A stretch of 64,000 nucleotides of DNA from Ignavibacteriales bacterium (GTDB taxonomy: Bacteria; Bacteroidota; Ignavibacteria; Ignavibacteriales; Melioribacteraceae): NCBI GenBank assembly GCA_026390775.1, contig JAPLFF010000007.1:868001-932000 (forward strand), in the 5' to 3' direction. The notes beneath the pieces were generated by a model. The model was not told where the DNA came from and searched no databases. It worked only from the letters and a program-made list of their open reading frames with translations. Numbering within the stretch: the first letter of the stretch is position 1; each line of letters starts with the position of its first letter. The position numbers and the translations under genes are program-made. Positions 1 to 64,000 of this stretch are shown here, piece by piece.

Positions 1-888
1 GCTTTCCCCGCCGGATAAAAGAGTGGTCAACATACTTAGTGCGTAATAATCCGGTGTACCTTGTGCCGGCATGTGATAAGCTTGAGCTACTAATGGAAGC
101 TGAACTTTATCGTAAACTATTTCTCTAACTTCTGCAGTTTTTACCGGTTCAATTTCTTTAGGACGTACAATCTCTTCTTTCCCCAAAGGGATTTCACCAA
201 AATATTTTTTTATCAATTCTTTTGTTTTGGGAACATCAATATCGCCCGCAATAGTTAAGGTAGCATTATTGGTGACATAGAATTTTTTATAAAAGGCAAT
301 AAACTCATCTATTGTTGCTTGATCAATATATTGTGCGGAACCGATCGGCATCCATCTATATGGATGAACTTTGTAAGCATTGCTGAATATTTTCTCTACT
401 AAAGTTCCGTAAGGTCTGTTATCTAAAGATTGTTTTCTTTCTTCTTTAACTACCTTACGTTGTGTTTCCACGCCTATGCTATCAATCTTTAATTGAAGCA
501 TTCTTTCTGATTCCATATACAAACCAAGTTCAAGCTGATTTGACGGAAGATTTTCATAATAATATGTTCTATCAAAAGAAGTATTAGCATTTAAATTTCC
601 GCCAGCTGATTCAACTATTTTCATATACTGACCACGTTTTATGTTAGGTGAACCTTCAAACATTAAATGTTCAAAGAAGTGAGCAAAACCTGTTCTTGCG
701 GGATCTTCATTTTTACTTCCAACATGGTAAAGCACAGATACATGAACAATTGGATTTGTATTATCTTTATGTAAGATTACACTCAATCCGTTATCAAGCT
801 TATACTGTTCATATAGAATCTTATTAGACTGAGCTGTTATGCTAATAAATCCCATTAGCATAAAAAATATTATGAGTTTGCGTTTCAT
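1..888 (-). CDS. M16 family zinc peptidase, N-terminal part (runs off window)
   Basis: The reading frame is open from an ATG at 886-888 to the first base of the window, giving 296 residues of a longer protein whose C-terminus lies outside. Residues 1-20 form a signal peptide ending SITAQ, so the enzyme is exported. The inverted zinc site HFFEH (about residues 70-74) in the context GFAHFFEHLMFEGS is the M16 (pitrilysin/insulinase) hallmark: two His bind zinc and the Glu is catalytic. The LLSGGES stretch at the truncated end is also typical of M16 subunits. A second, complete M16 protein lies at 26133-28955. Substrate is unknown; family members cleave short peptides. The family call is firm, the full length is not known. 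Confidence 0.9.
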   Translation of the reverse strand, partial: MKRKLIIFFMLMGFISITAQSNKILYEQYKLDNGLSVILHKDNTNPIVHVSVLYHVGSKNEDPARTGFAHFFEHLMFEGSPNIKRGQYMKIVESAGGNLNANTSFDRTYYYENLPSNQLELGLYMESERMLQLKIDSIGVETQRKVVKEERKQSLDNRPYGTLVEKIFSNAYKVHPYRWMPIGSAQYIDQATIDEFIAFYKKFYVTNNATLTIAGDIDVPKTKELIKKYFGEIPLGKEEIVRPKEIEPVKTAEVREIVYDKVQLPLVAQAYHMPAQGTPDYYALSMLTTLLSGGES

Positions 889-1111
889 TAAATCCGCTCC
901 TTATAAATTAATTGATTTGTCTTTAAGAGGTTTATTGATTTGTTAAATTACGAAATTCTTCCTTTTTTGTGAATAATAAGACGACTTCATTTTACAAAAG
1001 TTGTTTTTAATACGCACTTAGAATTATCGTATGTTATTCTATAAATTAAGGAATGAAAATCAACAAGTTGATAAATACTGCCTCGACTGGTTTGGAGTAA
1101 ATTAATATTGT

Positions 1112-2101
1112 TTATTTCTTCTTGAACTTTGGCAGCAGCAACAAGATAATAACTACAAGAACAATAACTCCGCTAACAACAAACGCCCAAACATTTACAA
1201 CTCTTGATTGAACCGTCATATTAAAGTCTTCGTAGCAAAATCTATTTTCATCAAATTCCCAAACTACTTTATTCCCTTCAACTGTTTTCGCATTTGTACT
1301 TAAAATTATACCCGGCATTGTTATTTCGTTTTTAAACGATCCATTTGCAGTGCTGAAATGATTCATTTGATCCTTGATTGATTTAAAAATATTTTCAATT
1401 CCATCCTTCAATCTCCAAACAGATTTTGTTCCTAGAACTTTCTCCAAATATTTCATTAGATCTTCGGTTTTGTCTCCATATTCGCTAATGTGTTCTTTAA
1501 TAACACTTTTCTTTCCGGCGACGAAATCCGGGGTTAGATCTGCAATTTTATTTTTGCCCAGCAGTGTTATAAATTCATCTAAGAAATATTCGAAATAATT
1601 TGCTTCTGCAAATTTGTCCAGTTTCTTCTTGAAAGCTTTGGTTGTGTCATTTTTTAAATATAGTTCATACTCCTGAGGTGTAAGAAAATTTTTTAAAGGA
1701 ATATTCCTAAATGGAAAATATGAACGATAGCCTTCCTCATAATCAAAGTAAGTGTAAAACCATCTAAACTTTTTCTGCAGATTTACGGCAAGACCGATTT
1801 TTCTTTTATTCTTATATTCATTATTAAGACTATTAACATCCTTAAAATATTTTGTTGCTGTGTAAACTGTTTGAGTTGTATCGTCCTTAGCTTTTGTCCT
1901 TTCTATCTTCCAACTATTATCTGCAGGAACTGGAAACACAATGCTGTCCGGTTCAATGGTTTTGTCCTTCACAATTACTGTCCTTACGCATGATCCATCA
2001 CTATTAATTTTTGTGGTAGTCTTATATTCTCTGCATCCGGAAAAGCTCAAAATCATACTCAACACAAACGTTAAAAATGTCAAATAATATTTTATCTTCA
2101 T
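1112..2101 (-). CDS. Lipoprotein with C-terminal membrane anchor, third gene of ECF sigma operon
   Basis: This 329-residue protein has a lipoprotein signal peptide with lipobox SFSGC at about residues 19-23, a long polar domain, and a strongly hydrophobic C-terminal helix (about 305-325) followed by KFKKK. I do not recognise the family. The N-terminal part after the Cys resembles the start of lipoproteins with a DGSC(V/A)RTV-type strand, but no catalytic motif is visible. It starts 1 nt after the anti-sigma gene stops, so the three genes 3430-1112 should be one transcript. Carrying both a lipid anchor and a C-terminal transmembrane helix is odd. It may be a target of, or an input to, the sigma/anti-sigma pair (inference). 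Confidence 0.8.
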   Translation of the reverse strand: MKIKYYLTFLTFVLSMILSFSGCREYKTTTKINSDGSCVRTVIVKDKTIEPDSIVFPVPADNSWKIERTKAKDDTTQTVYTATKYFKDVNSLNNEYKNKRKIGLAVNLQKKFRWFYTYFDYEEGYRSYFPFRNIPLKNFLTPQEYELYLKNDTTKAFKKKLDKFAEANYFEYFLDEFITLLGKNKIADLTPDFVAGKKSVIKEHISEYGDKTEDLMKYLEKVLGTKSVWRLKDGIENIFKSIKDQMNHFSTANGSFKNEITMPGIILSTNAKTVEGNKVVWEFDENRFCYEDFNMTVQSRVVNVWAFVVSGVIVLVVIILLLLPKFKKK

Positions 2102-2102
2102 T

Positions 2103-2873
2103 TTATTTGCCTCTTCGTGTTTTAATTTTTTGTAGTTCGCTATTTAATCTTTCGATTTCAAGTTGTAATGTTTTCATCTTTCCGGTTTCTGTTTCTGAAA
2201 AGATTAGATCTTTTTGATTTAACAATTCACTTTGTAATGATTTAATTTTAGTTTTTGTAGGTTCATCTAATTTTTCATAGTCTAATAAAAGATTTCTTAA
2301 ATCCTTTTTATTTACCAAAAGTAAATCTTTGGACAACTTAACATAAGATGAATTGCCGCTAGCAAATTTGTACGTATCGTAAAAAAATTTAAGCATATCA
2401 TTATCAAAAGAAATAATTTCGGCTTTTGAATTATTAACTTGTGCGGTATTGTTCAATTGACTTTCTAGATGAGTAATATTTTTTATTGCAGAATACTCTT
2501 CGAACATATAAAGTGACACCATTATAAATAAGATCGCTGTTAAGGCGTATCGTACTGGTTTTAGAGAAACGAATAGTATTAGTTTTTCAAAAAAATAAAA
2601 TTCATTCGCATGTTTTAGAATGAGGGACTTATTGTTAATTTTTCGCATAATTGAGTCGATGAGAATTTCTTCGTTATCTAGACTCGGATGCTGTGTTTTC
2701 ATTTTAATAAGCACGCTTTCTGCCCTCTGAACCGACTCATAAATACTTTTACATTCATAGCATGAAGAAATATGTTTTTCAATTAAACTTTTTTCAGCCA
2801 TGGTTAATTCATCTAATCGTTTTGAAAAGATTAATTCCTCTACCTGTCTGCAGTCCATTTTTAATTTTCCCAT
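2103..2873 (-). CDS. Anti-sigma factor with zinc-finger (ZAS-like) domain
   Basis: A putative zinc-binding anti-sigma factor: near the N-terminus it has H34-x3-C38-x2-C41 (HISSCYEC), the zinc-associated anti-sigma signature. A single transmembrane helix follows at about residues 105-125, then an extracytoplasmic part ending in a Glu/Leu/Lys-rich segment (about 200-250) that looks like coiled coil. It would hold the upstream-encoded sigma factor at the membrane until a signal arrives. The longer start overlaps the sigma gene by 13 nt. Met6 (at 2858) begins the conserved MDCRQVEEL and lies just after the sigma stop, so it may be the true start. Family call is strong; the signal is unknown. Confidence 0.88.
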   Translation of the reverse strand: MGKLKMDCRQVEELIFSKRLDELTMAEKSLIEKHISSCYECKSIYESVQRAESVLIKMKTQHPSLDNEEILIDSIMRKINNKSLILKHANEFYFFEKLILFVSLKPVRYALTAILFIMVSLYMFEEYSAIKNITHLESQLNNTAQVNNSKAEIISFDNDMLKFFYDTYKFASGNSSYVKLSKDLLLVNKKDLRNLLLDYEKLDEPTKTKIKSLQSELLNQKDLIFSETETGKMKTLQLEIERLNSELQKIKTRRGK

Positions 2874-3430
2874 TCTATTATTTTCTTTCTGATACTTTGT
2901 CTTGCATAAAAAAGATTCGTTTTAACTGAGCCCGTAGAGATTTTCATTATTCCCGAAACTTCTTCGATTGATAAATCTTCCATATCTCTAAGAATAAAAA
3001 CTGTCTTTTGTTTTTCCGACAACCCACTTGCAAAATGTTTTATCATCGCAGCCAGTTCTTTATTGGTTAATTCCTTTTCAAGATCAATTCCGCTCGGAGT
3101 ATTAATAACAGAATTTTCATCAAGATTCTTAAAAATGTTTCTTCTCCGTTTTTGTGATTTCAATTTGTCGAAACATAAGTTTACGACAATCTTATACATC
3201 CACGTAGTAAATTTTATTTTCTTATCATACTCATTTAAGTGTTTCCATATTCTAATAAAACATTCTTGAACAACATCTTTAGCATCTTCTTCGTTGTATA
3301 ATATTTTGAATGCAACTGCATATCCGAACTTATGATAATTTCTAACAATCACTTCAAAAGCTTTGGTGTCACCCATATTCACTTTAAGAATTAACTCGTT
3401 CAGCTGTTCAATATGAATTTGGTCCTGCAT
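2861..3430 (-). CDS. ECF-type RNA polymerase sigma factor
   Basis: A 189-residue sigma-70 family protein of extracytoplasmic function size. Region 2 is visible at about residues 20-90 (YNEEDAKDVVQECFIRIW then TTWMYKIVVNLCFDKLK), and region 4 at about 135-185 (LSEKQKTVFILRD, then a helix-turn-helix IEEVSGIMKISTGSVKTNLF). No extra C-terminal domain is present. It directs RNA polymerase to a small regulon, usually including its own operon. The downstream gene encodes its probable anti-sigma factor. No clear Shine-Dalgarno sequence precedes the ATG. Confidence 0.93.
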   Translation of the reverse strand: MQDQIHIEQLNELILKVNMGDTKAFEVIVRNYHKFGYAVAFKILYNEEDAKDVVQECFIRIWKHLNEYDKKIKFTTWMYKIVVNLCFDKLKSQKRRRNIFKNLDENSVINTPSGIDLEKELTNKELAAMIKHFASGLSEKQKTVFILRDMEDLSIEEVSGIMKISTGSVKTNLFYARQSIRKKIIEWEN

Positions 3431-3517
3431 GCAGTATTTTCTTTTTTCAATTAATGATACGACTGAAAATAGGAAAAGTTAAATCGAACGGAAAAATATT
3501 TCGGTGGGGTTAATGTA

Positions 3518-3572
3518 GAGACTCGATTTATCGAGTCTCAAATAAAAAAAAGACTTGATAAATCGCGTCTCG
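3518..3572. repeat. Pair of related palindromes downstream of glyQS
   Basis: GAGACTCGAT-TT-ATCGAGTCTC at 3518-3539 is a perfect inverted repeat. A second, imperfect copy in the opposite orientation lies at 3551-3572 (GACTTGATAAATCGCGTCTC). On the minus strand the second copy is followed by a run of T (the A-run at 3542-3550), so it may also terminate glyQS transcription. The pair looks like a small dispersed repeat family; other copies would have to be sought elsewhere in the genome. Confidence 0.65.
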
Positions 3573-3581
3573 AAAAATAAA

Positions 3582-5039
3582 TTATCTCAACTTCTCTGAT
3601 AAATAATTTAGCAATCCGCTAATAGAAATTCTGATCTGTTCCATTGTATCGCGTTCTCTTACAGTAACAGTTTCATCTTGCAGAGTTTGGGTATCAACAG
3701 TAATGCAGAATGGCGTTCCTACTTCATCCATTCTTCTATAGCGGCGACCGACTGCACCTTTGTCATCATAAAAAATTCTAAGGTAAGGACGAAGATCGGC
3801 TTCTATTTTACGAGCGATCTCCGGCATTCCGTCTTTGTTTACTAACGGAAGAATTGCCGCTTTGGTCGGTGCCAATTTTGGATGGAGCCGTAGAACACTG
3901 CGCACATCATCTTTTACTTTTTCTTCGTAATAAGCATCAACCAAAAAAGCCATGAATGAACGGCTTGCACCGGCTGATGTTTCTATTATATATGGAATGA
4001 ATTTCTCTTTTGTCTCGTCATCAAAATATTGCTGGGATTTACCTGAGAATTCCTGGTGTCTTCCCAAATCAAAATCGGTTCTGTTATGAATCCCTTCGAT
4101 CTCTCCCCAGCCGAATGGAAATTCATATTCAATGTCTGTTGCCTCTTTTGCATAATGTGCAAGTTTATCTTTTGGGTGATCATGAAAACGTAATTTACTT
4201 GCGGTCATTCCCAATGATTTGAACCATTCAATTCTTCTTTCTTTCCATTCATCGTAATGCTGTTTGTCTGAACCGGGTTTGCAGAAATATTGCATTTCCA
4301 TCTGTTCAAACTCACGTGTACGGAATAAGAAATTTTTTGTGTTGATCTCATTACGGAATGCTTTCCCGATCTGTGCAATTCCAAACGGAAGTTTTTGCCG
4401 ACTTGAATTGACAACATTTAGAAAATTTACAAAAATTCCTTGAGCTGTTTCCGGACGGAGATAAATAATGTTGGAGGAATCATCAACCGGTCCGAGAAAA
4501 GTTTTGAACATCAAATTAAATTTACGCGGTTGTGTAAATGTTCCTTTGTTGCTGCATTGAGGACATCCGAGTAAATCCAAAAGTTTTGTTGCGGATAATT
4601 GATCTTCAAGAATAGAATTAAATTTTTCTTCAAGTGAACCTTCTTTGGATAGAATTGCAGCATCAAATTCTTTTAAAGCTTTTTCTTTGTTCTTATCACT
4701 GATCAATTCTGTAAGTGTATCTAATCTAAATCTTGCCTTACATTGTTTACAATCAATCATCGGATCGGTAAAGTTCTCAACATGTCCGCTTGCTTCCCAT
4801 ACGCGCGGATGCATTAGTATAGAAGCATCCAATCCTTCAATATCTTCGCGGTAGGTCATCGCTTTCCACCATTCTTCTTTTACATTTTTAAGAAGTTCAA
4901 CACCAAGTGGACCGTAATCCCAGCATCCGTTTAATCCGCCGTAAATTTCCGACGATTGAAATACAAATCCTCTTCTCTTTGCCAGCGAGACGATCTTTTC
5001 TACAATTTCATTCTGATTCTTTGCGATTGCATACCTCAC
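3582..5039 (-). CDS. glyQS: Glycyl-tRNA synthetase, single-chain (alpha2) type
   Basis: Charges tRNA-Gly with glycine in the cytoplasm. The 485-residue protein matches the dimeric class II enzyme: the start region AKRRGFVFQSSEIYGG, class II motif 2 around FRNEI...FRTREFEQMEMQYF, motif 3 near the C-terminus, and a C-terminal anticodon-binding domain (about 380-480). A zinc-like C-x2-C pair (CKQC) near residue 98 and CPQC near 159 are as in this subfamily. The frame opens with GTG at 5037-5039, giving MRYAIAKNQ. An ATG at 5030-5032 is out of frame, so the exact start is unsure. No separate beta subunit is needed for this type. Confidence 0.96.
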   Translation of the reverse strand: MRYAIAKNQNEIVEKIVSLAKRRGFVFQSSEIYGGLNGCWDYGPLGVELLKNVKEEWWKAMTYREDIEGLDASILMHPRVWEASGHVENFTDPMIDCKQCKARFRLDTLTELISDKNKEKALKEFDAAILSKEGSLEEKFNSILEDQLSATKLLDLLGCPQCSNKGTFTQPRKFNLMFKTFLGPVDDSSNIIYLRPETAQGIFVNFLNVVNSSRQKLPFGIAQIGKAFRNEINTKNFLFRTREFEQMEMQYFCKPGSDKQHYDEWKERRIEWFKSLGMTASKLRFHDHPKDKLAHYAKEATDIEYEFPFGWGEIEGIHNRTDFDLGRHQEFSGKSQQYFDDETKEKFIPYIIETSAGASRSFMAFLVDAYYEEKVKDDVRSVLRLHPKLAPTKAAILPLVNKDGMPEIARKIEADLRPYLRIFYDDKGAVGRRYRRMDEVGTPFCITVDTQTLQDETVTVRERDTMEQIRISISGLLNYLSEKLR

Positions 5040-5107
5040 TATTTTATAGATGCGAATATAAAAATTTTTTGATATTGAAAGGGAGGAACACTTCTTTACC
5101 GAGGAGT

Positions 5108-5470
5108 TTATTCATCTCTATGAACAATGCCGGGTGAAAATGCTGGAAGACAAACTGCAACATATTCTGCACCATCTGCGCCGGGAGAACTGTACTGAAC
5201 CCATTCACCTTTATTCACAATAATAGCTTGTCCTGCATTAATATCAATAACAGAATTTTTAGTAGCAACTCTTAACATTCCCTTCAACACTACAGTGTAT
5301 TCATCAAATTCAGGTTTCTGCCCGGGCTCAATCCATCCTGCCGGACTTTTCATCCTTGCAACACTAACCAAGTTTGTTTGGGAATTCACATTGCCGATAA
5401 ACTCTTCGATAATTTTAGGTTTATTTCCTGCAGCTGATATTATTGATGGAGATTCTATTTTAATTGACAA
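5108..5470 (-). CDS. Small single-domain cupin protein
   Basis: A 120-residue protein that appears to be one cupin barrel: PGQKPEFDEYTVVLKG resembles cupin motif 1, and INAGQAIIVNKGEWVQYSSP resembles motif 2. The usual metal-binding His residues of motif 1 are missing (Glu and Asp occupy that stretch), so metal binding is uncertain. It starts with TTG at 5468-5470; a weak AGAG lies upstream. Cupins of this size are often ligand-binding or sugar/amine-modifying proteins, and I cannot assign a substrate. It is transcribed in the same direction as the phosphate genes above it, but an operon is not certain. Confidence 0.82.
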   Translation of the reverse strand: MSIKIESPSIISAAGNKPKIIEEFIGNVNSQTNLVSVARMKSPAGWIEPGQKPEFDEYTVVLKGMLRVATKNSVIDINAGQAIIVNKGEWVQYSSPGADGAEYVAVCLPAFSPGIVHRDE

Positions 5471-5490
5471 AGTTTAATCTCTATTTATTT

Positions 5491-6486
5491 TTAGAACAGT
5501 TTTATAACAGAATAAGTTAAAGCTGAAACTCCGGCAGATAGTGGAATTGTTAATATCCAAGCCCAAACTATTCTACCTGCAACTCCCCATTTTACATTTT
5601 TTAATCCTTTAATAGAACCAACACCCATTATTGAACCTGTGATTGTGTGTGTGGTACTAACCGGAACCCCAAGTCCGGTTGAAATGAATAATGTTGTTGC
5701 TGCACCTAGCTCTGCACAAAAGCCATCCACAGGTCTTAACTTAACAACTTTCTGCCCCATTGTTTTAACAATTCTCCATCCACCGAACATAGTACCTAAG
5801 GCTATTGCAGTGTGACATGAAAGAACAACCCAAAGCGGAATATCTCCAGGACTATCAAACTTCTGAAGAATGCCTGCGCTGAAAAGAAGCCCTGCAATAA
5901 TTCCCATTGTTTTCTGGGCATCATTTCCGCCGTGACCCAAACTGTAAGCGGCGGCAGAAATTAATTGTCCTTTTCTAAATATATGATCTACTTTGAGGGG
6001 ATGACTTTTACGGAATAGATTATAAACAAGTACTCCTAATCCAACACCAAGAATTAATCCCAACATTGGTGAAATAAAAATAAAAATTACAGTCTTAAAA
6101 ATTCCACTTCCAACGAGGGAAGCCGGACCCGCTTTAACGAGTGCCGCTCCCATTAAACCACCAATTAGAGCATGTGACGAACTTGTAGGCAATCCAAAGT
6201 ACCATGTAATAAGATTCCAAATGCAAGCTCCCATCAATGTTGCAAAAATTATTGATGAGTCCATAATTTTGATATCAACAATTCCTTTGCCGATTGTTCC
6301 AGCGACATGAAGACCAAAAACTAAAAAAGCAATGAAGTTAAAAAATGCTGCCCATAAAACTGCGTACCGAGGTGAGAGCACTCTTGTTGAAACAATTGTT
6401 GCAACAGAATTAGCTGCATCATGAAATCCATTTAGAAAGTCGAAGAATAATGCAAGAATTATTAGTAGGAGTACCGCAATAGTCAT
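5491..6486 (-). CDS. pit: Inorganic phosphate transporter, PiT family
   Basis: A 331-residue integral membrane protein with about ten hydrophobic segments. The two inverted PiT signatures are present: FLNGFHDAANSVATIVSTR near the N-terminus (about 15-35) and LGHGGNDAQKTMGIIAG in the middle (about 190-206). Later PVSTTHTITGSIMGVG is the paired phosphate-site motif. PiT proteins carry metal phosphate or phosphate with a cation across the inner membrane at low affinity. It begins 2 nt after the stop of the DUF47 gene, the standard PiT partner, so both are co-transcribed. Confidence 0.95.
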   Translation of the reverse strand: MTIAVLLLIILALFFDFLNGFHDAANSVATIVSTRVLSPRYAVLWAAFFNFIAFLVFGLHVAGTIGKGIVDIKIMDSSIIFATLMGACIWNLITWYFGLPTSSSHALIGGLMGAALVKAGPASLVGSGIFKTVIFIFISPMLGLILGVGLGVLVYNLFRKSHPLKVDHIFRKGQLISAAAYSLGHGGNDAQKTMGIIAGLLFSAGILQKFDSPGDIPLWVVLSCHTAIALGTMFGGWRIVKTMGQKVVKLRPVDGFCAELGAATTLFISTGLGVPVSTTHTITGSIMGVGSIKGLKNVKWGVAGRIVWAWILTIPLSAGVSALTYSVIKLF

Positions 6487-6488
6487 GC

Positions 6489-7115
6489 TTAAGCCTGTTT
6501 TACTAAAATGGATTCAACTATTTTGGAAACATCATCGCATTGATCCAAAACTTTTTCCGAGGTTTGAAAAATGTCTTTCCATTTCATAATGTAAATTGCA
6601 TCCGTCTCGCCGCCAAACAACTCAGCCATAACATCATTCTTAAGTTGATCACCTTCGTCTTCAATTAAATTTACTTCGTTGCAGTACCGCATAATCTTTT
6701 TTGCATCTTTTGTATTACGTAATCCATTTACAGCTTTCGATAGTGCTTCGACTGATCTATCAATTAGTTTTACTTCTTCTCTAAATCTTGGATTAATATC
6801 TGTGATCTTATAAACTTTCATGTGGTTGGAAACTTTCAGAATGTAATCAATCACGCTGTCTAGTTCGTGAGCAAGTTCGTGAATGTCTTCTCTATCAATC
6901 GGGGTAATAAAGGTTTTATTTAATTTCTCCACAATGTTAAACACAATGCTGTCTGCTGTTCGTTCAATCTCTTTAATCTTTTTTACATCTTCATCGCTAA
7001 AAACAGATTTACTCATGTTCTCTTGAAATTGTTTTGAGGCTGTCACACAATGTGCTGCCAGACTGTCGAACATATCGAAGAATTCATATTCTTTTGGTAA
7101 TAGATTAAAACCCAT
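6489..7115 (-). CDS. DUF47 family (PhoU-like) PiT accessory protein
   Basis: A 208-residue, mostly helical protein of the TIGR00153/DUF47 family, distantly related to PhoU. Typical traits are the N-terminal LLPKEYEFFDMFDSLAAH, the repeated acidic helices with EIERTADSIVFNIVEKLN, and FITPIDREDIHELAHELDSVIDYI. It sits directly upstream of pit, the usual arrangement, and is thought to modulate the transporter. AGGAAA lies 8 nt before the ATG. It is divergent from phoU, with 204 nt between the two starts in which promoters for both must lie. Confidence 0.92.
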   Translation of the reverse strand: MGFNLLPKEYEFFDMFDSLAAHCVTASKQFQENMSKSVFSDEDVKKIKEIERTADSIVFNIVEKLNKTFITPIDREDIHELAHELDSVIDYILKVSNHMKVYKITDINPRFREEVKLIDRSVEALSKAVNGLRNTKDAKKIMRYCNEVNLIEDEGDQLKNDVMAELFGGETDAIYIMKWKDIFQTSEKVLDQCDDVSKIVESILVKQA

Positions 7116-7319
7116 TTTAAAATTTCCTTTTTTCTATTATTAATTGATTGGGAAAGAACAGGATTTTGTTTGTACTAAATTAATAAATTATTTCACGTAC
7201 AAGGAAAATAAAATTCATCAATACTTATTATTTATCTGCTATTATGTATTTGGAATTATTGAATTCTATCGCTTAATTTAATATGTGTATTAAACTTAAC
7301 AATTTATCTTAATAATTCT

Positions 7320-8000
7320 ATGCAAGAACATTTTACAAAAGAAGTAGAAGAACTAAAAACAAATCTTATCAAGATGGCCTCACTTGTTGATGAACAGGTT
7401 GATAGATCTTATAAAGCATTGGAGACAGGAGATACTGAACTTTGCCGTGGAATAAAAGCAAAGGATATGGAAATAGATGCTTACGATAATCTTATTCTAA
7501 CTCAGTGTGAAAATATACTTGCATTATTTCAACCCGTTGCAAGCGATCTAAGATTTATTATGTCGGCACTTCTGATCAATAATCAATTAGAAAGATGTGG
7601 AGACATAGCTGTTAACATTGCTCAGCGAGTTAAAAAAACGGCCGCTTTTCATTCGTTAATTATTGAATCACAAATTTTAGATATGGGCAAACGGGCTCGC
7701 GAGATGGTTAAATATGCAATTGATTCTTTTGTTAATCAAAATATCGAGCAAGCGGAAAAGGTTTTACAAGATGAGGATGCTGTTGATAAATTGAATAAAA
7801 GCATATTCAAATTTCTAGTTGCAAAAATGCAGTCGAACCCGGAAGTCATTGAGCCGTGTGCACACCTTGTTGTATTATCAAGACATATTGAAAGATTGGC
7901 AGATCACGCTACAAATATTGCAGAAGATTTAATCTTTTATATAAACGCGGAAATTATTGCTCACAAGAAAAAACTTGAAAGATATAAGAAAGAAAGTTAG
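7320..8000 (+). CDS. phoU: Phosphate signalling regulator PhoU
   Basis: A 226-residue all-helical protein made of two PhoU three-helix bundles. Residues about 1-110 contain MASLVDEQVDRSYKALETGD, the first acidic metal-site region and FQPVASDLRFIMSALLINNQLERCGDIAVNIAQR; the second repeat has VVLSRHIERLADHATNIAEDLIFY at about 185-208. PhoU normally links Pst transporter status to the PhoR kinase. Neither a Pst operon nor phoR/phoB is in this window, so here its neighbour partner is the PiT/DUF47 pair. No good ribosome-binding site precedes the ATG. Confidence 0.94.
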   Translation: MQEHFTKEVEELKTNLIKMASLVDEQVDRSYKALETGDTELCRGIKAKDMEIDAYDNLILTQCENILALFQPVASDLRFIMSALLINNQLERCGDIAVNIAQRVKKTAAFHSLIIESQILDMGKRAREMVKYAIDSFVNQNIEQAEKVLQDEDAVDKLNKSIFKFLVAKMQSNPEVIEPCAHLVVLSRHIERLADHATNIAEDLIFYINAEIIAHKKKLERYKKES

Positions 8001-8052
8001 CCGCTTTTTTGTTTTAATGAATTTTGCGGTTTTAAAAACCGGTAATTCAATA

Positions 8053-8550
8053 TTATTCTTGCGTCGGCATTCCAAATTCTGCCCATTCTTCTTTTGATGG
8101 TCCGTAAACACCGGGCACCTTTAATCCGGCTTGTCTCATAAGCACAGTCATTTGTCCGCGGTGATGCGCTTGATGTGCAATCAAACTAGATAATACACTT
8201 GTTCGTTTCCAAACTTGTCCGTACATATTTATATCATCGTTCAGCATTTCGTCTTTCCAATTCTTCGAGATCAAGTCAGTTACTGCTTTAGATGATTTTT
8301 CATAAATATCTTTAATCGTTTCTACTGATGCCGGCACAGTAGTATTTTCTTCATAGCTAAATGGTAATCCGGTTTTAGAAAGCATCTCCGGAATTGTATT
8401 TGTAATATGCCAGGCAATAAATCCTAAAGATCGTCCGGTTGATGTTACCTTTTGATTCAGCGAAGTGTCGGTTAAGTTTTCAAAAATTTTTAATGTTGCT
8501 TTGCTTTCATACTCCCATCCATCTAAAAAATCATTGATTGTTCTGAACAT
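8053..8550 (-). CDS. DinB-family four-helix protein
   Basis: A 165-residue protein of the DinB/YfiT (bacillithiol- or metal-binding) superfamily, unrelated to DNA polymerase IV. The probable metal-binding histidines are in SLGFIAWHITNTIP (about residue 49) and LIAHQAHHRGQMTVLMRQ (about residues 119-123). GGAGG is well placed before the ATG. Family members bind a divalent metal and some act as thiol transferases or mycothiol/bacillithiol-dependent enzymes; the activity here is unknown. It lies 13 nt downstream of the glycosidase gene on the same strand and could be co-transcribed. Confidence 0.88.
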   Translation of the reverse strand: MFRTINDFLDGWEYESKATLKIFENLTDTSLNQKVTSTGRSLGFIAWHITNTIPEMLSKTGLPFSYEENTTVPASVETIKDIYEKSSKAVTDLISKNWKDEMLNDDINMYGQVWKRTSVLSSLIAHQAHHRGQMTVLMRQAGLKVPGVYGPSKEEWAEFGMPTQE

Positions 8551-8563
8551 ATTTCCTCCAATA

Positions 8564-10963
8564 TCACTTTAATTTAATTTCGTGAATTCCGCCGGCGAAA
8601 TTTTTTTGAGATTGAATTTCAATTTTTATTGAAGAAGTTCTAACCGTTTCAAATGTAATACTATTGTATTTATCTTTTTCAACACCATATTTATCTGTAG
8701 TGTAAACTGCGGGCCATTTTTCTCCTTCTTTATAAAAAACTTTCCACGTTGTTGGAACTCGACATTCACCGATTCCAGTATCGTCGAACCAATATATTGA
8801 AACTTCTGAAACCTCTTCCGGTTTTGCAAAATCGATCTGCACAAATTCCTTTTCTCCTTTATTCGGCCACCAATGAAAATATGGTAGTGATTCATCAATC
8901 GAATTTTTTGGTTCCAATTGATCTATCATTGCCTGTAGATTGTTCCCGTGAGAAACAGTCAACTTTGCATTTGTTAACATCGTTGGTCCTGATAAAGGTC
9001 GGACGGTTGATTCATCACTTGAAAGCCAAACACTCATTTCACCTTTACCTCTATGTGCCCAAGCATAGTATGGAATTGCGGTAAATTCTTGTTCAGATTG
9101 CTTTAAGGTTTTTTTATCATCGGCTAATCTATAACCTAAAACATTTCCTTTGATAATTTCTACACCGTTGAGGAGTTCCGATTTATACTCCGCAGTCAAC
9201 TTTGAATTATTATTTAACAAAATATTGCGCACATAGCCATCTTTATTATCAATCCATTCTGCTGCATAAACTATTGGTCCTCGTTGAATTGCAACTCTTC
9301 CTTTATCTGCTTCAACATTTTCATTCGCTGCAATTCTTTTAACTTCCATCGGAAGATTTAATTCAACGATATCGCCGGTTTTCCAATTTCTATTTATTAC
9401 AGCAAATCCATTTTCAATTTTTATCTCTATAGGTTTTCCGTTTACAGCCAGATTAATCTTTTCTTTTGGCTGATCAATAAATTTATAAAGATCGCTTGCT
9501 ATCGCTTCGTTTTGAGACCAACCCGGGATTCGGATGTTAAGTGAAAATTTTTCTTCTTTCAGATTGGGAGAAACAACTATCGTAATTTTTCCGTCCCACG
9601 GATAATTTGTTCTTTGTTTCAAATTAACTTTACCGTTGTTGAGTTTAATTTCTGTTTCATTGTTGGTAAAAAGATTAACGAACAACTCGCTTCCTTTTAC
9701 AGCATACATATAATTAGCTACAGAAGAAATGAAACGAGTTACATTTGTAGGACAGCATGCACAATCAAACCACGCCGCACGTTCGTGCGTGCCGAAAGAT
9801 TCAAGCGGGTTAGGATAAAAAAATGAATTCCCCTTCATTGATATACCGGAAAGAAGTGCGTTGTATAAAGTCCGCTCCATAACATCAAGATATTTTGCAT
9901 CTCCGCTAAGAAGAAACATCCGGTGATTCCAAAACACATTTGCGATCGAGGCACAAGTTTCATTGTATGCGCTTGCATTCGGAAGATCATAATTTTTACC
10001 GAATCCTTCCCATGAGCCTGTTGCACCAACTCCGCCGGTTAGATATAATTTTTTCCCCGCTACATTATTCCAGATTTTATCTAATGCTTTCAGGTAATCT
10101 TTATCTCCGGTTAACGCAGCAACATCTGCCATTCCTGAATACATATATCCGGCACGGACTGCATGACCCACAGCTTCGTCCTGCTCAATAACAGGTTTGT
10201 GATCTTGATTATATTCGCCCCAAGATTTTCTTCCATTAACATAGTTTCCGCGCATATCAAGTAAGAACTTTGCAAGTTTTAAATATTTCACTTTACCGGT
10301 CACTCTATAAAGTTTCACTAAACCGATTTCAATTTCTTGATGTCCCGAAGGCAGACTAATTTTACCGGGTCCAAAAACATTACAAACAAGATTAGCATTT
10401 TTGAGTGCAACATTTAAAAGTGTTTTTTTCTTTGTCGCCATAAAGTGAGCAACTGCCGCTTCATAAAGATGGCCGACATTATAAAGTTCGTGACTCCCTT
10501 CTTCATTCAGCCAGCGTGATGAACCTGTTACTCTTTCAAATTTATGAGAACCCATAGTACGTACTGTGTAAAGGTAACCGTCTTTTTCCTGGGCAGAAGA
10601 AATTAGCAAAATAATTTTATCAAGCTGTTTTTCTAATTCTTTATCGGGCTTCAACATTAACGCATATGATGCACCTTCAATTACTTTGTAGACATCGGAA
10701 TCATCAAAATAATATTTGCTGCAGAAGTCTCTTTTCTCTAATCCTCCGGCTATTGCAAAATTTTTAATTCGTCCTGTTTCTTCACAAAGTTTAAGTGCAT
10801 ACGGAATCGTAACAGTTCGGTTGGTTTCCATTCGATCGAACCAAAAACCTTTATCAACTTTTACTTGTGTAAATGGAACAGGTTGAATCGGATAATCTTT
10901 TTTTACTTGGGCAGAAATTATTATCGAAAGAAATAAAAACATTGTTACTGTCTTGAAATTCAT
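8564..10963 (-). CDS. Exported glycoside hydrolase family 127 (beta-L-arabinofuranosidase-like)
   Basis: A 799-residue protein with a signal peptide (cleavage near SAQVKK, about 20). The (alpha/alpha)6 catalytic part spans about 25-400 and the typical opening PFTQVKVDKGFWFDRMETNR is present. The CCPTNVTRF region with Cys at about 406-410 fits the Cys/zinc centre of GH127, in which a cysteine is nucleophile, with a Glu supplied nearby (ESFGTHERAAWFDCACC). Beta-sandwich domains follow, and the last 150 residues (about 655-799) resemble a discoidin/F5-8-type carbohydrate-binding fold ending IKIEIQSQKNFAGGIHEIKL. Likely removes L-arabinofuranose (or a related sugar) from plant polysaccharide; exact substrate is inference. 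GGGAG precedes the ATG. Confidence 0.92.
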   Translation of the reverse strand: MNFKTVTMFLFLSIIISAQVKKDYPIQPVPFTQVKVDKGFWFDRMETNRTVTIPYALKLCEETGRIKNFAIAGGLEKRDFCSKYYFDDSDVYKVIEGASYALMLKPDKELEKQLDKIILLISSAQEKDGYLYTVRTMGSHKFERVTGSSRWLNEEGSHELYNVGHLYEAAVAHFMATKKKTLLNVALKNANLVCNVFGPGKISLPSGHQEIEIGLVKLYRVTGKVKYLKLAKFLLDMRGNYVNGRKSWGEYNQDHKPVIEQDEAVGHAVRAGYMYSGMADVAALTGDKDYLKALDKIWNNVAGKKLYLTGGVGATGSWEGFGKNYDLPNASAYNETCASIANVFWNHRMFLLSGDAKYLDVMERTLYNALLSGISMKGNSFFYPNPLESFGTHERAAWFDCACCPTNVTRFISSVANYMYAVKGSELFVNLFTNNETEIKLNNGKVNLKQRTNYPWDGKITIVVSPNLKEEKFSLNIRIPGWSQNEAIASDLYKFIDQPKEKINLAVNGKPIEIKIENGFAVINRNWKTGDIVELNLPMEVKRIAANENVEADKGRVAIQRGPIVYAAEWIDNKDGYVRNILLNNNSKLTAEYKSELLNGVEIIKGNVLGYRLADDKKTLKQSEQEFTAIPYYAWAHRGKGEMSVWLSSDESTVRPLSGPTMLTNAKLTVSHGNNLQAMIDQLEPKNSIDESLPYFHWWPNKGEKEFVQIDFAKPEEVSEVSIYWFDDTGIGECRVPTTWKVFYKEGEKWPAVYTTDKYGVEKDKYNSITFETVRTSSIKIEIQSQKNFAGGIHEIKLK

Positions 10964-11130
10964 GATTTGTCTCCCATGAAAAGATATTGATAAAACAACG
11001 GAAGTATTTTATTCGCTTCACAATTTATTGAATCCGACAGAATTTTTTCATAATAAAAAAAAATTTTTCGCTTTTATTATTAATAATGTCTAATATTAAT
11101 TAAGATCGCATGAAAACTAGGAGAGATCCT

Positions 11131-12030
11131 ATGAAGAGATATCATATTAAAACCATATTCGTAATTCTTCTTTGCTTAATTTTTTATTCTTCGAACTTTC
11201 CATTAGAGGCGCAAGTTTCTCACAGTTTCAAAAAAACTGTTGTAGTTAAAAATATTTATCGCATTCCCGTTAGTGAACAGAATGGAAAGAAAATCTGGAT
11301 TGTTGATGGTTTGATCATTCGAAGAGAAATTTACCCCGAGTTTTTATATGGAGGGAACAATGAGAGATATCCATTTATCCCAAAAAACGAAATCTGGATT
11401 GATCATGCTATTTCAGCTGAAGAATTTACATACACTTTAGCACATGAATTGCACGAGCGGGATTTAATGGCAACTCAAGGAATGAGTTATTCGGATGCTC
11501 ACGATAGTTCGCTTGCTCTTGAAAGACGAATGCGTAAGAACGATTTCAAAATAGCCAAAGAACATGAAAAATTAATTCCTAAAGTTTCGCCGACTGATTG
11601 TGATGGAATTAAACAAATTTTTGAATTGCCGGATTCCATAATTCTTCAAAATATTTATCGTCAAAAAATTGAAGTGCGAAACGGTGTCTCAATTTGGATA
11701 GTTGATGGTGCAGCAGTTCGGAGAGATATTTATCCCGACTTCGGTCTAAGCGGAAATGATCTTGCTTATCATTTTATTCCTACAAAAGAAATTTGGATTG
11801 ATGGAAATATTTCTTGTGAAGAAACCGAGTTTTCCATCTTGTGTGAACTTAAGGAACGTGAATTTTTTGATAAAGGAATGAGCTATGATGATGCATACTT
11901 AAACGCAATAAAAATTGTCGCGGCACAAAGAAATAACGATCGAATAATTGCGAAAGGGCATCAACCTTTATTAATACCAAATATTTTAGAGCGTGATTTG
12001 GGAACCGGAAGTGAAAAAAAATCTCCGTGA
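11131..12030 (+). CDS. Exported protein with two tandem copies of a HELHE-containing domain
   Basis: I do not recognise a named family. The frame is open from 11110, but AGGAGAG followed by ATG at 11131 is the better start, giving 299 residues with a signal peptide (cleavage near LEAQ). The mature part is a tandem duplication. Copy 1 has NIYRIPV, KIWIVDGLIIRREIYPEF, GG, PFIPKNEIWID, LAHELHERDLM and GMSYSDAH; copy 2 repeats each block (NIYRQKI, SIWIVDGAAVRRDIYPDF, HFIPTKEIWID, LCELKEREF, GMSYDDAY). Copy 1 keeps His residues in HELHE and in DAH that could bind metal; copy 2 has lost them (CELKE, DAY). A metallohydrolase-like domain plus a degenerate twin is a reasonable guess, not proof. Confidence 0.8.
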   Translation: MKRYHIKTIFVILLCLIFYSSNFPLEAQVSHSFKKTVVVKNIYRIPVSEQNGKKIWIVDGLIIRREIYPEFLYGGNNERYPFIPKNEIWIDHAISAEEFTYTLAHELHERDLMATQGMSYSDAHDSSLALERRMRKNDFKIAKEHEKLIPKVSPTDCDGIKQIFELPDSIILQNIYRQKIEVRNGVSIWIVDGAAVRRDIYPDFGLSGNDLAYHFIPTKEIWIDGNISCEETEFSILCELKEREFFDKGMSYDDAYLNAIKIVAAQRNNDRIIAKGHQPLLIPNILERDLGTGSEKKSP

Positions 12031-12879
12031 TTATTGTTTTGTTAACTCATCAATTGATTCCTGAAGGAGCTGATCAAATTTTGCCGGGTCTTCCAGCATA
12101 ATAAAATGACCAATACCTTTCATAATTTTTACTTTAAAAGATTTTACATACTTGCTGTTCTCTTTGATTTGCATGGTATAACGGTCATTATTAATTGAAA
12201 TGATGGGGAGATTTATTTTCTTAAGCGATGGAACAGCATTATATGTAAATAGATTTAATAAAGTATTTATAGCAATATCCGGAGAAGCTGAAGAAATATC
12301 CTTCACAACTCTTTTTACCAATATTGTATCCGACGTAGTTGTAAACATCGATTTAACAAATCCGCTTGCGGCTTGAATAAAATTTTCTCGGAATGGTTTT
12401 AAAAATTGTTCCGCTTGTCCTTTCGACATTGTTTGTGTAAGATCTTGAAAAGTATCTGCCCCAATTAAACCAATAACTCTTCCTTTAAGCAGCACTGCGG
12501 CTTCAATAATATCCGCTCCTCCCATTGAATGTCCTATCATAATTACTTTTTTAAGATTTAATTTATTCACAACCGCAGCTATATCGGCACCGAAAGATTT
12601 TGGCGTGAAATTTTTTCTGTTCTGTCCAGATTCACCATGTCCGGCAAGATCAATTGTAACAACTTTATATTTAGGCGAGAATGTTTTTACCTGCTCATCC
12701 CAATATGATTTATTGCAGCTCCAACCATGAACAAAAACTAGCGCTTGTTCTCCTTTTCCCTGAATAGTATATGCAATTTCAGTTCCATCCTTCGATTTAA
12801 CTTTTCCGATCGATTGGGCTAAGATTAGGTTTGAAACAACAATAAAAAATATAACTAATAGTTGAACTTTTAATTTCAT
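12031..12879 (-). CDS. Exported alpha/beta hydrolase
   Basis: A 282-residue alpha/beta hydrolase with a signal peptide ending ILAQS (about 22). Motifs in order: oxyanion-region HGWSCNKSYWDEQV (about 51), nucleophile elbow IGHSMGGAD with Ser at about 118, an acid near INNDRYT (about 230), and catalytic His in GIGHFIMLEDP (about 257). This looks like the esterase/peroxidase-like branch of the family; substrate unknown. It converges on the HELHE gene with adjacent, non-overlapping stop codons (12030/12031), so the two have no room for a separate terminator. Confidence 0.9.
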   Translation of the reverse strand: MKLKVQLLVIFFIVVSNLILAQSIGKVKSKDGTEIAYTIQGKGEQALVFVHGWSCNKSYWDEQVKTFSPKYKVVTIDLAGHGESGQNRKNFTPKSFGADIAAVVNKLNLKKVIMIGHSMGGADIIEAAVLLKGRVIGLIGADTFQDLTQTMSKGQAEQFLKPFRENFIQAASGFVKSMFTTTSDTILVKRVVKDISSASPDIAINTLLNLFTYNAVPSLKKINLPIISINNDRYTMQIKENSKYVKSFKVKIMKGIGHFIMLEDPAKFDQLLQESIDELTKQ

Positions 12880-13004
12880 TTTTAATTTTCCAATAGATTT
12901 ATAAAATTATAATAAGAATTTATCTTAATTGAAATGTGAATTCAACATTTTTTATTATGATTTTTTTTGATTATTCAGTTTTTATCTTCATATCAACTTT
13001 TTTT

Positions 13005-13673
13005 TCAGAAAGAGGAATTTACATCTCTGTCTTTTTTATCTTTAGGTAAAATAATTCCGTCATTTATCATTTTAGGAACAACCAAACCGGAAACTTCTTC
13101 GCTGAACTTAAGCGGTGATGACGGATTTACTGATTCTGTTATAGCCGACCAAATCATTTTTCCATCTTCGCTCGGTTCCCAGAATGTAGTTTCTATTTGA
13201 GTAACAGTTTCTTTTTCTATATAACCCGGCGATCTAACAATCCTGTATCCGGCACCGTATCTTCTTCCAAAAGTATATCCAAACCAAATCGGTTGATAAT
13301 ATAGCTGTCCGGGAACGCGGTATTTTCTATTCTCTTCGCTTACTTTTTGAATAAGAACTATTCCATCATAATTATCTTTAAATAGATTTGGAATATCTTT
13401 TTCTTCCGGTACGTCATTGGGATAATAGCTGTATGAAGGAGTAGCTTTTACGCCGGCATCTTGCAATGCATCAACGTAAGTTTTTTCCCACAATCTTCTT
13501 TTCGTTTTATTGTTGTTAATGGCAATAACCAAAATATTCCTGATCTTGCCTGGTTTATATGATTGATCTTTCCACACATCAATTAGTCTGGAGGAAGTAC
13601 AGCCAATAAAATTAATTGCGGTAAAAAGAATCAGTATAAAGTAAATTGAATACTTCTTCGATTGATATATCAT
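13005..13673 (-). CDS. Uncharacterised lipoprotein
   Basis: A 222-residue predicted lipoprotein; the lipobox is FIGC (Cys at about residue 25 from the chosen start). The frame extends to 13712, but AAAGGTG lies properly before the ATG at 13671-13673. The mature part begins with a LIDVWKDQSYKPGKIRNILVIAI pattern seen in small Bacteroidota lipoproteins, in which a strand-helix fold resembling a DUF4136-type domain is suspected. A Tyr/Gly-rich stretch (GYTFGRRYGAGYRIV) follows. No catalytic motif is seen. It sits alone between an alpha/beta hydrolase and a polymerase gene, all on the minus strand. Confidence 0.78.
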   Translation of the reverse strand: MIYQSKKYSIYFILILFTAINFIGCTSSRLIDVWKDQSYKPGKIRNILVIAINNNKTKRRLWEKTYVDALQDAGVKATPSYSYYPNDVPEEKDIPNLFKDNYDGIVLIQKVSEENRKYRVPGQLYYQPIWFGYTFGRRYGAGYRIVRSPGYIEKETVTQIETTFWEPSEDGKMIWSAITESVNPSSPLKFSEEVSGLVVPKMINDGIILPKDKKDRDVNSSF

Positions 13674-13776
13674 GATGACACCTTTCAATTTCTTTTTATA
13701 TCTCTTTGACAACTTAAAACTTAAAATGGTTTATTATTTCGTAACACTTAGCGGAAAATTACTTCAACCTATTTTT

Positions 13777-15009
13777 TCAAAAATCTTTTTCGTCATCTTC
13801 TATTTCTAAGTTTGGTATTTGAGTAAACGCTATTCTCATTGGTGCCGATTTTCTTGCGAAGTGTGAGGCTGCATAATATGCGGATGTAAATCCGTATTTT
13901 TTATTTAATCCGTCGACTGCTTTGTTAAGAGATTTTATTTTGTCATAATCTTCAAAAAAGATTGGCGTGCTCTGATCTTCATCCAGCAACTTAAATAGAG
14001 TAACTCCAACAGCAAGTGGTTTCTCTTTTCCTGCCGGGTATCTTTCCCAAACTTTTTCCAAAGCCTTCATAAGAGTTATAGTATTTTGCGTATGAGAAAA
14101 ACTAATTTCTTCTCTCCATTTTATTCCTCCTAAAAAACGTACACCCATAGACATCGCGCCTGTAACATAACCAAGGTAACGCATTCTCATTGCCGCTTTC
14201 TGCAATAAGCGATTCATCACAGCAAAGGCATCATCTTTATTTCTTTCTTTCGGCGGAAGAACATGTGAGTGACCTATAGTCTGTCTGTGCGTCGGAGGTC
14301 TCTTAACATCTTCTCCACGTAATTGCGCATATATTCTTTCCCCTTCGATTCCACCCCATGCCTCTCTTAAACGCGACTTGGGCAATGTGCAAAGCACTTC
14401 AACTGTGTAGATTCCGTGCCGCTTTAAACGAACTTCCATTCTTCTTCCAATGCCCGTTAAATCTCTAAGTTTTAGGCTGTAAAGACAATGCGGCAAATCT
14501 TTCTCTTCAATCACTATTAATCCATCCGGTTTTTGCATATCTGTAGCAGTCTTTGCTAAAAATCTGTTCGGCGCAATACCGATTGAACATTTTAAATACT
14601 CGCCGACTTTTTCTGCAATTGTTTTTTTTATTTGAAGAGCAAGCTCAATAGCATTCTCGCGAATTTTTTGTTTACCCATAAGTGAACACGACACTTCATC
14701 AATAGACATTTCTTGATCAACATGAACACACGACTCTATCGCTTCAACTAATTTATAATGATACTCAATGTAGAGACGATGATGTGCTTCTACTAATTGT
14801 AAACCCGGGCAAAGTTTTTTTGCTTCGGAAACAAGCGTGCCGGTTCTAACACCAAGTTTTTTCGCTTCATAACTTGCAGCAATGCAACAAGTGCTGTCTG
14901 CCATCATAGGAACAACGGCGATAGGTTTATTCCGCAGTCTTGGATTGACCTGCTGTTCAACAGAAGCAAAGTATGAATTGAAATCTAAAAATAAATTTCT
15001 GAGAGGCAT
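13777..15009 (-). CDS. dinB: Y-family translesion DNA polymerase (Pol IV-like)
   Basis: A 410-residue Y-family polymerase. The catalytic palm starts FLDFNSYFASVEQQ (Asp at about residue 9; the Phe of YFASVE occupies the steric-gate position) and continues to the second acidic site MSIDEV (Asp-Glu at about 103-104), so the metal-binding carboxylates needed for activity are present, unlike ImuB. A helix-hairpin-helix thumb region follows (LTGIGRRMEVRLKRHGI, about 190) and then the little-finger domain. QIPNLEI near the C-terminus could be a sliding-clamp motif. It copies across damaged bases with low fidelity. No ImuA or LexA gene is adjacent. Confidence 0.88.
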   Translation of the reverse strand: MPLRNLFLDFNSYFASVEQQVNPRLRNKPIAVVPMMADSTCCIAASYEAKKLGVRTGTLVSEAKKLCPGLQLVEAHHRLYIEYHYKLVEAIESCVHVDQEMSIDEVSCSLMGKQKIRENAIELALQIKKTIAEKVGEYLKCSIGIAPNRFLAKTATDMQKPDGLIVIEEKDLPHCLYSLKLRDLTGIGRRMEVRLKRHGIYTVEVLCTLPKSRLREAWGGIEGERIYAQLRGEDVKRPPTHRQTIGHSHVLPPKERNKDDAFAVMNRLLQKAAMRMRYLGYVTGAMSMGVRFLGGIKWREEISFSHTQNTITLMKALEKVWERYPAGKEKPLAVGVTLFKLLDEDQSTPIFFEDYDKIKSLNKAVDGLNKKYGFTSAYYAASHFARKSAPMRIAFTQIPNLEIEDDEKDF

Positions 15010-15112
15010 TGAAGTAAGACCTAAAAAATTTACTGCTGATTAATTACACTCTAAATTAAAATATTTTATTTACAACATTGTATACAATAGATCTTTTATT
15101 TTCAGATAAATG

Positions 15113-15931
15113 CTATTGAAAGAGAACTGCGCTTAAATACCCGACAACTTCGGAATTATCCCCTGTAATATCGCCAGAATCAGTACGCGAGAGGATTTGG
15201 GATTTTTTCTTATTTAAGAGATCAGCTGTTTTCATCATTGTAACAATAGCTCCGCCGCCGCATGCTTCACATTTTCCAGTCTCTAAATCTTTCTGCAAGT
15301 TTTCATAATCAAATTCTGCGATTCGTTTTTCTACAATTGAATCCCGTTTGTCTGCTTGTTCTTTTGAGTGAAAGTGAGAAAGATCCGAGCTCGCAATAAT
15401 TAATGTCTCATCATCCATAACTTCGGCTAATCTTTGAGAAAGTTCATTGATATACATTTTATCCTGATCACCCATCACGATAGGAACAATAGAAAAATTA
15501 TTCATCACCATTTGTAGAAACGGAATTTGAACTTCAACAGCATGCTCGGCGCGGTGTCCGTTTATTCCATTAAAAATGATTTTACTATCAATCACCAATC
15601 CATATCTCATTTCTTTATTAATCGGAACTTCGCCTAGCGGGGTTTTATATGCATCGCCGTTATAAATAGAAATCCCCGGAAAATATTCACGGTGACTCGG
15701 AGAAATAATTACAACTGTTTTATATTTTTTCTGTTTAACAGCATTAAATGCAAATGCCGCCGTTCTTCCGGAATAAACATATCCTGCATGGGGAGATACG
15801 ATACCGACAACATTTTCAAATTTCTCTTGTGGTTTATAAGTATCCAGCAGTAGTCTTACTTCGTCTTTTAATTTACTTGGCGATGCGGGATAAAACATTC
15901 CCGCTACTGCCGGTTCTCGAATATTTTTCAT
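15113..15931 (-). CDS. amrB: AmmeMemoRadiSam system protein B (MEMO1 family)
   Basis: A 272-residue MEMO1-family protein: PAVAGMFYPASPSKLKDEV at the start, VSPHAGYVYSGRTAA at about residues 46-60 (conserved metal-site His), ISPSHREYFPG, and SSDLSHFH at about 182. The first Met is within the ATGA overlap with the upstream amrA gene, and GGGAG precedes it. In bacteria MEMO usually travels with AMMECR1 and a radical SAM protein. The biochemical role is not settled; the family is related to extradiol dioxygenases. Here the radical SAM gene is not nearby. Confidence 0.93.
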   Translation of the reverse strand: MKNIREPAVAGMFYPASPSKLKDEVRLLLDTYKPQEKFENVVGIVSPHAGYVYSGRTAAFAFNAVKQKKYKTVVIISPSHREYFPGISIYNGDAYKTPLGEVPINKEMRYGLVIDSKIIFNGINGHRAEHAVEVQIPFLQMVMNNFSIVPIVMGDQDKMYINELSQRLAEVMDDETLIIASSDLSHFHSKEQADKRDSIVEKRIAEFDYENLQKDLETGKCEACGGGAIVTMMKTADLLNKKKSQILSRTDSGDITGDNSEVVGYLSAVLFQ

Positions 15932-16491
15932 TTTACTCCCTGTTCTTCTTCGCTAAAAATTGTTGCGGTAAAAGCATTGAGCATAAGCTGTTTTGTTTTC
16001 CAATAGCCGGGCGAAAATCCCGACTTCAGGCATATTGCATCGAGATATTGTTCACGATTCAAATGATGTTCAATTGGAACTTGAGGCAGTAAAAGTCCGC
16101 GCCTTCCTTTTTCTTCAAGAATTAATCCGTGCTTGCCGATTTCAATTTCATCATAACTGTTAAGCGGAAAGGGTTCTGATAAAACTGAAATTTCTATTGC
16201 GAGATCTTTAATTTCCGATTGACGGACAGAAGGAAATCGCGGATCATTTTGCGATGCATGTATCGCAGCATCACATATGGTTTCGAATAACGGACTATCC
16301 GAAATAATGTACCCGATACATCCGCGCAGTGAACCGGCTTTTGTAAGAGTTACAAAAGCTCCCGAGTGCGAATTGAAAACCGGATGTTGTCCATAATCTG
16401 GTTCTGGGTTTTTCTCTCCGGTAAAAACTGATTTAATTGAAGTACGCGCAGTATCGAGAAGAATCTTTTTCTCTTCTAATGTTATTTCCAT
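15928..16491 (-). CDS. amrA: AmmeMemoRadiSam system protein A (AMMECR1 domain)
   Basis: A 187-residue protein consisting of one AMMECR1 domain. The family hallmark LRGCIGY is present (GSLRGCIGYI, about 55-64), followed by AIHASQNDPRF and, near the C-terminus, GLILEEKGRRGLLLPQVPIE and GYWKTKQ. Stop and start overlap by 4 nt with amrB downstream, and the DUF4905 gene ends 6 nt upstream, so three genes form one operon. Function of the domain is unknown; a nucleic-acid or enzyme-activating role has been suggested for the system. Confidence 0.92.
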   Translation of the reverse strand: MEITLEEKKILLDTARTSIKSVFTGEKNPEPDYGQHPVFNSHSGAFVTLTKAGSLRGCIGYIISDSPLFETICDAAIHASQNDPRFPSVRQSEIKDLAIEISVLSEPFPLNSYDEIEIGKHGLILEEKGRRGLLLPQVPIEHHLNREQYLDAICLKSGFSPGYWKTKQLMLNAFTATIFSEEEQGVK

Positions 16492-16497
16492 TTCATT

Positions 16498-17313
16498 TTA
16501 CTCTAGCTTATAAACAATAACTTCATTCTTTTCGCGAAGAAGGAAAAGATGTTTTTTATAAACAAAGAATGAATCCGTAAATAATGCCGAAGCATTAGCA
16601 TTTAAGATCTCAGATAGAATCACATTGTTTGAGTTAAGATTAACAGCGAGAAATTTATTTACAAAACTATTCTCAAATATTGTTGTGTGATAGTTAAAGA
16701 AGAGCAGATCATTTTTTGAATTATACTCTACTTCTCCTTCAACACTGGTATTATTGGTCTGTCTTCGTATTGCTTCAGCAATTCTAGAATCTATTTCATC
16801 ATTTGAAAAAACTTTGGGATAAAGATACGAACTCCAATTTTTTTCATTTTCCGCAGATTTTTGTAATGCGTTTATCTTTTTATGGTCTGAGCCGAATTCC
16901 TCAATTAGCTCGCCGTCTAAATAATTTAAAGCCGAAAAATATCTTTCTTCAAATCCTTGCTTGAATCCGTAAACTTTTTCGTCACTTGCAAAGAGAAAAG
17001 AGAATTCATTATTCGTCCATAAAATATTTTGCGATGCAATATCAAATGCAATTATTCCCTTATGATAAGGCATATCAGGTTTGGGAAAGTAGTGGAAGAA
17101 AATAATATCTTTATAAATTTCCTCAATGCCCACCCAGCATTTTTCATCAAGCTGAAAATCACAAAAAATATTTTTTCCGGTTTCAATGTAATAACAATTA
17201 AAGAAAACTTCTTTTGTGTTAAGATCGCGTGTTTCAAGAATAAGTTTATCGGAATCGGAGATTAGAATTCTCCAAATTTGTTTATCAGATTTATATGTGA
17301 AATGTTTTTTCAT
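16498..17313 (-). CDS. DUF4905-like protein, first gene of the amrA-amrB operon
   Basis: A 271-residue soluble protein with strand-rich sequence. Openings such as QIWRILISDSDKLILETRDLNTKEVFF and GIIAFDIASQNILWTN look like a short beta-propeller or WD-type layout, which fits the DUF4905 family of Bacteroidota. The frame opens with GTG at 17326-17328, but AAGGAG correctly spaced before the ATG at 17311-17313 favours that start. No signal peptide and no catalytic motif are seen. It is 6 nt upstream of amrA, so it may belong to the same process (inference). Confidence 0.78.
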   Translation of the reverse strand: MKKHFTYKSDKQIWRILISDSDKLILETRDLNTKEVFFNCYYIETGKNIFCDFQLDEKCWVGIEEIYKDIIFFHYFPKPDMPYHKGIIAFDIASQNILWTNNEFSFLFASDEKVYGFKQGFEERYFSALNYLDGELIEEFGSDHKKINALQKSAENEKNWSSYLYPKVFSNDEIDSRIAEAIRRQTNNTSVEGEVEYNSKNDLLFFNYHTTIFENSFVNKFLAVNLNSNNVILSEILNANASALFTDSFFVYKKHLFLLREKNEVIVYKLE

Positions 17314-17388
17314 CTTTCTCCTTGGCACACTCGTTGATTGATAATCTCAAACACTGAGTGTGCAAACCACCAGCAAGTATGAGAAGAA

Positions 17389-18759
17389 TTAAAGAGGTTT
17401 GAATTTAGCAGTGAAATGTCTCAGCATCGGAGCTTCGTAAATTATTTTGTAGCCTTTCATTTTACTTCTATTCTTATAAACCTCGATTAAAACTTCAGCA
17501 ACGTAATCAACATGACTTTGTGTATAAACTCTTCTTGGAATTGCGAGACGCACAAGTTCCATCATCGCCGGAATTAATTTTCCTTGTTTATCATATTTTC
17601 CAAACATAATACTGCCGATTTCGCACGCTCGTATTCCGCCTTCAATATAAATTTCGCACACAATTGAATGTCCGGGATATTGTTCCGCTGGAATATTAGG
17701 AAGAAATCTTTTTGCATCAATGTAAATTGCATGTCCGCCCGGCGGTTCAATAATTGGAATTCCGGCACTCAACATTTTTTCTCCGAGATATTCCGTACTG
17801 CGAATTCTGTATTCTAGATAATGCTCATCAACAACTTCTTCCAAACCTTGAGCAATGGCTTCAAGATCTCGTCCCGCTAATCCGCCGTAAGTTGGAAATC
17901 CTTCCGTAACAATTAGAAGATTGCGGCATTTCATCGCGAGTTCATCATCGTTGAGTGAAAGCCATCCGCCAATATTTACAAGCGCATCTTTCTTTGCGCT
18001 CATTGTTGAACCATCTGCGTATGAAAACATTTCCTGGCAAATTTCCAGAACGGATTTATTCTCGTAACCTTTTTCCCGGAGTTTGATGAAATAAGCGTTC
18101 TCTGCAAAACGGCATGCATCAAGGAATAAAGGTAAGCCGTATTTCTTACACACATCTTTTACTTCTCTAATATTTTGCATCGAAACAGGTTGACCGCCGC
18201 CGGAATTGTTTGTTACCGTTAGAACAATGAGAGGAATATTTTCTTTGCCAACTTTTTTAATGAACGCTTCGAGAGCTTCAACATCCATATTGCCTTTGAA
18301 TGGTGCGCGCTGCTCGGGATGTTTCCCAATTTCCACCAAAAGATCAACAGCTTCAGCGCCGCTGAATTCTATGTTTGCACGTGTTGTATCGAAAAATGTA
18401 TTACTCGCAAAATGTTTTCCCGGTCCGCCCAGAATTGAAAAAATAATTTTTTCGGCGGCTCTTCCTTGATGAGTTGGAATGATAAATTCATCGCCGGTAA
18501 TTTTTTTAACTGCCGCTTCAAAATTGTAAAAACTTTTTGCGCCCGCATACGATTCATCACCTCGCATTATCCCCGCCCATTGTTCGGAACTCATTGCAGA
18601 TGTTCCGCTATCGGTTAAAAGATCAATCAGTACATCATCGGCATGAATCAAAAAAGTATTGTAACCGGCTTCTTCTAAAATTTTAACTCGCTCTTCTCTT
18701 GTGGTAAATCTGATTGGTTCAATGGATTTGATTTTAAATGGCTCAATAATGGTTTTCAT
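17389..18759 (-). CDS. tnaA: Tryptophanase
   Basis: A 456-residue PLP-dependent beta-eliminating lyase that would cleave tryptophan to indole, pyruvate and ammonia in the cytoplasm. Conserved points: FLIHADDVLIDLLTDSGTSAMS, IPTHQGRAAE, the cofactor lysine in MSAKKDALVNIGG (about 259), EGFPTYGGLAGRDLEA and C-terminal LRHFTAKF. The choice between tryptophanase and tyrosine phenol-lyase rests on FFDTT (Asp), IRACEIGS and His in RHFTAK, where the tyrosine enzyme has Phe. GAGG precedes the ATG. No tnaC-like leader or tnaB permease is seen next to it. Confidence 0.9.
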   Translation of the reverse strand: MKTIIEPFKIKSIEPIRFTTREERVKILEEAGYNTFLIHADDVLIDLLTDSGTSAMSSEQWAGIMRGDESYAGAKSFYNFEAAVKKITGDEFIIPTHQGRAAEKIIFSILGGPGKHFASNTFFDTTRANIEFSGAEAVDLLVEIGKHPEQRAPFKGNMDVEALEAFIKKVGKENIPLIVLTVTNNSGGGQPVSMQNIREVKDVCKKYGLPLFLDACRFAENAYFIKLREKGYENKSVLEICQEMFSYADGSTMSAKKDALVNIGGWLSLNDDELAMKCRNLLIVTEGFPTYGGLAGRDLEAIAQGLEEVVDEHYLEYRIRSTEYLGEKMLSAGIPIIEPPGGHAIYIDAKRFLPNIPAEQYPGHSIVCEIYIEGGIRACEIGSIMFGKYDKQGKLIPAMMELVRLAIPRRVYTQSHVDYVAEVLIEVYKNRSKMKGYKIIYEAPMLRHFTAKFKPL

Positions 18760-18822
18760 GAAATCCTCAGTGTAGGATGAAATTTTTTTCTTTGAACAAA
18801 ATTACGAATTCCCTTTCAAACA

Positions 18823-18855
18823 ACCTTCGAGGTTTTCGGTTTTAACCTCGAAGGT
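18823..18855. repeat. Palindrome in tnaA upstream region
   Basis: ACCTTCGAGGTT at 18823-18834 is repeated inverted as AACCTCGAAGGT at 18844-18855, a 12-bp perfect stem with a 9-nt loop. There is no T-run directly after either arm, so it is not a classical terminator. Palindromes of this appearance are dispersed in Bacteroidota genomes, which makes a repeat-element origin likely. Confidence 0.65.
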
Positions 18856-18880
18856 CTTAAGTAGGAATTGTTAAAAACAC

Positions 18881-18921
18881 TATGTAAAGCATACTTGACT
18901 TATTGTAAAGAATACTATAAG
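18881..18921 (+). promoter_or_regulatory. Putative promoter with two operator-like repeats for the HTH/membrane operon
   Basis: Two copies of TGTAAAGNATACT lie about 21 nt apart (18883-18895 and 18904-18916), two helical turns, each partly palindromic (TATG-N5-CATA; TATT-N6-AATA). They frame TTGACT at 18895-18900 and TATAAG at 18916-18921, a plausible -35/-10 pair with a 15-nt spacer. The arrangement suits repression by the small HTH protein encoded in the same operon. Assignment is by pattern only. Confidence 0.45.
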
Positions 18922-18955
18922 TTAGGTTTAGCAACTAATTTGGTTAGAGGTCAAT

Positions 18956-19381
18956 ATGAAAAACATTCTAAAGAATTTTTCGTTTCCTTATAAGACATCA
19001 ATTTTGATTTTATCATCGGTAGTTCTTTTTGTACCAATGTTTGTTTTTGCGATGTTACCAATCGAGCAGATAATTCGTATCCCAAAATATATTCATCGAG
19101 CCACTCTTTTCCTTTCAACTTTGTTAGGGACGATTGGATTTATCTACTGTACTCTGGGATATCATTTCCAAATTCTACGCGGAGATGAAGTAAAACTAAA
19201 GATCCATTTAGAATCTTTGAACATTGCCTTTACAACCACTTTAGTTTTTCTTTTCGCATTAATTTTTGTTTTTCTGAATTTCGCACCGACAATGCTCAAT
19301 TACATATTGGTAATTCTTTCAGTGATTGCAATTATAGCTTATGTACTGGGTGCAGAGTTTGTAAAAGAGAAGTACGAATGA
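18956..19381 (+). CDS. Four-helix membrane protein, first gene of HTH module
   Basis: A 141-residue protein with four hydrophobic segments (about 14-34, 47-67, 88-109, 113-133) and no recognised family. It begins 56 nt after the putative operator/promoter; GGTTAGAGG lies before the ATG. The last codons overlap the HTH gene by 4 nt (ATGA), so translation is coupled. A short loop with RGDEVKLKIH between helices 2 and 3 faces one side. Small membrane proteins with tiny HTH regulators are common in bacterial accessory modules of unknown function. Confidence 0.8.
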   Translation: MKNILKNFSFPYKTSILILSSVVLFVPMFVFAMLPIEQIIRIPKYIHRATLFLSTLLGTIGFIYCTLGYHFQILRGDEVKLKIHLESLNIAFTTTLVFLFALIFVFLNFAPTMLNYILVILSVIAIIAYVLGAEFVKEKYE

Positions 19382-19578
19382 AAAACACACTCCACATATT
19401 GCGGGCTGAACGAAGGTTATCTCAAGAAGATCTTGCAAAACTTGTGGATGTTTCCCGTCAAACAATTAATGCAATTGAACGGGAAAAGTATGACCCAAGT
19501 CTACCGCTTGCGTTAAAGATTGGAAAGGTATTTGGTAAAAAAGTTGAAGAAATATTTTTTCTGGAGAAGACAAAATGA
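19378..19578 (+). CDS. Small XRE-type helix-turn-helix regulator
   Basis: A 66-residue stand-alone HTH domain of the Cro/C1-XRE family: LRAERRLSQEDLAKLVDVSRQTINAIE covers the five-helix fold, with DLAKLVDV as helix 2 and RQTINAIERE as the recognition helix. It ends KKVEEIFFLEKTK, typical of the YozG-like group. It would bind short palindromes, possibly the paired sites at 18883-18916, and regulate its own operon. It overlaps both neighbours by 4 nt (ATGA at each junction), so the three genes form a tight operon. Confidence 0.92.
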   Translation: MKNTLHILRAERRLSQEDLAKLVDVSRQTINAIEREKYDPSLPLALKIGKVFGKKVEEIFFLEKTK

Positions 19579-20399
19579 ATTTAACAAAATTTTTTGTTGT
19601 CGAAATAGTTTGCGGAATTTTACTTTTAAGTTTTTTCATTACCTGCCTCTTTATTCCAGCAAATCACTTCATTATGATCGTGGTGGGCATTGCGAATGTT
19701 ATATTAGTCTTAAACCCGGTAACTTATATCTATAGAAAAAAACAAGATCTGCATAAAGAAGAAATACTTGTTCTAGAAATCTCATTGACTATTTCATCAA
19801 TAATTTTCCTCATTGTAATGGTTTTGTTCCTCACACTTGGAAGTAATTTAAAAACTTTTTCTGGTGAGTTATTACAAAAATATTTACCATTTTTTTTAGC
19901 CCCGCTTTTTATTCTTCTTCGTTCAACATTAGGAATATTTTTAACTAACATTGAATTCATTAAGAACAAGATAAAAAATCATAAGAAATCGTTAAACGAA
20001 GTTTTTAATTCAGATTCTTACATTGAAATGAATAAGTCTTTCTTCGGACTTATTTTTTTGATCGGGATATTCTTTTTCTTCTTTGCTTATTATCAAGTCA
20101 TAATAGGACGCTCATTTGTTTTCTTAACACCAATTCTAATAGGTGGTCAATACTACGACTACAGAAGTAAAATAAAAAATAAACTTAAAAGAGAATTTGA
20201 TGAGCGAGAAAAATTTCTTCTATTTAAGACATTAAGCTTTGCGGGACTTATTTTTATTATTGCTCTTTCAATTCTTTTTTACCTAAATGATATAATTATT
20301 TTTGGATACAAAATAAATGTTATTTGGGGAGTTCTCATATTTCCGCTTTTCCTTCTTTCGTGGGGAATTGTTGGATTAATCATTGTTAGAAATGAGTAA
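19575..20399 (+). CDS. Multi-spanning membrane protein with DERE motif (HTH module)
   Basis: A 274-residue protein with about eight hydrophobic segments. I do not recognise a named family for the whole protein. In its second half, KREFDEREKFLLFKTLSFAG (about 207-226) precedes the last two helices; the same DERE-x4-(L/F)-x-KT layout occurs in the downstream 113-residue protein, so the two share a C-terminal unit related to DUF2178-like membrane proteins. Membrane proteins with this motif often follow an XRE regulator. Start overlaps the HTH gene by 4 nt. Function unknown. Confidence 0.78.
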   Translation: MNLTKFFVVEIVCGILLLSFFITCLFIPANHFIMIVVGIANVILVLNPVTYIYRKKQDLHKEEILVLEISLTISSIIFLIVMVLFLTLGSNLKTFSGELLQKYLPFFLAPLFILLRSTLGIFLTNIEFIKNKIKNHKKSLNEVFNSDSYIEMNKSFFGLIFLIGIFFFFFAYYQVIIGRSFVFLTPILIGGQYYDYRSKIKNKLKREFDEREKFLLFKTLSFAGLIFIIALSILFYLNDIIIFGYKINVIWGVLIFPLFLLSWGIVGLIIVRNE

Positions 20400-20423
20400 A
20401 ATTGTTTTCTATGAAATAAATTA

Positions 20424-20486
20424 TCAAGAAGAGATCGTTCTGATAAAAAAGTGGAAGAAATATCCTTTTTGAAAGGGAGAAATAAA
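20424..20486 (+). pseudogene. Remnant of a second HTH regulator gene (3' end)
   Basis: The bases at 20445-20470 read AAAAAAGTGGAAGAAATA and onward, in frame KKVEEISFLKG, matching the C-terminal KKVEEIFFLEK of the intact HTH gene (19540-19575). A few bases upstream, TCAAGAAGAGAT resembles the SQED part of the HTH coding sequence, as if the middle had been deleted. No full HTH can be read. This suggests a former regulator for the next membrane protein gene. The similarity is short, so the call is moderate. Confidence 0.5.
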
Positions 20487-20828
20487 ATGAAATTTAGATA
20501 TTACTTTGAAGCTATAGTTGGAACGTTTTGTTTTATAGCGATCCTAATATTCGGTGCAGTCGGAGGTGCCTCGTTATCTTTTTTAGCTTTCTTACCTGTA
20601 ATCACGTGGAAGAAAAAAGTAATACCGGACGAGAGAGAACTACAGCTCTTTTACAAAACGGGAAATCTAACCTATGGATTACAGTTTGTAGCATTAACTA
20701 TAATATATTTTATCACTGATAAAACTGTTAACGGGCATCTAATCTTAGATAGCTGGCTAACCTTATCAATATCTTCAATCACAATGGTTCATGGTATTGC
20801 GGGATTAATCTTTCTTAAGAAAGGTTAA
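20487..20828 (+). CDS. Small membrane protein with DERE motif
   Basis: A 113-residue protein with about four hydrophobic helices. The frame can be read from a GTG at 20451, but those first codons belong to the decayed HTH remnant, and GGGAG before the ATG at 20487 marks the likely start. PDERELQLFYKTGNLTYG (about 50-67) parallels FDEREKFLLFKTLSFAG in the larger membrane protein upstream. Likely a half-size relative of it, with the same DUF2178-like C-terminal unit. Function unknown. Confidence 0.75.
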   Translation: MKFRYYFEAIVGTFCFIAILIFGAVGGASLSFLAFLPVITWKKKVIPDERELQLFYKTGNLTYGLQFVALTIIYFITDKTVNGHLILDSWLTLSISSITMVHGIAGLIFLKKG

Positions 20829-20941
20829 CACTCCAAAATCTTCATAAAAAGTTATTATTCCATTCTTGCTTCATGTAATTTTTTTGTTAAATTTGGTTCA
20901 GCAAACCTCACTAAACAATTAAATAAACGAGGAGAAGTAAT

Positions 20942-21769
20942 ATGGAAGAAATGCAAAACCAAGAAGCTCCAAAAATGTCCTCTGTTGAACAAGAAGAATT
21001 TGAAATGAGCCACACTGATAAACTGGTTGGTGTATTCTCCGAACCAGATGCCACGTTTTCAAAGATGTCAAAATTTCCTCCGAAGACTGCCGATTGGGTA
21101 ATTCCAATTTTAATCGTAATAGTTATTACTATACTTTCTCAATTTTTAATGATGAACAATCCTACTATAAAAGCCGCATTAGTAGAAAAACAGATGGCGG
21201 CTGTTGAAAAATCATTCAATGATGCAGTTGCTAAAGGGCAAATGACACAAGCTCAAGCCGATCAACGGCTTGAATCTACTAGAGATCAATTGGGACAAAG
21301 CGGTGGCGCAATACGAATGATTAGTGTTTTTGTAGGAATTCCGTTTGGTGTTTTTCTCTATTTCTTTATTGTCTCCGGAGTGTACTTAATTCTTGCAAAA
21401 TTTGTTTTAAAAGGCACAGGAACTTATAAAGAAGCAATGGTGGCGTATGGTTTACCTCATTATATTCTCGCCATTCAAGCGATAGTTATGGTTATTGCCG
21501 CATTAGCAATGAATAAACTTTTTACGGGAACAAGCGTTGCTGATTTTATAGGTACTGAAAAAAATACAATTGCAGGATTCATATTAGGAAAACTTGATGT
21601 CTTTTCAATCTGGTTTTATGTTGTGTTCGGTGTAGCTTTGGCAAAAATGTTTAAGAGCAGCAATACACTGAAATATATAATTGGAATTGTTGCTGTATGG
21701 TTGGGATTTGGATTACTTTTCTTTGCATTAGCTAAGTCTGTTCCTTTCTTAAGTTTCTTGGCAGGATAA
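20942..21769 (+). CDS. Yip1-domain membrane protein
   Basis: A 275-residue protein with a cytoplasmic N-terminus (MSHTDKLVGVFSEPDATFSKM, the usual entry to the bacterial Yip1 domain) and five hydrophobic helices (about 53-72, 130-150, 165-190, 215-235, 243-270). A charged stretch (VEKQMAAVEKSFNDAVAKGQ) forms a loop after helix 1. Bacterial Yip1-like proteins are widespread in this phylum and have no assigned function. GAGGAG precedes the ATG. The gene is followed by a strong bidirectional hairpin. Confidence 0.87.
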   Translation: MEEMQNQEAPKMSSVEQEEFEMSHTDKLVGVFSEPDATFSKMSKFPPKTADWVIPILIVIVITILSQFLMMNNPTIKAALVEKQMAAVEKSFNDAVAKGQMTQAQADQRLESTRDQLGQSGGAIRMISVFVGIPFGVFLYFFIVSGVYLILAKFVLKGTGTYKEAMVAYGLPHYILAIQAIVMVIAALAMNKLFTGTSVADFIGTEKNTIAGFILGKLDVFSIWFYVVFGVALAKMFKSSNTLKYIIGIVAVWLGFGLLFFALAKSVPFLSFLAG

Positions 21770-21788
21770 ATTTATTTTGAGTTTTTCA

Positions 21789-21824
21789 AAACCCAACTTC
21801 AAAGAAGAAGTTGGGTTTTTTATT
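21789..21824. terminator. Bidirectional rho-independent terminator
   Basis: AACCCAACTTC (21790-21800) pairs with GAAGTTGGGTT (21807-21817) across a 6-nt loop, followed by TTTTTATTT. On the other strand an A/T-rich flank also ends in T. It separates the Yip1 gene from the convergent pseudouridine synthase gene. Confidence 0.9.
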
Positions 21825-21836
21825 TCATAAGCCTTC

Positions 21837-22394
21837 TTATTTCACTTTCACTAATTTTTTAACACTTCCAACTTTTAAATCTTCTAATAAAATATTCATA
21901 ATTCTAACACGAACAAGCCGAAGAGTAGGATAACCAATTGCAGCGGTCATTCTTCTCACTTGTCTGTTTCTTCCTTCAATCAATGTTATACTTAACCAGA
22001 AAGTTGGAATATTTTTCCTTTCACGGATCGGCGGAATGCGCGGTGGAAAATTTGGATCAACAATTATTTTTACTTTTGCCGGAAGAGTTTTCCCGTCTTT
22101 CAAAATAATTCCGTCACGGAGTTTTTGTAATTCTTGTTCTGCGGGAATTCCTTCCACCTGAACAAAGTATTCGCGTTCATGTTTATTCTTTGGATTAAGA
22201 AGGTAATCCGTTAATGATTTATCGTCAGTCAAAAGTAGAAGTCCTTCACTATCCATATCCAACCTTCCCACCGGATAAACATCTTTGGGAAATCTATAAA
22301 GCGACGGTATTGTTCTGCGATTCTCTTTATCGGTGAATTGTGTTAATACACCGTAAGGTTTGTATAGAATGAAATATTTTTTATCGGTTATCAT
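21837..22394 (-). CDS. rluE: RsuA/RluE-type pseudouridine synthase
   Basis: A 185-residue rRNA pseudouridine synthase lacking an N-terminal S4 domain. The catalytic loop [15 protein letters not shown] with Asp (about 46) is intact. [10 protein letters not shown] opens the domain and [21 protein letters not shown] is the C-terminal family motif. The small size and lack of S4 fit RluE, which modifies one uridine of 23S rRNA, but RluF/RsuA relatives cannot be excluded without alignment. It lies 55 nt downstream of priA on the same strand, with a palindrome between them. Confidence 0.88.
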
Positions 22395-22413
22395 TTTCTT
22401 GTTGTCCCCTAGC

Positions 22414-22436
22414 CCCTCTCCTTTTTAAGGAGAGGG
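22414..22436. repeat. Palindrome between priA and rluE
   Basis: CCCTCTCCTT (22414-22423) and AAGGAGAGGG (22427-22436) form a perfect 10-bp stem with a TTT loop, inside a larger stretch CCCCTAGCCCC...AGGGTGAGG with further complementarity. No T-run follows on the minus strand. Its C/G-rich look differs from the surroundings and suggests a dispersed repeat element. Confidence 0.7.
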
Positions 22437-22449
22437 AAACAGGGTGAGG

Positions 22450-24912
22450 TTAAATTATACTTTGCGGATCAATATCTATTATCAGTTTAATATCTCTGTA
22501 ACGTGATCTTTGATTGAATTCCACAAACGAATTTAAAATTGCATTACGCAATTGTTTACCGGACGGATCAAATTTTTTGTGGCTCTTAATTAAAATTTGG
22601 AAACGATACATTCCTTTAATTTTATAAATGATAGCTTCAGTTGGCGGAGTCATTTTCAAACCTTTGCCATGCTTTCGTAAATAATCAAAAAACTCCCGGA
22701 TTCCAGCTTGTACACGATCTTCTTTTTCGTCTTTCATTTCGATTAGACCAATACGCGTGAACGGCGGGTATTCTCCTTGTTCACGCAATAGAATTTCTCT
22801 TTCGTAAAATCCTTTGTAATCATTCATCAGCACTTTTTGTAGAACAAAATGTTTTTGGTTCTGTGTTTGAATAATTACCTCGCCTTCTTTCTCGCTTCTA
22901 CCGCTTCTACCGGCAACCTGTGTAAGAAGTTGAAATGTTCTTTCATCAGCACGGAAGTCCGGTATCCATAAAGAAGTTTCTGCGGCAACAACACCAACTA
23001 AAGTTACATTTGAAAAATCCAATCCTTTAGAAACCATTTGTGTCCCGACGAGGATATCTATCTCACCTTTTCTAAAACTGTTTAATATTTCTCCCAACTT
23101 CCCTTTTTTATTTATTGAATCCGAATCAACACGCTCTATCTTTGCACTCGGGAAATAATAATCGAGTTCATCTTCAACACGCTGTGTACCTGTTCCGAAA
23201 AATTTTAACGCAAGAGAACCGCAGTTTGTACAAGCTTTAGGAACATGTTTAACTATACCGCAGTAATGGCACTGCAAAATATTTTTATTCAGATGATGAA
23301 CCATTGAGACAGAACAATCCGGGCAGGTAACAACTTCTCCGCAATCATTACAAAAAACTTGGGTTGCAAATCCTCTCCGGTTCTGTAATATTATTACACT
23401 CTCTTTTTTCTTTAGACGATTTCCTATTTCATCGAGGATCTCGCGGGAAAAAATGCTCTCCATCCGTTTCATTTTCTTTTCGATCGTTACATCTACAAGT
23501 TTTATCAATGGAAGTTTTGCATTATCAATCCGGTCCGGTAATTCTAATAAATTATATTTTCCGTTAAGTGCATTGTACATACTTTCAACGGAAGGCGTAG
23601 CAGAGCCAAGTACAACCGGGCATTCGCTAAACTTAGCTCTTATAATCGCGGCATCTCTTGCATGATATTTCGGCACCAGATCATATTGCTTATAACTTTG
23701 ATCATGTTCTTCATCAACAACAATCAAACCGATATTTTGAAGCGGTGCAAACAATGCAGAGCGCGGACCTATTACAACTTTGGATTTTCCCGCAATTATT
23801 CTGCGCCATGAATCGTAACGCTCGCCAAGAGACATTCTGCTGTGCAAAACTGCGGTGAGATCGCCGAAGTAGTTATAGAATCGTGAGGTGATTTGCGGAG
23901 TAAGGGAAATTTCCGGAACGAGTATTATTACACTCTTTCCCTTCTCGATAATTTTTTTTGCAAGTTCGATATAAACTTGTGTCTTACCGCTTCCTGTAAT
24001 TCCATGAAGAAGAAATGTTTCAAAAGTATTTTTTTCTATAGTATCATTTATACGGTTTACAATTTGCAATTGTGGTTCCGTTAAGATTATCTGTTTCGAT
24101 TCTTCTTTATATGTTTCAGTATAAACACGTTCTATTTCTTTATCAAAAATTTTTACTAATCCTTTTTTCTCTAAACTATTAACCGTAGATGCTGCGGATT
24201 TTGTTTTTCGTAAGAGCTCACTTAATGCAACTGGTTCTTTAGATGAAAGTAATTCCAGCAAGAGAACAACTTGTTTGGGAGATTTTTTTTCTATCTCCGG
24301 CATTTGTTCATAAATTTCATCAATTGATTTTTCAATCTTTACAAATTTTACCATTTTTGCTTTAACTTTTGCGGCGCTTGTTTCATCCAGAAGAGTTACT
24401 GCGCCAATCTTTTCGAATGAACGGAGTAGTGAATAAATATTTTTATTCTTCACTTCTTTCTGAAGAGTAAAAATACTATGAACTTCTTTTTGAGAAAATG
24501 CAGTGAGAAGTTTTGCGCAGAGCGATGTTTTCTTTCTTTCTTGATTTAAAAGCTTTTCACAAAAGTCTTTATCACTTACAATTCTACGTTTAGACTCAAT
24601 CTCTGTTCCATACGGTACAGAATTTTTAAGAGCTTCACCTAACGAGCTCAGGTAATATTCGGAGATCCATTCATAAAATTTAAGCGCTGTTCTATCGAAG
24701 ATTGGTTTTTCATCAAGTACGTCGCGTATCGGTTTTATCTTTTCTTTTATATCTGCCATTTTCGAATTAGATATTACAAATCCCGTAAGCACACGCTTAC
24801 CAAACGGTGCAACTACACGTACACCAACTTTAACGGAATCAGTTAATTCATCCGGAATAGAATAAGTGAACGCTTTTCTAAATGGCAATGGAAATACTAC
24901 TTGGCAAAACAT
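22450..24912 (-). CDS. priA: Primosomal replication-restart helicase PriA
   Basis: An 820-residue superfamily 2 helicase that reloads the replisome at stalled forks. The N-terminal 3'-DNA-binding domain (FPLPFRKAFTYSIPDEL) leads into the helicase: Walker A GITGSGKTQVY (about 305), Walker B VVDEEHDQSYK, QNRRGFATQVFC, and LTQVAGRSGR. Between helicase lobes, the eight-Cys zinc module (CNDC, CPDC, CHYC, CTNC) is complete. Full length for the family, with no visible defect. No ribosome-binding site stands out before the ATG. Confidence 0.97.
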   Translation of the reverse strand: MFCQVVFPLPFRKAFTYSIPDELTDSVKVGVRVVAPFGKRVLTGFVISNSKMADIKEKIKPIRDVLDEKPIFDRTALKFYEWISEYYLSSLGEALKNSVPYGTEIESKRRIVSDKDFCEKLLNQERKKTSLCAKLLTAFSQKEVHSIFTLQKEVKNKNIYSLLRSFEKIGAVTLLDETSAAKVKAKMVKFVKIEKSIDEIYEQMPEIEKKSPKQVVLLLELLSSKEPVALSELLRKTKSAASTVNSLEKKGLVKIFDKEIERVYTETYKEESKQIILTEPQLQIVNRINDTIEKNTFETFLLHGITGSGKTQVYIELAKKIIEKGKSVIILVPEISLTPQITSRFYNYFGDLTAVLHSRMSLGERYDSWRRIIAGKSKVVIGPRSALFAPLQNIGLIVVDEEHDQSYKQYDLVPKYHARDAAIIRAKFSECPVVLGSATPSVESMYNALNGKYNLLELPDRIDNAKLPLIKLVDVTIEKKMKRMESIFSREILDEIGNRLKKKESVIILQNRRGFATQVFCNDCGEVVTCPDCSVSMVHHLNKNILQCHYCGIVKHVPKACTNCGSLALKFFGTGTQRVEDELDYYFPSAKIERVDSDSINKKGKLGEILNSFRKGEIDILVGTQMVSKGLDFSNVTLVGVVAAETSLWIPDFRADERTFQLLTQVAGRSGRSEKEGEVIIQTQNQKHFVLQKVLMNDYKGFYEREILLREQGEYPPFTRIGLIEMKDEKEDRVQAGIREFFDYLRKHGKGLKMTPPTEAIIYKIKGMYRFQILIKSHKKFDPSGKQLRNAILNSFVEFNQRSRYRDIKLIIDIDPQSII

Positions 24913-24938
24913 TTTTTTCGCTCTCGGCTTTCGTCTCT

Positions 24939-24973
24939 CAGCAATCAGCTCAAAAGCTAAACGCTGATTGCTG
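24939..24973. repeat. 11-bp stem in the priA/DUF4920 intergenic region
   Basis: CAGCAATCAGC (24939-24949) and GCTGATTGCTG (24963-24973) are exact inverted repeats with a 13-nt loop. The element lies between the divergent priA gene and the DUF4920 gene. There is no T-run. It could be a regulatory palindrome or a dispersed repeat. Confidence 0.55.
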
Positions 24974-25075
24974 AATGCTATTTATTCAAATATAATCAAT
25001 GCAATAATGGATTGCATAAACGGTGCAGTTCTTTTAACTTTGCAGCCATCAATAATAAAACATAGTGGAGTTTTA

Positions 25076-25600
25076 ATGAAAAGATTAATTGTATTGGTTT
25101 TTCTTTTAGCTATAACTTTTGTAAAAGCAGAAGATCAGAAATTTGGAAAGGCGATCACACTAAAAGAAAAAACTTCTATTTCGAAAATTCTTTCTTCACC
25201 GGATAAATTTGACGGCAAGGTAGTTCTTGTTGAAGGAAAAATTCTTGGCGTTTGCGAAGATAAAGGATGCTGGATTGAAATTGCAGGCACAAAGAAGAAT
25301 GAGAAGATCAAAGTAAAAGTTGAAGACGGCGTAATTGTATTTCCAAAAGATAGTAAAGGTAAAACCGCTTTGGTGGAAGGAATTGTTTCTCAGGCTGATC
25401 CCAAAGCCGTTTGCGATGAAACAAAAGAAAGTAAAACTCAAGATGCAAAAGCAACTAAAGAAATGAAGGAAAAAAAGGATGGCGGTTGCTGCGCTGATAA
25501 ATCCAAAGAGGCTAAAGATTCCAAAGGAAAAAACTGCTGTGCTGACCAGAAAGTTGCAAAGGTTTACCAGATACAAGGCAATGGTGCGGTAATTAGATAG
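25076..25600 (+). CDS. Exported DUF4920-like protein with Cys/Lys-rich insert
   Basis: A 174-residue protein starting at the ATG 25076 (GGAG 6 nt upstream); the frame is open further but those residues look non-coding. Residues 1-18 are a signal peptide (VKAED). The core ISKILSSPDKFDGKVVLVEGKILGVCEDKGCWIEIAG resembles the OB-like DUF4920 domain, with CEDKGCW probably redox- or metal-active. Near the C-terminus two CCAD blocks in a Lys-rich segment (GGCCADKSKEAK, KNCCADQK) interrupt the fold before the final strand VYQIQGNGAVIR. Likely a periplasmic metal-handling or redox protein (inference). Confidence 0.8.
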   Translation: MKRLIVLVFLLAITFVKAEDQKFGKAITLKEKTSISKILSSPDKFDGKVVLVEGKILGVCEDKGCWIEIAGTKKNEKIKVKVEDGVIVFPKDSKGKTALVEGIVSQADPKAVCDETKESKTQDAKATKEMKEKKDGGCCADKSKEAKDSKGKNCCADQKVAKVYQIQGNGAVIR

Positions 25601-25623
25601 TTCACAGTAAACAGTTTACAGTA

Positions 25624-25654
25624 AAAAGCCCTCAACATTGTGAGGGCTTTTTGT
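25624..25654. terminator. Bidirectional terminator
   Basis: AAAAGCCCTCA (25624-25634) and TGAGGGCTTTT (25641-25651) form an 11-bp stem with a 6-nt loop, then TTGTTTT. It separates the DUF4920 gene from convergent trxA and can serve both. Confidence 0.9.
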
Positions 25655-25655
25655 T

Positions 25656-25991
25656 TTAATTAAGTGCAGTAAGATGCGGATTAATTTTACTAACTAAATG
25701 AGATTTCGGAACTGCGCCGATTACAGTATCAACCATTTTTCCATTCTTGAAAATTCCTAAAGTGGGAATGCTTCTAATTCCATATTGTGCAGATATTCCA
25801 GAATTTTCATCTGTGTTTACTTTTACAACTTTTAATTTTCCGGCAAGATCGTTTGCAATTTCTTCTACTATCGGAGCTACCATTCTACATGGTCCGCACC
25901 ATGGCGCCCAGAAATCAACTAAAACCGGTGTATCAGATTGTAAAACTTCTTGTGCGAAATTGGAATCCGTTCCTTCTATTATATTCTTCAT
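25656..25991 (-). CDS. trxA: Thioredoxin
   Basis: A 111-residue thioredoxin with the active site WAPWCGPC (Cys at about 32 and 35), cis-proline region [10 protein letters not shown], and the buried Asp in LVDFWA. It reduces protein disulfides in the cytoplasm with thioredoxin reductase; there is no signal peptide. AAGGAG lies before the ATG. It is a normal-length protein with no oddities. Confidence 0.97.
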
Positions 25992-26132
25992 ATTATTCTC
26001 CTTAAAAAATTTTTGTGTTGATTTGATGCAGAGAATTTAGAAAGGATTCGGAGATACTAAGAAGAACAAGATCATGAGCAAGAGCACGATTTAAGATCTC
26101 ATACCCTTGCTCTTATTTTTAATCTTGATCTG

Positions 26133-28955
26133 TTACTTGGTTACAACTTTTCCGTCTTTATCTAATAATATAGGATCGCCGAGACCAAGTTCTTTCAACT
26201 TATCGAATTGTGTGGCTTTATCACCAACGATCAAATAAATCAATTTATCCGGATGAATTAATTTCTGTGCTAATTTTGTATGTTCTTCCGGTGTCATCTT
26301 TTGTACAATTGCTTCTCGTTGTTTTATGTAATCGAATGGAAGATTGTACATAACAACAGGCAGCAACATTCCGTTAAGCTGCATCAATGTTTCAAACCGT
26401 CCTGAATTGCTCTTTAATAAAGTACTCTTTACTAGATCCAGATCTTCTTTCGAAATTTCTTCAGTATACTTTTTAATTTCATCCCGGACAATCTGAGTAG
26501 ACTCGAATGTTGAATTAGACTGGACCGCAGAAGATGCAAGAAATTGTCCTGCATAAGTTGCACCGCTAAAACCCGAACGAGCTCCGTACGTAAAAGATTT
26601 TTTCTCACGCAAAATCATGTTCAATATTCCGTTGAAGTCACCACCAAGTCTATGATTTATTACAACAGCTTTATAATAATCCGGATTAGTGTAGCTTGGT
26701 CCTACATGTCCCGCAAAGACTTGTGATTGTTTTGCCTTCGGAACATCTACAAAATAAATACCCGGTTTCGCGGGAGTAAGACTTGTGACATTGGGAATTT
26801 TCACTTCTTTTGCATTCCAGTCTTTCAAACCATTGAACAATGCAACTGCTTTCTCTTGTGTTACATCTCCTACTATACTGATTTTACAAACTGAAGGTGA
26901 AAAATATTGTTCGTAGTATTTCTTCAAATCATCGAGAGTAATTTTACCGACTGATTTGATTGTTCCAGCGGATTCATTTGCTAAGATATTATCAGAACCG
27001 TAAACCAATTTACTGAACACACTTTGAGCAATAGATGCCGGAGAAGTTTCAGTTCTTTTTAGTCCTTCAATCGTCTGGCTTTTAGAAAGATCGAATTCTT
27101 TTTCATCCCAGCGTGGTTTGAACAACATTTCTTTTGCAAGAGCAAATGTTTCATTCAGTTTGCTTGCAAGACAACTTCCTGAAATTGTAATTGATTCACC
27201 TCCACCATTAACATTTATGTTTGCGCCTAAATCTTGTATTGCTTCTTGCAGTTCTACAGGTGTTTTCGTTTTAGTTCCTTGGTTCATTAATCGTGCTGTT
27301 AATGAACCAACTCCAATCAAATCCGGATTGTCAAGAAGCATTCCGCCTTTTAGAATAACTGAGAATTGAACCAGAGGTAATTCACTTTGTTTAATTCCGT
27401 AAACTGGAATTTCGTTAATGGTTTTATCTTTCCAAATTTTAGGAATATTTACAACTGGATCAGGACCTTTAACCGGTTCTTTAGTTCTATCAATCTTCGA
27501 AGGAATTGGAACATATGGAGCATTTACAATATCTTTTTTCTTAGTCCCTTGTTTCTCTATCGATTCTTCTTGAACCACCCACAATTTTGAATTAGGGGCA
27601 GCTAAATCTGCTTTACCTTTGGGAACGATGCTGGTGAGAAGATAATTCTGGCCTTTAATATATTTGTTGTAAACTCTCCATACGTCTTCTTTGGTAACAC
27701 TCATTCTATTTTTAAGATCGGTTGCTATATAATCCGGTGAACCGTTAAAAATATTATAATCGCCAAGACGCATTGCTTTACCCAAAACACTGGCGCTCTG
27801 ACTGTAAAAACCATATTCAATTCCAGCTTTCTGTCTTTCTACATCTTTATCTGTGAATCCTTCCTTTTCAAATCTTTGGAATGCTTCTTTAACTGCATCT
27901 TCTACATCTCCCAATTTTACTGTTGGGAAAGCAGTGATAGCAATATCAAACGTTCCCGCAATTTCGCTGCTGCTTTGGCGCGCGCTAACAGATGGTGCAA
28001 GTTTTTTCTCTTCTACAATTACTTTGTACAACGGTGATTTTTTACTTCCGGCAAATATGCGTCCGAAAAATTCAAGTGCATAAGCATCTTTATTAAATTC
28101 TTCAATCGTAGGATATTCCATTCCCAATCTAGGAGCGTTTGCAAGATTATCTTCACAGTATGATCTTATAGTTTCTTTCAGAGTAACCGGCATTTTCGGA
28201 AGCGGTGCTGGTGCGGGTCCGGATTTGATTTCAGCAAAATATTTATCAATCCATTTTTTTGTCTGAGTAACATTAATGTCTCCCGCAACAATCAGAGTTG
28301 CATTACTTGGCGCATAATATTTAGCATGGAAATCAATAACATCTTGAAGCGATGCTGTGGCAAGATCTTCCAATTCACCAATAACAGTATGTCCGTAAGG
28401 ATGTGTTGGCGGATACATTAACTTAGTGGACATATATTGACTTTGTGAATAATCTCTGTTATCGCCTTGCCGTTTTTCATTTTGGACAACGTTCTGCTGT
28501 GTAACAAATGTCTCTTGATTAACTTTGCTTAACAAGAAACCCATTCTATCTGATTCCATCCACAAAGCCATTTCAATTGCATTCTTCGGAATCACTTCAA
28601 AATAATTAGTTCTGTCTTCATTTGTTGAACCGTTTACATTTGATGCGCCAGCAGTCTGAAGTTTTTTGAACCATTGTCCTTGCGGAACGTCTTGCGACTC
28701 GTTGAATCTCAAGTGTTCGAACAAATGAGCAAATCCTGTTTTGCCTTGAACTTCTCTTGCAGAACCAACATGATAAACTACATAAACTGCAGCGATCGGA
28801 TCTGATTTGTCAACATGTAGAATTACATTCATCCCGTTAGAAAGTTTGTACTTTTCATACGGAATCTTGAATTCCTTTTTCTTTTCTCCGCCAAATATTG
28901 TTATGCTAAAGCAGAGCATAAGAGCAATAAAAATAAATGATCGTTTGTGTTTCAT
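26133..28955 (-). CDS. Exported M16 family zinc peptidase, two-domain fusion
   Basis: A 940-residue exported protein (signal peptide about 1-22) with two M16 halves in one chain. The first half carries the zinc site HLFEH (about residues 77-81) within TGFAHLFEHLRF, and the downstream Glu region NVVQNEKRQGDNR. The second half (about 470-940) lacks the HxxEH, as usual, and forms the inactive lobe, with the glycine-rich LMNQGTKTKTPVELQE and ARSGFSGATYAGQF. The fused form resembles periplasmic peptidases that clear peptides, including signal-peptide debris. GGAGG precedes the ATG. A paralogue with the same opening is cut by the window start. Confidence 0.93.
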   Translation of the reverse strand: MKHKRSFIFIALMLCFSITIFGGEKKKEFKIPYEKYKLSNGMNVILHVDKSDPIAAVYVVYHVGSAREVQGKTGFAHLFEHLRFNESQDVPQGQWFKKLQTAGASNVNGSTNEDRTNYFEVIPKNAIEMALWMESDRMGFLLSKVNQETFVTQQNVVQNEKRQGDNRDYSQSQYMSTKLMYPPTHPYGHTVIGELEDLATASLQDVIDFHAKYYAPSNATLIVAGDINVTQTKKWIDKYFAEIKSGPAPAPLPKMPVTLKETIRSYCEDNLANAPRLGMEYPTIEEFNKDAYALEFFGRIFAGSKKSPLYKVIVEEKKLAPSVSARQSSSEIAGTFDIAITAFPTVKLGDVEDAVKEAFQRFEKEGFTDKDVERQKAGIEYGFYSQSASVLGKAMRLGDYNIFNGSPDYIATDLKNRMSVTKEDVWRVYNKYIKGQNYLLTSIVPKGKADLAAPNSKLWVVQEESIEKQGTKKKDIVNAPYVPIPSKIDRTKEPVKGPDPVVNIPKIWKDKTINEIPVYGIKQSELPLVQFSVILKGGMLLDNPDLIGVGSLTARLMNQGTKTKTPVELQEAIQDLGANINVNGGGESITISGSCLASKLNETFALAKEMLFKPRWDEKEFDLSKSQTIEGLKRTETSPASIAQSVFSKLVYGSDNILANESAGTIKSVGKITLDDLKKYYEQYFSPSVCKISIVGDVTQEKAVALFNGLKDWNAKEVKIPNVTSLTPAKPGIYFVDVPKAKQSQVFAGHVGPSYTNPDYYKAVVINHRLGGDFNGILNMILREKKSFTYGARSGFSGATYAGQFLASSAVQSNSTFESTQIVRDEIKKYTEEISKEDLDLVKSTLLKSNSGRFETLMQLNGMLLPVVMYNLPFDYIKQREAIVQKMTPEEHTKLAQKLIHPDKLIYLIVGDKATQFDKLKELGLGDPILLDKDGKVVTK

Positions 28956-29107
28956 TATTCCTCCAAGGAATTATTTGTTGTCTGTGTTTTTATCTGAAAA
29001 GATATTGCTGCGGTCATAAAGAGAGAGTTGTTTGTTTTCTATTTAACAATTTAGTTTTTTTTAACTATCAAAAGAGGGGGATTTATGTTGTTAACATTTT
29101 TTAACAA

Positions 29108-29875
29108 TTAAGACGGATTTAACAAATCAATAATGTCTTGATGAATCTTTCCCGCAGTTGCAACAATACTGTTTCCTTTCAGCGGATCGTTTCCGTGATA
29201 ATCAGTAATTGTTCCACCCGCACCGCGGATAATTGGAATAAGTGCGAATAGATCCCACGGATTCATAATCGGATCAATCATAATATCGGCATACCCAGTT
29301 GCAACAAGATAGTAACCGTAACAATCGCCCCATTGGCGATAGAGTTTTACTTTGTGAACCAGTTCATCAAATTTTATAATGTTCTGATACTTCTCAATGT
29401 TAAGTTGATCAGTCGTAAGCAAAACCGCTTCAGAAAGATTATTGCACTCTCTCACGTAAACTTGCTTTCCGTTTAATTCTGTTGCGTGATTATCTCCAAT
29501 TAAAAATTCATTGAGTATCGGTTGATTTATAACGCCCAGAATCGGTTCACCGTTTTTAAGTAGTGCGATCAGAGTTCCAAACGTAACAGTCCCGCATATA
29601 AAACTTTTCGTTCCGTCAATCGGATCTAAAACCCATTTGTATCCCGCGTTCGGATTATGTTCACCAAATTCCTCGCCGAGTATTCCGTGATTTGGAAATT
29701 TTTTCATAATCGCCTCGCGCATAAACTCTTCTGCTTTTTTATCAGCGATTGTTACGGGCGATTGATCGGGCTTGTTCTCAACGGTTATTCCGGTTCGCCA
29801 GTAGTGTTTAATGATCTTTCCGCTTTCATCAGCAAGCCATTTACAGAAATGCCGTAACTCATTTAACTCTTGCAT
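29108..29875 (-). CDS. hisN: Inositol monophosphatase-family phosphatase (HisN-like)
   Basis: A 255-residue Mg-dependent phosphatase. Metal sites are intact: GEEFGE (about 67), DPIDGTKSF (about 83), and NPWDLFALIPIIRGAGG near the C-terminus (about 210). The wording around WVLDPIDGTKSFICG and GDCYGYYLVATGYADIMID best matches histidinol-phosphatase of the HisN type, used in histidine synthesis, but inositol monophosphatase or a nucleotide phosphatase is possible. No histidine genes lie nearby. Confidence 0.85.
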   Translation of the reverse strand: MQELNELRHFCKWLADESGKIIKHYWRTGITVENKPDQSPVTIADKKAEEFMREAIMKKFPNHGILGEEFGEHNPNAGYKWVLDPIDGTKSFICGTVTFGTLIALLKNGEPILGVINQPILNEFLIGDNHATELNGKQVYVRECNNLSEAVLLTTDQLNIEKYQNIIKFDELVHKVKLYRQWGDCYGYYLVATGYADIMIDPIMNPWDLFALIPIIRGAGGTITDYHGNDPLKGNSIVATAGKIHQDIIDLLNPS

Positions 29876-29960
29876 ATCGTCACCATAATTTAATTGAGCA
29901 ACTATTTCAAATATATTCGTTTAACAATTCGTTCACAAAAGTTATATTTTCGTATCATCA

Positions 29961-30923
29961 ATGAGTTTAGTTAAAGCAAATAGCGAAAGTATTCAGCAAG
30001 CGGCAGAAATTATTAAACGCGGCGGACTTGTTGCATTTCCTACTGAAACCGTTTACGGTTTAGGCGCCGATGGATTAAATCCGATCGCAGTTGCAAAAAT
30101 ATTTGAGGTGAAGAAACGCCCTTCATTCAATCCTCTGATACTCCATATTGCCGATAAAGATTCACTTGAAAAATTCTCTCCTATTAAAAATGAAAAAATT
30201 GATCTGTTGATTGAAAAATTTTGGCCCGGACCCCTAACATTGGTTTTACCAAAAACAGAAATCGTTCCGGATATAGTTACATCGGGAAATCCAACAGTAG
30301 CAGTAAGAATGCCGAATCATCCAATAGCTCTTCAATTAATTGAATCATGCGGAACACCAATCGCCGCACCAAGTGCAAACAAATTTGGTCATCTAAGTCC
30401 AACCGAAGCAAAACATGTTGAGAAATATCTCGGTGATAAAGTTGATATGATTCTTGATGGAGGAAAAAGTTCTATCGGTGTTGAATCAACTATAATTCAA
30501 TTTTATGAAAATGAGTTTTATCTTTTACGTCCGGGCGGTTTATCCAAAGAGGAAATTGAAAATGAAATTGGAAAAATAAAAACCAGAAAGGTTGATATAA
30601 ACAAACCAACAGCACCAGGACAACTTCCTTTTCATTATTCACCGCAAACTCCTTTAAAGTTTTTCAATAAGAAATTTCTTGATAAAAATAAAAAAATCGG
30701 TGCCCTTTTCTTCAAAGAGAATAAAATTGATTTCCCGTTTGTTGATGTAAAGCTTCTTTCTATGGCGGGAGATTTAAGAGAAGCTGCTGCAAATCTTTTT
30801 TCACATCTTCACGAACTCGAAAAAAGTAATCTTGATTTGATTCTAGTTGAACCAGTTGAAGAAAAAGGTTTAGGAAGAGCAATAATGGACCGGTTGAGAA
30901 AGGCAGCGAATAAACTTAAGTAA
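29961..30923 (+). CDS. tsaC: Threonylcarbamoyl-AMP synthase, Sua5/YwlC type
   Basis: A 320-residue enzyme making threonylcarbamoyl-AMP for the t6A37 tRNA modification. The YrdC domain covers about 1-200 with GGLVAFPTETVYGLGAD and the KRPSFNPL loop, and APSANKFGHLSP. A C-terminal Sua5 domain (about 215-320; TAPGQLPFHYSPQTPLKF) makes it the longer bacterial/archaeal form. Its promoter lies in the 85 nt separating it from the divergent phosphatase gene. The partner genes tsaB/D/E are not present here. Confidence 0.94.
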   Translation: MSLVKANSESIQQAAEIIKRGGLVAFPTETVYGLGADGLNPIAVAKIFEVKKRPSFNPLILHIADKDSLEKFSPIKNEKIDLLIEKFWPGPLTLVLPKTEIVPDIVTSGNPTVAVRMPNHPIALQLIESCGTPIAAPSANKFGHLSPTEAKHVEKYLGDKVDMILDGGKSSIGVESTIIQFYENEFYLLRPGGLSKEEIENEIGKIKTRKVDINKPTAPGQLPFHYSPQTPLKFFNKKFLDKNKKIGALFFKENKIDFPFVDVKLLSMAGDLREAAANLFSHLHELEKSNLDLILVEPVEEKGLGRAIMDRLRKAANKLK

Positions 30924-31091
30924 TTACATTTAGATTGACTGCACTAAGTAAAAACTTGGATATTCACTAATGAAATAGTAGGAGAATAATTTGGAGATGA
31001 AACGTTCTTTTCTCTATGCTTGTTAAAATATTAACAATACGACAGAAATAGTTAAAAAAGAGATTATTCCCCAGAAACAGAATATTCAAGA

Positions 31092-32744
31092 TTGGCTAAT
31101 TTTATCTACATTCTGTCTGAAACGATTTTTATATTTCAATTAGGTTTATTATATACTATACAGATGAGCGATAACATCAAAATAGAAAGACATAAAACAT
31201 TTGAGAGACTGAATGAAAAAGCTCGGTCTATGGAAGAATTAAAATTAGCTCTCTATGCTTTAAACTCTATCAGCGAATGCATTTCAATTACAGATTTAAA
31301 TGAAAAGATACTTTACGTTAACGATGCATTTTTAAAAACATATGGATATAGTCTTTCCGAGCTGGTAGGACAATCTATTACAATTATACGTTCAGACAAA
31401 AACGACCTTCAGACTATCAGCCAAATTCATCCATCAACTATCAAGCAAGGTTGGCGCGGTAAATTATGGAATAAGCGAAAAGATAACACGGAATTTCTTA
31501 TTGAATTATATACAACCACAGCCCGCGATGAAAATGGAGATCTGGTAGCTCGTGTTGGAGTAGCGCGAGATTTAACTGAAGAGATAAAATCTGAGAATAT
31601 TCTTCGTGAAGCTCAGATTAGATTTAAGGAACTATTTACAGAATTGAAAGATGCTGTCTATGAAAGCAACCCAGAAGGAAAATTTATTGCTTTAAATCCC
31701 GCCGGAATGGAGATGTTTGGTGTTTCATCAATAGATAATGATGAACTGAAAAATCTGGATATAGGAAAAATATTTTATTTGGATGAAAGAGAAAGAAATA
31801 AATTTAAGCAAGAACTTGAAAAGAACGGCTTTGTAAAAGACTATGAAATAAATATTCGAAGGCTGAATGGAACTGTTGCTACAGTTCATGAAACTTCACT
31901 TGCGATAAAAGACAGCAGCGGCAAAATAATAGCATATAGAGGAATACTTCGGGATATAACTGAACAAAAAAAGAGCGAGGGTAAGTTAAAGCAATTAATT
32001 GAACGTTTGGAATATATAAATAATCAGTTAAAAATTTCTGAAGAAGAACTAAAGAACGCCAACGCCTCTAAAGATAAATTCTTTTCTATTATAGCACATG
32101 ATCTGAGAAGTCCGTTTAGCTCTCTTTTAAGTTTTTCGGAATTTCTCGTTGACGATATTGATGAACTTCCGAAAGAAGATATTAAATCATTCGCGGAAAA
32201 AATCCACGAATCAGCAAAAAACGTTTTTACTCTTCTTGAAAATCTTCTTCAATGGTCCAAAATCCAATCCGGTAAAATCCCGTATCAGCCATCAAACTTT
32301 AATATTTCGTTTAAGATAAATCAGATTATCTCACTTCTTACAGATAATGCAACGAACAAAAAAATTCATCTCGTAAATGAAGTTTCACCGAATGTAGTTG
32401 TCTTTGCCGATGAAGACATGATTTCTTCAGTTATTCAGAATCTGCTTTCAAATGCTATAAAATTTACAAATGAATCAGGTTCCGTTCTTTTCCGTTCGCT
32501 TATCAAAGCAAGCTCTGTAGATATTTCAGTTACAGATACAGGTGTAGGCATTAAAGAAGAAGATCTGCCGAAACTTCTTCGAATAGATGTTCATCATACT
32601 ACATACGGAACTAAAGATGAAAAAGGAAGCGGACTTGGATTAATTATCTGCAAAGAAATGATAGAACGAAACCGCGGCAAGATCCATGTTGAGAGCAAAG
32701 TTGGAGTGGGTACAACATTTACATTTACACTTCCAAAAGCTTAA
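31092..32744 (+). CDS. PAS-domain sensor histidine kinase (orphan)
   Basis: A 550-residue cytoplasmic kinase. Two PAS domains (about 60-165 with YVNDAFLKTYGYSLSELVGQ; about 175-295 with FIALNPAGMEMFGVSS and a PAC tail YRGILRDITEQKK) precede a HisKA helix pair with FFSIIAHDLRSPFSS (phospho-His about 337), then the HATPase domain: NLLSNAIKFTN, DTGVGI, GSGLGLIICK. The frame opens at a TTG (31092); a more natural start is the ATG at 31164 (MSDNIKIERH). No transmembrane segment and no adjacent response regulator, so the signal is probably cytoplasmic or diffusible (inference). Confidence 0.9.
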   Translation: MANFIYILSETIFIFQLGLLYTIQMSDNIKIERHKTFERLNEKARSMEELKLALYALNSISECISITDLNEKILYVNDAFLKTYGYSLSELVGQSITIIRSDKNDLQTISQIHPSTIKQGWRGKLWNKRKDNTEFLIELYTTTARDENGDLVARVGVARDLTEEIKSENILREAQIRFKELFTELKDAVYESNPEGKFIALNPAGMEMFGVSSIDNDELKNLDIGKIFYLDERERNKFKQELEKNGFVKDYEINIRRLNGTVATVHETSLAIKDSSGKIIAYRGILRDITEQKKSEGKLKQLIERLEYINNQLKISEEELKNANASKDKFFSIIAHDLRSPFSSLLSFSEFLVDDIDELPKEDIKSFAEKIHESAKNVFTLLENLLQWSKIQSGKIPYQPSNFNISFKINQIISLLTDNATNKKIHLVNEVSPNVVVFADEDMISSVIQNLLSNAIKFTNESGSVLFRSLIKASSVDISVTDTGVGIKEEDLPKLLRIDVHHTTYGTKDEKGSGLGLIICKEMIERNRGKIHVESKVGVGTTFTFTLPKA

Positions 32745-32818
32745 TCAGGTGAAAGTTACTTAGCATTAGGAATATTTCCATAAAGTTAAACGATTTGTTC
32801 TTATCGGAGAAATAATTT

Positions 32819-34009
32819 ATGTCAAAAGAAATGATTCTTGAAAAAATTGATCAAGCAGCAAAAATATTAAACGAAAAAAATATTGATATGTGGATGACAT
32901 ACGTCCGTGAAACCGGAAACATGAAAGATCCTATGATGGATATGATGGTTGGAACAGGAGCGACATGGCAATCTGCTTTTATTATAACAAAGAGCGGAGA
33001 CACACACGCTGTAATCGGATCGCTTGAATTAGAAAACATGAAAACTGTGGGGACATATAAAAATATTCACAGCTATCTAAAATCTGTAAAAGAAAAACTA
33101 ATCGAAGTATTAGATTCCATAAAACCGACAAAGATCGCCATTAATTATTCGCACAACTCATCACTTGCAGACGGGTTAACGCATGGGTTATATCTTGAAT
33201 TAATGGATCTCTTAAAAGACACAAAATACGTTAACGCGTTTATCTCATCAGAAGAAATTATTGCTTCATTAAAAGGAAGAAAATCTGCAGGCGAACTTGC
33301 AAACATGAAAGAAGCAATTAAAGAAACTTTGAAGATCTTTGATGAAGTAACAAAGTTTCTAAAACCAGGAATAACAGAAAAGCAAGTTGCACAATTCGTT
33401 CTCGATCTCTGCAATAAAAAAGGATTAGAACTTTCCTGGGATGTAGAACATTGTCCGGCTGTATTTTCCGGACCAAATACTGCGGGCGCACATTCGGGAC
33501 CAACAAACCGTGTTGTAGAAACCGGTCATGTTGTGAATATGGATTTTGGTGTTAAGTATAATGGTTACTGTTCCGATCTTCAGAGAACATGGTACATTTG
33601 CTTTCCGCATGAAGATAAAGCTCCGGCAGATGTTCAGCGCGGTTTTGATGTTATTAAGGAATCAATCACAAGAGCAGCTAACGAATTGAAGCCCGGTAAA
33701 AAAGGTTGGGAGATAGATGAGATAGCACGCAATTTTATTCAAATAAAAGGTTACGAAGAATATCCGCACGGACTTGGTCATCAAGTTGGTAGATTTGCAC
33801 ACGACGGTGGCGCATTGCTAGGACCTAAATGGGAACGATATGGAAATCTACCAATGCTAGAAGTTGAAGAAGGAAATGTTTTTACAATAGAACCAAGATT
33901 AACAATTCCAAACTACGGCATTGCTACAATTGAAGAAGAAGTTTTAATAACAAAAGATGGCTGTGAATTCCTTTCCGAAAGACAGAATGAAATTTATCTA
34001 ATAAAATAA
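32819..34009 (+). CDS. M24 family aminopeptidase (Xaa-Pro peptidase-like)
   Basis: A 396-residue metallopeptidase. The pita-bread domain (about 150-396) has metal ligands in VVNMDFGVKYNGYCSDLQRTW (two Asp), the His of GYEEYPHGLGHQVG, and the two Glu of VFTIEPRLTIP and TIEEEVLI. The N-terminal half (about 1-145) is the creatinase/prolidase-like domain. Likely removes the N-terminal residue before proline from peptides in the cytoplasm; dipeptidase activity is also possible. The HCPAVFSGPNTAGAHSGP sequence is as in the Xaa-Pro group. Confidence 0.92.
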   Translation: MSKEMILEKIDQAAKILNEKNIDMWMTYVRETGNMKDPMMDMMVGTGATWQSAFIITKSGDTHAVIGSLELENMKTVGTYKNIHSYLKSVKEKLIEVLDSIKPTKIAINYSHNSSLADGLTHGLYLELMDLLKDTKYVNAFISSEEIIASLKGRKSAGELANMKEAIKETLKIFDEVTKFLKPGITEKQVAQFVLDLCNKKGLELSWDVEHCPAVFSGPNTAGAHSGPTNRVVETGHVVNMDFGVKYNGYCSDLQRTWYICFPHEDKAPADVQRGFDVIKESITRAANELKPGKKGWEIDEIARNFIQIKGYEEYPHGLGHQVGRFAHDGGALLGPKWERYGNLPMLEVEEGNVFTIEPRLTIPNYGIATIEEEVLITKDGCEFLSERQNEIYLIK

Positions 34010-34025
34010 ATTCTGTTGTTTTTAT

Positions 34026-34050
34026 TCCTCCTCTCAATCCGAGAGGAGGA
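34026..34050 (+). terminator. Hairpin terminator after the M24 gene
   Basis: TCCTCCTCTC (34026-34035) and GAGAGGAGGA (34041-34050) form a perfect 10-bp stem with a 5-nt loop, then a T-rich TTCTATTAT. Similar CCTCCTC palindromes occur after the next gene, so it may double as a repeat element. Confidence 0.7.
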
Positions 34051-34192
34051 TTCTATTATCTCGTTTTATATCACTTCTATAAAATTTCTATTGCACTCAA
34101 GGGAATAATAAATTACTTTAATAACGGATACGTCATCTTTTATTGTTTCCGTTTCCTCTTTATTGAAAAAATAAATAACCTAGGAGAGACCG

Positions 34193-36817
34193 ATGAGAAG
34201 AACATATAACTATATTTTCCGATTAGTGTTGATTTTTTTATTAACAACTGCTATCCAAAATAAAATTCTATCACAATCTACCCTCCCGACCATCTCTCTT
34301 GATATTAATAAAATTCATTGGGGGAACTACACTCCACAAATTCCCGACGGTTTAGCCACAATTACATTTACTCCAGGAACTCAAGCAAAATATTTAAGCA
34401 TTGGAGCTACCAATAATGCTACATCCCAATTTAATATTATAGTTTCAAATATGTACTTGCCTTCTAGTTCCGAAACCCCGGGACCTTTAATATTTTCAAC
34501 AACTTTTGATTTTTCATTAATATCTGCACCTCCATATTCAGTACCATTGAGTTTAACTGTTTACATCCATCTTTTAGATGCGGTCGGATTTTATCCTTTT
34601 GATCCTTCAACTTTTGTAGATCAAAAAATTATTACAGTAAATACAGTGGAAAATAACGCAATAGGAGCCGGTGATGGAACTGATCCGGGTATAACCATTA
34701 CACCTTTAGTTCGTCCAGGACAATCAGTTGGAGATCCAATGACTAACTATCAATATAGACCTGACGCGCCGAATCTCGATTTAGATAATACACAAAATGG
34801 AATATCTGCAACTTATGCAGGCGATCTTAATGCATGTGTTCCTACTGCAACGGCGAATAGTATGAAGTGGCTGCAGTCAAAATATACTGATGTAAGCCTG
34901 CCTGCGGATATGAATTTAAAAAAAACAGAGCAAACCTTAAGCGGAAAAATGAAAAGAAAGAATGGGCAAGGAACACCTATTAATAATTTTATTTCAGGCA
35001 AACTTGATTTCATTGAACAATATAATTTACCGCTGGAAGTAAAATTTCAAAGTTCCTGGAATAATAATCCAGTGGGAGTGGTGAGCACAAGCGGTAAATC
35101 AATCGGAAGAAATTTTGATGATAGAAATAATCCTAATCCAAAACCGACCTGGGATTATTTGCTAAAGAATATGAAAAATGGCGAAGACGTTGAGATGAAC
35201 TATTTCTGGAAGGATCCAACAGACCAAAAATGGTATGGTCATAGTGTAAATGTAACCGGTTTAAATGAATTCCAAGACGGCACAAAGAAAATTGCATTCA
35301 AACATGATGGGAATCAGTCTGCCACAGGAGGATTGAGAGAAGATATAGAACAAGTTACGGTTGATGCCAACGGATGGATGCGTTTCGGGCAGAACAACCA
35401 GAATTTTATAACAGATGTTGTTGCAGAAAGTCCTGTTGTTCAAGAAGGAAGAGATGCTGCTGCATTTTTTAACGAATTTTTTACCGATGCCGCTCCTCGA
35501 AAAGTAACTGGCAATTTAGCAACTCCACAGTTCGTTGAAGTAGCTTTAAAAAGTACGATTACAGATATAAATAATTATACTGTAACGATGTATGACGGCA
35601 AAACGGGTGCATCGTATGCAACATACACGTTAGATCAATTTACTGTTGGAACCACAAGTAATGGACTTACAACATACTATAAAACTTTTCCATCGAATAA
35701 TTTATTAGGTCCTCCAGCAGGTGTTGCAATAAGTCGAACAGGAGCCGTAATACAAAATCAATTTATAAGTTACGGTGGATCATTTACTGCTGTTGACGGA
35801 GATGCTACCGGTTTAACTAGCAATGATATAGGTATGATACCAACAACTGCTTCAGTTCAACTAAGCGGAAGCGGAACAGCATTTTCACAATTTAGTTTTA
35901 ACTACGGCGTTCCAACGCCGGGAAATATTAATCAGAATGAATCTTACTCTTCAACCAATCTTTCAAAACCCGGCGCTGTTTCACCGAATAACGGCGATAA
36001 AAATAAATCCGGTGCCGTTACAATAACATGGACGAAAGTGACCAGTGCTTTAAATTATCAATTGCAGATTTCTGCCGATCCGTTTTTCTTAACAAACATC
36101 TTAATTGATAATTCAAGTTTGACGGACTCGACTTACAGCTTTGCCAATGCAAATCTTGAAGGCTCAAAAATTTATTGGAGAGTGAGAGCACTCGGCACAA
36201 ACTTAACCAGCGGTTATTCACCAATAAGATCATATTCAAATAAATTGAATACACCGACAAATTTGAATGCAACATCAAGCAGTTCTAAGAATAATTTAAC
36301 ATGGACTGATAATTCAACCAGCGAAACAGGTTATTCGATAGAAAGAAAAGACGGAAATGCCAGCAGTGCAAACAATTATTCTGTTGTTCAAACGGTAACG
36401 GCAAATTCTAATTCATATACAGATCAAAATGTTACAGCTGGTTCTACGTATACTTATCGTATACGTGCGGTTAACAATAATGCTGAGTCCGACTATAGTA
36501 GTACTTCAACTGTTTCTACAGTAACAGCGATAGAAAAGGATCAACGGATTCCAACTGAATTTAGTCTGGATCAAAATTATCCTAATCCGTTTAATCCAAC
36601 TACAATTATTAGTTACTCAATTCCGGAAAATAGTTTTGTTCAATTAAAGGTTTATGATTTGCTCGGGAATGTTATAACAACTCTTGTAAGTGAAAATCAA
36701 GGTACCGGAATTTACAAGATTACATTTGACGGAAGTAATCTAACAAGCGGAATCTATTTCTATCAGTTAATTACACCAAAATATTCAAGCACTAAGAAGT
36801 TAATGCTGATCAAATAA
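34193..36817 (+). CDS. Secreted C39-like cysteine protease with fibronectin domains and T9SS sorting signal
   Basis: An 874-residue secreted protein (signal peptide about 1-28). At about 209-430 a papain-like C39-type domain is suggested by DLNACVPTATANSMKWLQ (catalytic Cys at about 212) and YGHSVNVTGL (His about 349). Repetitive beta domains follow: a region with WTKVTSALNYQLQISADP (about 616), and a fibronectin type III domain (about 690-780: TNLNATSSSSKNNLTWTD). The C-terminus has the T9SS type A sorting domain with LDQNYPNPFNPTTIISYS and ends SSTKKLMLIK. AGGAGAG precedes the ATG. Probable surface or extracellular protease; substrate unknown. Confidence 0.87.
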   Translation: MRRTYNYIFRLVLIFLLTTAIQNKILSQSTLPTISLDINKIHWGNYTPQIPDGLATITFTPGTQAKYLSIGATNNATSQFNIIVSNMYLPSSSETPGPLIFSTTFDFSLISAPPYSVPLSLTVYIHLLDAVGFYPFDPSTFVDQKIITVNTVENNAIGAGDGTDPGITITPLVRPGQSVGDPMTNYQYRPDAPNLDLDNTQNGISATYAGDLNACVPTATANSMKWLQSKYTDVSLPADMNLKKTEQTLSGKMKRKNGQGTPINNFISGKLDFIEQYNLPLEVKFQSSWNNNPVGVVSTSGKSIGRNFDDRNNPNPKPTWDYLLKNMKNGEDVEMNYFWKDPTDQKWYGHSVNVTGLNEFQDGTKKIAFKHDGNQSATGGLREDIEQVTVDANGWMRFGQNNQNFITDVVAESPVVQEGRDAAAFFNEFFTDAAPRKVTGNLATPQFVEVALKSTITDINNYTVTMYDGKTGASYATYTLDQFTVGTTSNGLTTYYKTFPSNNLLGPPAGVAISRTGAVIQNQFISYGGSFTAVDGDATGLTSNDIGMIPTTASVQLSGSGTAFSQFSFNYGVPTPGNINQNESYSSTNLSKPGAVSPNNGDKNKSGAVTITWTKVTSALNYQLQISADPFFLTNILIDNSSLTDSTYSFANANLEGSKIYWRVRALGTNLTSGYSPIRSYSNKLNTPTNLNATSSSSKNNLTWTDNSTSETGYSIERKDGNASSANNYSVVQTVTANSNSYTDQNVTAGSTYTYRIRAVNNNAESDYSSTSTVSTVTAIEKDQRIPTEFSLDQNYPNPFNPTTIISYSIPENSFVQLKVYDLLGNVITTLVSENQGTGIYKITFDGSNLTSGIYFYQLITPKYSSTKKLMLIK

Positions 36818-36834
36818 TTTACGGCTTCATAAAG

Positions 36835-36861
36835 ATCCCTCCTCATGAGCAGAGGAGGGAT
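36835..36861. terminator. Bidirectional hairpin between convergent genes
   Basis: ATCCCTCCTC (36835-36844) pairs with GAGGAGGGAT (36852-36861) across a 7-nt loop, followed by TTATTTTTA. On the minus strand the flank is also T-rich. It lies between the C39-like protease and the amylase gene. Confidence 0.85.
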
Positions 36862-36870
36862 TTATTTTTA

Positions 36871-39255
36871 TTATAACAGTAAAAATCTAAATCCTACGCC
36901 TTTAACCGTAATTTCTAACTTTCCTTTTTTAACTTTTATCTTCTCTCCGCTGATTACATCCAAGACGGAATTAATCTTATAAAAATCCGGCAATTGTAAT
37001 TCTACTTGCTGAGGATTTTCACTCTTGTTCAAAATAATTAAAATTCTCTCGTTCATATCCGAACGGATATAAGAATAAATATTTTCATCGGTTCGAAGAG
37101 TTAAAAAATCTCCATAACGAAGTGCCGGATGCTCTTTTCTAACATTTATAGTTTTTCGCACATCTTCCAGCATTTTCCTTTCATCTTTACTCAGATCATT
37201 TCCGAAGCGCATCATTCTTCTATTGTCGGGATCGGATGCACCTGTCATTCCAAATTCGCTGCCGTAATAAATAACAGGAAGACCGGGAATCGTATTCATA
37301 TATGCATAATACAATTTTGCTTTTTCGTAGTTAGCGGGATTATCAACCTTCGGCGGATTATTCCATCCTTCTTCCGTTGCGCTCCATTGGCTTAATTCTA
37401 AATCTCCATCAGCAAATGCCATGAACCGATTCTTATCGTGGCTGTCCATAATATTTCCCATTAAATTATTTTCACCGTAAACTAAAAACGATTTTTTTAA
37501 TTCAGCATCAAGTGAGTTGAACGACATTTTTTTATCAAGAAAAGTCGGCAGAGCTATATCATAGAGATTAAAGTTGAACTGTGCGGAAAGCTGTCCGTTA
37601 TTCACGTAAGAACTTATCAATTCATAACTGCCGAAGGTTTCTCCGATTTGATATATGGAAACATTCATCGGCAATTCAATTTCTTTCTTTATTTTTTGAT
37701 TGAGTGCGCGCCAAAATTCATTTGGCATATGTTTAACTGCATCTTGTCTGAATCCATCTGCATTTGTTGTCTTCAACCACCAAACTGCATTGGAGGTTTG
37801 AAAATCAATCACTTCCTTTGAGCCAACGAAATTAAACTTTGGTAAATACGGTTCAAACCAGGTTGTTAATCTTTGTTCATCCCATAACCTAAGATTCAAT
37901 CTTCCGTCAGGAAGTTGAAGTTTGCCGAACCATTCCGGGTGCTGTTTGACAAGCGGATGATTTTCATGAACATGATTAGCAACAAAATCCAATAAAATTT
38001 TTATTTTATGTTTATGTGCTGTTGAAACTATCTCTTTTAATTTTTCTATTGTGCCGAATTTTTCTTCTACATCAAAAGAACTTATTGGCCAATATCCGTG
38101 ATAACCCGAGAACCATCTGTGCGGCGCAGGAGATTCTTTATATGCTTGATCAGGATTATCATAAACGGGCGAAATCCAAATTGTGTTGATGCCGAGTGAA
38201 TCAAAATATCCATCATTAATTTTATTTATGATTCCTTGAAAATCACCGCCCATATAATTTGCCTTTTCAAAAAGCGAATCATGAACGATCGGTTTGTTAA
38301 GTGATTTATCCCCGTCGTTAAATCTATCTATCATCAAAGAATAAATTATACCGTCGTTCCATGTAAAATTATTGTTGTCTGCCGGAATACCGTTCAATAG
38401 AATTATTGATTGAATATTTGTTGATCTACCGTTTTTATTTATTGCAACACAGAAAAGATTTTTTCCTTTTAAATGATTTTTGGAGAATGAGAATTCAATA
38501 TTTTCATTTTTAATTTTGATATACTTTTTATCTATTCGCTGATTGTTAAGCAATGCAATAATATTTTTCTGTTCAATACCGTTTCCATCTTTTTCATTTT
38601 CATAGATAAATGAAAACTCTGATTCATTCTTGCTAATTTCTTTTCCGGCAACGTGAAGAAATAATTTACCGGCATCCGGATTAGCAACATTAAAAAGTGA
38701 ATTGAAGTCACCGAAACCATTTGGTTTTTTATTCGGATTATTAGGATCAACAATTTCCTCTCCGTCACCCCAAAACTTATATTCATATCTTCCCGGTTCA
38801 AGCGCAACTTCCGTTTCAAAAATTCCGTCACCGTTTTCATCTTTCATCGGAAGATTACCCCTATCCCATCCGTTAAAACTTCCAAAGAGAGTAAGTTTAT
38901 TGTATTTCTTTTCGGGTTTGTAAGAGAATTTAAATTTTTGCTGAACGCGTGATCGTACCGGAAAGGAGTAAGTATTCCCCGCAAGTTTGAAATCTACTAA
39001 TGTCATCCCCGCAAAATTCATATCTGCTTTGAAATAAATTTTTCCGGTTCGTTTATTATAATTTACTTTTACTTTTTTGTTTTCTTTGAATTTCAAATCG
39101 TAGTTATTTGAGTAGAACATATCGCTGATCAACATTGAATCCGTTTTACCTGCGATGAGATTAACCGGTTTAATAATGTCTTGTATTCCATTCTGAGCAT
39201 AACTGGAAACAAGAAATAAGAAAGAAAATAAAAAGAACGGCTTAAAAAACTTCAT
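36871..39255 (-). CDS. Exported alpha-amylase family (GH13) enzyme with N-terminal starch-binding-like domain
   Basis: A 794-residue GH13 enzyme. The frame opens at 39282 but GGAG before the ATG at 39253-39255 is preferred. Signal peptide about 1-22. N-terminal beta domains (about 25-190) include a glycogen-binding-type E-set: KLTLFGSFNGWDRGNLPMKDENGDG. The TIM barrel contains conserved region I (LLDFVANHVHENHP), nucleophile DGFRQDAVKH, acid IGETFGS and MDSHDKNRFM, so the catalytic triad is intact. Likely cleaves alpha-glucans or cyclomaltodextrins outside the cytoplasm; the precise specificity (neopullulanase versus amylase) cannot be read from sequence alone. Confidence 0.92.
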   Translation of the reverse strand: MKFFKPFFLFSFLFLVSSYAQNGIQDIIKPVNLIAGKTDSMLISDMFYSNNYDLKFKENKKVKVNYNKRTGKIYFKADMNFAGMTLVDFKLAGNTYSFPVRSRVQQKFKFSYKPEKKYNKLTLFGSFNGWDRGNLPMKDENGDGIFETEVALEPGRYEYKFWGDGEEIVDPNNPNKKPNGFGDFNSLFNVANPDAGKLFLHVAGKEISKNESEFSFIYENEKDGNGIEQKNIIALLNNQRIDKKYIKIKNENIEFSFSKNHLKGKNLFCVAINKNGRSTNIQSIILLNGIPADNNNFTWNDGIIYSLMIDRFNDGDKSLNKPIVHDSLFEKANYMGGDFQGIINKINDGYFDSLGINTIWISPVYDNPDQAYKESPAPHRWFSGYHGYWPISSFDVEEKFGTIEKLKEIVSTAHKHKIKILLDFVANHVHENHPLVKQHPEWFGKLQLPDGRLNLRLWDEQRLTTWFEPYLPKFNFVGSKEVIDFQTSNAVWWLKTTNADGFRQDAVKHMPNEFWRALNQKIKKEIELPMNVSIYQIGETFGSYELISSYVNNGQLSAQFNFNLYDIALPTFLDKKMSFNSLDAELKKSFLVYGENNLMGNIMDSHDKNRFMAFADGDLELSQWSATEEGWNNPPKVDNPANYEKAKLYYAYMNTIPGLPVIYYGSEFGMTGASDPDNRRMMRFGNDLSKDERKMLEDVRKTINVRKEHPALRYGDFLTLRTDENIYSYIRSDMNERILIILNKSENPQQVELQLPDFYKINSVLDVISGEKIKVKKGKLEITVKGVGFRFLLL

Positions 39256-39327
39256 GTTGATCTCCATGTGGAATTTTTTCATGTGTAAAATAAAAAAACT
39301 AAAGGTATAAGAGAATTAAAAAGAGGT

Positions 39328-39981
39328 TTAGACCGGATAGTATTCAGTTAAATATTTTTCTAGTCCGTTTAGACAGGTAATGTAGTGTACATTATTATAT
39401 TGGGATAACTGATCGGCACGTCCTTCGGCAAGGGCTTGTCCGCCAATGATTATTTCTTGATCTGGGAATTCTTCTTTGATAGCTTGAATTAATTTAATCA
39501 ATCTTATAACATTAATATAAAAGCTGTTCGATATTCCGACCAAATCCGGTTTCTTTTCTCTGACGAAAGTTATGATATCCGATTGCGGTGTGTTGGAACC
39601 GATAAAAATAATACGCCAGCCGTATGCTTCTAAAAATCCGGCAACCATACGCGCTCCAAGTTCATGATACTCTTTATCAACACAAGTTATCAGAGCAAGT
39701 TTGCCGTTGTCGTCATCTCCTAAAGAACTTGTACTTACTAATTCGATCAATGCCTCGGTAATTTTTGTTGCAATATGCTCACCGGCAACAGAACATTTTT
39801 CTCGTTCCCACATTTGGCCAATTCTGTACATCGAGCGCTGAAAAAGCTCCATGTAAATTTCTTTGATGCTGACCTTCTGCTCAATAAGGTTAAACACAAT
39901 TTGTGAGCACTGCTTTTTATCTCCATCAAGAAGTGCATTTAGATAATGCAGATAAACAGCTTCAAGAATCATTTTACTCAT
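39328..39981 (-). CDS. Stand-alone B12-binding photoreceptor-like protein (CarH-type without DNA-binding domain)
   Basis: A 217-residue protein (start ATG 39979-39981 with GAGG upstream; a longer frame to 40032 exists). It contains the four-helix cap plus Rossmann B12 domain of CarH/MetH-like proteins. W58-x9-E68-H69 (WEREKCSVAGEH) is the motif by which CarH responds to adenosylcobalamin and light. E104-x-H106-x2-G (EYHELG) supplies the lower-ligand His. GSNTP and IIIGGQAL match the Rossmann part. The N-terminal MerR DNA-binding domain of CarH is absent, so the output is not direct DNA binding. It sits downstream of the PAP2-like gene and may be co-transcribed with it. Confidence 0.85.
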   Translation of the reverse strand: MSKMILEAVYLHYLNALLDGDKKQCSQIVFNLIEQKVSIKEIYMELFQRSMYRIGQMWEREKCSVAGEHIATKITEALIELVSTSSLGDDDNGKLALITCVDKEYHELGARMVAGFLEAYGWRIIFIGSNTPQSDIITFVREKKPDLVGISNSFYINVIRLIKLIQAIKEEFPDQEIIIGGQALAEGRADQLSQYNNVHYITCLNGLEKYLTEYYPV

Positions 39982-40033
39982 TTTATTATCCTCAATTACA
40001 ATAAAACGATAACTAACGAGAAATAATTCCACT

Positions 40034-40678
40034 CTAGGAAGATTTTTTTTTGCGTTTATTAATTAGGCGGGAGATCCGATAGCCGGTATAAGCAAAGAAT
40101 GGAGCTGCAACAACATCAATTGTATAATGGACATGCTGAATTAAAACGCAGGCAGCTATAAGAATTGTGCAAATTAGAAAAACACTTTTTAGTTTTTTAC
40201 TCTTTGCGGTCAAAAAGAAAAGGAACATTGTTGATGTATGTCCGGAAAAGAATAGATCGCGCAAAAGAGTTGTACCTCCGCCAAAAAATTCTACGAACGG
40301 ATCTTTAAGAGGTATGATATATAGCGGTGCGTTTAACGGTAAGAAGTAAATAGTAATCAATCGTAATGCTGCAATTAATGTATATGATTGCAGTGCTGTC
40401 AGCATTCTGTTGGGATGAAACATCAAAAACGTTAGAGCAATTATTAATCCAAGATAAATCAAACCAAAGGTTAACCATGTTACATCAACGGGATGAAATG
40501 TAGCCAGTAGCGGATCGTTGAATGTAAAGCCGGGACGTGCTTCGTTGTATGCAAGAAATTTTGCGAGAAAGAAAAGAATTATAACAAGAAGAAAAAGCGT
40601 AATTAGAAGTTTTGTTCTGTAACTTTTATCAAGCAGATACGGCAGCCAGATTGATTTTATCTCTTTAAGTTTTCTCAA
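40034..40678 (-). CDS. PAP2-like (sphingomyelin-synthase-type) membrane phosphatase/transferase
   Basis: A 214-residue polytopic membrane protein with about six hydrophobic helices. The active-site pattern is split as in the PAP2_C family: RDLFFSGHTSTMFLFF (His at about 146) and QHVHYTIDVVAAPFFAY (second His and Asp at about 188-192). It probably transfers or removes a phospho-headgroup on lipids. It starts with TTG at 40676-40678, with no other Met available near the N-terminus. The CarH-like gene follows, separated by 52 nt from the preferred start. Confidence 0.85.
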   Translation of the reverse strand: MRKLKEIKSIWLPYLLDKSYRTKLLITLFLLVIILFFLAKFLAYNEARPGFTFNDPLLATFHPVDVTWLTFGLIYLGLIIALTFLMFHPNRMLTALQSYTLIAALRLITIYFLPLNAPLYIIPLKDPFVEFFGGGTTLLRDLFFSGHTSTMFLFFLTAKSKKLKSVFLICTILIAACVLIQHVHYTIDVVAAPFFAYTGYRISRLINKRKKKSS

Positions 40679-40750
40679 TTACTTTTTTGTGTTTGTGAAA
40701 TGAACGCCTTAAAATAGTTGTGTTGGGAGTAAAAGCAAAGCTAAAATATT

Positions 40751-41227
40751 TTATTTCAGCTTTCCAAAGAGTTTCATAAAGAACCGCATCATTTTATGAA
40801 AGGGATCCACTTTACTAATATACATCATCGGGCATCCGCTTCTGATTACAGTTATGCCTTTACCTTCTCCAAGTTTTGCCGCCTCTTCTGAGAAACTTCC
40901 GTTTCCCATTGAACGGTGAAACCAGATTGTCTTAACTCCGGCATCAATACTCTGTTTTACAATTTCAGTTGAGATTGCCGGACTTGTTGCGATGAAAACA
41001 GCATCAACTTTTTCGGGAATAGATTTTAAATTCGGATAACACTTGTCTCCTTCAATCATTTCTGCATTTGGATTAACTGGAAAAATGTTATAACCGTTTT
41101 CCTTAAATTTTTTATAGATTGGATTACCAACTGATCCTTGAGGATTGCGCGATACACCGGCAATAGCAATTGATTTCTGATTAAGAAAGTCTTTTACTTT
41201 TTGTTCGTAGTTCATTTTCTTTCCCAT
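40751..41227 (-). CDS. CoA-binding domain protein (YccU-like)
   Basis: A 158-residue Rossmann-fold protein of the CoA-binding (succinyl-CoA synthetase alpha-like) family: KSIAIAGVSRNPQGSVGNPIYKKF at about 14-37 and VNPNAEMIEG are typical. The YccU-type Cys (SGCPMM, about 131) is present. Function is undefined; these proteins bind CoA or related nucleotides. Two starts are possible, at 41227 and Met5 (41215). A terminator for the upstream operon lies just before it (41259-41290). Confidence 0.9.
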   Translation of the reverse strand: MGKKMNYEQKVKDFLNQKSIAIAGVSRNPQGSVGNPIYKKFKENGYNIFPVNPNAEMIEGDKCYPNLKSIPEKVDAVFIATSPAISTEIVKQSIDAGVKTIWFHRSMGNGSFSEEAAKLGEGKGITVIRSGCPMMYISKVDPFHKMMRFFMKLFGKLK

Positions 41228-41258
41228 TTATATGAATATTTCTTGTATTTAAAAATAA

Positions 41259-41290
41259 CAAACCCGAATTCAATTAAAAAATCGGGTTTG
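41259..41290 (-). terminator. Terminator after the subtilase/kelch operon
   Basis: CAAACCCGA (41259-41267) pairs with TCGGGTTTG (41282-41290). On the minus strand the stem is followed by TTATTTTT. It lies 40 nt past the subtilase stop and before the YccU-like gene. Confidence 0.8.
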
Positions 41291-41329
41291 AGTTTTGTAG
41301 CATCTACATTATTAACTTTGAACTTTAAC

Positions 41330-44300
41330 CTATTTCATCAGAATCATTTTTTTAGTAAACGAACTATTTGCAATAACTAAATTATAAAAATAAACCCCGC
41401 TTGGCAGTTTACTTGCATCAAAAGTAATTTCATGTTTGCCGGCTTCATAAATACCATCTGCCAAGTTTGCTACTTCTCTTCCGAGTGCGTCATATACAAC
41501 AAGCTTTAAATTACTTCTTTGCGTGAGCGAAAATGAAATGTTTGTTGTTGGGTTGAATGGGTTAGGGTAGCAGTCATTTAGGCTAGATTCTGTTTGTTTT
41601 TCTTCCTTATCATTAGCGTCTTTTTGTAAATTAATCATTGAATTAGTAAAACCATTATTATGATTCATTATATTATTTATAATTAAAACCAATTCATCAT
41701 CCGGATATTTGTTTACAAAATCAGAAAATACTTTTTCTGCATTCTTTGTATCATTCATTTGTGTTAGATATAAAAACCCTTTTCTAAATAAAGCATATTT
41801 ATTCACTGTCTTATCATTTATCATTTTCTCAAGAGTATCATTATAATCTAGTGCTTCTTTAACATTACCTATATTTAGAAGTTGGTGCATCTCTAACTCT
41901 AACAATAGCGGATAGAGTTCATCGGCTTCTTTTATTAACGGTCTTAATTCTTTTTTAGAAAAATCCATAAAGTCTTTTCTATCGGATTTGGTAAATAAAT
42001 ATTCAAGTGATATTAAAGAATTTTTTCCGGTTTCGTTATTGCTGTTTTTCTTAAAGAGTTCTAATAATGTATTTATTTCATTTGACGGATCATTTTCACT
42101 TGCTAAGTTAGATTTTACATTCGCAACAGATAAAGAAATACCTACATGACTATTTTTGTTATCGTCTGTGGCAATTTTCATATCTGCACTATTGTTCGGA
42201 TCTGAGCTTAGCGGATTTGATCTATCAATCGTCGAACTACCAGAAGTATAAAATTTTGATGCGTTTGGCGGATATGTTCCCCACCAAGTACTTTGCACAT
42301 TCGCTGTACTATTGTCTATGGCCTTTACATCATAGATCGTACTTGAGTAAATGCTGTTTGATCCGTTATATTGGCTATTACCTAACCAAGCATATGAGTA
42401 GTAATTTAGATATATGCCATAATAATTTTCTTTAATTACATTATTGGCGGTACCATTATACCAATATGGTCCGGAATGATCAACGCTATAAATTCCTGCT
42501 GTAGCAAAACCTTTGATTAAATTATCTTTTGTTAATGGGACTGCATAATAATTACATAATATTCCGAAAGCCCCTGTATCTTGATTTACAATTTTGTTTC
42601 TTAATACTGTTGGTACAGAATTATATACATATATTCCATAATATTCGCTGTCATTAATCTCGCAATCTTTAATTGAAGTATGATTACCATTATTATTTAG
42701 ATAAATACCGGTTGAAGCGTTATTAATATTACAATATTCAACATCTCCATAACTGCCGGAATTAATGACTATACCGCCCCAAGTTCCACTAGAACCTATT
42801 CTATCAAATATGATTGGATCTGATGCAGTACCTACCGCGTTTAAGGTACCGTTGACAATAAGGGAGGTTCCGCTTGCAAAAGTAACGGTAACACCAGGTT
42901 GGAAATCCCAAGTTTCGCCTGATGGGATTGTTAAGTCTTGTGTTAATATCCCGCCATAATGCTCCAGTAAATATTTAATTGCTTTGTAAGCATTAATTCT
43001 TCCATAACCCATACGTTGGTTCCAACCATAACCATCATAGTTAAATTGACCTATTTTATCAGCAGTATTTGTCAAAACTGAATGAGCAATTTCTGGAGTT
43101 AAACCTGAATAGACTGATCGCATTAAGCCTAATAACCCCGAAACTAAAGGTGCCGAGAATGAGGTTCCACTAACTGTTCTATAACTATTAGTCAGTGAAT
43201 CGTGTAGAACTTTTATTGAAATACCGGGTGCTGCAACATCTATAAAAGAATTTGTAGGATCTGTAACAGGATTTGTACCCGGTGAATAATTCCAAGTAGG
43301 AGAAAATAACGGTGAATCCGTAAAATATTCAGTACTGCCGCTCAATCCTGTTGCGGAAACAGCAATTACTTGTTTGCCAATATCTGAAAAATTATAAGCA
43401 GCTGGATAAACACAAACAGGAATTGTCCCGATACCGCTAACATTATTTTGATCATTTCCCGCAGAAGCAACAACAATTACTCCTTGACTAAGAGCATTAT
43501 ATACTGCAGTGTCAAGTGGTCCATAACTGCCACTTATCCAACTACAATTAATTATATGAGCTCCTTGTTCTACTGCAGTATTAATACCTGATGGTGATCC
43601 TGCTACGAACATTAAACTTGAATTAAAACCTATACTTGAAATTGTTCCCGAACCATTATCAGTAAGTGCTGCTGCGACTCCTGAAGTCTGCTGACCATGA
43701 CCACCAGAATTACTATTTTGATTATATACTACTTTTCCGTTTCTAAGTTCATTGTGTAGATTTGTTTCTGGATTTGAATAAAATTTCCAGCCATCTGGAA
43801 AAGCAATTTTTACTTGATCTGAGCCTTTAGTAATATCCCAAGTTTTAGTGGCTTCAATTCTAGGTAGAGACCATTGTTCGCTTGCCGAATAATCATTTGG
43901 ATTGTAAGTATAAAATGCAAAGAAAGGTCCCTCTACAAAACTAAACCATCCAGATTCTCTTAAAATAGTGGAAAGACTATCAATACAAATAATATTATTA
44001 AATCTCAATTTATAGTATTGTGACAAATCCTTAATTTTTACTGGTTTTTTTGAAACAATATGTATTCCTATTGTGTCTCCCCATATATGATTAATAAACT
44101 CCTTCTCCAAAATAAATTTTCCATATTTTTTTTCTACCTTTGAAAAAAGATTTCTAATTTCAGGAAGCAAAATATCATTTAGTGTCGCTGTTTTAACACC
44201 TTTTTTATTGTCTATTGTTTTTATTTTAAATTTTACAGAAACAGTTGTTGAATAAGTGTTTCCTTTTTCGTCTTTATATATTTCAACTTCTGAAAACATA

Positions 44301-44401
44301 TTTGGCGGGGAATATTTTTTTATTTGACCATGAATTTCTAAAAAGGATAAAATGAAAATTAAAATCGAAATAATTATTTTCTTATACATGTTAAACCCCA
44401 T
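41330..44401 (-). CDS. Secreted subtilisin-family (S8) protease with beta-helix and T9SS sorting signal
   Basis: A 1023-residue secreted protease (signal peptide about 1-25). A pro-region is followed by the S8 domain (about 185-480). The catalytic Asp lies in a divergent setting, VKIAFPDG (in place of VAVIDTG). His is in GGHGQQTSGVAAA (for HGTxVAG). SAGND marks the oxyanion Asn and SGTSFSAPLVSG has the Ser. Then a right-handed beta-helix type region with alternating Asn/Ser/Tyr (about 495-720), a helical segment with repeats (about 770-930), and the T9SS sorting domain (CYPNPFNPTTNISFSL) ending TKKMILMK. It overlaps the kelch gene by 1 nt (TAATG). Confidence 0.9.
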   Translation of the reverse strand: MGFNMYKKIIISILIFILSFLEIHGQIKKYSPPNMFSEVEIYKDEKGNTYSTTVSVKFKIKTIDNKKGVKTATLNDILLPEIRNLFSKVEKKYGKFILEKEFINHIWGDTIGIHIVSKKPVKIKDLSQYYKLRFNNIICIDSLSTILRESGWFSFVEGPFFAFYTYNPNDYSASEQWSLPRIEATKTWDITKGSDQVKIAFPDGWKFYSNPETNLHNELRNGKVVYNQNSNSGGHGQQTSGVAAALTDNGSGTISSIGFNSSLMFVAGSPSGINTAVEQGAHIINCSWISGSYGPLDTAVYNALSQGVIVVASAGNDQNNVSGIGTIPVCVYPAAYNFSDIGKQVIAVSATGLSGSTEYFTDSPLFSPTWNYSPGTNPVTDPTNSFIDVAAPGISIKVLHDSLTNSYRTVSGTSFSAPLVSGLLGLMRSVYSGLTPEIAHSVLTNTADKIGQFNYDGYGWNQRMGYGRINAYKAIKYLLEHYGGILTQDLTIPSGETWDFQPGVTVTFASGTSLIVNGTLNAVGTASDPIIFDRIGSSGTWGGIVINSGSYGDVEYCNINNASTGIYLNNNGNHTSIKDCEINDSEYYGIYVYNSVPTVLRNKIVNQDTGAFGILCNYYAVPLTKDNLIKGFATAGIYSVDHSGPYWYNGTANNVIKENYYGIYLNYYSYAWLGNSQYNGSNSIYSSTIYDVKAIDNSTANVQSTWWGTYPPNASKFYTSGSSTIDRSNPLSSDPNNSADMKIATDDNKNSHVGISLSVANVKSNLASENDPSNEINTLLELFKKNSNNETGKNSLISLEYLFTKSDRKDFMDFSKKELRPLIKEADELYPLLLELEMHQLLNIGNVKEALDYNDTLEKMINDKTVNKYALFRKGFLYLTQMNDTKNAEKVFSDFVNKYPDDELVLIINNIMNHNNGFTNSMINLQKDANDKEEKQTESSLNDCYPNPFNPTTNISFSLTQRSNLKLVVYDALGREVANLADGIYEAGKHEITFDASKLPSGVYFYNLVIANSSFTKKMILMK

Positions 44402-45807
44402 TATTTTTGAAGAATAATTTTAATTAGTTTTGTTTGTTTTTGAGAGTTCATTTTGACAAAATAAACTCCTGATGAGAAATTATTCATTTCACATCTGAAA
44501 GTATGCCTACCTACTGAAAGTTCTCCGTTATAAATTGTGTTTATTTCAGCACCAATAATGTTGAAAACTTTTAATGAGACATAACTGGGGGAACTTAATT
44601 CGAAGGTAATATTTGTAGAACTATTAAATGGATTAGGATAGCAGCTTAACGAGAAATCATTTGGAGATATATTCGGCGCTATACTTTCTTTAACGCTTGT
44701 TAAATTAAGATCGTATACTTGACTTAAATTCGCTGCAGTATATAGAGAATATTCTTCTATAAATTCATAACCACCACTGAATAACACTCTATTATCATCA
44801 ATCTTGACAACAACCGGGTCACTTATTAATCTTTTGAATTTTCCCCAATAAACAGATTCAAGATTCTCAAGAGAGTATAGTTCCCATCCCGGATTGTATG
44901 CGTATCCGATAATATCATGTACCAATAACAAAAACTTTTCATTAGATAAAATTACTGCATTGTTGTGACCTGAAGCGAGCATCACCGGACCAACTTCTTC
45001 CCACGTATCTGTTGAAGGATTATATAATTCGGAAATCGCTTGCTTCCCTCCTACAACCAAGACTTTCCCGTTCGACAGCAGAGTTGCCGAGTGTCCTGCT
45101 CTTGAATAATGCATGGGTGCAACAGTTGTCCAGCTCTTCGTGATAGGGTTAAATATCTCGCATGAATTAAGTAATATTACTCCATTATTTATCGTATTAC
45201 CGCCAATAACAATCACTCTCTCATCTTTTAGAACTGTGGCTGTATGTCCGAAGCGTCCGATATTTAATTCTGAAGTGATCTCCCAAAATTTCCCAGAATA
45301 ATTGTAGATTTCACATTCCTTAATCGCTCTTTGAGAAGGATCATTTAAACTTCCTTTATAACCACCTATTATCATCACATTTCCATTTTGCATTATTACA
45401 ACACTTTGTCCGTACCACCTACTCATTTTTAACGAATCCGTAAATATCCAGTTAGTCAAATTCTTATCAAGGATCTCGCACGTTTTCTCACTATATCCAC
45501 CTATTGCCAAAATCGAACCGTCATTAAGTTTTACTAAGTTGTGGTCACCACGTCCTTTATTCATGGAAATAGCGGTACCCCATTTAAAATTCGTTATATT
45601 AAATATTTCAGCACCATTACTCGCTGGACCAGAGACACCATATCCTCCAGTAATTAAAATATTTCCATTATCTAATTGTATGCCCGCATGGTAACGTCTT
45701 TTCTCTATCATGGAATCTGTAGCAAACCAACTACCATAGCCCTGTGCAAAGGAAAATGAATTAACTGTTAGTAAAGCAAAAACTATAATTTTGAAATAGT
45801 ATTTCAT
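44401..45807 (-). CDS. Secreted kelch-repeat protein with T9SS sorting signal
   Basis: A 468-residue secreted protein (signal peptide ending FSFAQG, about 22). Five to six kelch-type repeats occupy about 28-370, with the motif RxYHAGIQLDNGNILITGGYG recurring as RFGHTATVLKDERVIVIGGN and RAGHSATLLSNGKVLVVGGK. They fold as a beta-propeller, likely for binding. The end has the sorting domain (LSCYPNPFNSSTNITFEL). Its stop overlaps the subtilase start by 1 nt, so both are likely made from one mRNA and exported together. Confidence 0.9.
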   Translation of the reverse strand: MKYYFKIIVFALLTVNSFSFAQGYGSWFATDSMIEKRRYHAGIQLDNGNILITGGYGVSGPASNGAEIFNITNFKWGTAISMNKGRGDHNLVKLNDGSILAIGGYSEKTCEILDKNLTNWIFTDSLKMSRWYGQSVVIMQNGNVMIIGGYKGSLNDPSQRAIKECEIYNYSGKFWEITSELNIGRFGHTATVLKDERVIVIGGNTINNGVILLNSCEIFNPITKSWTTVAPMHYSRAGHSATLLSNGKVLVVGGKQAISELYNPSTDTWEEVGPVMLASGHNNAVILSNEKFLLLVHDIIGYAYNPGWELYSLENLESVYWGKFKRLISDPVVVKIDDNRVLFSGGYEFIEEYSLYTAANLSQVYDLNLTSVKESIAPNISPNDFSLSCYPNPFNSSTNITFELSSPSYVSLKVFNIIGAEINTIYNGELSVGRHTFRCEMNNFSSGVYFVKMNSQKQTKLIKIILQK

Positions 45808-46227
45808 ATTTGTCTTAGTTGAATTTTAATTTGAACTCTTCCGTATTGAAAATTGGAAGGTAATAAAAGCTATAAGAAAATTATTTTAATAATACATGAC
45901 GCACCCCCACGATTAATTAATATGATTTGTTATTTAAGAAAAGATATTTGTGAAAGTAAAACATTTCGCCGCCCATTTATTTCCCGTAAATAATGTAATA
46001 AATTTTTCAGCAAATACTATCAGTACAATTACGGTGTTTTTTAAAAGATTTTTTTACACTTTAAAAGAGAACCTGTCTGAAAGTAATAATGTTAATTAAT
46101 TCATAACTACTCATGCAAAAACTAAGCCCCGTGAAAACTGTATTATTTATGAAATTTAAGAAAGGTGGGTGTAAAGTTTTCCTTATATATGAAAATTTTA
46201 CTTGCCGGCTAACTCTAAGCGAAGGGA
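45808..46227. other. Intergenic stretch without a recognised gene
   Basis: 420 bases between the kelch gene start and the lamin-tail gene stop. It should hold the promoter of the kelch/subtilase operon. A short plus-strand frame (46113-46304) overlaps the antisense of the next gene and has no family resemblance or ribosome-binding site. I see no RNA gene or repeat. Confidence 0.6.
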
Positions 46228-49200
46228 TTATAATTTTCTTGCAACAACAACCGGAGTCTTCATTACTTCAACATTGCCGGAACCTTCTGCAACTGCTTCG
46301 ATGAGTAAAATATAAATCCCGATGCGAAGCGGTCTCCCGCTATCATCAAGTCCGTCAAAAATAACAGAATTTTTTGATGCTGCCAATTTATTTTCTGCTA
46401 TGCTTCTTACTAATCTGCCCTGACTATCGAAAACTTTTATACGAACTTGCGAAAACGGCTGGGTAAGATCAAAATTTATTATTGCGTAATCTTCGTAACC
46501 GTCGTTATCAGGAGAGAATGGATTGGGACTAATCGTAACTTTCAATTCTCGTGAAGTGTTTTCGGAATAAATCGAGTTTTGCTTCCCGGGCGATCCTCCT
46601 TCAGCATTGACTGAAGTATTCCAATTGGATCTAACGTTAGAACCGAGAAGCGGATTAAGTCTTTCTAGTGATCTGCTTTTAGTAGTAAGAATATTTTTAT
46701 TGTGCCATGAAAAAGAATAATTAAGAGAATCTAATGTATCTCCGCGTAGATCTTTTAAAATCAATTGTGCGCCGTCGTTTGATAAACTAAGCGAAGAACT
46801 GCCGGCTATCTTTGTTTTATTTTCAAGCTTTAGCCAAGGAAAGCTTCTATAAATAGAAGAATCCGATGCCAGTACAAAATAATTCTGCGGCGGAAGTTTG
46901 TAAAATGTATTTGCAAGTTTGAATTTTGCCGATGACCCGATTCTAATTTCCATTCCGCCAAGCTGAATTGAATCGTTTGTTGTATTGTAAAATTCCAGAT
47001 ACTCGGCATTGCCTGTTGCCGGATCAAACATAATTTCATTTATTACAAGAGAACCGAAAGAATATCTTGTTGTGTTAACTACAGAGTTTTTAAAACCTGC
47101 AGTACCGCCATTAGGGTCAAGTGTTGTTGCCCAATTTAAACTATCGTTTGTAACTGCTGAAAAAGAAAATCTTTCCATCGAGTAACCTTTAGCACCACCC
47201 CAGCTTGAATTGTATTTCAGACTATCAATCACAGAATTTCGAAAATCATAAATCATTACTCCATCAGTTGAACTGAGTGAACCAAATTTTGCCTGGAAAA
47301 ATTTCCTCGGAGGATAGTAAGGATACTTCAGTGAATCATAAGTTATGATTGCATATTCACCGGGACTCAAAAAATTATCTTTGACTGTTATAACACTTTT
47401 TGTTGGCGACGGCAGCAAATCGCTGATCTGCCAATTCTTTAGATTCACTTGATCGTTCGATGAGTTGAAAATTTCCACCCATTCGGATTCACCCGAAAGC
47501 GGATCATACATTACCTCGCTGATCTGAACCGAATTCCTTTTTGCGCCGGGACTTACTTCTGCAATAAATGAATTGTTTAGTGTGTCTTCATCACCGCTGA
47601 AAATAACTTTGCACAAAATTGTTTTGTTGTTGTTCAATTTTAATTTTGTATTTGCAGTGATCCACACAGAATCGCTACCGTTTAAGTTAATTCCTTTACC
47701 TTCGGCAAAAAATGTGGCCGAGTTATTTACTTTCAAATAAAATTTTACCGTGAAGTCTGTCGCTTTTTCTAAACCATAATTGATAACCTTTGCGCTAACG
47801 CCAACCTCTTCATTAAGTAAAGGATACTGTGGCGTGGTTGTTATTGCATTTATTGCCAGATCATATCTTTTCTGTGTGATGCTGTTTTCACGGCCCGGTG
47901 TGCTCAATTCAATATCTTTTGATGAAGACCAATTATTTCTATCTACCGATGAAGCGCTGATAGATTTTCGTTCAAGCGATTTTCCATTTGCGCCGCCCCA
48001 GAAAGATTCATAGCGGACAGAGTCAATCGTAACATCTCGCGAATCTTTAAACACAACTCCATCCGCATCGTTATTTAAGTTTGCAAAAGTGGAAACAATA
48101 AGTTTTGAAGGAATCGTTCCGTGAAAATTTTTTATAGTAGAATCTTTTGCAACAACTAAAAATGTTTTGCTCGGAAAAATATAATCCTTCGCTTGGATTT
48201 TGTTCTTTACCGGAGTTATCAACACATCTATGATAGACCAATCTTCCAGATCAATATCATATTGTGAGTTGTTATAAAGTTCTATCCATTCCGGTTCGCC
48301 GTTAACAGGGGTGTACATAATTTCATTTATAACCACCGAGCCAGACGGATAACCTGGTTGGACTTTAATAATTTTTCTATTATTTGTTGTGTCCTGATCC
48401 TGTGGGAAGTCGGCAAAGTATTCAAAAGTTCTAGCCCCAGATAAATTATCTACAGTTAATTCTAATTGAGTGATATAAAAAATTATTTCGACTAAGGCAG
48501 GGAGAGAAACAATTTGTTCTTTCAAAAATATTTTTCTCCCGTCTTTCATAATTTCATGCAAAGTCACCTTAAATTCCGCTGGCTTTTTACCATCATTCCA
48601 CATACCGATATTAATTTTTACCGTTTCTCCAATAATTGGATTCTTAGGATAAATACTTGGAAGAAGAAGCTTTACATCATAGTTTTTCTTTGATACTGAA
48701 TTGATAAATCCCGGTGTAGCGCCGATAGCATTCGTTGATGTCCGCCAATTTAACGAATTGGTTGAAGACGATGTTGATTCAATGCGTTCCAAAGATTTTC
48801 CGCCGGTTCCTCCCCACGATGAAGAATACTTCAACGAATCTATTGTTGTGTTGAGATTGCTTCTCAGAATAATATCATCACCGCTGTTATTCAAAGATGG
48901 AAGTTGTTTTATCAAAAATTTAGATGTGATCCGATAATAATTTGAAATGGCAGCATCACTAGCTACAACTAAATATTCGCCGGGATTCAAAAAATAATCC
49001 GTAGTAGAAATTGTAACCGTGGTTGAGTTATCTGTTATCTTCCAATTTTTCAAATTGATTGCTCTGTAAGATGTGTTATATAGTTCAATCCATTCCGGTT
49101 CATCATTTGAAGGTGCATACATAAATTCATTTACAACAATTTCATTTCTTGACGCGGGTATTTCTGCAACAGTGATTTTCAAAAAAGCCTTGTTGTTGGA

Positions 49201-50082
49201 AGTGTTTTCATCTCCCGTAAAATTGGCGGCGGCGATAAAATGATAATCTGCCGCAGACGGTGCATAAATAGACTGCTGGATCATTATTGAATCACCACTT
49301 GCAAGATTTGTGTAATTGTTATTAAAGATTGATTCTCCGGACTGTCCAAGCGAATCATCATTCGCATCATTAAAAATATCAACACTAAAATTTGCTACTG
49401 CAAGCCGTCCTGCGTTTTTGATTTTCACAGTTATTTTTAAAGTGTCTTCTGCTTTTGGTGCACTGGGAATAAATCCAGCAAACGTTATATTAAGATCATA
49501 GTTGAGAGGCGATACTGAATTATTTTTTCCGGGAGTTCCGTTTATTGTCAATGAATTCTTCCAGTTGGCGGCAGTATTATCTTTAGAGAGAATATATTTC
49601 TCATCAGAAATACCCGCGGAATTATTGGCTGAATAAGTATAAGTATCAATTGTCTGACCAGAAGCGTTAATTAAATAAACATCTCTGCTCGTTGTGTTTG
49701 CCATACCGGATGAACCAAAACTGTTGGAACTGATCTTAAGAACAATTGCATCGGCGGGAATTAAGGTTTTATAAATCCCGTTTGTATAATCGTAATTGCC
49801 TTGTAAGATAACGGCAAACTTTCCCGGACCCAACTGCATTCCTCCGGACAGAGCAACAATATTATTATTAGAAGATGTATAATATTTGAATTTATAGTTT
49901 GTAAGATCAACCGTTTCAGTTGTGGAAGTATTGTAGATCTCAACAAACTCGCCGTTCGTTTCAGAAGGATCGAACATTATTTCGCTGAATGTAAGAACAG
50001 ATCCGGTTTGAGCAAAAATGTCTGATAAGAGAGAGATGCTAAGAAGAACTACCACAAAAAATAATTTTCCCGCCCATTTCAT
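46228..50082 (-). CDS. Very large exported protein of alternating lamin-tail and CARDB domains
   Basis: A 1284-residue exported protein (signal peptide about 1-25). Five lamin-tail domains start at about 27, 312, 580, 848 and 1010, each with the opening V-x-EIMYxP...EPEWIELYNxS and SxGGxxGKSLER. Three CARDB-type beta-sandwich domains lie between them at about 195-305, 467-575 and 740-845 (YDLNITFAG, YDVKLLLPS, YDLAINAIT). The C-terminus (about 1179-1284) is a FlgD/CHU-like beta domain (SPNPFSPDNDGYEDYAII...DGLDDSGRPLRIGIYILL) rather than a YPNPFNPTT sorter. Probably a modular surface adhesin or scaffold. GGGG precedes the ATG. Confidence 0.9.
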   Translation of the reverse strand: MKWAGKLFFVVVLLSISLLSDIFAQTGSVLTFSEIMFDPSETNGEFVEIYNTSTTETVDLTNYKFKYYTSSNNNIVALSGGMQLGPGKFAVILQGNYDYTNGIYKTLIPADAIVLKISSNSFGSSGMANTTSRDVYLINASGQTIDTYTYSANNSAGISDEKYILSKDNTAANWKNSLTINGTPGKNNSVSPLNYDLNITFAGFIPSAPKAEDTLKITVKIKNAGRLAVANFSVDIFNDANDDSLGQSGESIFNNNYTNLASGDSIMIQQSIYAPSAADYHFIAAANFTGDENTSNNKAFLKITVAEIPASRNEIVVNEFMYAPSNDEPEWIELYNTSYRAINLKNWKITDNSTTVTISTTDYFLNPGEYLVVASDAAISNYYRITSKFLIKQLPSLNNSGDDIILRSNLNTTIDSLKYSSSWGGTGGKSLERIESTSSSTNSLNWRTSTNAIGATPGFINSVSKKNYDVKLLLPSIYPKNPIIGETVKINIGMWNDGKKPAEFKVTLHEIMKDGRKIFLKEQIVSLPALVEIIFYITQLELTVDNLSGARTFEYFADFPQDQDTTNNRKIIKVQPGYPSGSVVINEIMYTPVNGEPEWIELYNNSQYDIDLEDWSIIDVLITPVKNKIQAKDYIFPSKTFLVVAKDSTIKNFHGTIPSKLIVSTFANLNNDADGVVFKDSRDVTIDSVRYESFWGGANGKSLERKSISASSVDRNNWSSSKDIELSTPGRENSITQKRYDLAINAITTTPQYPLLNEEVGVSAKVINYGLEKATDFTVKFYLKVNNSATFFAEGKGINLNGSDSVWITANTKLKLNNNKTILCKVIFSGDEDTLNNSFIAEVSPGAKRNSVQISEVMYDPLSGESEWVEIFNSSNDQVNLKNWQISDLLPSPTKSVITVKDNFLSPGEYAIITYDSLKYPYYPPRKFFQAKFGSLSSTDGVMIYDFRNSVIDSLKYNSSWGGAKGYSMERFSFSAVTNDSLNWATTLDPNGGTAGFKNSVVNTTRYSFGSLVINEIMFDPATGNAEYLEFYNTTNDSIQLGGMEIRIGSSAKFKLANTFYKLPPQNYFVLASDSSIYRSFPWLKLENKTKIAGSSSLSLSNDGAQLILKDLRGDTLDSLNYSFSWHNKNILTTKSRSLERLNPLLGSNVRSNWNTSVNAEGGSPGKQNSIYSENTSRELKVTISPNPFSPDNDGYEDYAIINFDLTQPFSQVRIKVFDSQGRLVRSIAENKLAASKNSVIFDGLDDSGRPLRIGIYILLIEAVAEGSGNVEVMKTPVVVARKL

Positions 50083-50306
50083 TTTGATATTACCCCAATT
50101 GTAAAAATCTATTCATAAAATAAAAAATTCTCTTGCTAAAAGCATTACTTGAGGTTGTACAAGGCAAGGGAGAACGATAAGCTCAATATCAATTTTTTAC
50201 TTCTCACTTTAAGCAATTTAACCTTTCTTAAACAAATTCTTTTTCTATTGAAAACCGTTTTTATGTATTTTGTATTGAAATATTCAATCAGAAACCAGAG
50301 ACATTT

Positions 50307-52688
50307 ATGAAACGATTATTATTAAAATCAACATTACTGTTTTTAGTCTTCACCGCAATCATTTTCCCGCAGCAGGATCCCGTAATTAAAAAAATTATTG
50401 AGATAGGAAAAACCGATAATCAAGTTATGCGGCATCAAGATATTCTCAACAACAGAATCGGAGGAAGATTAACCGGTTCGGACCAATATCTTACCGCATG
50501 CAATTGGGCTATGAATGAATTAAAAAGCTGGGGATTAAAAGTTAAGTTAGATGAAGTCGGTGAAGTGCCGGTTGGATTTCTCCGCGGACATTGGGCAGGC
50601 AAAATGATAAAGCCGGCAGAAAAAGTTTTAGAGTTTGTAACTCCATCATATACTGCCGGTACAAAAGGGATTCAGCGCGGACCGGTTGTAATAATGCCGA
50701 AGACAGATGCCAGATTCGATTCAGTAAAAAGTAAAATGAACGGCGCTTGGGTAATGATTGACGGAGAAAATACGGGCTGGCCCCGCGACCGTGATTCTGT
50801 TGTAGCTCTTACAAGAAAATTAATGGCGGTCGGCGCGCTTGGAACAATTCAATTAACACATGTTCCGATCCGCACTTTGGATTCACGATGTGTTAAATCT
50901 TGGGATAACCTTCCAACTCTTTGTGATATAAAACTTGTGGATACTCAATACAATGAAATAAAATCTCTCGTTGAAAAGAATGAGGAAGTAATTCTAGAAT
51001 TTGAAATCCGGAATTTCTTCAAACCAGGTCCAATCAAATATTACAATGTGATCGGAACAATTCCCGGTACAAAATTTCCGAACGAATATGTTATCATCAG
51101 CGGTCATCTTGATTCGTTTGATATTGCAACCGGCGCAATTGATAACGGTTCGGGTGTAACAGCTATGATGGAAGCAATCCGTTTGATGATGAAAGCCGGG
51201 GCTAAACCTAAACGCTCAATTATGATTCATCTTTATGCTGCCGAAGAACAGGGATTGGTTGGATCAAAATCATGGGTGAATAAAAACAAAAAACTTCTGA
51301 ATAAAATTTCTCTCGTGATAAACAAAGACAGCGGAACCAATCCAGCCGTAAGTTTAGGTGTTCCTAAAGTTATGTTCGATGAAATGAAAAAAGTTGTTGA
51401 GCCGATTGAAACAGCCGGATTAAAATATCCGTTCAAACTAACCGAATCGCAGCCGTTTAGAAAAGCGGGACGAGGAGGAACAGACAGTTTTTCTTTTATA
51501 ATGGCAGGCGTTCCGGCTCCAGGTCTTCGTCTTGAAGGTCCTCATCAATATACCAAAACATGGCACACGCCGCTTGATACTTACGATGAAGTAATTCCCG
51601 ATGCGCAGGAACATTCTTCAATTGTAATTGCATTGCTTGCATACGGCGCAGCAAACTTAGATCATCTTCTACCGCGCGAAGGTGCATTTGCACCGGAAGG
51701 AATTTATGCCGATCTAAATACAAACAAAGGAAGATTTACTCTTAATCTGGATTACGAACACGTTCCAATGACGGTTGCAAATTTTGTCGGACTTGCAGAA
51801 GGAACGATTAAGAACGATGCGGTTGAAGAAAAAAAACCATATTTCAATGGAAGCATCTGGCACCGTGTTGTAGCCGGACATGTAATACAAGCAGGAATGC
51901 CTGCAACCGGAAAAGAAACCGAAGGACCTGGTTATGAATTTCCGAATGAAATATATAAAGGATTAAGTCACAACAAAGCCGGAATGCTTGGAATGGCAAA
52001 CGCCGGTGCAAATACTAACGGAAGTCAATTCTATATTACACTTGGTGACCGTTCGTATCTCGACGACAATTATACTTTATTCGGTCAAGTGACTGAAGGC
52101 ATGGATGTGGTAGAAAAAATTACTCAAGGAGATACAATAAAAAGCGTGGTGATCTCGCGCGTTGGACAGAAAGCCATGGACTTTAAAGTTACAACCGAAT
52201 CATTTAAGAAGATGGTTGATGAAGCTAATGCAAAAATAAAAGCTGATGAAGAAAAGAGACTAAAGAAAGAGGCGGAATTGATTAAAAAGAAATTTCCTAA
52301 CGTGAATGAAACGGCAAGCGGATTAAAATTTTTTATTTTGAAAGAAGGAACTGGTGATAAACCTGCCGAAGGCGCTGTTTTAAAAGTTCAGTACAAAGGA
52401 AGTTTTTTATTAGATGGAAATAAATTTGTAAGCACAAGTGTTGAAGGAAAACCAAATGATTTAGATAAACCGGAAATTTTTGAATACACAATCGGAAAGA
52501 CTAAAATTAATCCAGCACTTGATGAATCAATCGCAGATATGAAACCCGGCGAACAACGAACCGTGATTGCTCAATCAAAATTAGCTTATGGAAATAATGT
52601 TGTGTACGGAAAACAGATTGAGGGAAAAAAGCGGTTTGCAATATCTCCAAACACAAGTTTGATTTATGAATTAGAAATAATAAAATGA
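50307..52688 (+). CDS. Exported M28 peptidase fused to cyclophilin and FKBP domains
   Basis: A 793-residue exported fusion (signal peptide about 1-20). The M28 zinc-aminopeptidase domain (about 25-450) has ligands in GHLDS, GAIDNGSG, AAEEQG, TDSF and TWHTPLD, all present. A cyclophilin-type peptidyl-prolyl isomerase follows (about 465-625; MTVANFVGLAEGT, GSQFYITLGDRSYLDDNYTLFG). An FKBP-type isomerase ends it (about 665-793; GLKFFILKEGTGDKPAEG to NTSLIYELEI). Both isomerase classes plus a peptidase in one chain point to a periplasmic folding and clearing enzyme for proline-rich peptides (inference). The last 25 codons are duplicated at 56813. Confidence 0.93.
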   Translation: MKRLLLKSTLLFLVFTAIIFPQQDPVIKKIIEIGKTDNQVMRHQDILNNRIGGRLTGSDQYLTACNWAMNELKSWGLKVKLDEVGEVPVGFLRGHWAGKMIKPAEKVLEFVTPSYTAGTKGIQRGPVVIMPKTDARFDSVKSKMNGAWVMIDGENTGWPRDRDSVVALTRKLMAVGALGTIQLTHVPIRTLDSRCVKSWDNLPTLCDIKLVDTQYNEIKSLVEKNEEVILEFEIRNFFKPGPIKYYNVIGTIPGTKFPNEYVIISGHLDSFDIATGAIDNGSGVTAMMEAIRLMMKAGAKPKRSIMIHLYAAEEQGLVGSKSWVNKNKKLLNKISLVINKDSGTNPAVSLGVPKVMFDEMKKVVEPIETAGLKYPFKLTESQPFRKAGRGGTDSFSFIMAGVPAPGLRLEGPHQYTKTWHTPLDTYDEVIPDAQEHSSIVIALLAYGAANLDHLLPREGAFAPEGIYADLNTNKGRFTLNLDYEHVPMTVANFVGLAEGTIKNDAVEEKKPYFNGSIWHRVVAGHVIQAGMPATGKETEGPGYEFPNEIYKGLSHNKAGMLGMANAGANTNGSQFYITLGDRSYLDDNYTLFGQVTEGMDVVEKITQGDTIKSVVISRVGQKAMDFKVTTESFKKMVDEANAKIKADEEKRLKKEAELIKKKFPNVNETASGLKFFILKEGTGDKPAEGAVLKVQYKGSFLLDGNKFVSTSVEGKPNDLDKPEIFEYTIGKTKINPALDESIADMKPGEQRTVIAQSKLAYGNNVVYGKQIEGKKRFAISPNTSLIYELEIIK

Positions 52689-52694
52689 TGCTCT

Positions 52695-52742
52695 GTAGGG
52701 AACGCAAGGTCTTGTCAGCCATTGGTGGATTGCGTTCCCTAC
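52695..52742. repeat. 48-bp palindromic repeat, copy 1
   Basis: GTAGGGAACGCAA at one end and TTGCGTTCCCTAC (with one base shift) at the other are inverted repeats around a core with CAGCCATTGGTGGATT. A second copy of the same 48-bp length lies at 57312-57359. It begins 7 nt after the M28 fusion gene's stop. Confidence 0.85.
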
Positions 52743-52843
52743 TTTATAAAATTCAATTCGGAAATAGATCAAGACTTCCGTAAATCAATTCCGATCCTTT
52801 CTCAAATCCCTTTAAAAATCTTTTTGTCTGCTGATGTCTTTAC

Positions 52844-52918
52844 CAGCTTTTTTTATATAACAAATTGATTGACAAAGCTAAATCTCTTCTCTAATTTTCT
52901 CTTAGAGACGATAAGGAT
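52844..52918. repeat. 75-bp repeat unit A, copy 1
   Basis: The stretch from CAGCTTTTTTTATATAAC through ATTGATTGACAAAGCT and CTTCTCTAATTTTCTC is repeated at 54168-54239, after the ankyrin gene, with roughly 80% matching bases by eye. Each copy is preceded by a GCTG...CAGC hairpin and T-run. Confidence 0.75.
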
Positions 52919-53112
52919 TATTAAAAATCCAATCTAGAGACACATACAAAAAATATTGGGGTATTCAAGCTTAGAGACAAGCAAGATGAACACACATGTC
53001 AGCAATAAACAATTGAATAGATTATTACTTCACTTCAATAGATAGCGCATAACAAAAACAAAATAAATAAAAATTTATTGCGTCTATCCAACCATAAAGT
53101 AGGATAAACGAA

Positions 53113-53157
53113 ATCCGCCGAAGGTGGATTGCGTAGTTACACTAGTATACGCAATCT
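53113..53157. repeat. Repeat B (partial REP core with palindrome), copy 1
   Basis: ATCCGCCGAAGGTGGATTGCG matches the centre of the 48-bp repeat; it runs into ATTGCGTAGTTACACTAGTA and TACGCAAT, an 8-bp inverted repeat. The tail recurs at 54253-54279. Confidence 0.65.
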
Positions 53158-53228
53158 CTACATTTCAATTTTGCCGAGTAGTATCTAGCGATTATTTCAA
53201 AACAATGATTTATGAAAAGGAGTAGCGT

Positions 53229-54131
53229 ATGAAACCATTTTTCTTTATTGGAATTTTAGCTGTTTCCGTTCTGTTAAGCAGTTGTTCCAACTTTCTTCAA
53301 TCTGTCAGAACCGGGAACTATGAAGAAGTAAAGGAATCCCTATCTAGCGGCACAAGCGCTAACACAAGTGATGATCATTCCTTTTCTGCTCTGATGATAG
53401 CTTCGTCCAATGGGCACTTGGACATGGTAAAGCTGCTAGTGGAAAAAGGCGCAGATGTCAATGCCGCGAGTATTGACGGGGTGACACCGCTGGGATGTGC
53501 TGCATATGGGAACAAGCTTGATGTGGCAAAACTCCTGATAGAACACGGGGCAAAGATCAACTACAACGTTGTTGATACAACTACAGCCTCCATGACGCCG
53601 TTAATTGCTGCTGTGCAGAATAAGGAAATTTCGAAGTCAATTCTCGAGTATCTGCTTGACAATGGGGCGGATGTAAACTCAAATTCAAATTTGATGATAA
53701 GAGAGGCTGATGATCATGGGGTTCGGGTGTACGACAGTTTTAAACCAATTTACATAGCAGCGGCTTTGGGTAACAAAGAGATAGTTGAATTTCTGAAATC
53801 AAAAGGCGCGGTTCTTCCAAGAGGTAAGGGTGTATTGATAGCGGGAGATCGTATAGGGAGTAGCATTTTTGTTAAGAACTCAAGAATCGCGAGCATTGAT
53901 CAAAAAAGTGAAGATCGAATGATAGCAGAAATTGAGCCCGGTTCACATATCATTGGAGTTCGGGCGATCTTCAGTGTTAGCTGGTATCAACGTACGGTTG
54001 GACCTACGATTACACGGAAAATTGAAATCAATGCGGGGGATATAATAGTTGCACGACCCTTCATTATTGATGCTGATGAACATTCAGGGGAAAAAGAAGC
54101 TAAGTGGGATTATGTAATAGAGAAATATTAA
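53229..54131 (+). CDS. Ankyrin-repeat lipoprotein
   Basis: A 300-residue lipoprotein with lipobox LLSSC (Cys about 19). Four to five ankyrin repeats span about 25-200, with the usual SALMIASSNGHLDMVKLLV and GADVNAASIDGVTPLGCAAY layout; the C-terminal 100 residues are a beta-rich domain of unknown family (VLIAGDRIGSSIFVKN, EPGSHIIGVRAIF). AAGGAG lies before the ATG. The coding sequence looks more G+C-rich than most neighbours, and the gene is flanked by repeats A and B on both sides, which suggests it was brought in. Likely an outer-membrane protein-protein adaptor. Confidence 0.88.
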   Translation: MKPFFFIGILAVSVLLSSCSNFLQSVRTGNYEEVKESLSSGTSANTSDDHSFSALMIASSNGHLDMVKLLVEKGADVNAASIDGVTPLGCAAYGNKLDVAKLLIEHGAKINYNVVDTTTASMTPLIAAVQNKEISKSILEYLLDNGADVNSNSNLMIREADDHGVRVYDSFKPIYIAAALGNKEIVEFLKSKGAVLPRGKGVLIAGDRIGSSIFVKNSRIASIDQKSEDRMIAEIEPGSHIIGVRAIFSVSWYQRTVGPTITRKIEINAGDIIVARPFIIDADEHSGEKEAKWDYVIEKY

Positions 54132-54167
54132 AATATTTTTTGCTGAAAGTTGATAGCCGACCGCTGT

Positions 54168-54279
54168 CAGCTTTTTTATAAAACAAATTGATTGACAAAG
54201 CTATATCACTTCTCTAACTTTCTCATAAGATTAGAAGGACAATCGAAGTATCGCGTAGTTACACTAGTCATACGCAATG
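54168..54279. repeat. Repeats A (copy 2) and B (copy 2) after the ankyrin gene
   Basis: Copy 2 of repeat A covers 54168-54239 (CAGCTTTTTTATAAAACAAA... TTAGAAGGAC) and copy 2 of repeat B covers 54253-54279 (GCGTAGTTACACTAGTCATACGCAATG, split here by one extra base). The order A then B is the same as before the ankyrin gene. Confidence 0.7.
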
Positions 54280-54309
54280 CCCAACAGTGTTTGAAACGAT
54301 GACCATGAA

Positions 54310-54507
54310 GTGAACACCATGAACATGTCGTTCCCGAAACAATTCCTCAAAATATTTGAGGCATATAACGACAATGTCTGGCCAATGCAGATTATATTTT
54401 ATGTGTTAGTCATTTTTGCGGTATTCACGATTACTCGTCAACTTCACTACTTCAATCAAAGTATCTCGGCCATTTTGGTTTTTGTTTTGTTGACCGCTAC
54501 ATCGTAA
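54310..54507 (+). pseudogene. Truncated DUF6064-like membrane protein gene
   Basis: A 65-residue frame: MNMSFPKQFLKIFEAYNDN then VWPMQIIFYVLVIFAVFTIT. This matches the N-terminal part of DUF6064 membrane proteins, which normally continue for several more helices; the frame stops soon after the second hydrophobic segment (ISAILVFVLLTATS). No continuation is found in any frame before the oligopeptidase gene, so it is a decayed fragment. Family assignment is from the characteristic F-x2-Y-N-x2-VWP-x-Q pattern, moderate. Confidence 0.55.
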
Positions 54508-54639
54508 AACAAAAGAAGAGAACCCGCTTATGATGATAAACGTCCGCCGAAAATCACAAATCATGAAATTAGTTTTTAGAGTTAACTGAGAGACGAAAAA
54601 TAAAAATAATAACATATGAAAAAACATCAAGGAGGTTCT

Positions 54640-56805
54640 ATGAAAAAAATAATTCTTTCCTTCACTCTTTCTATTCTGGTTGCATGGTTGTTTACTCCAA
54701 AGCAAGCCATTGCGCAATGGAATTATCCGGCAACAAAAAAAATACCGGTCACGGATCGCTATTTTGGAAAAGCCGTAAACGACAACTATCGCTGGCTCGA
54801 GAATATGGATAGCACCGATGTGAAAGACTGGCTAAAGGCTCAGCATGATTTTACTGCCGGCATTCTCGACAAGATTCCGGGGCGTGATTCACTTATTAAT
54901 GATTTCATCCGGCTCGATGCGATGAGAGCGGCCAGCTTTAGTTCTGTCATTCGAAAAAGCGGCCGTTATTTTTATAGGAAAACATTACCTGTGGAAAACG
55001 TCAGTAAACTCTATTACCGCGAGGGACTAAACGGTAAGGAAATATTGTTGTTCGATCCTACGGAAGGCAATTCGGGAAAGAGCGTTTCTCTTTCATCCTA
55101 TTTACCAACTGAAGATGGAAAGAAGGTTGTGCTGGGCATTGCCGAAGGTGGTTCTGAGTCTGCTACCATTCGCATTATGAATGTGGATGATAAAACAATG
55201 TTCCCAGAAAGTATCTCGCCATGCTGGGGCGGCATTGGCGGATGGACAAAAGATGGGAAGGGCTTTCTCTATAATCTGATGCAATCCAGCGATGTACATG
55301 CGATTGACAGAGAGTTGAATACCAGAACTTTTTATCACGTAGTGGGCTCGAACCCTAAGAGCGATCAAGAAATCTTTTCTGCGTCAAAATATCCTTCGCT
55401 TGGGATCAAACCTCAGGATATTCCTCTAGTGAATATATCTTATGACTTTAAATATATTTTTGGATTACTGGGAACGGTACAAAATGAACTGACCATGTAT
55501 TACGCACCGGCCAGTGAGCTTTTAAATGCAACTATTACATGGAAACCCTTACTGAAACCGGAAGATGAAGTAACAGATTTTAGTGTTGAGGGGAATACGA
55601 TCTATCTGCTTTCTCACAAAAACGCACCGAAGTTCAAAATCCTGGTGACGGATTTACGAAATCCGGACATCGCTAAAGCAAACGAAGTTTTGGCACAAGG
55701 CAAGAACACCATAAATTACTTGTCACGATGCAAGGATTATCTTTTTGCCGTAACTTCGGATGGTATTAACAGTTTTCTCCATCAATACAGTTACCATGAT
55801 AAGACATGGAAAGATGTGAACCTTCCTCTAAAAGGTACCATGTATGCAGGCGGCTACGATATTACAACCAATGATTGTAATGCTTTTATTTCTTCATGGA
55901 ACACTCCGACGGTGCGATACGACTTCAATCCCGTAACCGGCACATTTACAAAAAGCATATTTTACATTGAAGTAAATTATCCCGGCGTCAATGACATAGT
56001 TGTTGATGAAGTGGAAACATCGAGTCACGATGGCGTGATGGTTCCGCTTTCTATAATTTACAATAAGAACATTAAAAGAAATGGAAGTGCCATTTGCTAT
56101 CTCGATGGTTACGGAGCTTATGGTTCTTCTGCTACGCCTTATTTCAGCGCGATGAATCTCGCACTCATAAATCGAAATGTGATCGTTGCAGTTGCTCACA
56201 TACGCGGAGGCGCGGAAAAAGGAGAGGAATGGTATCGCGCCGGTTACAAGACAACGAAACCGAACACATGGAAAGATTTTATTGCTTGTGCCGAATATCT
56301 TGTCAAAAACAAGTATACCAGTTCTCCAAAATTATTTGGCATGGGAACGAGCGCCGGTGGAATTCTGATTGGTCGAGCAATTACGGAGCGACCCGACCTA
56401 TTCGGCGCGGCAATTTGCAATGTGGGATGTTTGAATGCATTGCGAATGGAAAATTCACCGAACGGCCCAGTTAATACACCGGAATTCGGAACCGTCAAAG
56501 ACTCGGTTGAATGTATGGCTTTGATGGAGATGGATGCATTTCAACATGTGAAAGAAGGAGTGAAATATCCAGCCGTGATTTGTGTCGGCGGCTTCAATGA
56601 TCCGCGCGTCATCATTTGGCAGCCGGGCAAATTTGCTGCTGCACTGCAGAATGCATCCGCTTCGGGAAAGCCAGTATTGATGCAAGTGAATTACGACAAC
56701 GGTCATTTTACCGAAGACAAAAAAGTTGCATTCAGAAATTTTGCTAATATGTTCGCCTTCTGTCTGTGGCAGACAGGACACACTGATTTTCAAATGAAAA
56801 AATAA
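54640..56805 (+). CDS. Prolyl oligopeptidase family serine peptidase
   Basis: A 721-residue S9A enzyme. The ATG at 54640 with AAGGAGG upstream is preferred over the frame's first codon at 54616. A signal peptide (about 1-24, ending AIAQ) means export. The N-terminal propeller covers about 75-420. The hydrolase domain has the nucleophile in FGMGTSAGGILIGRA (Ser about 570), Asp in GGFNDPRV and His in DNGHFTED near the C-terminus; GTSAGG replaces the usual GGSNGG. It cleaves after proline in short peptides. G+C seems higher than in the flanking genes. Seven bases after the stop begins the displaced 3' end of the M28 fusion gene. Confidence 0.93.
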   Translation: MKKIILSFTLSILVAWLFTPKQAIAQWNYPATKKIPVTDRYFGKAVNDNYRWLENMDSTDVKDWLKAQHDFTAGILDKIPGRDSLINDFIRLDAMRAASFSSVIRKSGRYFYRKTLPVENVSKLYYREGLNGKEILLFDPTEGNSGKSVSLSSYLPTEDGKKVVLGIAEGGSESATIRIMNVDDKTMFPESISPCWGGIGGWTKDGKGFLYNLMQSSDVHAIDRELNTRTFYHVVGSNPKSDQEIFSASKYPSLGIKPQDIPLVNISYDFKYIFGLLGTVQNELTMYYAPASELLNATITWKPLLKPEDEVTDFSVEGNTIYLLSHKNAPKFKILVTDLRNPDIAKANEVLAQGKNTINYLSRCKDYLFAVTSDGINSFLHQYSYHDKTWKDVNLPLKGTMYAGGYDITTNDCNAFISSWNTPTVRYDFNPVTGTFTKSIFYIEVNYPGVNDIVVDEVETSSHDGVMVPLSIIYNKNIKRNGSAICYLDGYGAYGSSATPYFSAMNLALINRNVIVAVAHIRGGAEKGEEWYRAGYKTTKPNTWKDFIACAEYLVKNKYTSSPKLFGMGTSAGGILIGRAITERPDLFGAAICNVGCLNALRMENSPNGPVNTPEFGTVKDSVECMALMEMDAFQHVKEGVKYPAVICVGGFNDPRVIIWQPGKFAAALQNASASGKPVLMQVNYDNGHFTEDKKVAFRNFANMFAFCLWQTGHTDFQMKK

Positions 56806-56812
56806 CTGGCTT

Positions 56813-56889
56813 TACGGAAAACAGATCGAGGGGAAAAAGCGATTTGCAATTTCTCCAAACACAAGTTTGGTTTATGAAATAGAAATAAT
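56813..56889 (+). pseudogene. Displaced 3' end of the M28-cyclophilin-FKBP gene
   Basis: The 77 bases match positions 52605-52681 of the intact gene with 6 mismatches. In frame they read YGKQIEGKKRFAISPNTSL then VYEIEI, 23 of 25 residues identical to the FKBP C-terminus. The match begins 7 nt after the oligopeptidase stop and ends close to the glyoxalase gene. It has no start or upstream domain, so it is a remnant. Confidence 0.9.
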
Positions 56890-56927
56890 GCATTACCAAC
56901 CATCGTTTGGAAACGGAAAATACTCTT

Positions 56928-57299
56928 ATGCTTAATAAATCCGATCTCATCAGCTTTGTCGCAACAAGCAACGCCACGAAGGCACGGCAATTCTACGAAG
57001 AGACTCTCGGTTTGACTTTCGTAAGCGGTGATCAATTTGCTTTAGTCTTTGAAGCAAACGGAACTATGCTTCGGATTCAGAAAGTTGATCAAGTAAATCC
57101 TCACGGTTATACAGTCCTCGGTTGGAAAGTTGCCGACATAAAAAAAGAAGTTAATGCACTGTCAAAACGCGGTGTTAAGTTCGCTCGATACGAAGGAATG
57201 AATCAAGACGAAAACGGGATTTGGACTGCGCCGAGTAAAGCAAAGATTGCCTGGTTTACAGATCCAGATGGAAATATATTGTCGCTTACTGAGTTTTAG
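56928..57299 (+). CDS. VOC (glyoxalase/bleomycin-resistance) family protein
   Basis: A 123-residue VOC-domain protein: ISFVATSNATKARQFYEETLGL opens the first beta-alpha-beta-beta-beta unit and WFTDPDGNILSLTEF closes the second. Glu at the end (LTEF) is a typical metal ligand position; the other ligands are not clear. The frame may begin at a TTG (56907), but that stretch crosses the displaced FKBP remnant and the ATG at 56928 is more natural. Substrate unknown. It is the first intact gene right of the accessory patch. Confidence 0.87.
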   Translation: MLNKSDLISFVATSNATKARQFYEETLGLTFVSGDQFALVFEANGTMLRIQKVDQVNPHGYTVLGWKVADIKKEVNALSKRGVKFARYEGMNQDENGIWTAPSKAKIAWFTDPDGNILSLTEF

Positions 57300-57311
57300 T
57301 TACATAGAGTT

Positions 57312-57359
57312 GTAGGGAACGTAAATTCTTGTCCGCCATTGGTGGATTGCGTTACCTAC
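57312..57359. repeat. 48-bp palindromic repeat, copy 2
   Basis: Same 48-bp length and arrangement as 52695-52742: GTAGGGAACGTAA... CCGCCATTGGTGGATTGCG... TACCTAC. It lies 12 nt after the VOC gene. The two copies are in direct orientation. Confidence 0.85.
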
Positions 57360-57513
57360 TTTTTTTACCTTTTGTAATTAACATTTTCATCAATGATGAA
57401 TTTTCCTTTTGAACAACTATAAGAATTAGACTGACTGCTAATATCTATTATCCTATCTAATTATAACTGCCATTGTTATATTTCGGTTAAATAATACAGT
57501 AACCCGATTTTTT

Positions 57514-58836
57514 ATGAATGAACCTTTAGTAAGCATTGGAATTGTAACCGAAAAAGAGATCCGCTTTGATCTATACGGCGAATTTACTTTGAAGGGAGCG
57601 GATAAGAAGTATAGTGGAAAATTTAAAGCTAAGCTGAGCGGTGATAAAATTTCAATCAGCCAGGAGAAAAAAGAAATTTTTTCTGCTGATGAATTACTTT
57701 TTAATCCTAATGATCTTGAGACGGAATCATTTCTTCTTAGAGACGTGGTGATCGGAAAAGGTTTTCACTGGCAAAATAAAGAGAATCAAAGATTTCGCGG
57801 AAGATTAAAATTTATAAAAGAGAAAGATCAAATTACCGCTGTTAATATTCTTCCGCTCGAAGAATATCTTACAAGTGTTATCTCATCGGAAATGAGCGCT
57901 AACAGTTCAATCGAACTTTTAAAAGCGCATTCAGTAGTATCGCGTGGATGGCTTCTTGCACAGCTGGAAAAAAAGAACAAGAAAGCTGTTAACGAAATTA
58001 TTGGTAAGGACGAAATTATTCGATGGTATGATAGAGAAGATCACACCAATTACGATTTTTGCGCTGATGATCATTGCCAGCGATATCAAGGTGTAACAAA
58101 AATTATTAATGATAATGCCGTGAACGCAATTGCTTCCACGCGCGGATTGGTGTTGAAACATAAAGATACAATCTGCGATACTCGTTACTCAAAATGCTGC
58201 GGCGGTATTACAGAAGTTTTTGAAAATGTATGGGAAAATGTTCCTCACCCGTACCTAAGTTCTATCTTGGATTATAAATTTAGATTCGACGATGACCGTA
58301 CGGATATTAAAAAAGAAAAGTTTGCCGATCATTGGATAAATTCTACTCCTCAAGCTTTCTGCAATACAACCGACGAAAGAATTCTTTCAACAGTACTGGT
58401 CAACTTTGATCATTTCACAAATGATTTCTTCCGGTGGAATGTTGAATACACACAGGACGAAATAGCCGGACTAATTAGAACAAAAAGCGGAATTGATTTT
58501 GGAAATATTATTGATCTCGTTCCAATCGAACGGGGTCCTTCAACACGCATTATAAAATTGAAAATCATCGGCACTAAAAAAACTATTACGATCGGGAAAG
58601 AACTTGAGATAAGAAAAATTCTTTCTAAAACACATTTGTATAGTTCTGCGTTTGTTGTTGGAAAGGAAAAAATTGTTAAAGGTGTTCCTCAAAAATTTAT
58701 TTTGCATGGCGCAGGATGGGGACATGGTGTTGGACTTTGTCAGATAGGCGCAGCGGTAATGGGCGAACTTGGTTATGGATTTGATGAGATACTAACACAT
58801 TATTTCAGCGGTGCACAAATTCAAAAAATTTATTAA
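57514..58836 (+). CDS. SpoIID/LytB-domain protein
   Basis: A 440-residue protein with the SpoIID fold: LPLEEYLTSVISSEMSAN at about 112-129 (catalytic Glu in SEMS), AHSVVSRGWLLAQLEKK, the Cys-rich segment YSKCCGG, and the C-terminal GAGWGHGVGLCQIGAAVMG and ILTHYFSGAQI. In other bacteria SpoIID is a lytic transglycosylase acting on peptidoglycan or an amidase enhancer. Unlike most relatives, no signal peptide is visible: the first residues already belong to the fold. No ribosome-binding site precedes the ATG. It is followed 3 nt later by the BatA-like gene. Confidence 0.88.
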   Translation: MNEPLVSIGIVTEKEIRFDLYGEFTLKGADKKYSGKFKAKLSGDKISISQEKKEIFSADELLFNPNDLETESFLLRDVVIGKGFHWQNKENQRFRGRLKFIKEKDQITAVNILPLEEYLTSVISSEMSANSSIELLKAHSVVSRGWLLAQLEKKNKKAVNEIIGKDEIIRWYDREDHTNYDFCADDHCQRYQGVTKIINDNAVNAIASTRGLVLKHKDTICDTRYSKCCGGITEVFENVWENVPHPYLSSILDYKFRFDDDRTDIKKEKFADHWINSTPQAFCNTTDERILSTVLVNFDHFTNDFFRWNVEYTQDEIAGLIRTKSGIDFGNIIDLVPIERGPSTRIIKLKIIGTKKTITIGKELEIRKILSKTHLYSSAFVVGKEKIVKGVPQKFILHGAGWGHGVGLCQIGAAVMGELGYGFDEILTHYFSGAQIQKIY

Positions 58837-58839
58837 CGA

Positions 58840-60969
58840 ATGACATTTCTTAACCCCGCTATATTATTTGGTTTGATCGCTGCTTCAATTCCGATAGTTC
58901 TTCACTTTCTTAATCTGCGTAAGTTAAAGAGAGTTGAGTTCAGCACTCTTGCATTTTTGAAAGAACTGCAGAAAACGAAGATCAAACGGATTAAATTAAA
59001 ACAGTGGCTGCTTCTGTTACTGCGCATAGCAATAATTATTTTTCTTGTAATGGCTTTTGCCCGTCCAACTGTAAAAAATTTCTCTATCGGGAATTCTTCC
59101 GCGGCTAAAACTACAGCTGTAATTATAATAGATAACACATTCAGCATGTCTGTGGTGACCGGGAATGGATCTTACTTAAACCACGCAAAGCAAATTGCAA
59201 AAAATCTTCTTTCCAACTTTCAAGATGGCGATGAGATCATTCTGTTAGATGTTGGCAATCGATCTAATGAAGCAGCTCAACCAATAACTAACAACAAACA
59301 ATTAACAAAACAAATTGATGAGCTGGAAATATCCGTTGTAAGTAAAACTCTTAACGAATCGTTGGTAAAAGCGGCGCAAGTTTTATATCAATCAAATAAT
59401 TATAATAAAGAAATTTATTTGCTGACTGATCTGCAGAAAGGTAGAATTTATAATTCGTCAAATGAGCTCTCAAATCTTTCCGGTATTTTCAATAGCAATG
59501 TCAGGCTCTATTTAATTGATCTGTCTGATAAAGAGCCGGTTAATCTCGGCATTGAAGAGATCAAACCCAACAATCAAATATTTGAAAAAGGAAAAACCGT
59601 CAGCTTTGATGTATTGGTCAAAAATTACTCCAAACAATCTGTCAACAATTCTGTTGCTTCGCTCTTTGTTAACGGAAAAAGAAGTGCGCAGCAAAGTGTT
59701 AATCTTTCAGCCGGTGAATCTAAAACAATTCCATTCGAAACAACTCTTTTAGATACAGGTTTAGTTGAAATCTATGCAGAGCTTGAAGATGATGATATTC
59801 TTCAAGACAACAAAAGATTTTTCAGCGTTTATGTACCGGATAAAATTTCTGTTCTATTTCTTACGGACACCCGGGATGATGCAAAGTTTGTTAAGTATGC
59901 AATAGATGATCCCACAAAACTGAAAGTGAAGATTACAGAAAATAGTTTGTCGCAAGTCTCATCTCTGAATTTAAAAAACTATGATGCAGTTATCGTCATC
60001 GGCTCGGGAAAAAACACCGACTGGAAAAATTTGATCCGCTTTACTGAAGGCGGCGGGGGTTTAATACTAATGCCCGGTTCTCAAAGCACTTTATCAAATT
60101 TTCAAAAGGTGTGTATTGCATTCAATATTTCTTCTCCTGTAAGTGCCGTAGGAAAAATAAATTCCCAGGATTCGCCTGCTCTGTTTGATAAAATCAATTA
60201 TCAAGATCCCCTCTTTGCAGATCTATTTGAAAACAATAAGCAGCAGCAAGTTGAATCGCCGGAAATTTATTATTACTTCAAGGTTGTTCCCGGTGGTAAC
60301 GGCAAAAATATTATTTCCATGTTCGATGGATCATCTTTCTTAAGTGAATATAAACTCGGCGCGGGAAAAGTATTCCTGTTTAATTCATCATTAAATCTTA
60401 ATTGGAATAATTTTCCGCTCAAAGGTTTTTTTGCGCCATTGGTCAACAGACTTGTTCTTTATTCCTCTTCTAAATTAAAAGAGCAAAACACATTTTTTGC
60501 CGGGCAAGCTATCACCGCTGATATTTCCAATCATTCCATATCTCAAATAAAAATTGAAAAACCAAACGGAGAAAATGAATTTGTAAATTCGGATTCACTA
60601 ACAAATAAAATTTATTTTACTTATACCAAAACGAATGAAGCCGGGACTTACAAATTCTTCTCATCGAATAAATTGCTGGATTATATCTCCGTTAATCACG
60701 ATCCTAAAGAATCAGTTACCGACAAGGCTGGTTCTTCAGAGTTTGAAGATTATTTGAAGCAAATCAGTTTTGAGGGAAAATCTTTTTCACTTTCGCCCAA
60801 CGATGATTTTACAAGAGTAATTTACCAATCGCGTTTTGGTACCGAACTATGGAAATATTTTTTAATTATAGTTTTAATTTTAGCAATTACGGAATCACTT
60901 GTGGCAAGAAACACTAAAAAAGATCTATCAAGCATCCAGAAACCAGAATCCGGAAACAAGAATGATTGA
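58840..60969 (+). CDS. BatA-like membrane protein with VWA-type domain
   Basis: A 709-residue membrane protein. The N-terminal double transmembrane region FLNPAILFGLIAASIPIVLH and LLLLLRIAIIIFLVMAFARP is the BatA signature of Bacteroidota aerotolerance-type operons. A VWA-like domain follows with the metal-site motif IIIDNTFSMS (about 96). Further beta domains span about 230-330, then a glutamine-amidotransferase-like region, and a C-terminal transmembrane helix (LWKYFLIIVLILAITESL). In related genomes Bat proteins join MoxR ATPases; none is adjacent. It overlaps hflX by 8 nt. Confidence 0.88.
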   Translation: MTFLNPAILFGLIAASIPIVLHFLNLRKLKRVEFSTLAFLKELQKTKIKRIKLKQWLLLLLRIAIIIFLVMAFARPTVKNFSIGNSSAAKTTAVIIIDNTFSMSVVTGNGSYLNHAKQIAKNLLSNFQDGDEIILLDVGNRSNEAAQPITNNKQLTKQIDELEISVVSKTLNESLVKAAQVLYQSNNYNKEIYLLTDLQKGRIYNSSNELSNLSGIFNSNVRLYLIDLSDKEPVNLGIEEIKPNNQIFEKGKTVSFDVLVKNYSKQSVNNSVASLFVNGKRSAQQSVNLSAGESKTIPFETTLLDTGLVEIYAELEDDDILQDNKRFFSVYVPDKISVLFLTDTRDDAKFVKYAIDDPTKLKVKITENSLSQVSSLNLKNYDAVIVIGSGKNTDWKNLIRFTEGGGGLILMPGSQSTLSNFQKVCIAFNISSPVSAVGKINSQDSPALFDKINYQDPLFADLFENNKQQQVESPEIYYYFKVVPGGNGKNIISMFDGSSFLSEYKLGAGKVFLFNSSLNLNWNNFPLKGFFAPLVNRLVLYSSSKLKEQNTFFAGQAITADISNHSISQIKIEKPNGENEFVNSDSLTNKIYFTYTKTNEAGTYKFFSSNKLLDYISVNHDPKESVTDKAGSSEFEDYLKQISFEGKSFSLSPNDDFTRVIYQSRFGTELWKYFLIIVLILAITESLVARNTKKDLSSIQKPESGNKND

Positions 60970-62236
60970 ACTTAAACCGATTCCAAGAGAACGAGCAATT
61001 CTAATTGCACTCGTAACCGAGGATTACTCAAAAGATCAAGTTGAAGAGCATCTTGAGGAGTTGGAATTACTTACGAACACTGCAGGCGCAATAACTGTTT
61101 TCAAAATTATGCAGGAGCGTTACAGACCTGATCCTGCATATTTTATCGGGAAAGGAAAAGCTGAAGAGGTTGCTCAACTAATTGAGTTAAATGATATTCA
61201 GCTTGTAATATTTGATGATGATTTAAATGCTACGCAAGCCCGTAATCTTGAAAAACTTTTTGAGCGTAAAGTTTTGGATAGAAGCGGATTGATCTTTGAT
61301 ATCTTTGCCTCTCATGCAAAAACGCGCGAGGCGAAAACTCAAGTAGAACTTGCACAACTTCAATATATGCTTCCCCGATTAACGCGTGCATGGACACACT
61401 TATCAAAACAGTACGGAGGCATTGGTACAAAAGGTCCGGGTGAAACACAGATCGAAACCGATAGAAGAATTATCCGCACAAAAATTAGTAAGCTGAAAGA
61501 AAATTTGAAAAAAATTACCGCACAGCAAGTAACTAAAAGCGCTGGGAGAAAAGATCAAATCACAGCTTGTCTTGTTGGTTACACTAATGCAGGAAAATCT
61601 ACTTTACTAAATCGTTTAACTGAAGCCGGTGTTCTTACGGAAGATAAATTATTTGCAACGCTTGATTCCACAACACGTTCTTTCGAAATTGAAAAGAATA
61701 AAAAAATTCTGATGAGCGATACGGTCGGGTTCATACGTAAACTGCCGCATCATCTTGTTGCTTCTTTCAAGAGCACGTTAAACGTTGTAAAGGATGCAGA
61801 TCTAATTCTTCATGTAATTGATATCTCCCATGATTTTTTTGAAGATCACATTAATGTTGTTGATTCAACACTTGAAGAATTAAACAGCCACAAGAAAACG
61901 CAGATAAAAATATTCAACAAGGTAGATGCACTGAAAGATAAAAACAGAATGGATTATGTTGTTAAGCAATATAAAAACAGTATTCTTATTTCAGCCGAAC
62001 GCGGAATAAACATAAACAATTTAAAAAAGATGCTTCTTGCAATTTATGAACAGAATTTTACTGCTTATAAAATAAAACTGAATCACTCCGATTCAAAAAT
62101 AATATCGAAGATTTATGAACTCGCTGAAGTTATCAACATAGATTATAATAACGAATATGTATCTCTTAATTATCGAACCAGTACAACGAATCATCATTTA
62201 ATTAATAAACTGATATTAAAAAACCAGAGCAGGTAA
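60962..62236 (+). CDS. hflX: HflX GTPase (ribosome-rescue)
   Basis: A 424-residue GTPase starting at the ATG 60962, which overlaps the BatA stop (ATGATTGA). The N-terminal HflX domain (about 1-185; YRPDPAYFIGKGKAEEV, YGGIGTKGPGETQIETDRR) is followed by the G domain with P-loop GYTNAGKSTLLNRL (about 207), DTVGFIRKLPHHLVASF (G3) and NKVD (G4). It splits stalled ribosomes under stress. The stop codon falls in the loop of the terminator hairpin, so coding sequence and terminator overlap. Confidence 0.95.
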   Translation: MIELKPIPRERAILIALVTEDYSKDQVEEHLEELELLTNTAGAITVFKIMQERYRPDPAYFIGKGKAEEVAQLIELNDIQLVIFDDDLNATQARNLEKLFERKVLDRSGLIFDIFASHAKTREAKTQVELAQLQYMLPRLTRAWTHLSKQYGGIGTKGPGETQIETDRRIIRTKISKLKENLKKITAQQVTKSAGRKDQITACLVGYTNAGKSTLLNRLTEAGVLTEDKLFATLDSTTRSFEIEKNKKILMSDTVGFIRKLPHHLVASFKSTLNVVKDADLILHVIDISHDFFEDHINVVDSTLEELNSHKKTQIKIFNKVDALKDKNRMDYVVKQYKNSILISAERGININNLKKMLLAIYEQNFTAYKIKLNHSDSKIISKIYELAEVINIDYNNEYVSLNYRTSTTNHHLINKLILKNQSR

Positions 62237-62252
62237 TCTACTCTGGTTTTTT
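62220..62252 (+). terminator. Terminator overlapping the 3' end of hflX
   Basis: AAAACCAGAG (62220-62229) pairs with CTCTGGTTTT (62241-62250), then TTAAT. The hflX stop TAA (62234-62236) lies in the loop. Convergent with the lipase-like gene (62274-63935), so it may serve only the plus strand. Confidence 0.85.
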
Positions 62253-62273
62253 AATGTGACCCTGTCTTGATTC

Positions 62274-63935
62274 TTATTTTGTCAAAGTCATCTTCTTCGA
62301 GATGTTTACATTATTTCCGGTTAATCTATAAATATAAATTCCACTTGGAAGTTTTGACCCATCGAACTTCACTTCATACCTTCCCGCAGTTTTCTCTTCA
62401 TTCATTAATTCGGCTGCTTCTCTTCCAAGTATATCAAATATTTTTAACGTCACTATTCCAGAAGTTGGTAGTTGATAACTGATGATAGTTTCCGGATTAA
62501 ATGGATTAGGGTAATTCTGGTATAATTGAAATGATAATGGAATTTCATTTTCGTTTACATCGTCGGGGAGGACTGTTTTACAACTGATCGAATATGGATT
62601 TTGCCAACTTGTTCCCGTGGCTGTCCCCTTAATTATAATATGATAAATCTTATCTTGAGCAGCATTGTTGACATCAAAGGTTTGGGTTCCGCTTTGAACA
62701 GCTTTACTGCTAAGTATCGTTGTCCCATCATATACATAAAGCGAATCCGCTCCTGAGTTTGTATTTGTAAACGTGATTTCCAATTTGCCGGATTGTGAAG
62801 CTTTATAAGAAAATGCATCAACATCGCGACTATTCCAATTCGTCCCGTGTGTAATGTATCCTTTTGTTAATTGGTTCTCCGGCAATTCATAAGCATAATT
62901 TGGGTCGGAAGGTTCATCTATTCCGCGAATTATGGCATGAACATTATTAGGTTCTTCAATATGATTTATGTTCAATAAAAGTGTATCTGCAGATTGGGGT
63001 GTTATAGTTGTTCCTGAATAAAGCCATTGGCAGGAAAGGTCTACAAGACCATCTTCGTTCCTTCCTAAATAGTTTGATGTTATCCATGTGTACCAAATAT
63101 TTGATGGTAATGGTATTGCCGAATTAAAAGATGTTCCGCTATTTAAACCAGTAATTAAATCTACCGGTGAACCATTGCAGTTGACATCTTTGTTATATGG
63201 TTGAGGATTCCATGCATAAGCAGATTCATTTCCGCCGAAAAGATATGGTGCGGTTGGTGTTGTAGGTGTTGTAAATCTTAAATCTCTGCATGCTTCACTG
63301 CTCTCATCTATACCGCTTAGAATTAGAAAAAGAATACCTCCAGTATGGTTACTGCCTAGATGAGGTGTACCTAAAGTAACAACGCGTGCAACGGAATGTC
63401 CTGATGCTGATGATTGATCAACCCAGTTACTACCACGTCCATTTGTTGTTCCATCGTAACCTCTTTGCAAGTATTCCCTTATCTCAAGTCCTCCCATAGA
63501 ATGCCCAATAAGAATTACTTTAGATGCATTTTCAATTGTCAGTACTGCTCTAATCATTTCTTTAAGAGCTATTCCCTGTTTATAAATAGCAGATTGATTA
63601 CTTAATGTATGAGAGGAATGTCCCGTAACTTGGAATCTGGTGTTATCAAAATTCATCACGTACAAACGATTGGGAGAAGGAGTAGAATTTCCATCTCTCC
63701 AACCAATAATTGAAATATCATTTGTAAGAGATGCCGTCGCTCGGTTTCCGTCATGGTCTAGGCAGACATCAAAGACTTTTGCACTTCCGCCAAGCGCTGT
63801 AATTGCCTGAGTCCATGTATTGTCACTCGACACTAATCCATGAAGGAAAATAATAGGGTAGGGATACTTTGCTGTTTGGCTAAAAAGATTTACGGAAAAT
63901 ATTACTAAGATTAAAAAAAGTAATTTTTTTCTCAT
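62274..63935 (-). CDS. Secreted lipase-like alpha/beta hydrolase with T9SS sorting signal
   Basis: A 553-residue secreted hydrolase. GGAGG lies before the ATG at 63933-63935; a GTG one codon upstream is also possible, and the frame extends to 63968. Signal peptide ends FSQT (about 20). The domain begins YPIIFLHGLVSSDNTW (oxyanion HG, about 25) and the nucleophile is in LIGHSMGGLEIREYL (Ser about 142), with a likely His in EEPNNVHAIIRG. From about 365 a beta region with a pre-peptidase-type strand layout (DVDAFSYKASQSGKLEITFT) follows, then the sorting domain (YQNYPNPFNPETIISYQL) ending SKKMTLTK. Related to PGAP1-like or triacylglycerol lipases; substrate unknown. Confidence 0.9.
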   Translation of the reverse strand: MRKKLLFLILVIFSVNLFSQTAKYPYPIIFLHGLVSSDNTWTQAITALGGSAKVFDVCLDHDGNRATASLTNDISIIGWRDGNSTPSPNRLYVMNFDNTRFQVTGHSSHTLSNQSAIYKQGIALKEMIRAVLTIENASKVILIGHSMGGLEIREYLQRGYDGTTNGRGSNWVDQSSASGHSVARVVTLGTPHLGSNHTGGILFLILSGIDESSEACRDLRFTTPTTPTAPYLFGGNESAYAWNPQPYNKDVNCNGSPVDLITGLNSGTSFNSAIPLPSNIWYTWITSNYLGRNEDGLVDLSCQWLYSGTTITPQSADTLLLNINHIEEPNNVHAIIRGIDEPSDPNYAYELPENQLTKGYITHGTNWNSRDVDAFSYKASQSGKLEITFTNTNSGADSLYVYDGTTILSSKAVQSGTQTFDVNNAAQDKIYHIIIKGTATGTSWQNPYSISCKTVLPDDVNENEIPLSFQLYQNYPNPFNPETIISYQLPTSGIVTLKIFDILGREAAELMNEEKTAGRYEVKFDGSKLPSGIYIYRLTGNNVNISKKMTLTK

Positions 63936-64000
63936 CACGGTATTCCTCCAATGCGATTTATACTTCATCTAAAACTAAGATTCATTTTATCTTTTGGAGA

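Follow-up and report, generated by a model that had tools for sequence, protein, structure and literature searches.

The interval studied here lies in the window, by which we mean the whole stretch of 64,000 nucleotides that was analysed, and runs from a gene for a fusion of an M28 peptidase with cyclophilin and FKBP domains (M28-PPIase, M28 gene for short) to a SpoIID-domain gene. G numbers denote genomes, G000 being the source genome, and L numbers denote loci.

50307 to 52688, + strand: M28 peptidase-cyclophilin-FKBP fusion gene, 793 aa (Pfam PF04389, PF00160, PF00254); left border of the hotspot.
52605 to 52681, + strand: in-gene copy of the duplicated tail (tail 1), the last codons of the M28 gene (repeat comparison).
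52694 to 52745, + strand: D3a, a strong hairpin directly past the M28 stop codon, perhaps a terminator (repeat search, folding; matches sequence downstream of VOC in G004; unlisted by the terminator scan).
52849 to 52904, + strand: D2a, a promoter-like hotspot repeat, TTGACA-N17-TAATTT (repeat search, sequence model; unlisted by the sigma-70 scan).
53098 to 53146, + strand: second hotspot repeat with the hairpin CCGCC-GAA-GGTGG (sequence comparison, folding); also downstream of D2 in G008 and G006.
53229 to 54131, + strand: ankyrin-repeat gene of 300 aa whose product is probably a lipoprotein (Pfam; lipoprotein signal by eye).
54172 to 54227, + strand: D2b, hotspot repeat (repeat search, sequence model).
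54319 to 54507, + strand: truncated DUF6064 fragment, 62 codons (profile match).
54616 to 56805, + strand: prolyl oligopeptidase family (S9) gene, 729 aa (Pfam).
56813 to 56890, + strand: tail 2, the displaced end of an M28-PPIase gene, lacking the stop codon (nearest to the G008 gene).
56928 to 57299, + strand: VOC/glyoxalase-like gene (Pfam); directly follows the M28 gene in G004.
57311 to 57362, + strand: D3b, a strong hairpin downstream of VOC with T following it, perhaps a terminator (repeat search, folding; unlisted by the terminator scan).
57514 to 58836, + strand: SpoIID-domain gene (Pfam); right border of the hotspot.

A preliminary description, made from the letters alone, had named the ankyrin, oligopeptidase and VOC genes, a truncated DUF6064 fragment and dense repeats, and had stated that no integrase remains. 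Pfam agrees with the three gene assignments (ankyrin, prolyl oligopeptidase S9, VOC), the 62-codon piece is rightly called truncated because only positions 2-54 of the 210 of the DUF6064 profile were matched, the repeats are present as the pairs D2 (91% identical) and D3 (90%), and neither Pfam nor a search for the tyrosine-integrase domain found an integrase in the patch. The stretch before SpoIID (57363-57513) lacks a rhodanese-like gene (named by eye), as in G006 and G010; such a gene, likewise recognised by eye, precedes SpoIID in G001 to G005, G009, G022 and L119, in the last with one small frame between.

The direct repeat 52605-52681 / 56813-56889 matches at 71 of 77 positions (92.2%) and also falls inside a 90-nt pair of 87% identity. 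With blastn E values of 1e-26 to 1e-27 it is not a chance likeness. Its six mismatches are those already described, as is its place 7 nt past the oligopeptidase stop, which ends at 56805 (tail 2 starts at 56813). The longest identical run within the 77 nt is 18 nt. Read in the frame of the gene, six of the first 25 codons are changed, four of them synonymously and two conservatively, and the codon that follows differs as well (ATA vs ATG). Four synonymous differences out of six correspond to P = 0.018 to 0.031 under random change, or to about 0.06 (calculated by hand) if the next codon is included and the count becomes four of seven; tail 2 thus reads as coding-like. It matches the gene of G008 at 75 of 78 positions and the neighbouring M28 gene at 71 of 77, and over 74 common positions the counts are 71 and 68. 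Since tail 2 is nearer to G008 than to the gene beside it, it probably evolved for the most part within a working gene and not as debris. The divergence between the two tails is about that between species and consists mostly of synonymous changes, which together with the likeness to G008 suggests that they parted while each belonged to a working gene and were brought together afterwards, the 78 nt of tail 2 being too short for placement on a tree.

Both ends of tail 2 are abrupt. It ends shortly before the VOC gene and short of the gene's stop codon, which would lie only a few bases further on, and it has no natural downstream sequence, so that it is a piece with neither gene body nor true gene end. 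A second tail was found neither in the fetched loci nor in the 11 other genomes of the genus, four of which (G008, G003, G005 and G001) have a detectable tail. Two short matches were considered as further copies and discarded: one of 29 nt in G009, with no M28-gene match around it, and a second match of 24 nt in G005, whose flanks also lack one; both look like chance A+T-rich matches.

The best match of the ankyrin protein among 56 relatives is 38%, over half its length, and that of the oligopeptidase is 32%; outside the source genome the latter reaches 54% in a phylum sample of 395 genomes (E limit 1e-100). To judge from these searches, both genes are specific to the source genome among the 57 searched. 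Comparison of composition, proposed in the preliminary description, points in the same direction: GC3 is 0.39 for the ankyrin gene, 0.42 for the oligopeptidase and 0.39 for VOC, above the 0.28-0.32 of M28, SpoIID, BatA and HflX in the flanks. The view of the patch as accessory DNA with apparently foreign cargo is therefore supported. Matches of the ankyrin protein on plasmids (117 records) all have less than 60% identity and none covers 80% of the query. A phage was considered as the carrier and rejected as far as the search in IMG/VR went, where the ankyrin protein had no match and the coded tail pattern was not found in exact form in the viral contigs. No donor of the patch was found.

Searches with the M28-PPIase protein gave some match in 57 of 57 genomes; in 11, the source genome included, a single match spans at least 725 of the 793 residues, which we count as a near full-length orthologue. 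Both borders stand on one contig and in the usual order in eight intervals (G000, G001, G004, G005, G006, G018, G022 and L119), across which the flanking genes are conserved and the cargo differs, with partial sharing. G004 carries VOC and one further small gene; G001 VIT1-like, GNAT-like, VOC and other genes (names except VOC by eye); G006 a HindIII-type restriction enzyme and a methyltransferase; G005 a kinase and a SIR2-like protein, the SIR2 Pfam score of which is under the curated cut-off; G022 a serpin-like gene (by eye); G018 large glutamate-synthase-like genes (by eye); and L119 a PDC-S02-type protein and a serpin-like gene (by eye). The contig of G008 ends before SpoIID and shows a lipocalin gene and the first part of a gene for a type II methyltransferase. 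Blocks are common to species, namely 1.1 kb at 90% between G005 and G008 and 1.0 kb at 90% between G006 and G001. The M28-SpoIID interval is an accessory-gene hotspot in Melioribacter and its relatives; our literature search turned up no paper that mentions Stygiobacter together with Melioribacter. Inspection by eye of the open frames in the eight intervals, some of which were also scanned with Pfam or PADLOC, revealed no recombinase or transposase, and a transposase-like open frame was seen by eye in G010, where the interval is partly visible.

Three observations on single genomes are added. G007 has both border genes on one contig in a different arrangement. The methyltransferase start in G008 (L054, 6944-7261) meets a stop after 105 codons and is possibly truncated. 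The M28-PPIase frame of G005 (L056, 2160-4946) extends past the usual end to 928 residues, and the added C-terminal stretch appears retropepsin-like by eye (LLDTGAD), another change at the same gene end.

In D2 the sequence around TTGACAAAGCT...TCTAACTT forms a core that is well conserved. Nine copies served to build a sequence model, which was run over 39 genomes, with 139 candidates scored per genome so that weak copies could be missed. It gave at least 10 strong matches, scoring 45-68 bits and spread over 6 of the 39 genomes, all at the M28-SpoIID locus: between the two borders in G000, G001, G005 and G006, downstream of M28 in G008, and upstream of SpoIID in G010, the copy of which was outside the model-building set. 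These matches (52849-52904 and 54172-54227 of the window, and L054, L056, L058, L059 and L110) stand before different genes, and in 8 of 10 cases an open frame on the + strand lies within about 330 nt past the repeat. At least seven weak matches (18-23 bits) lie away from the locus. D2 as a genome-wide repeat was rejected, with two copies in the source genome (40 of 41 candidates scored; 139 of 1664 with the model). A weak look-alike of its core (TTGACAAAGTTTAATCTCT) occurs outside the hotspot at 5461-5492 of the window.

The form TTGACA-N17-TAnnTT makes D2 resemble a promoter, and read as TTGA-N19-TAnnTTT it resembles the Bacteroidota-type promoter consensus. The pattern TTGACA-N16-18-TAnnTTT occurs three times in the window, two of these being D2, against 0.6 expected, and at least three occurrences were seen in 4 of 100 shuffles. 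A sigma-70 consensus scan of 52500-57600 did not list D2 and found 10 promoter-like sites vs 12.9 expected; a terminator scan of the same stretch did not list D3 and found 7 terminator-like sites vs 4.1 expected. Folding gives D3a a strong hairpin of -24.3 kcal/mol and D3b one of -21.8 kcal/mol; of the two, only D3b is followed by a clear run of T. With at most one mismatch, GTAGGGAACGCAA is found only at the two D3 places in the source genome, and a relative of D3 follows VOC in G004.

In G004 (L057), a genome of the same genus, the M28-PPIase gene is followed directly by VOC with no other open frame of at least 60 codons between. An uninterrupted order of this kind had been named beforehand as support for an insertion; it is indeed found in G004, but VOC was not found in the closest relatives G003, G005 and G008 (G008 is only 66% complete). 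The gene is present in three of the 15 genomes searched (G000, G001 and G004), and its GC3 is high in the source genome and in both other carriers. The VOC unit is 82.5% identical to that of G004 over 452 nt of DNA, and identity to G004 falls from VOC (83%) to M28 (77%) and SpoIID (72%). Because VOC is missing from these three relatives and has an atypical GC3, the adjacency of M28 and VOC may not be the ancestral state, which would count against readings by insertion and by duplication alike. Its patchy occurrence, high GC3 and above-flank identity to G004 further suggest that VOC may itself be cargo and perhaps arrived with the patch. The junction between tail 2 and VOC is not collinear with G004, since the stop codon, hairpin and leader found there (about 130 nt) are missing here, and a second small deletion must therefore be assumed. 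The region of D3a past the M28 stop codon is 82% identical over 66 nt to the sequence after VOC in G004, as expected if two versions of the hotspot were joined.

A possible signal of exchange was seen in the M28 gene. The informative sites (118) shift along the gene with a break near alignment base 993, which was reached in 1 of 2000 permutations; the same test gave 491 of 1000 for SpoIID and a weak 44 of 1000 for BatA, with G011 standing in for G008 in the control quartets. Divergence is higher in the 3' half of M28, and repeated mutation may contribute to the shift. The result would fit recombination, and the event could lie in G008, G003 or G005 rather than in the source genome.

We consider it rather probable that the donor DNA came in through homologous recombination within the M28 gene and was then joined, illegitimately or by way of a circle, within the end of the recipient gene. 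This reading is preferred because of the layout of fused versions, the divergence of the tails, the site shift in M28 and the absence of a tyrosine integrase within about 0.49 Mb. Two versions of the hotspot would have been fused in the source genome: a left one from a relative, with the order M28-D3-D2-ankyrin-D2-DUF6064 piece-oligopeptidase, and a right one with the order M28(end)-VOC-D3-SpoIID. On its left side the incoming piece would have relied on RecA-type homology to pair with the M28 gene, and its right side would have been joined without long homology inside the recipient M28 end (homology-facilitated illegitimate recombination); alternatively, the piece would first have circularised, and a single crossover in the gene end would have brought it in. 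Both routes would leave the M28 gene whole and the recipient's old end beyond the cargo, beside VOC, and a later small deletion would have removed the stop codon of that old end. The mechanism of joining, the choice of the native tail and this later deletion are steps that we infer. Illegitimate joining at one end and circularisation with single crossover of linear DNA are both described in PMC3240628.

The earlier proposal that the patch had been inserted stands in part. An accessory patch that was inserted with a gene end duplicated is supported by the repeat, the foreign genes and G004, but not the integrating element then proposed as one way of entry. Such an element would have entered the M28 3' end in a site-specific manner, supplied a replacement end and displaced the old one, its integrase being lost afterwards. 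Elements that integrate into the 3' end of a gene restore the gene and leave an intact gene, cargo and the displaced old end, which is the geometry seen here, and the 18-nt identical core within the tail repeat would suit them as well. However, the nearest tyrosine-integrase domain (PF00589, the recombinase type searched for) is about 0.49 Mb away in the source genome, none of the patch genes is a mobility gene, and no second tail was found where one is detectable (G008, G003, G005, G001) or in the fetched loci. The repeat is imperfect, the old end is incomplete, lacking its stop codon and natural downstream sequence, the coded tail pattern is not matched exactly in viral contigs, and relatives carry different cargo. 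We therefore regard an integrating element as unlikely.

The other explanation given at the outset, a duplicated peptidase gene decayed to its tail, fares no better. A tandem M28 duplicate overwritten by cargo would account for a single tail in gene register and 8% diverged, but the interval holds no other piece of the M28 gene beyond tail 2, no duplicated gene is among the matches listed for relatives, and the greater nearness of tail 2 to G008 than to its neighbour is unlike a recent tandem copy; we hold this origin to be improbable. That the 78 nt are a short templated filler, which end joining between oligopeptidase and VOC would have copied from another species' M28 gene, would agree with the abrupt ends of the copy and with a stop codon missing though only a few bases further on, but random filler would not explain why tail 2 adjoins VOC, the follower of M28 in G004, and we give it little credence.

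Integron gene cassettes are short pieces of cargo with related repeats between them, in one orientation, and the locus shares this arrangement; here, however, the repeat looks like a promoter and stands ahead of genes, inspection of D2 by eye showed no recombination site of the integron type, and no integron integrase was found nearby in the source genome, the one searched, where the nearest tyrosine-integrase domain is the one mentioned above. It is very doubtful that D2 and D3 serve as the sites through which a cassette-exchange system, so far undescribed, operates at one chromosomal spot, with captured genes behind a ready-made terminator-promoter unit, exchange between species via such units and the displaced end as a failed or marginal exchange.

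Entry by homologous recombination with illegitimate or circle-mediated joining finds its closest parallels in two known processes. Hotspots of horizontal transfer that lack mobile elements, and whose content turns over through homologous recombination in the core genes on either side, are described in Oliveira et al. 2017 (PMC5635113); fixed flanks, cargo that differs between species, no recognised recombinase and site shifts in a flanking gene are shared with them, whereas one genome per species, a repeat family of its own and the duplicated end of one flank are different here. With homology-facilitated illegitimate recombination (Amarir-Bouhram et al. 2011, PMC3240628) the locus shares one homologous and one non-homologous border, but here these are deduced from an old scar. 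The scar looks like ordinary gene exchange at a place where related species carry differing cargo, not like a preserved mobile element. The event is a fresh example of an already known kind and its mechanism is ordinary; the locus-bound repeat family is the one part that deserves another look.

The locus preserves a legible trace of the way in which accessory genes that lack a mobile element of their own may enter a chromosome. It marks, in a family that has received little study, a hotspot that holds restriction, kinase and SIR2-like genes in some species, and the repeats confined to this locus could serve as small islands of homology that aid swaps between species and at the same time supply a promoter.
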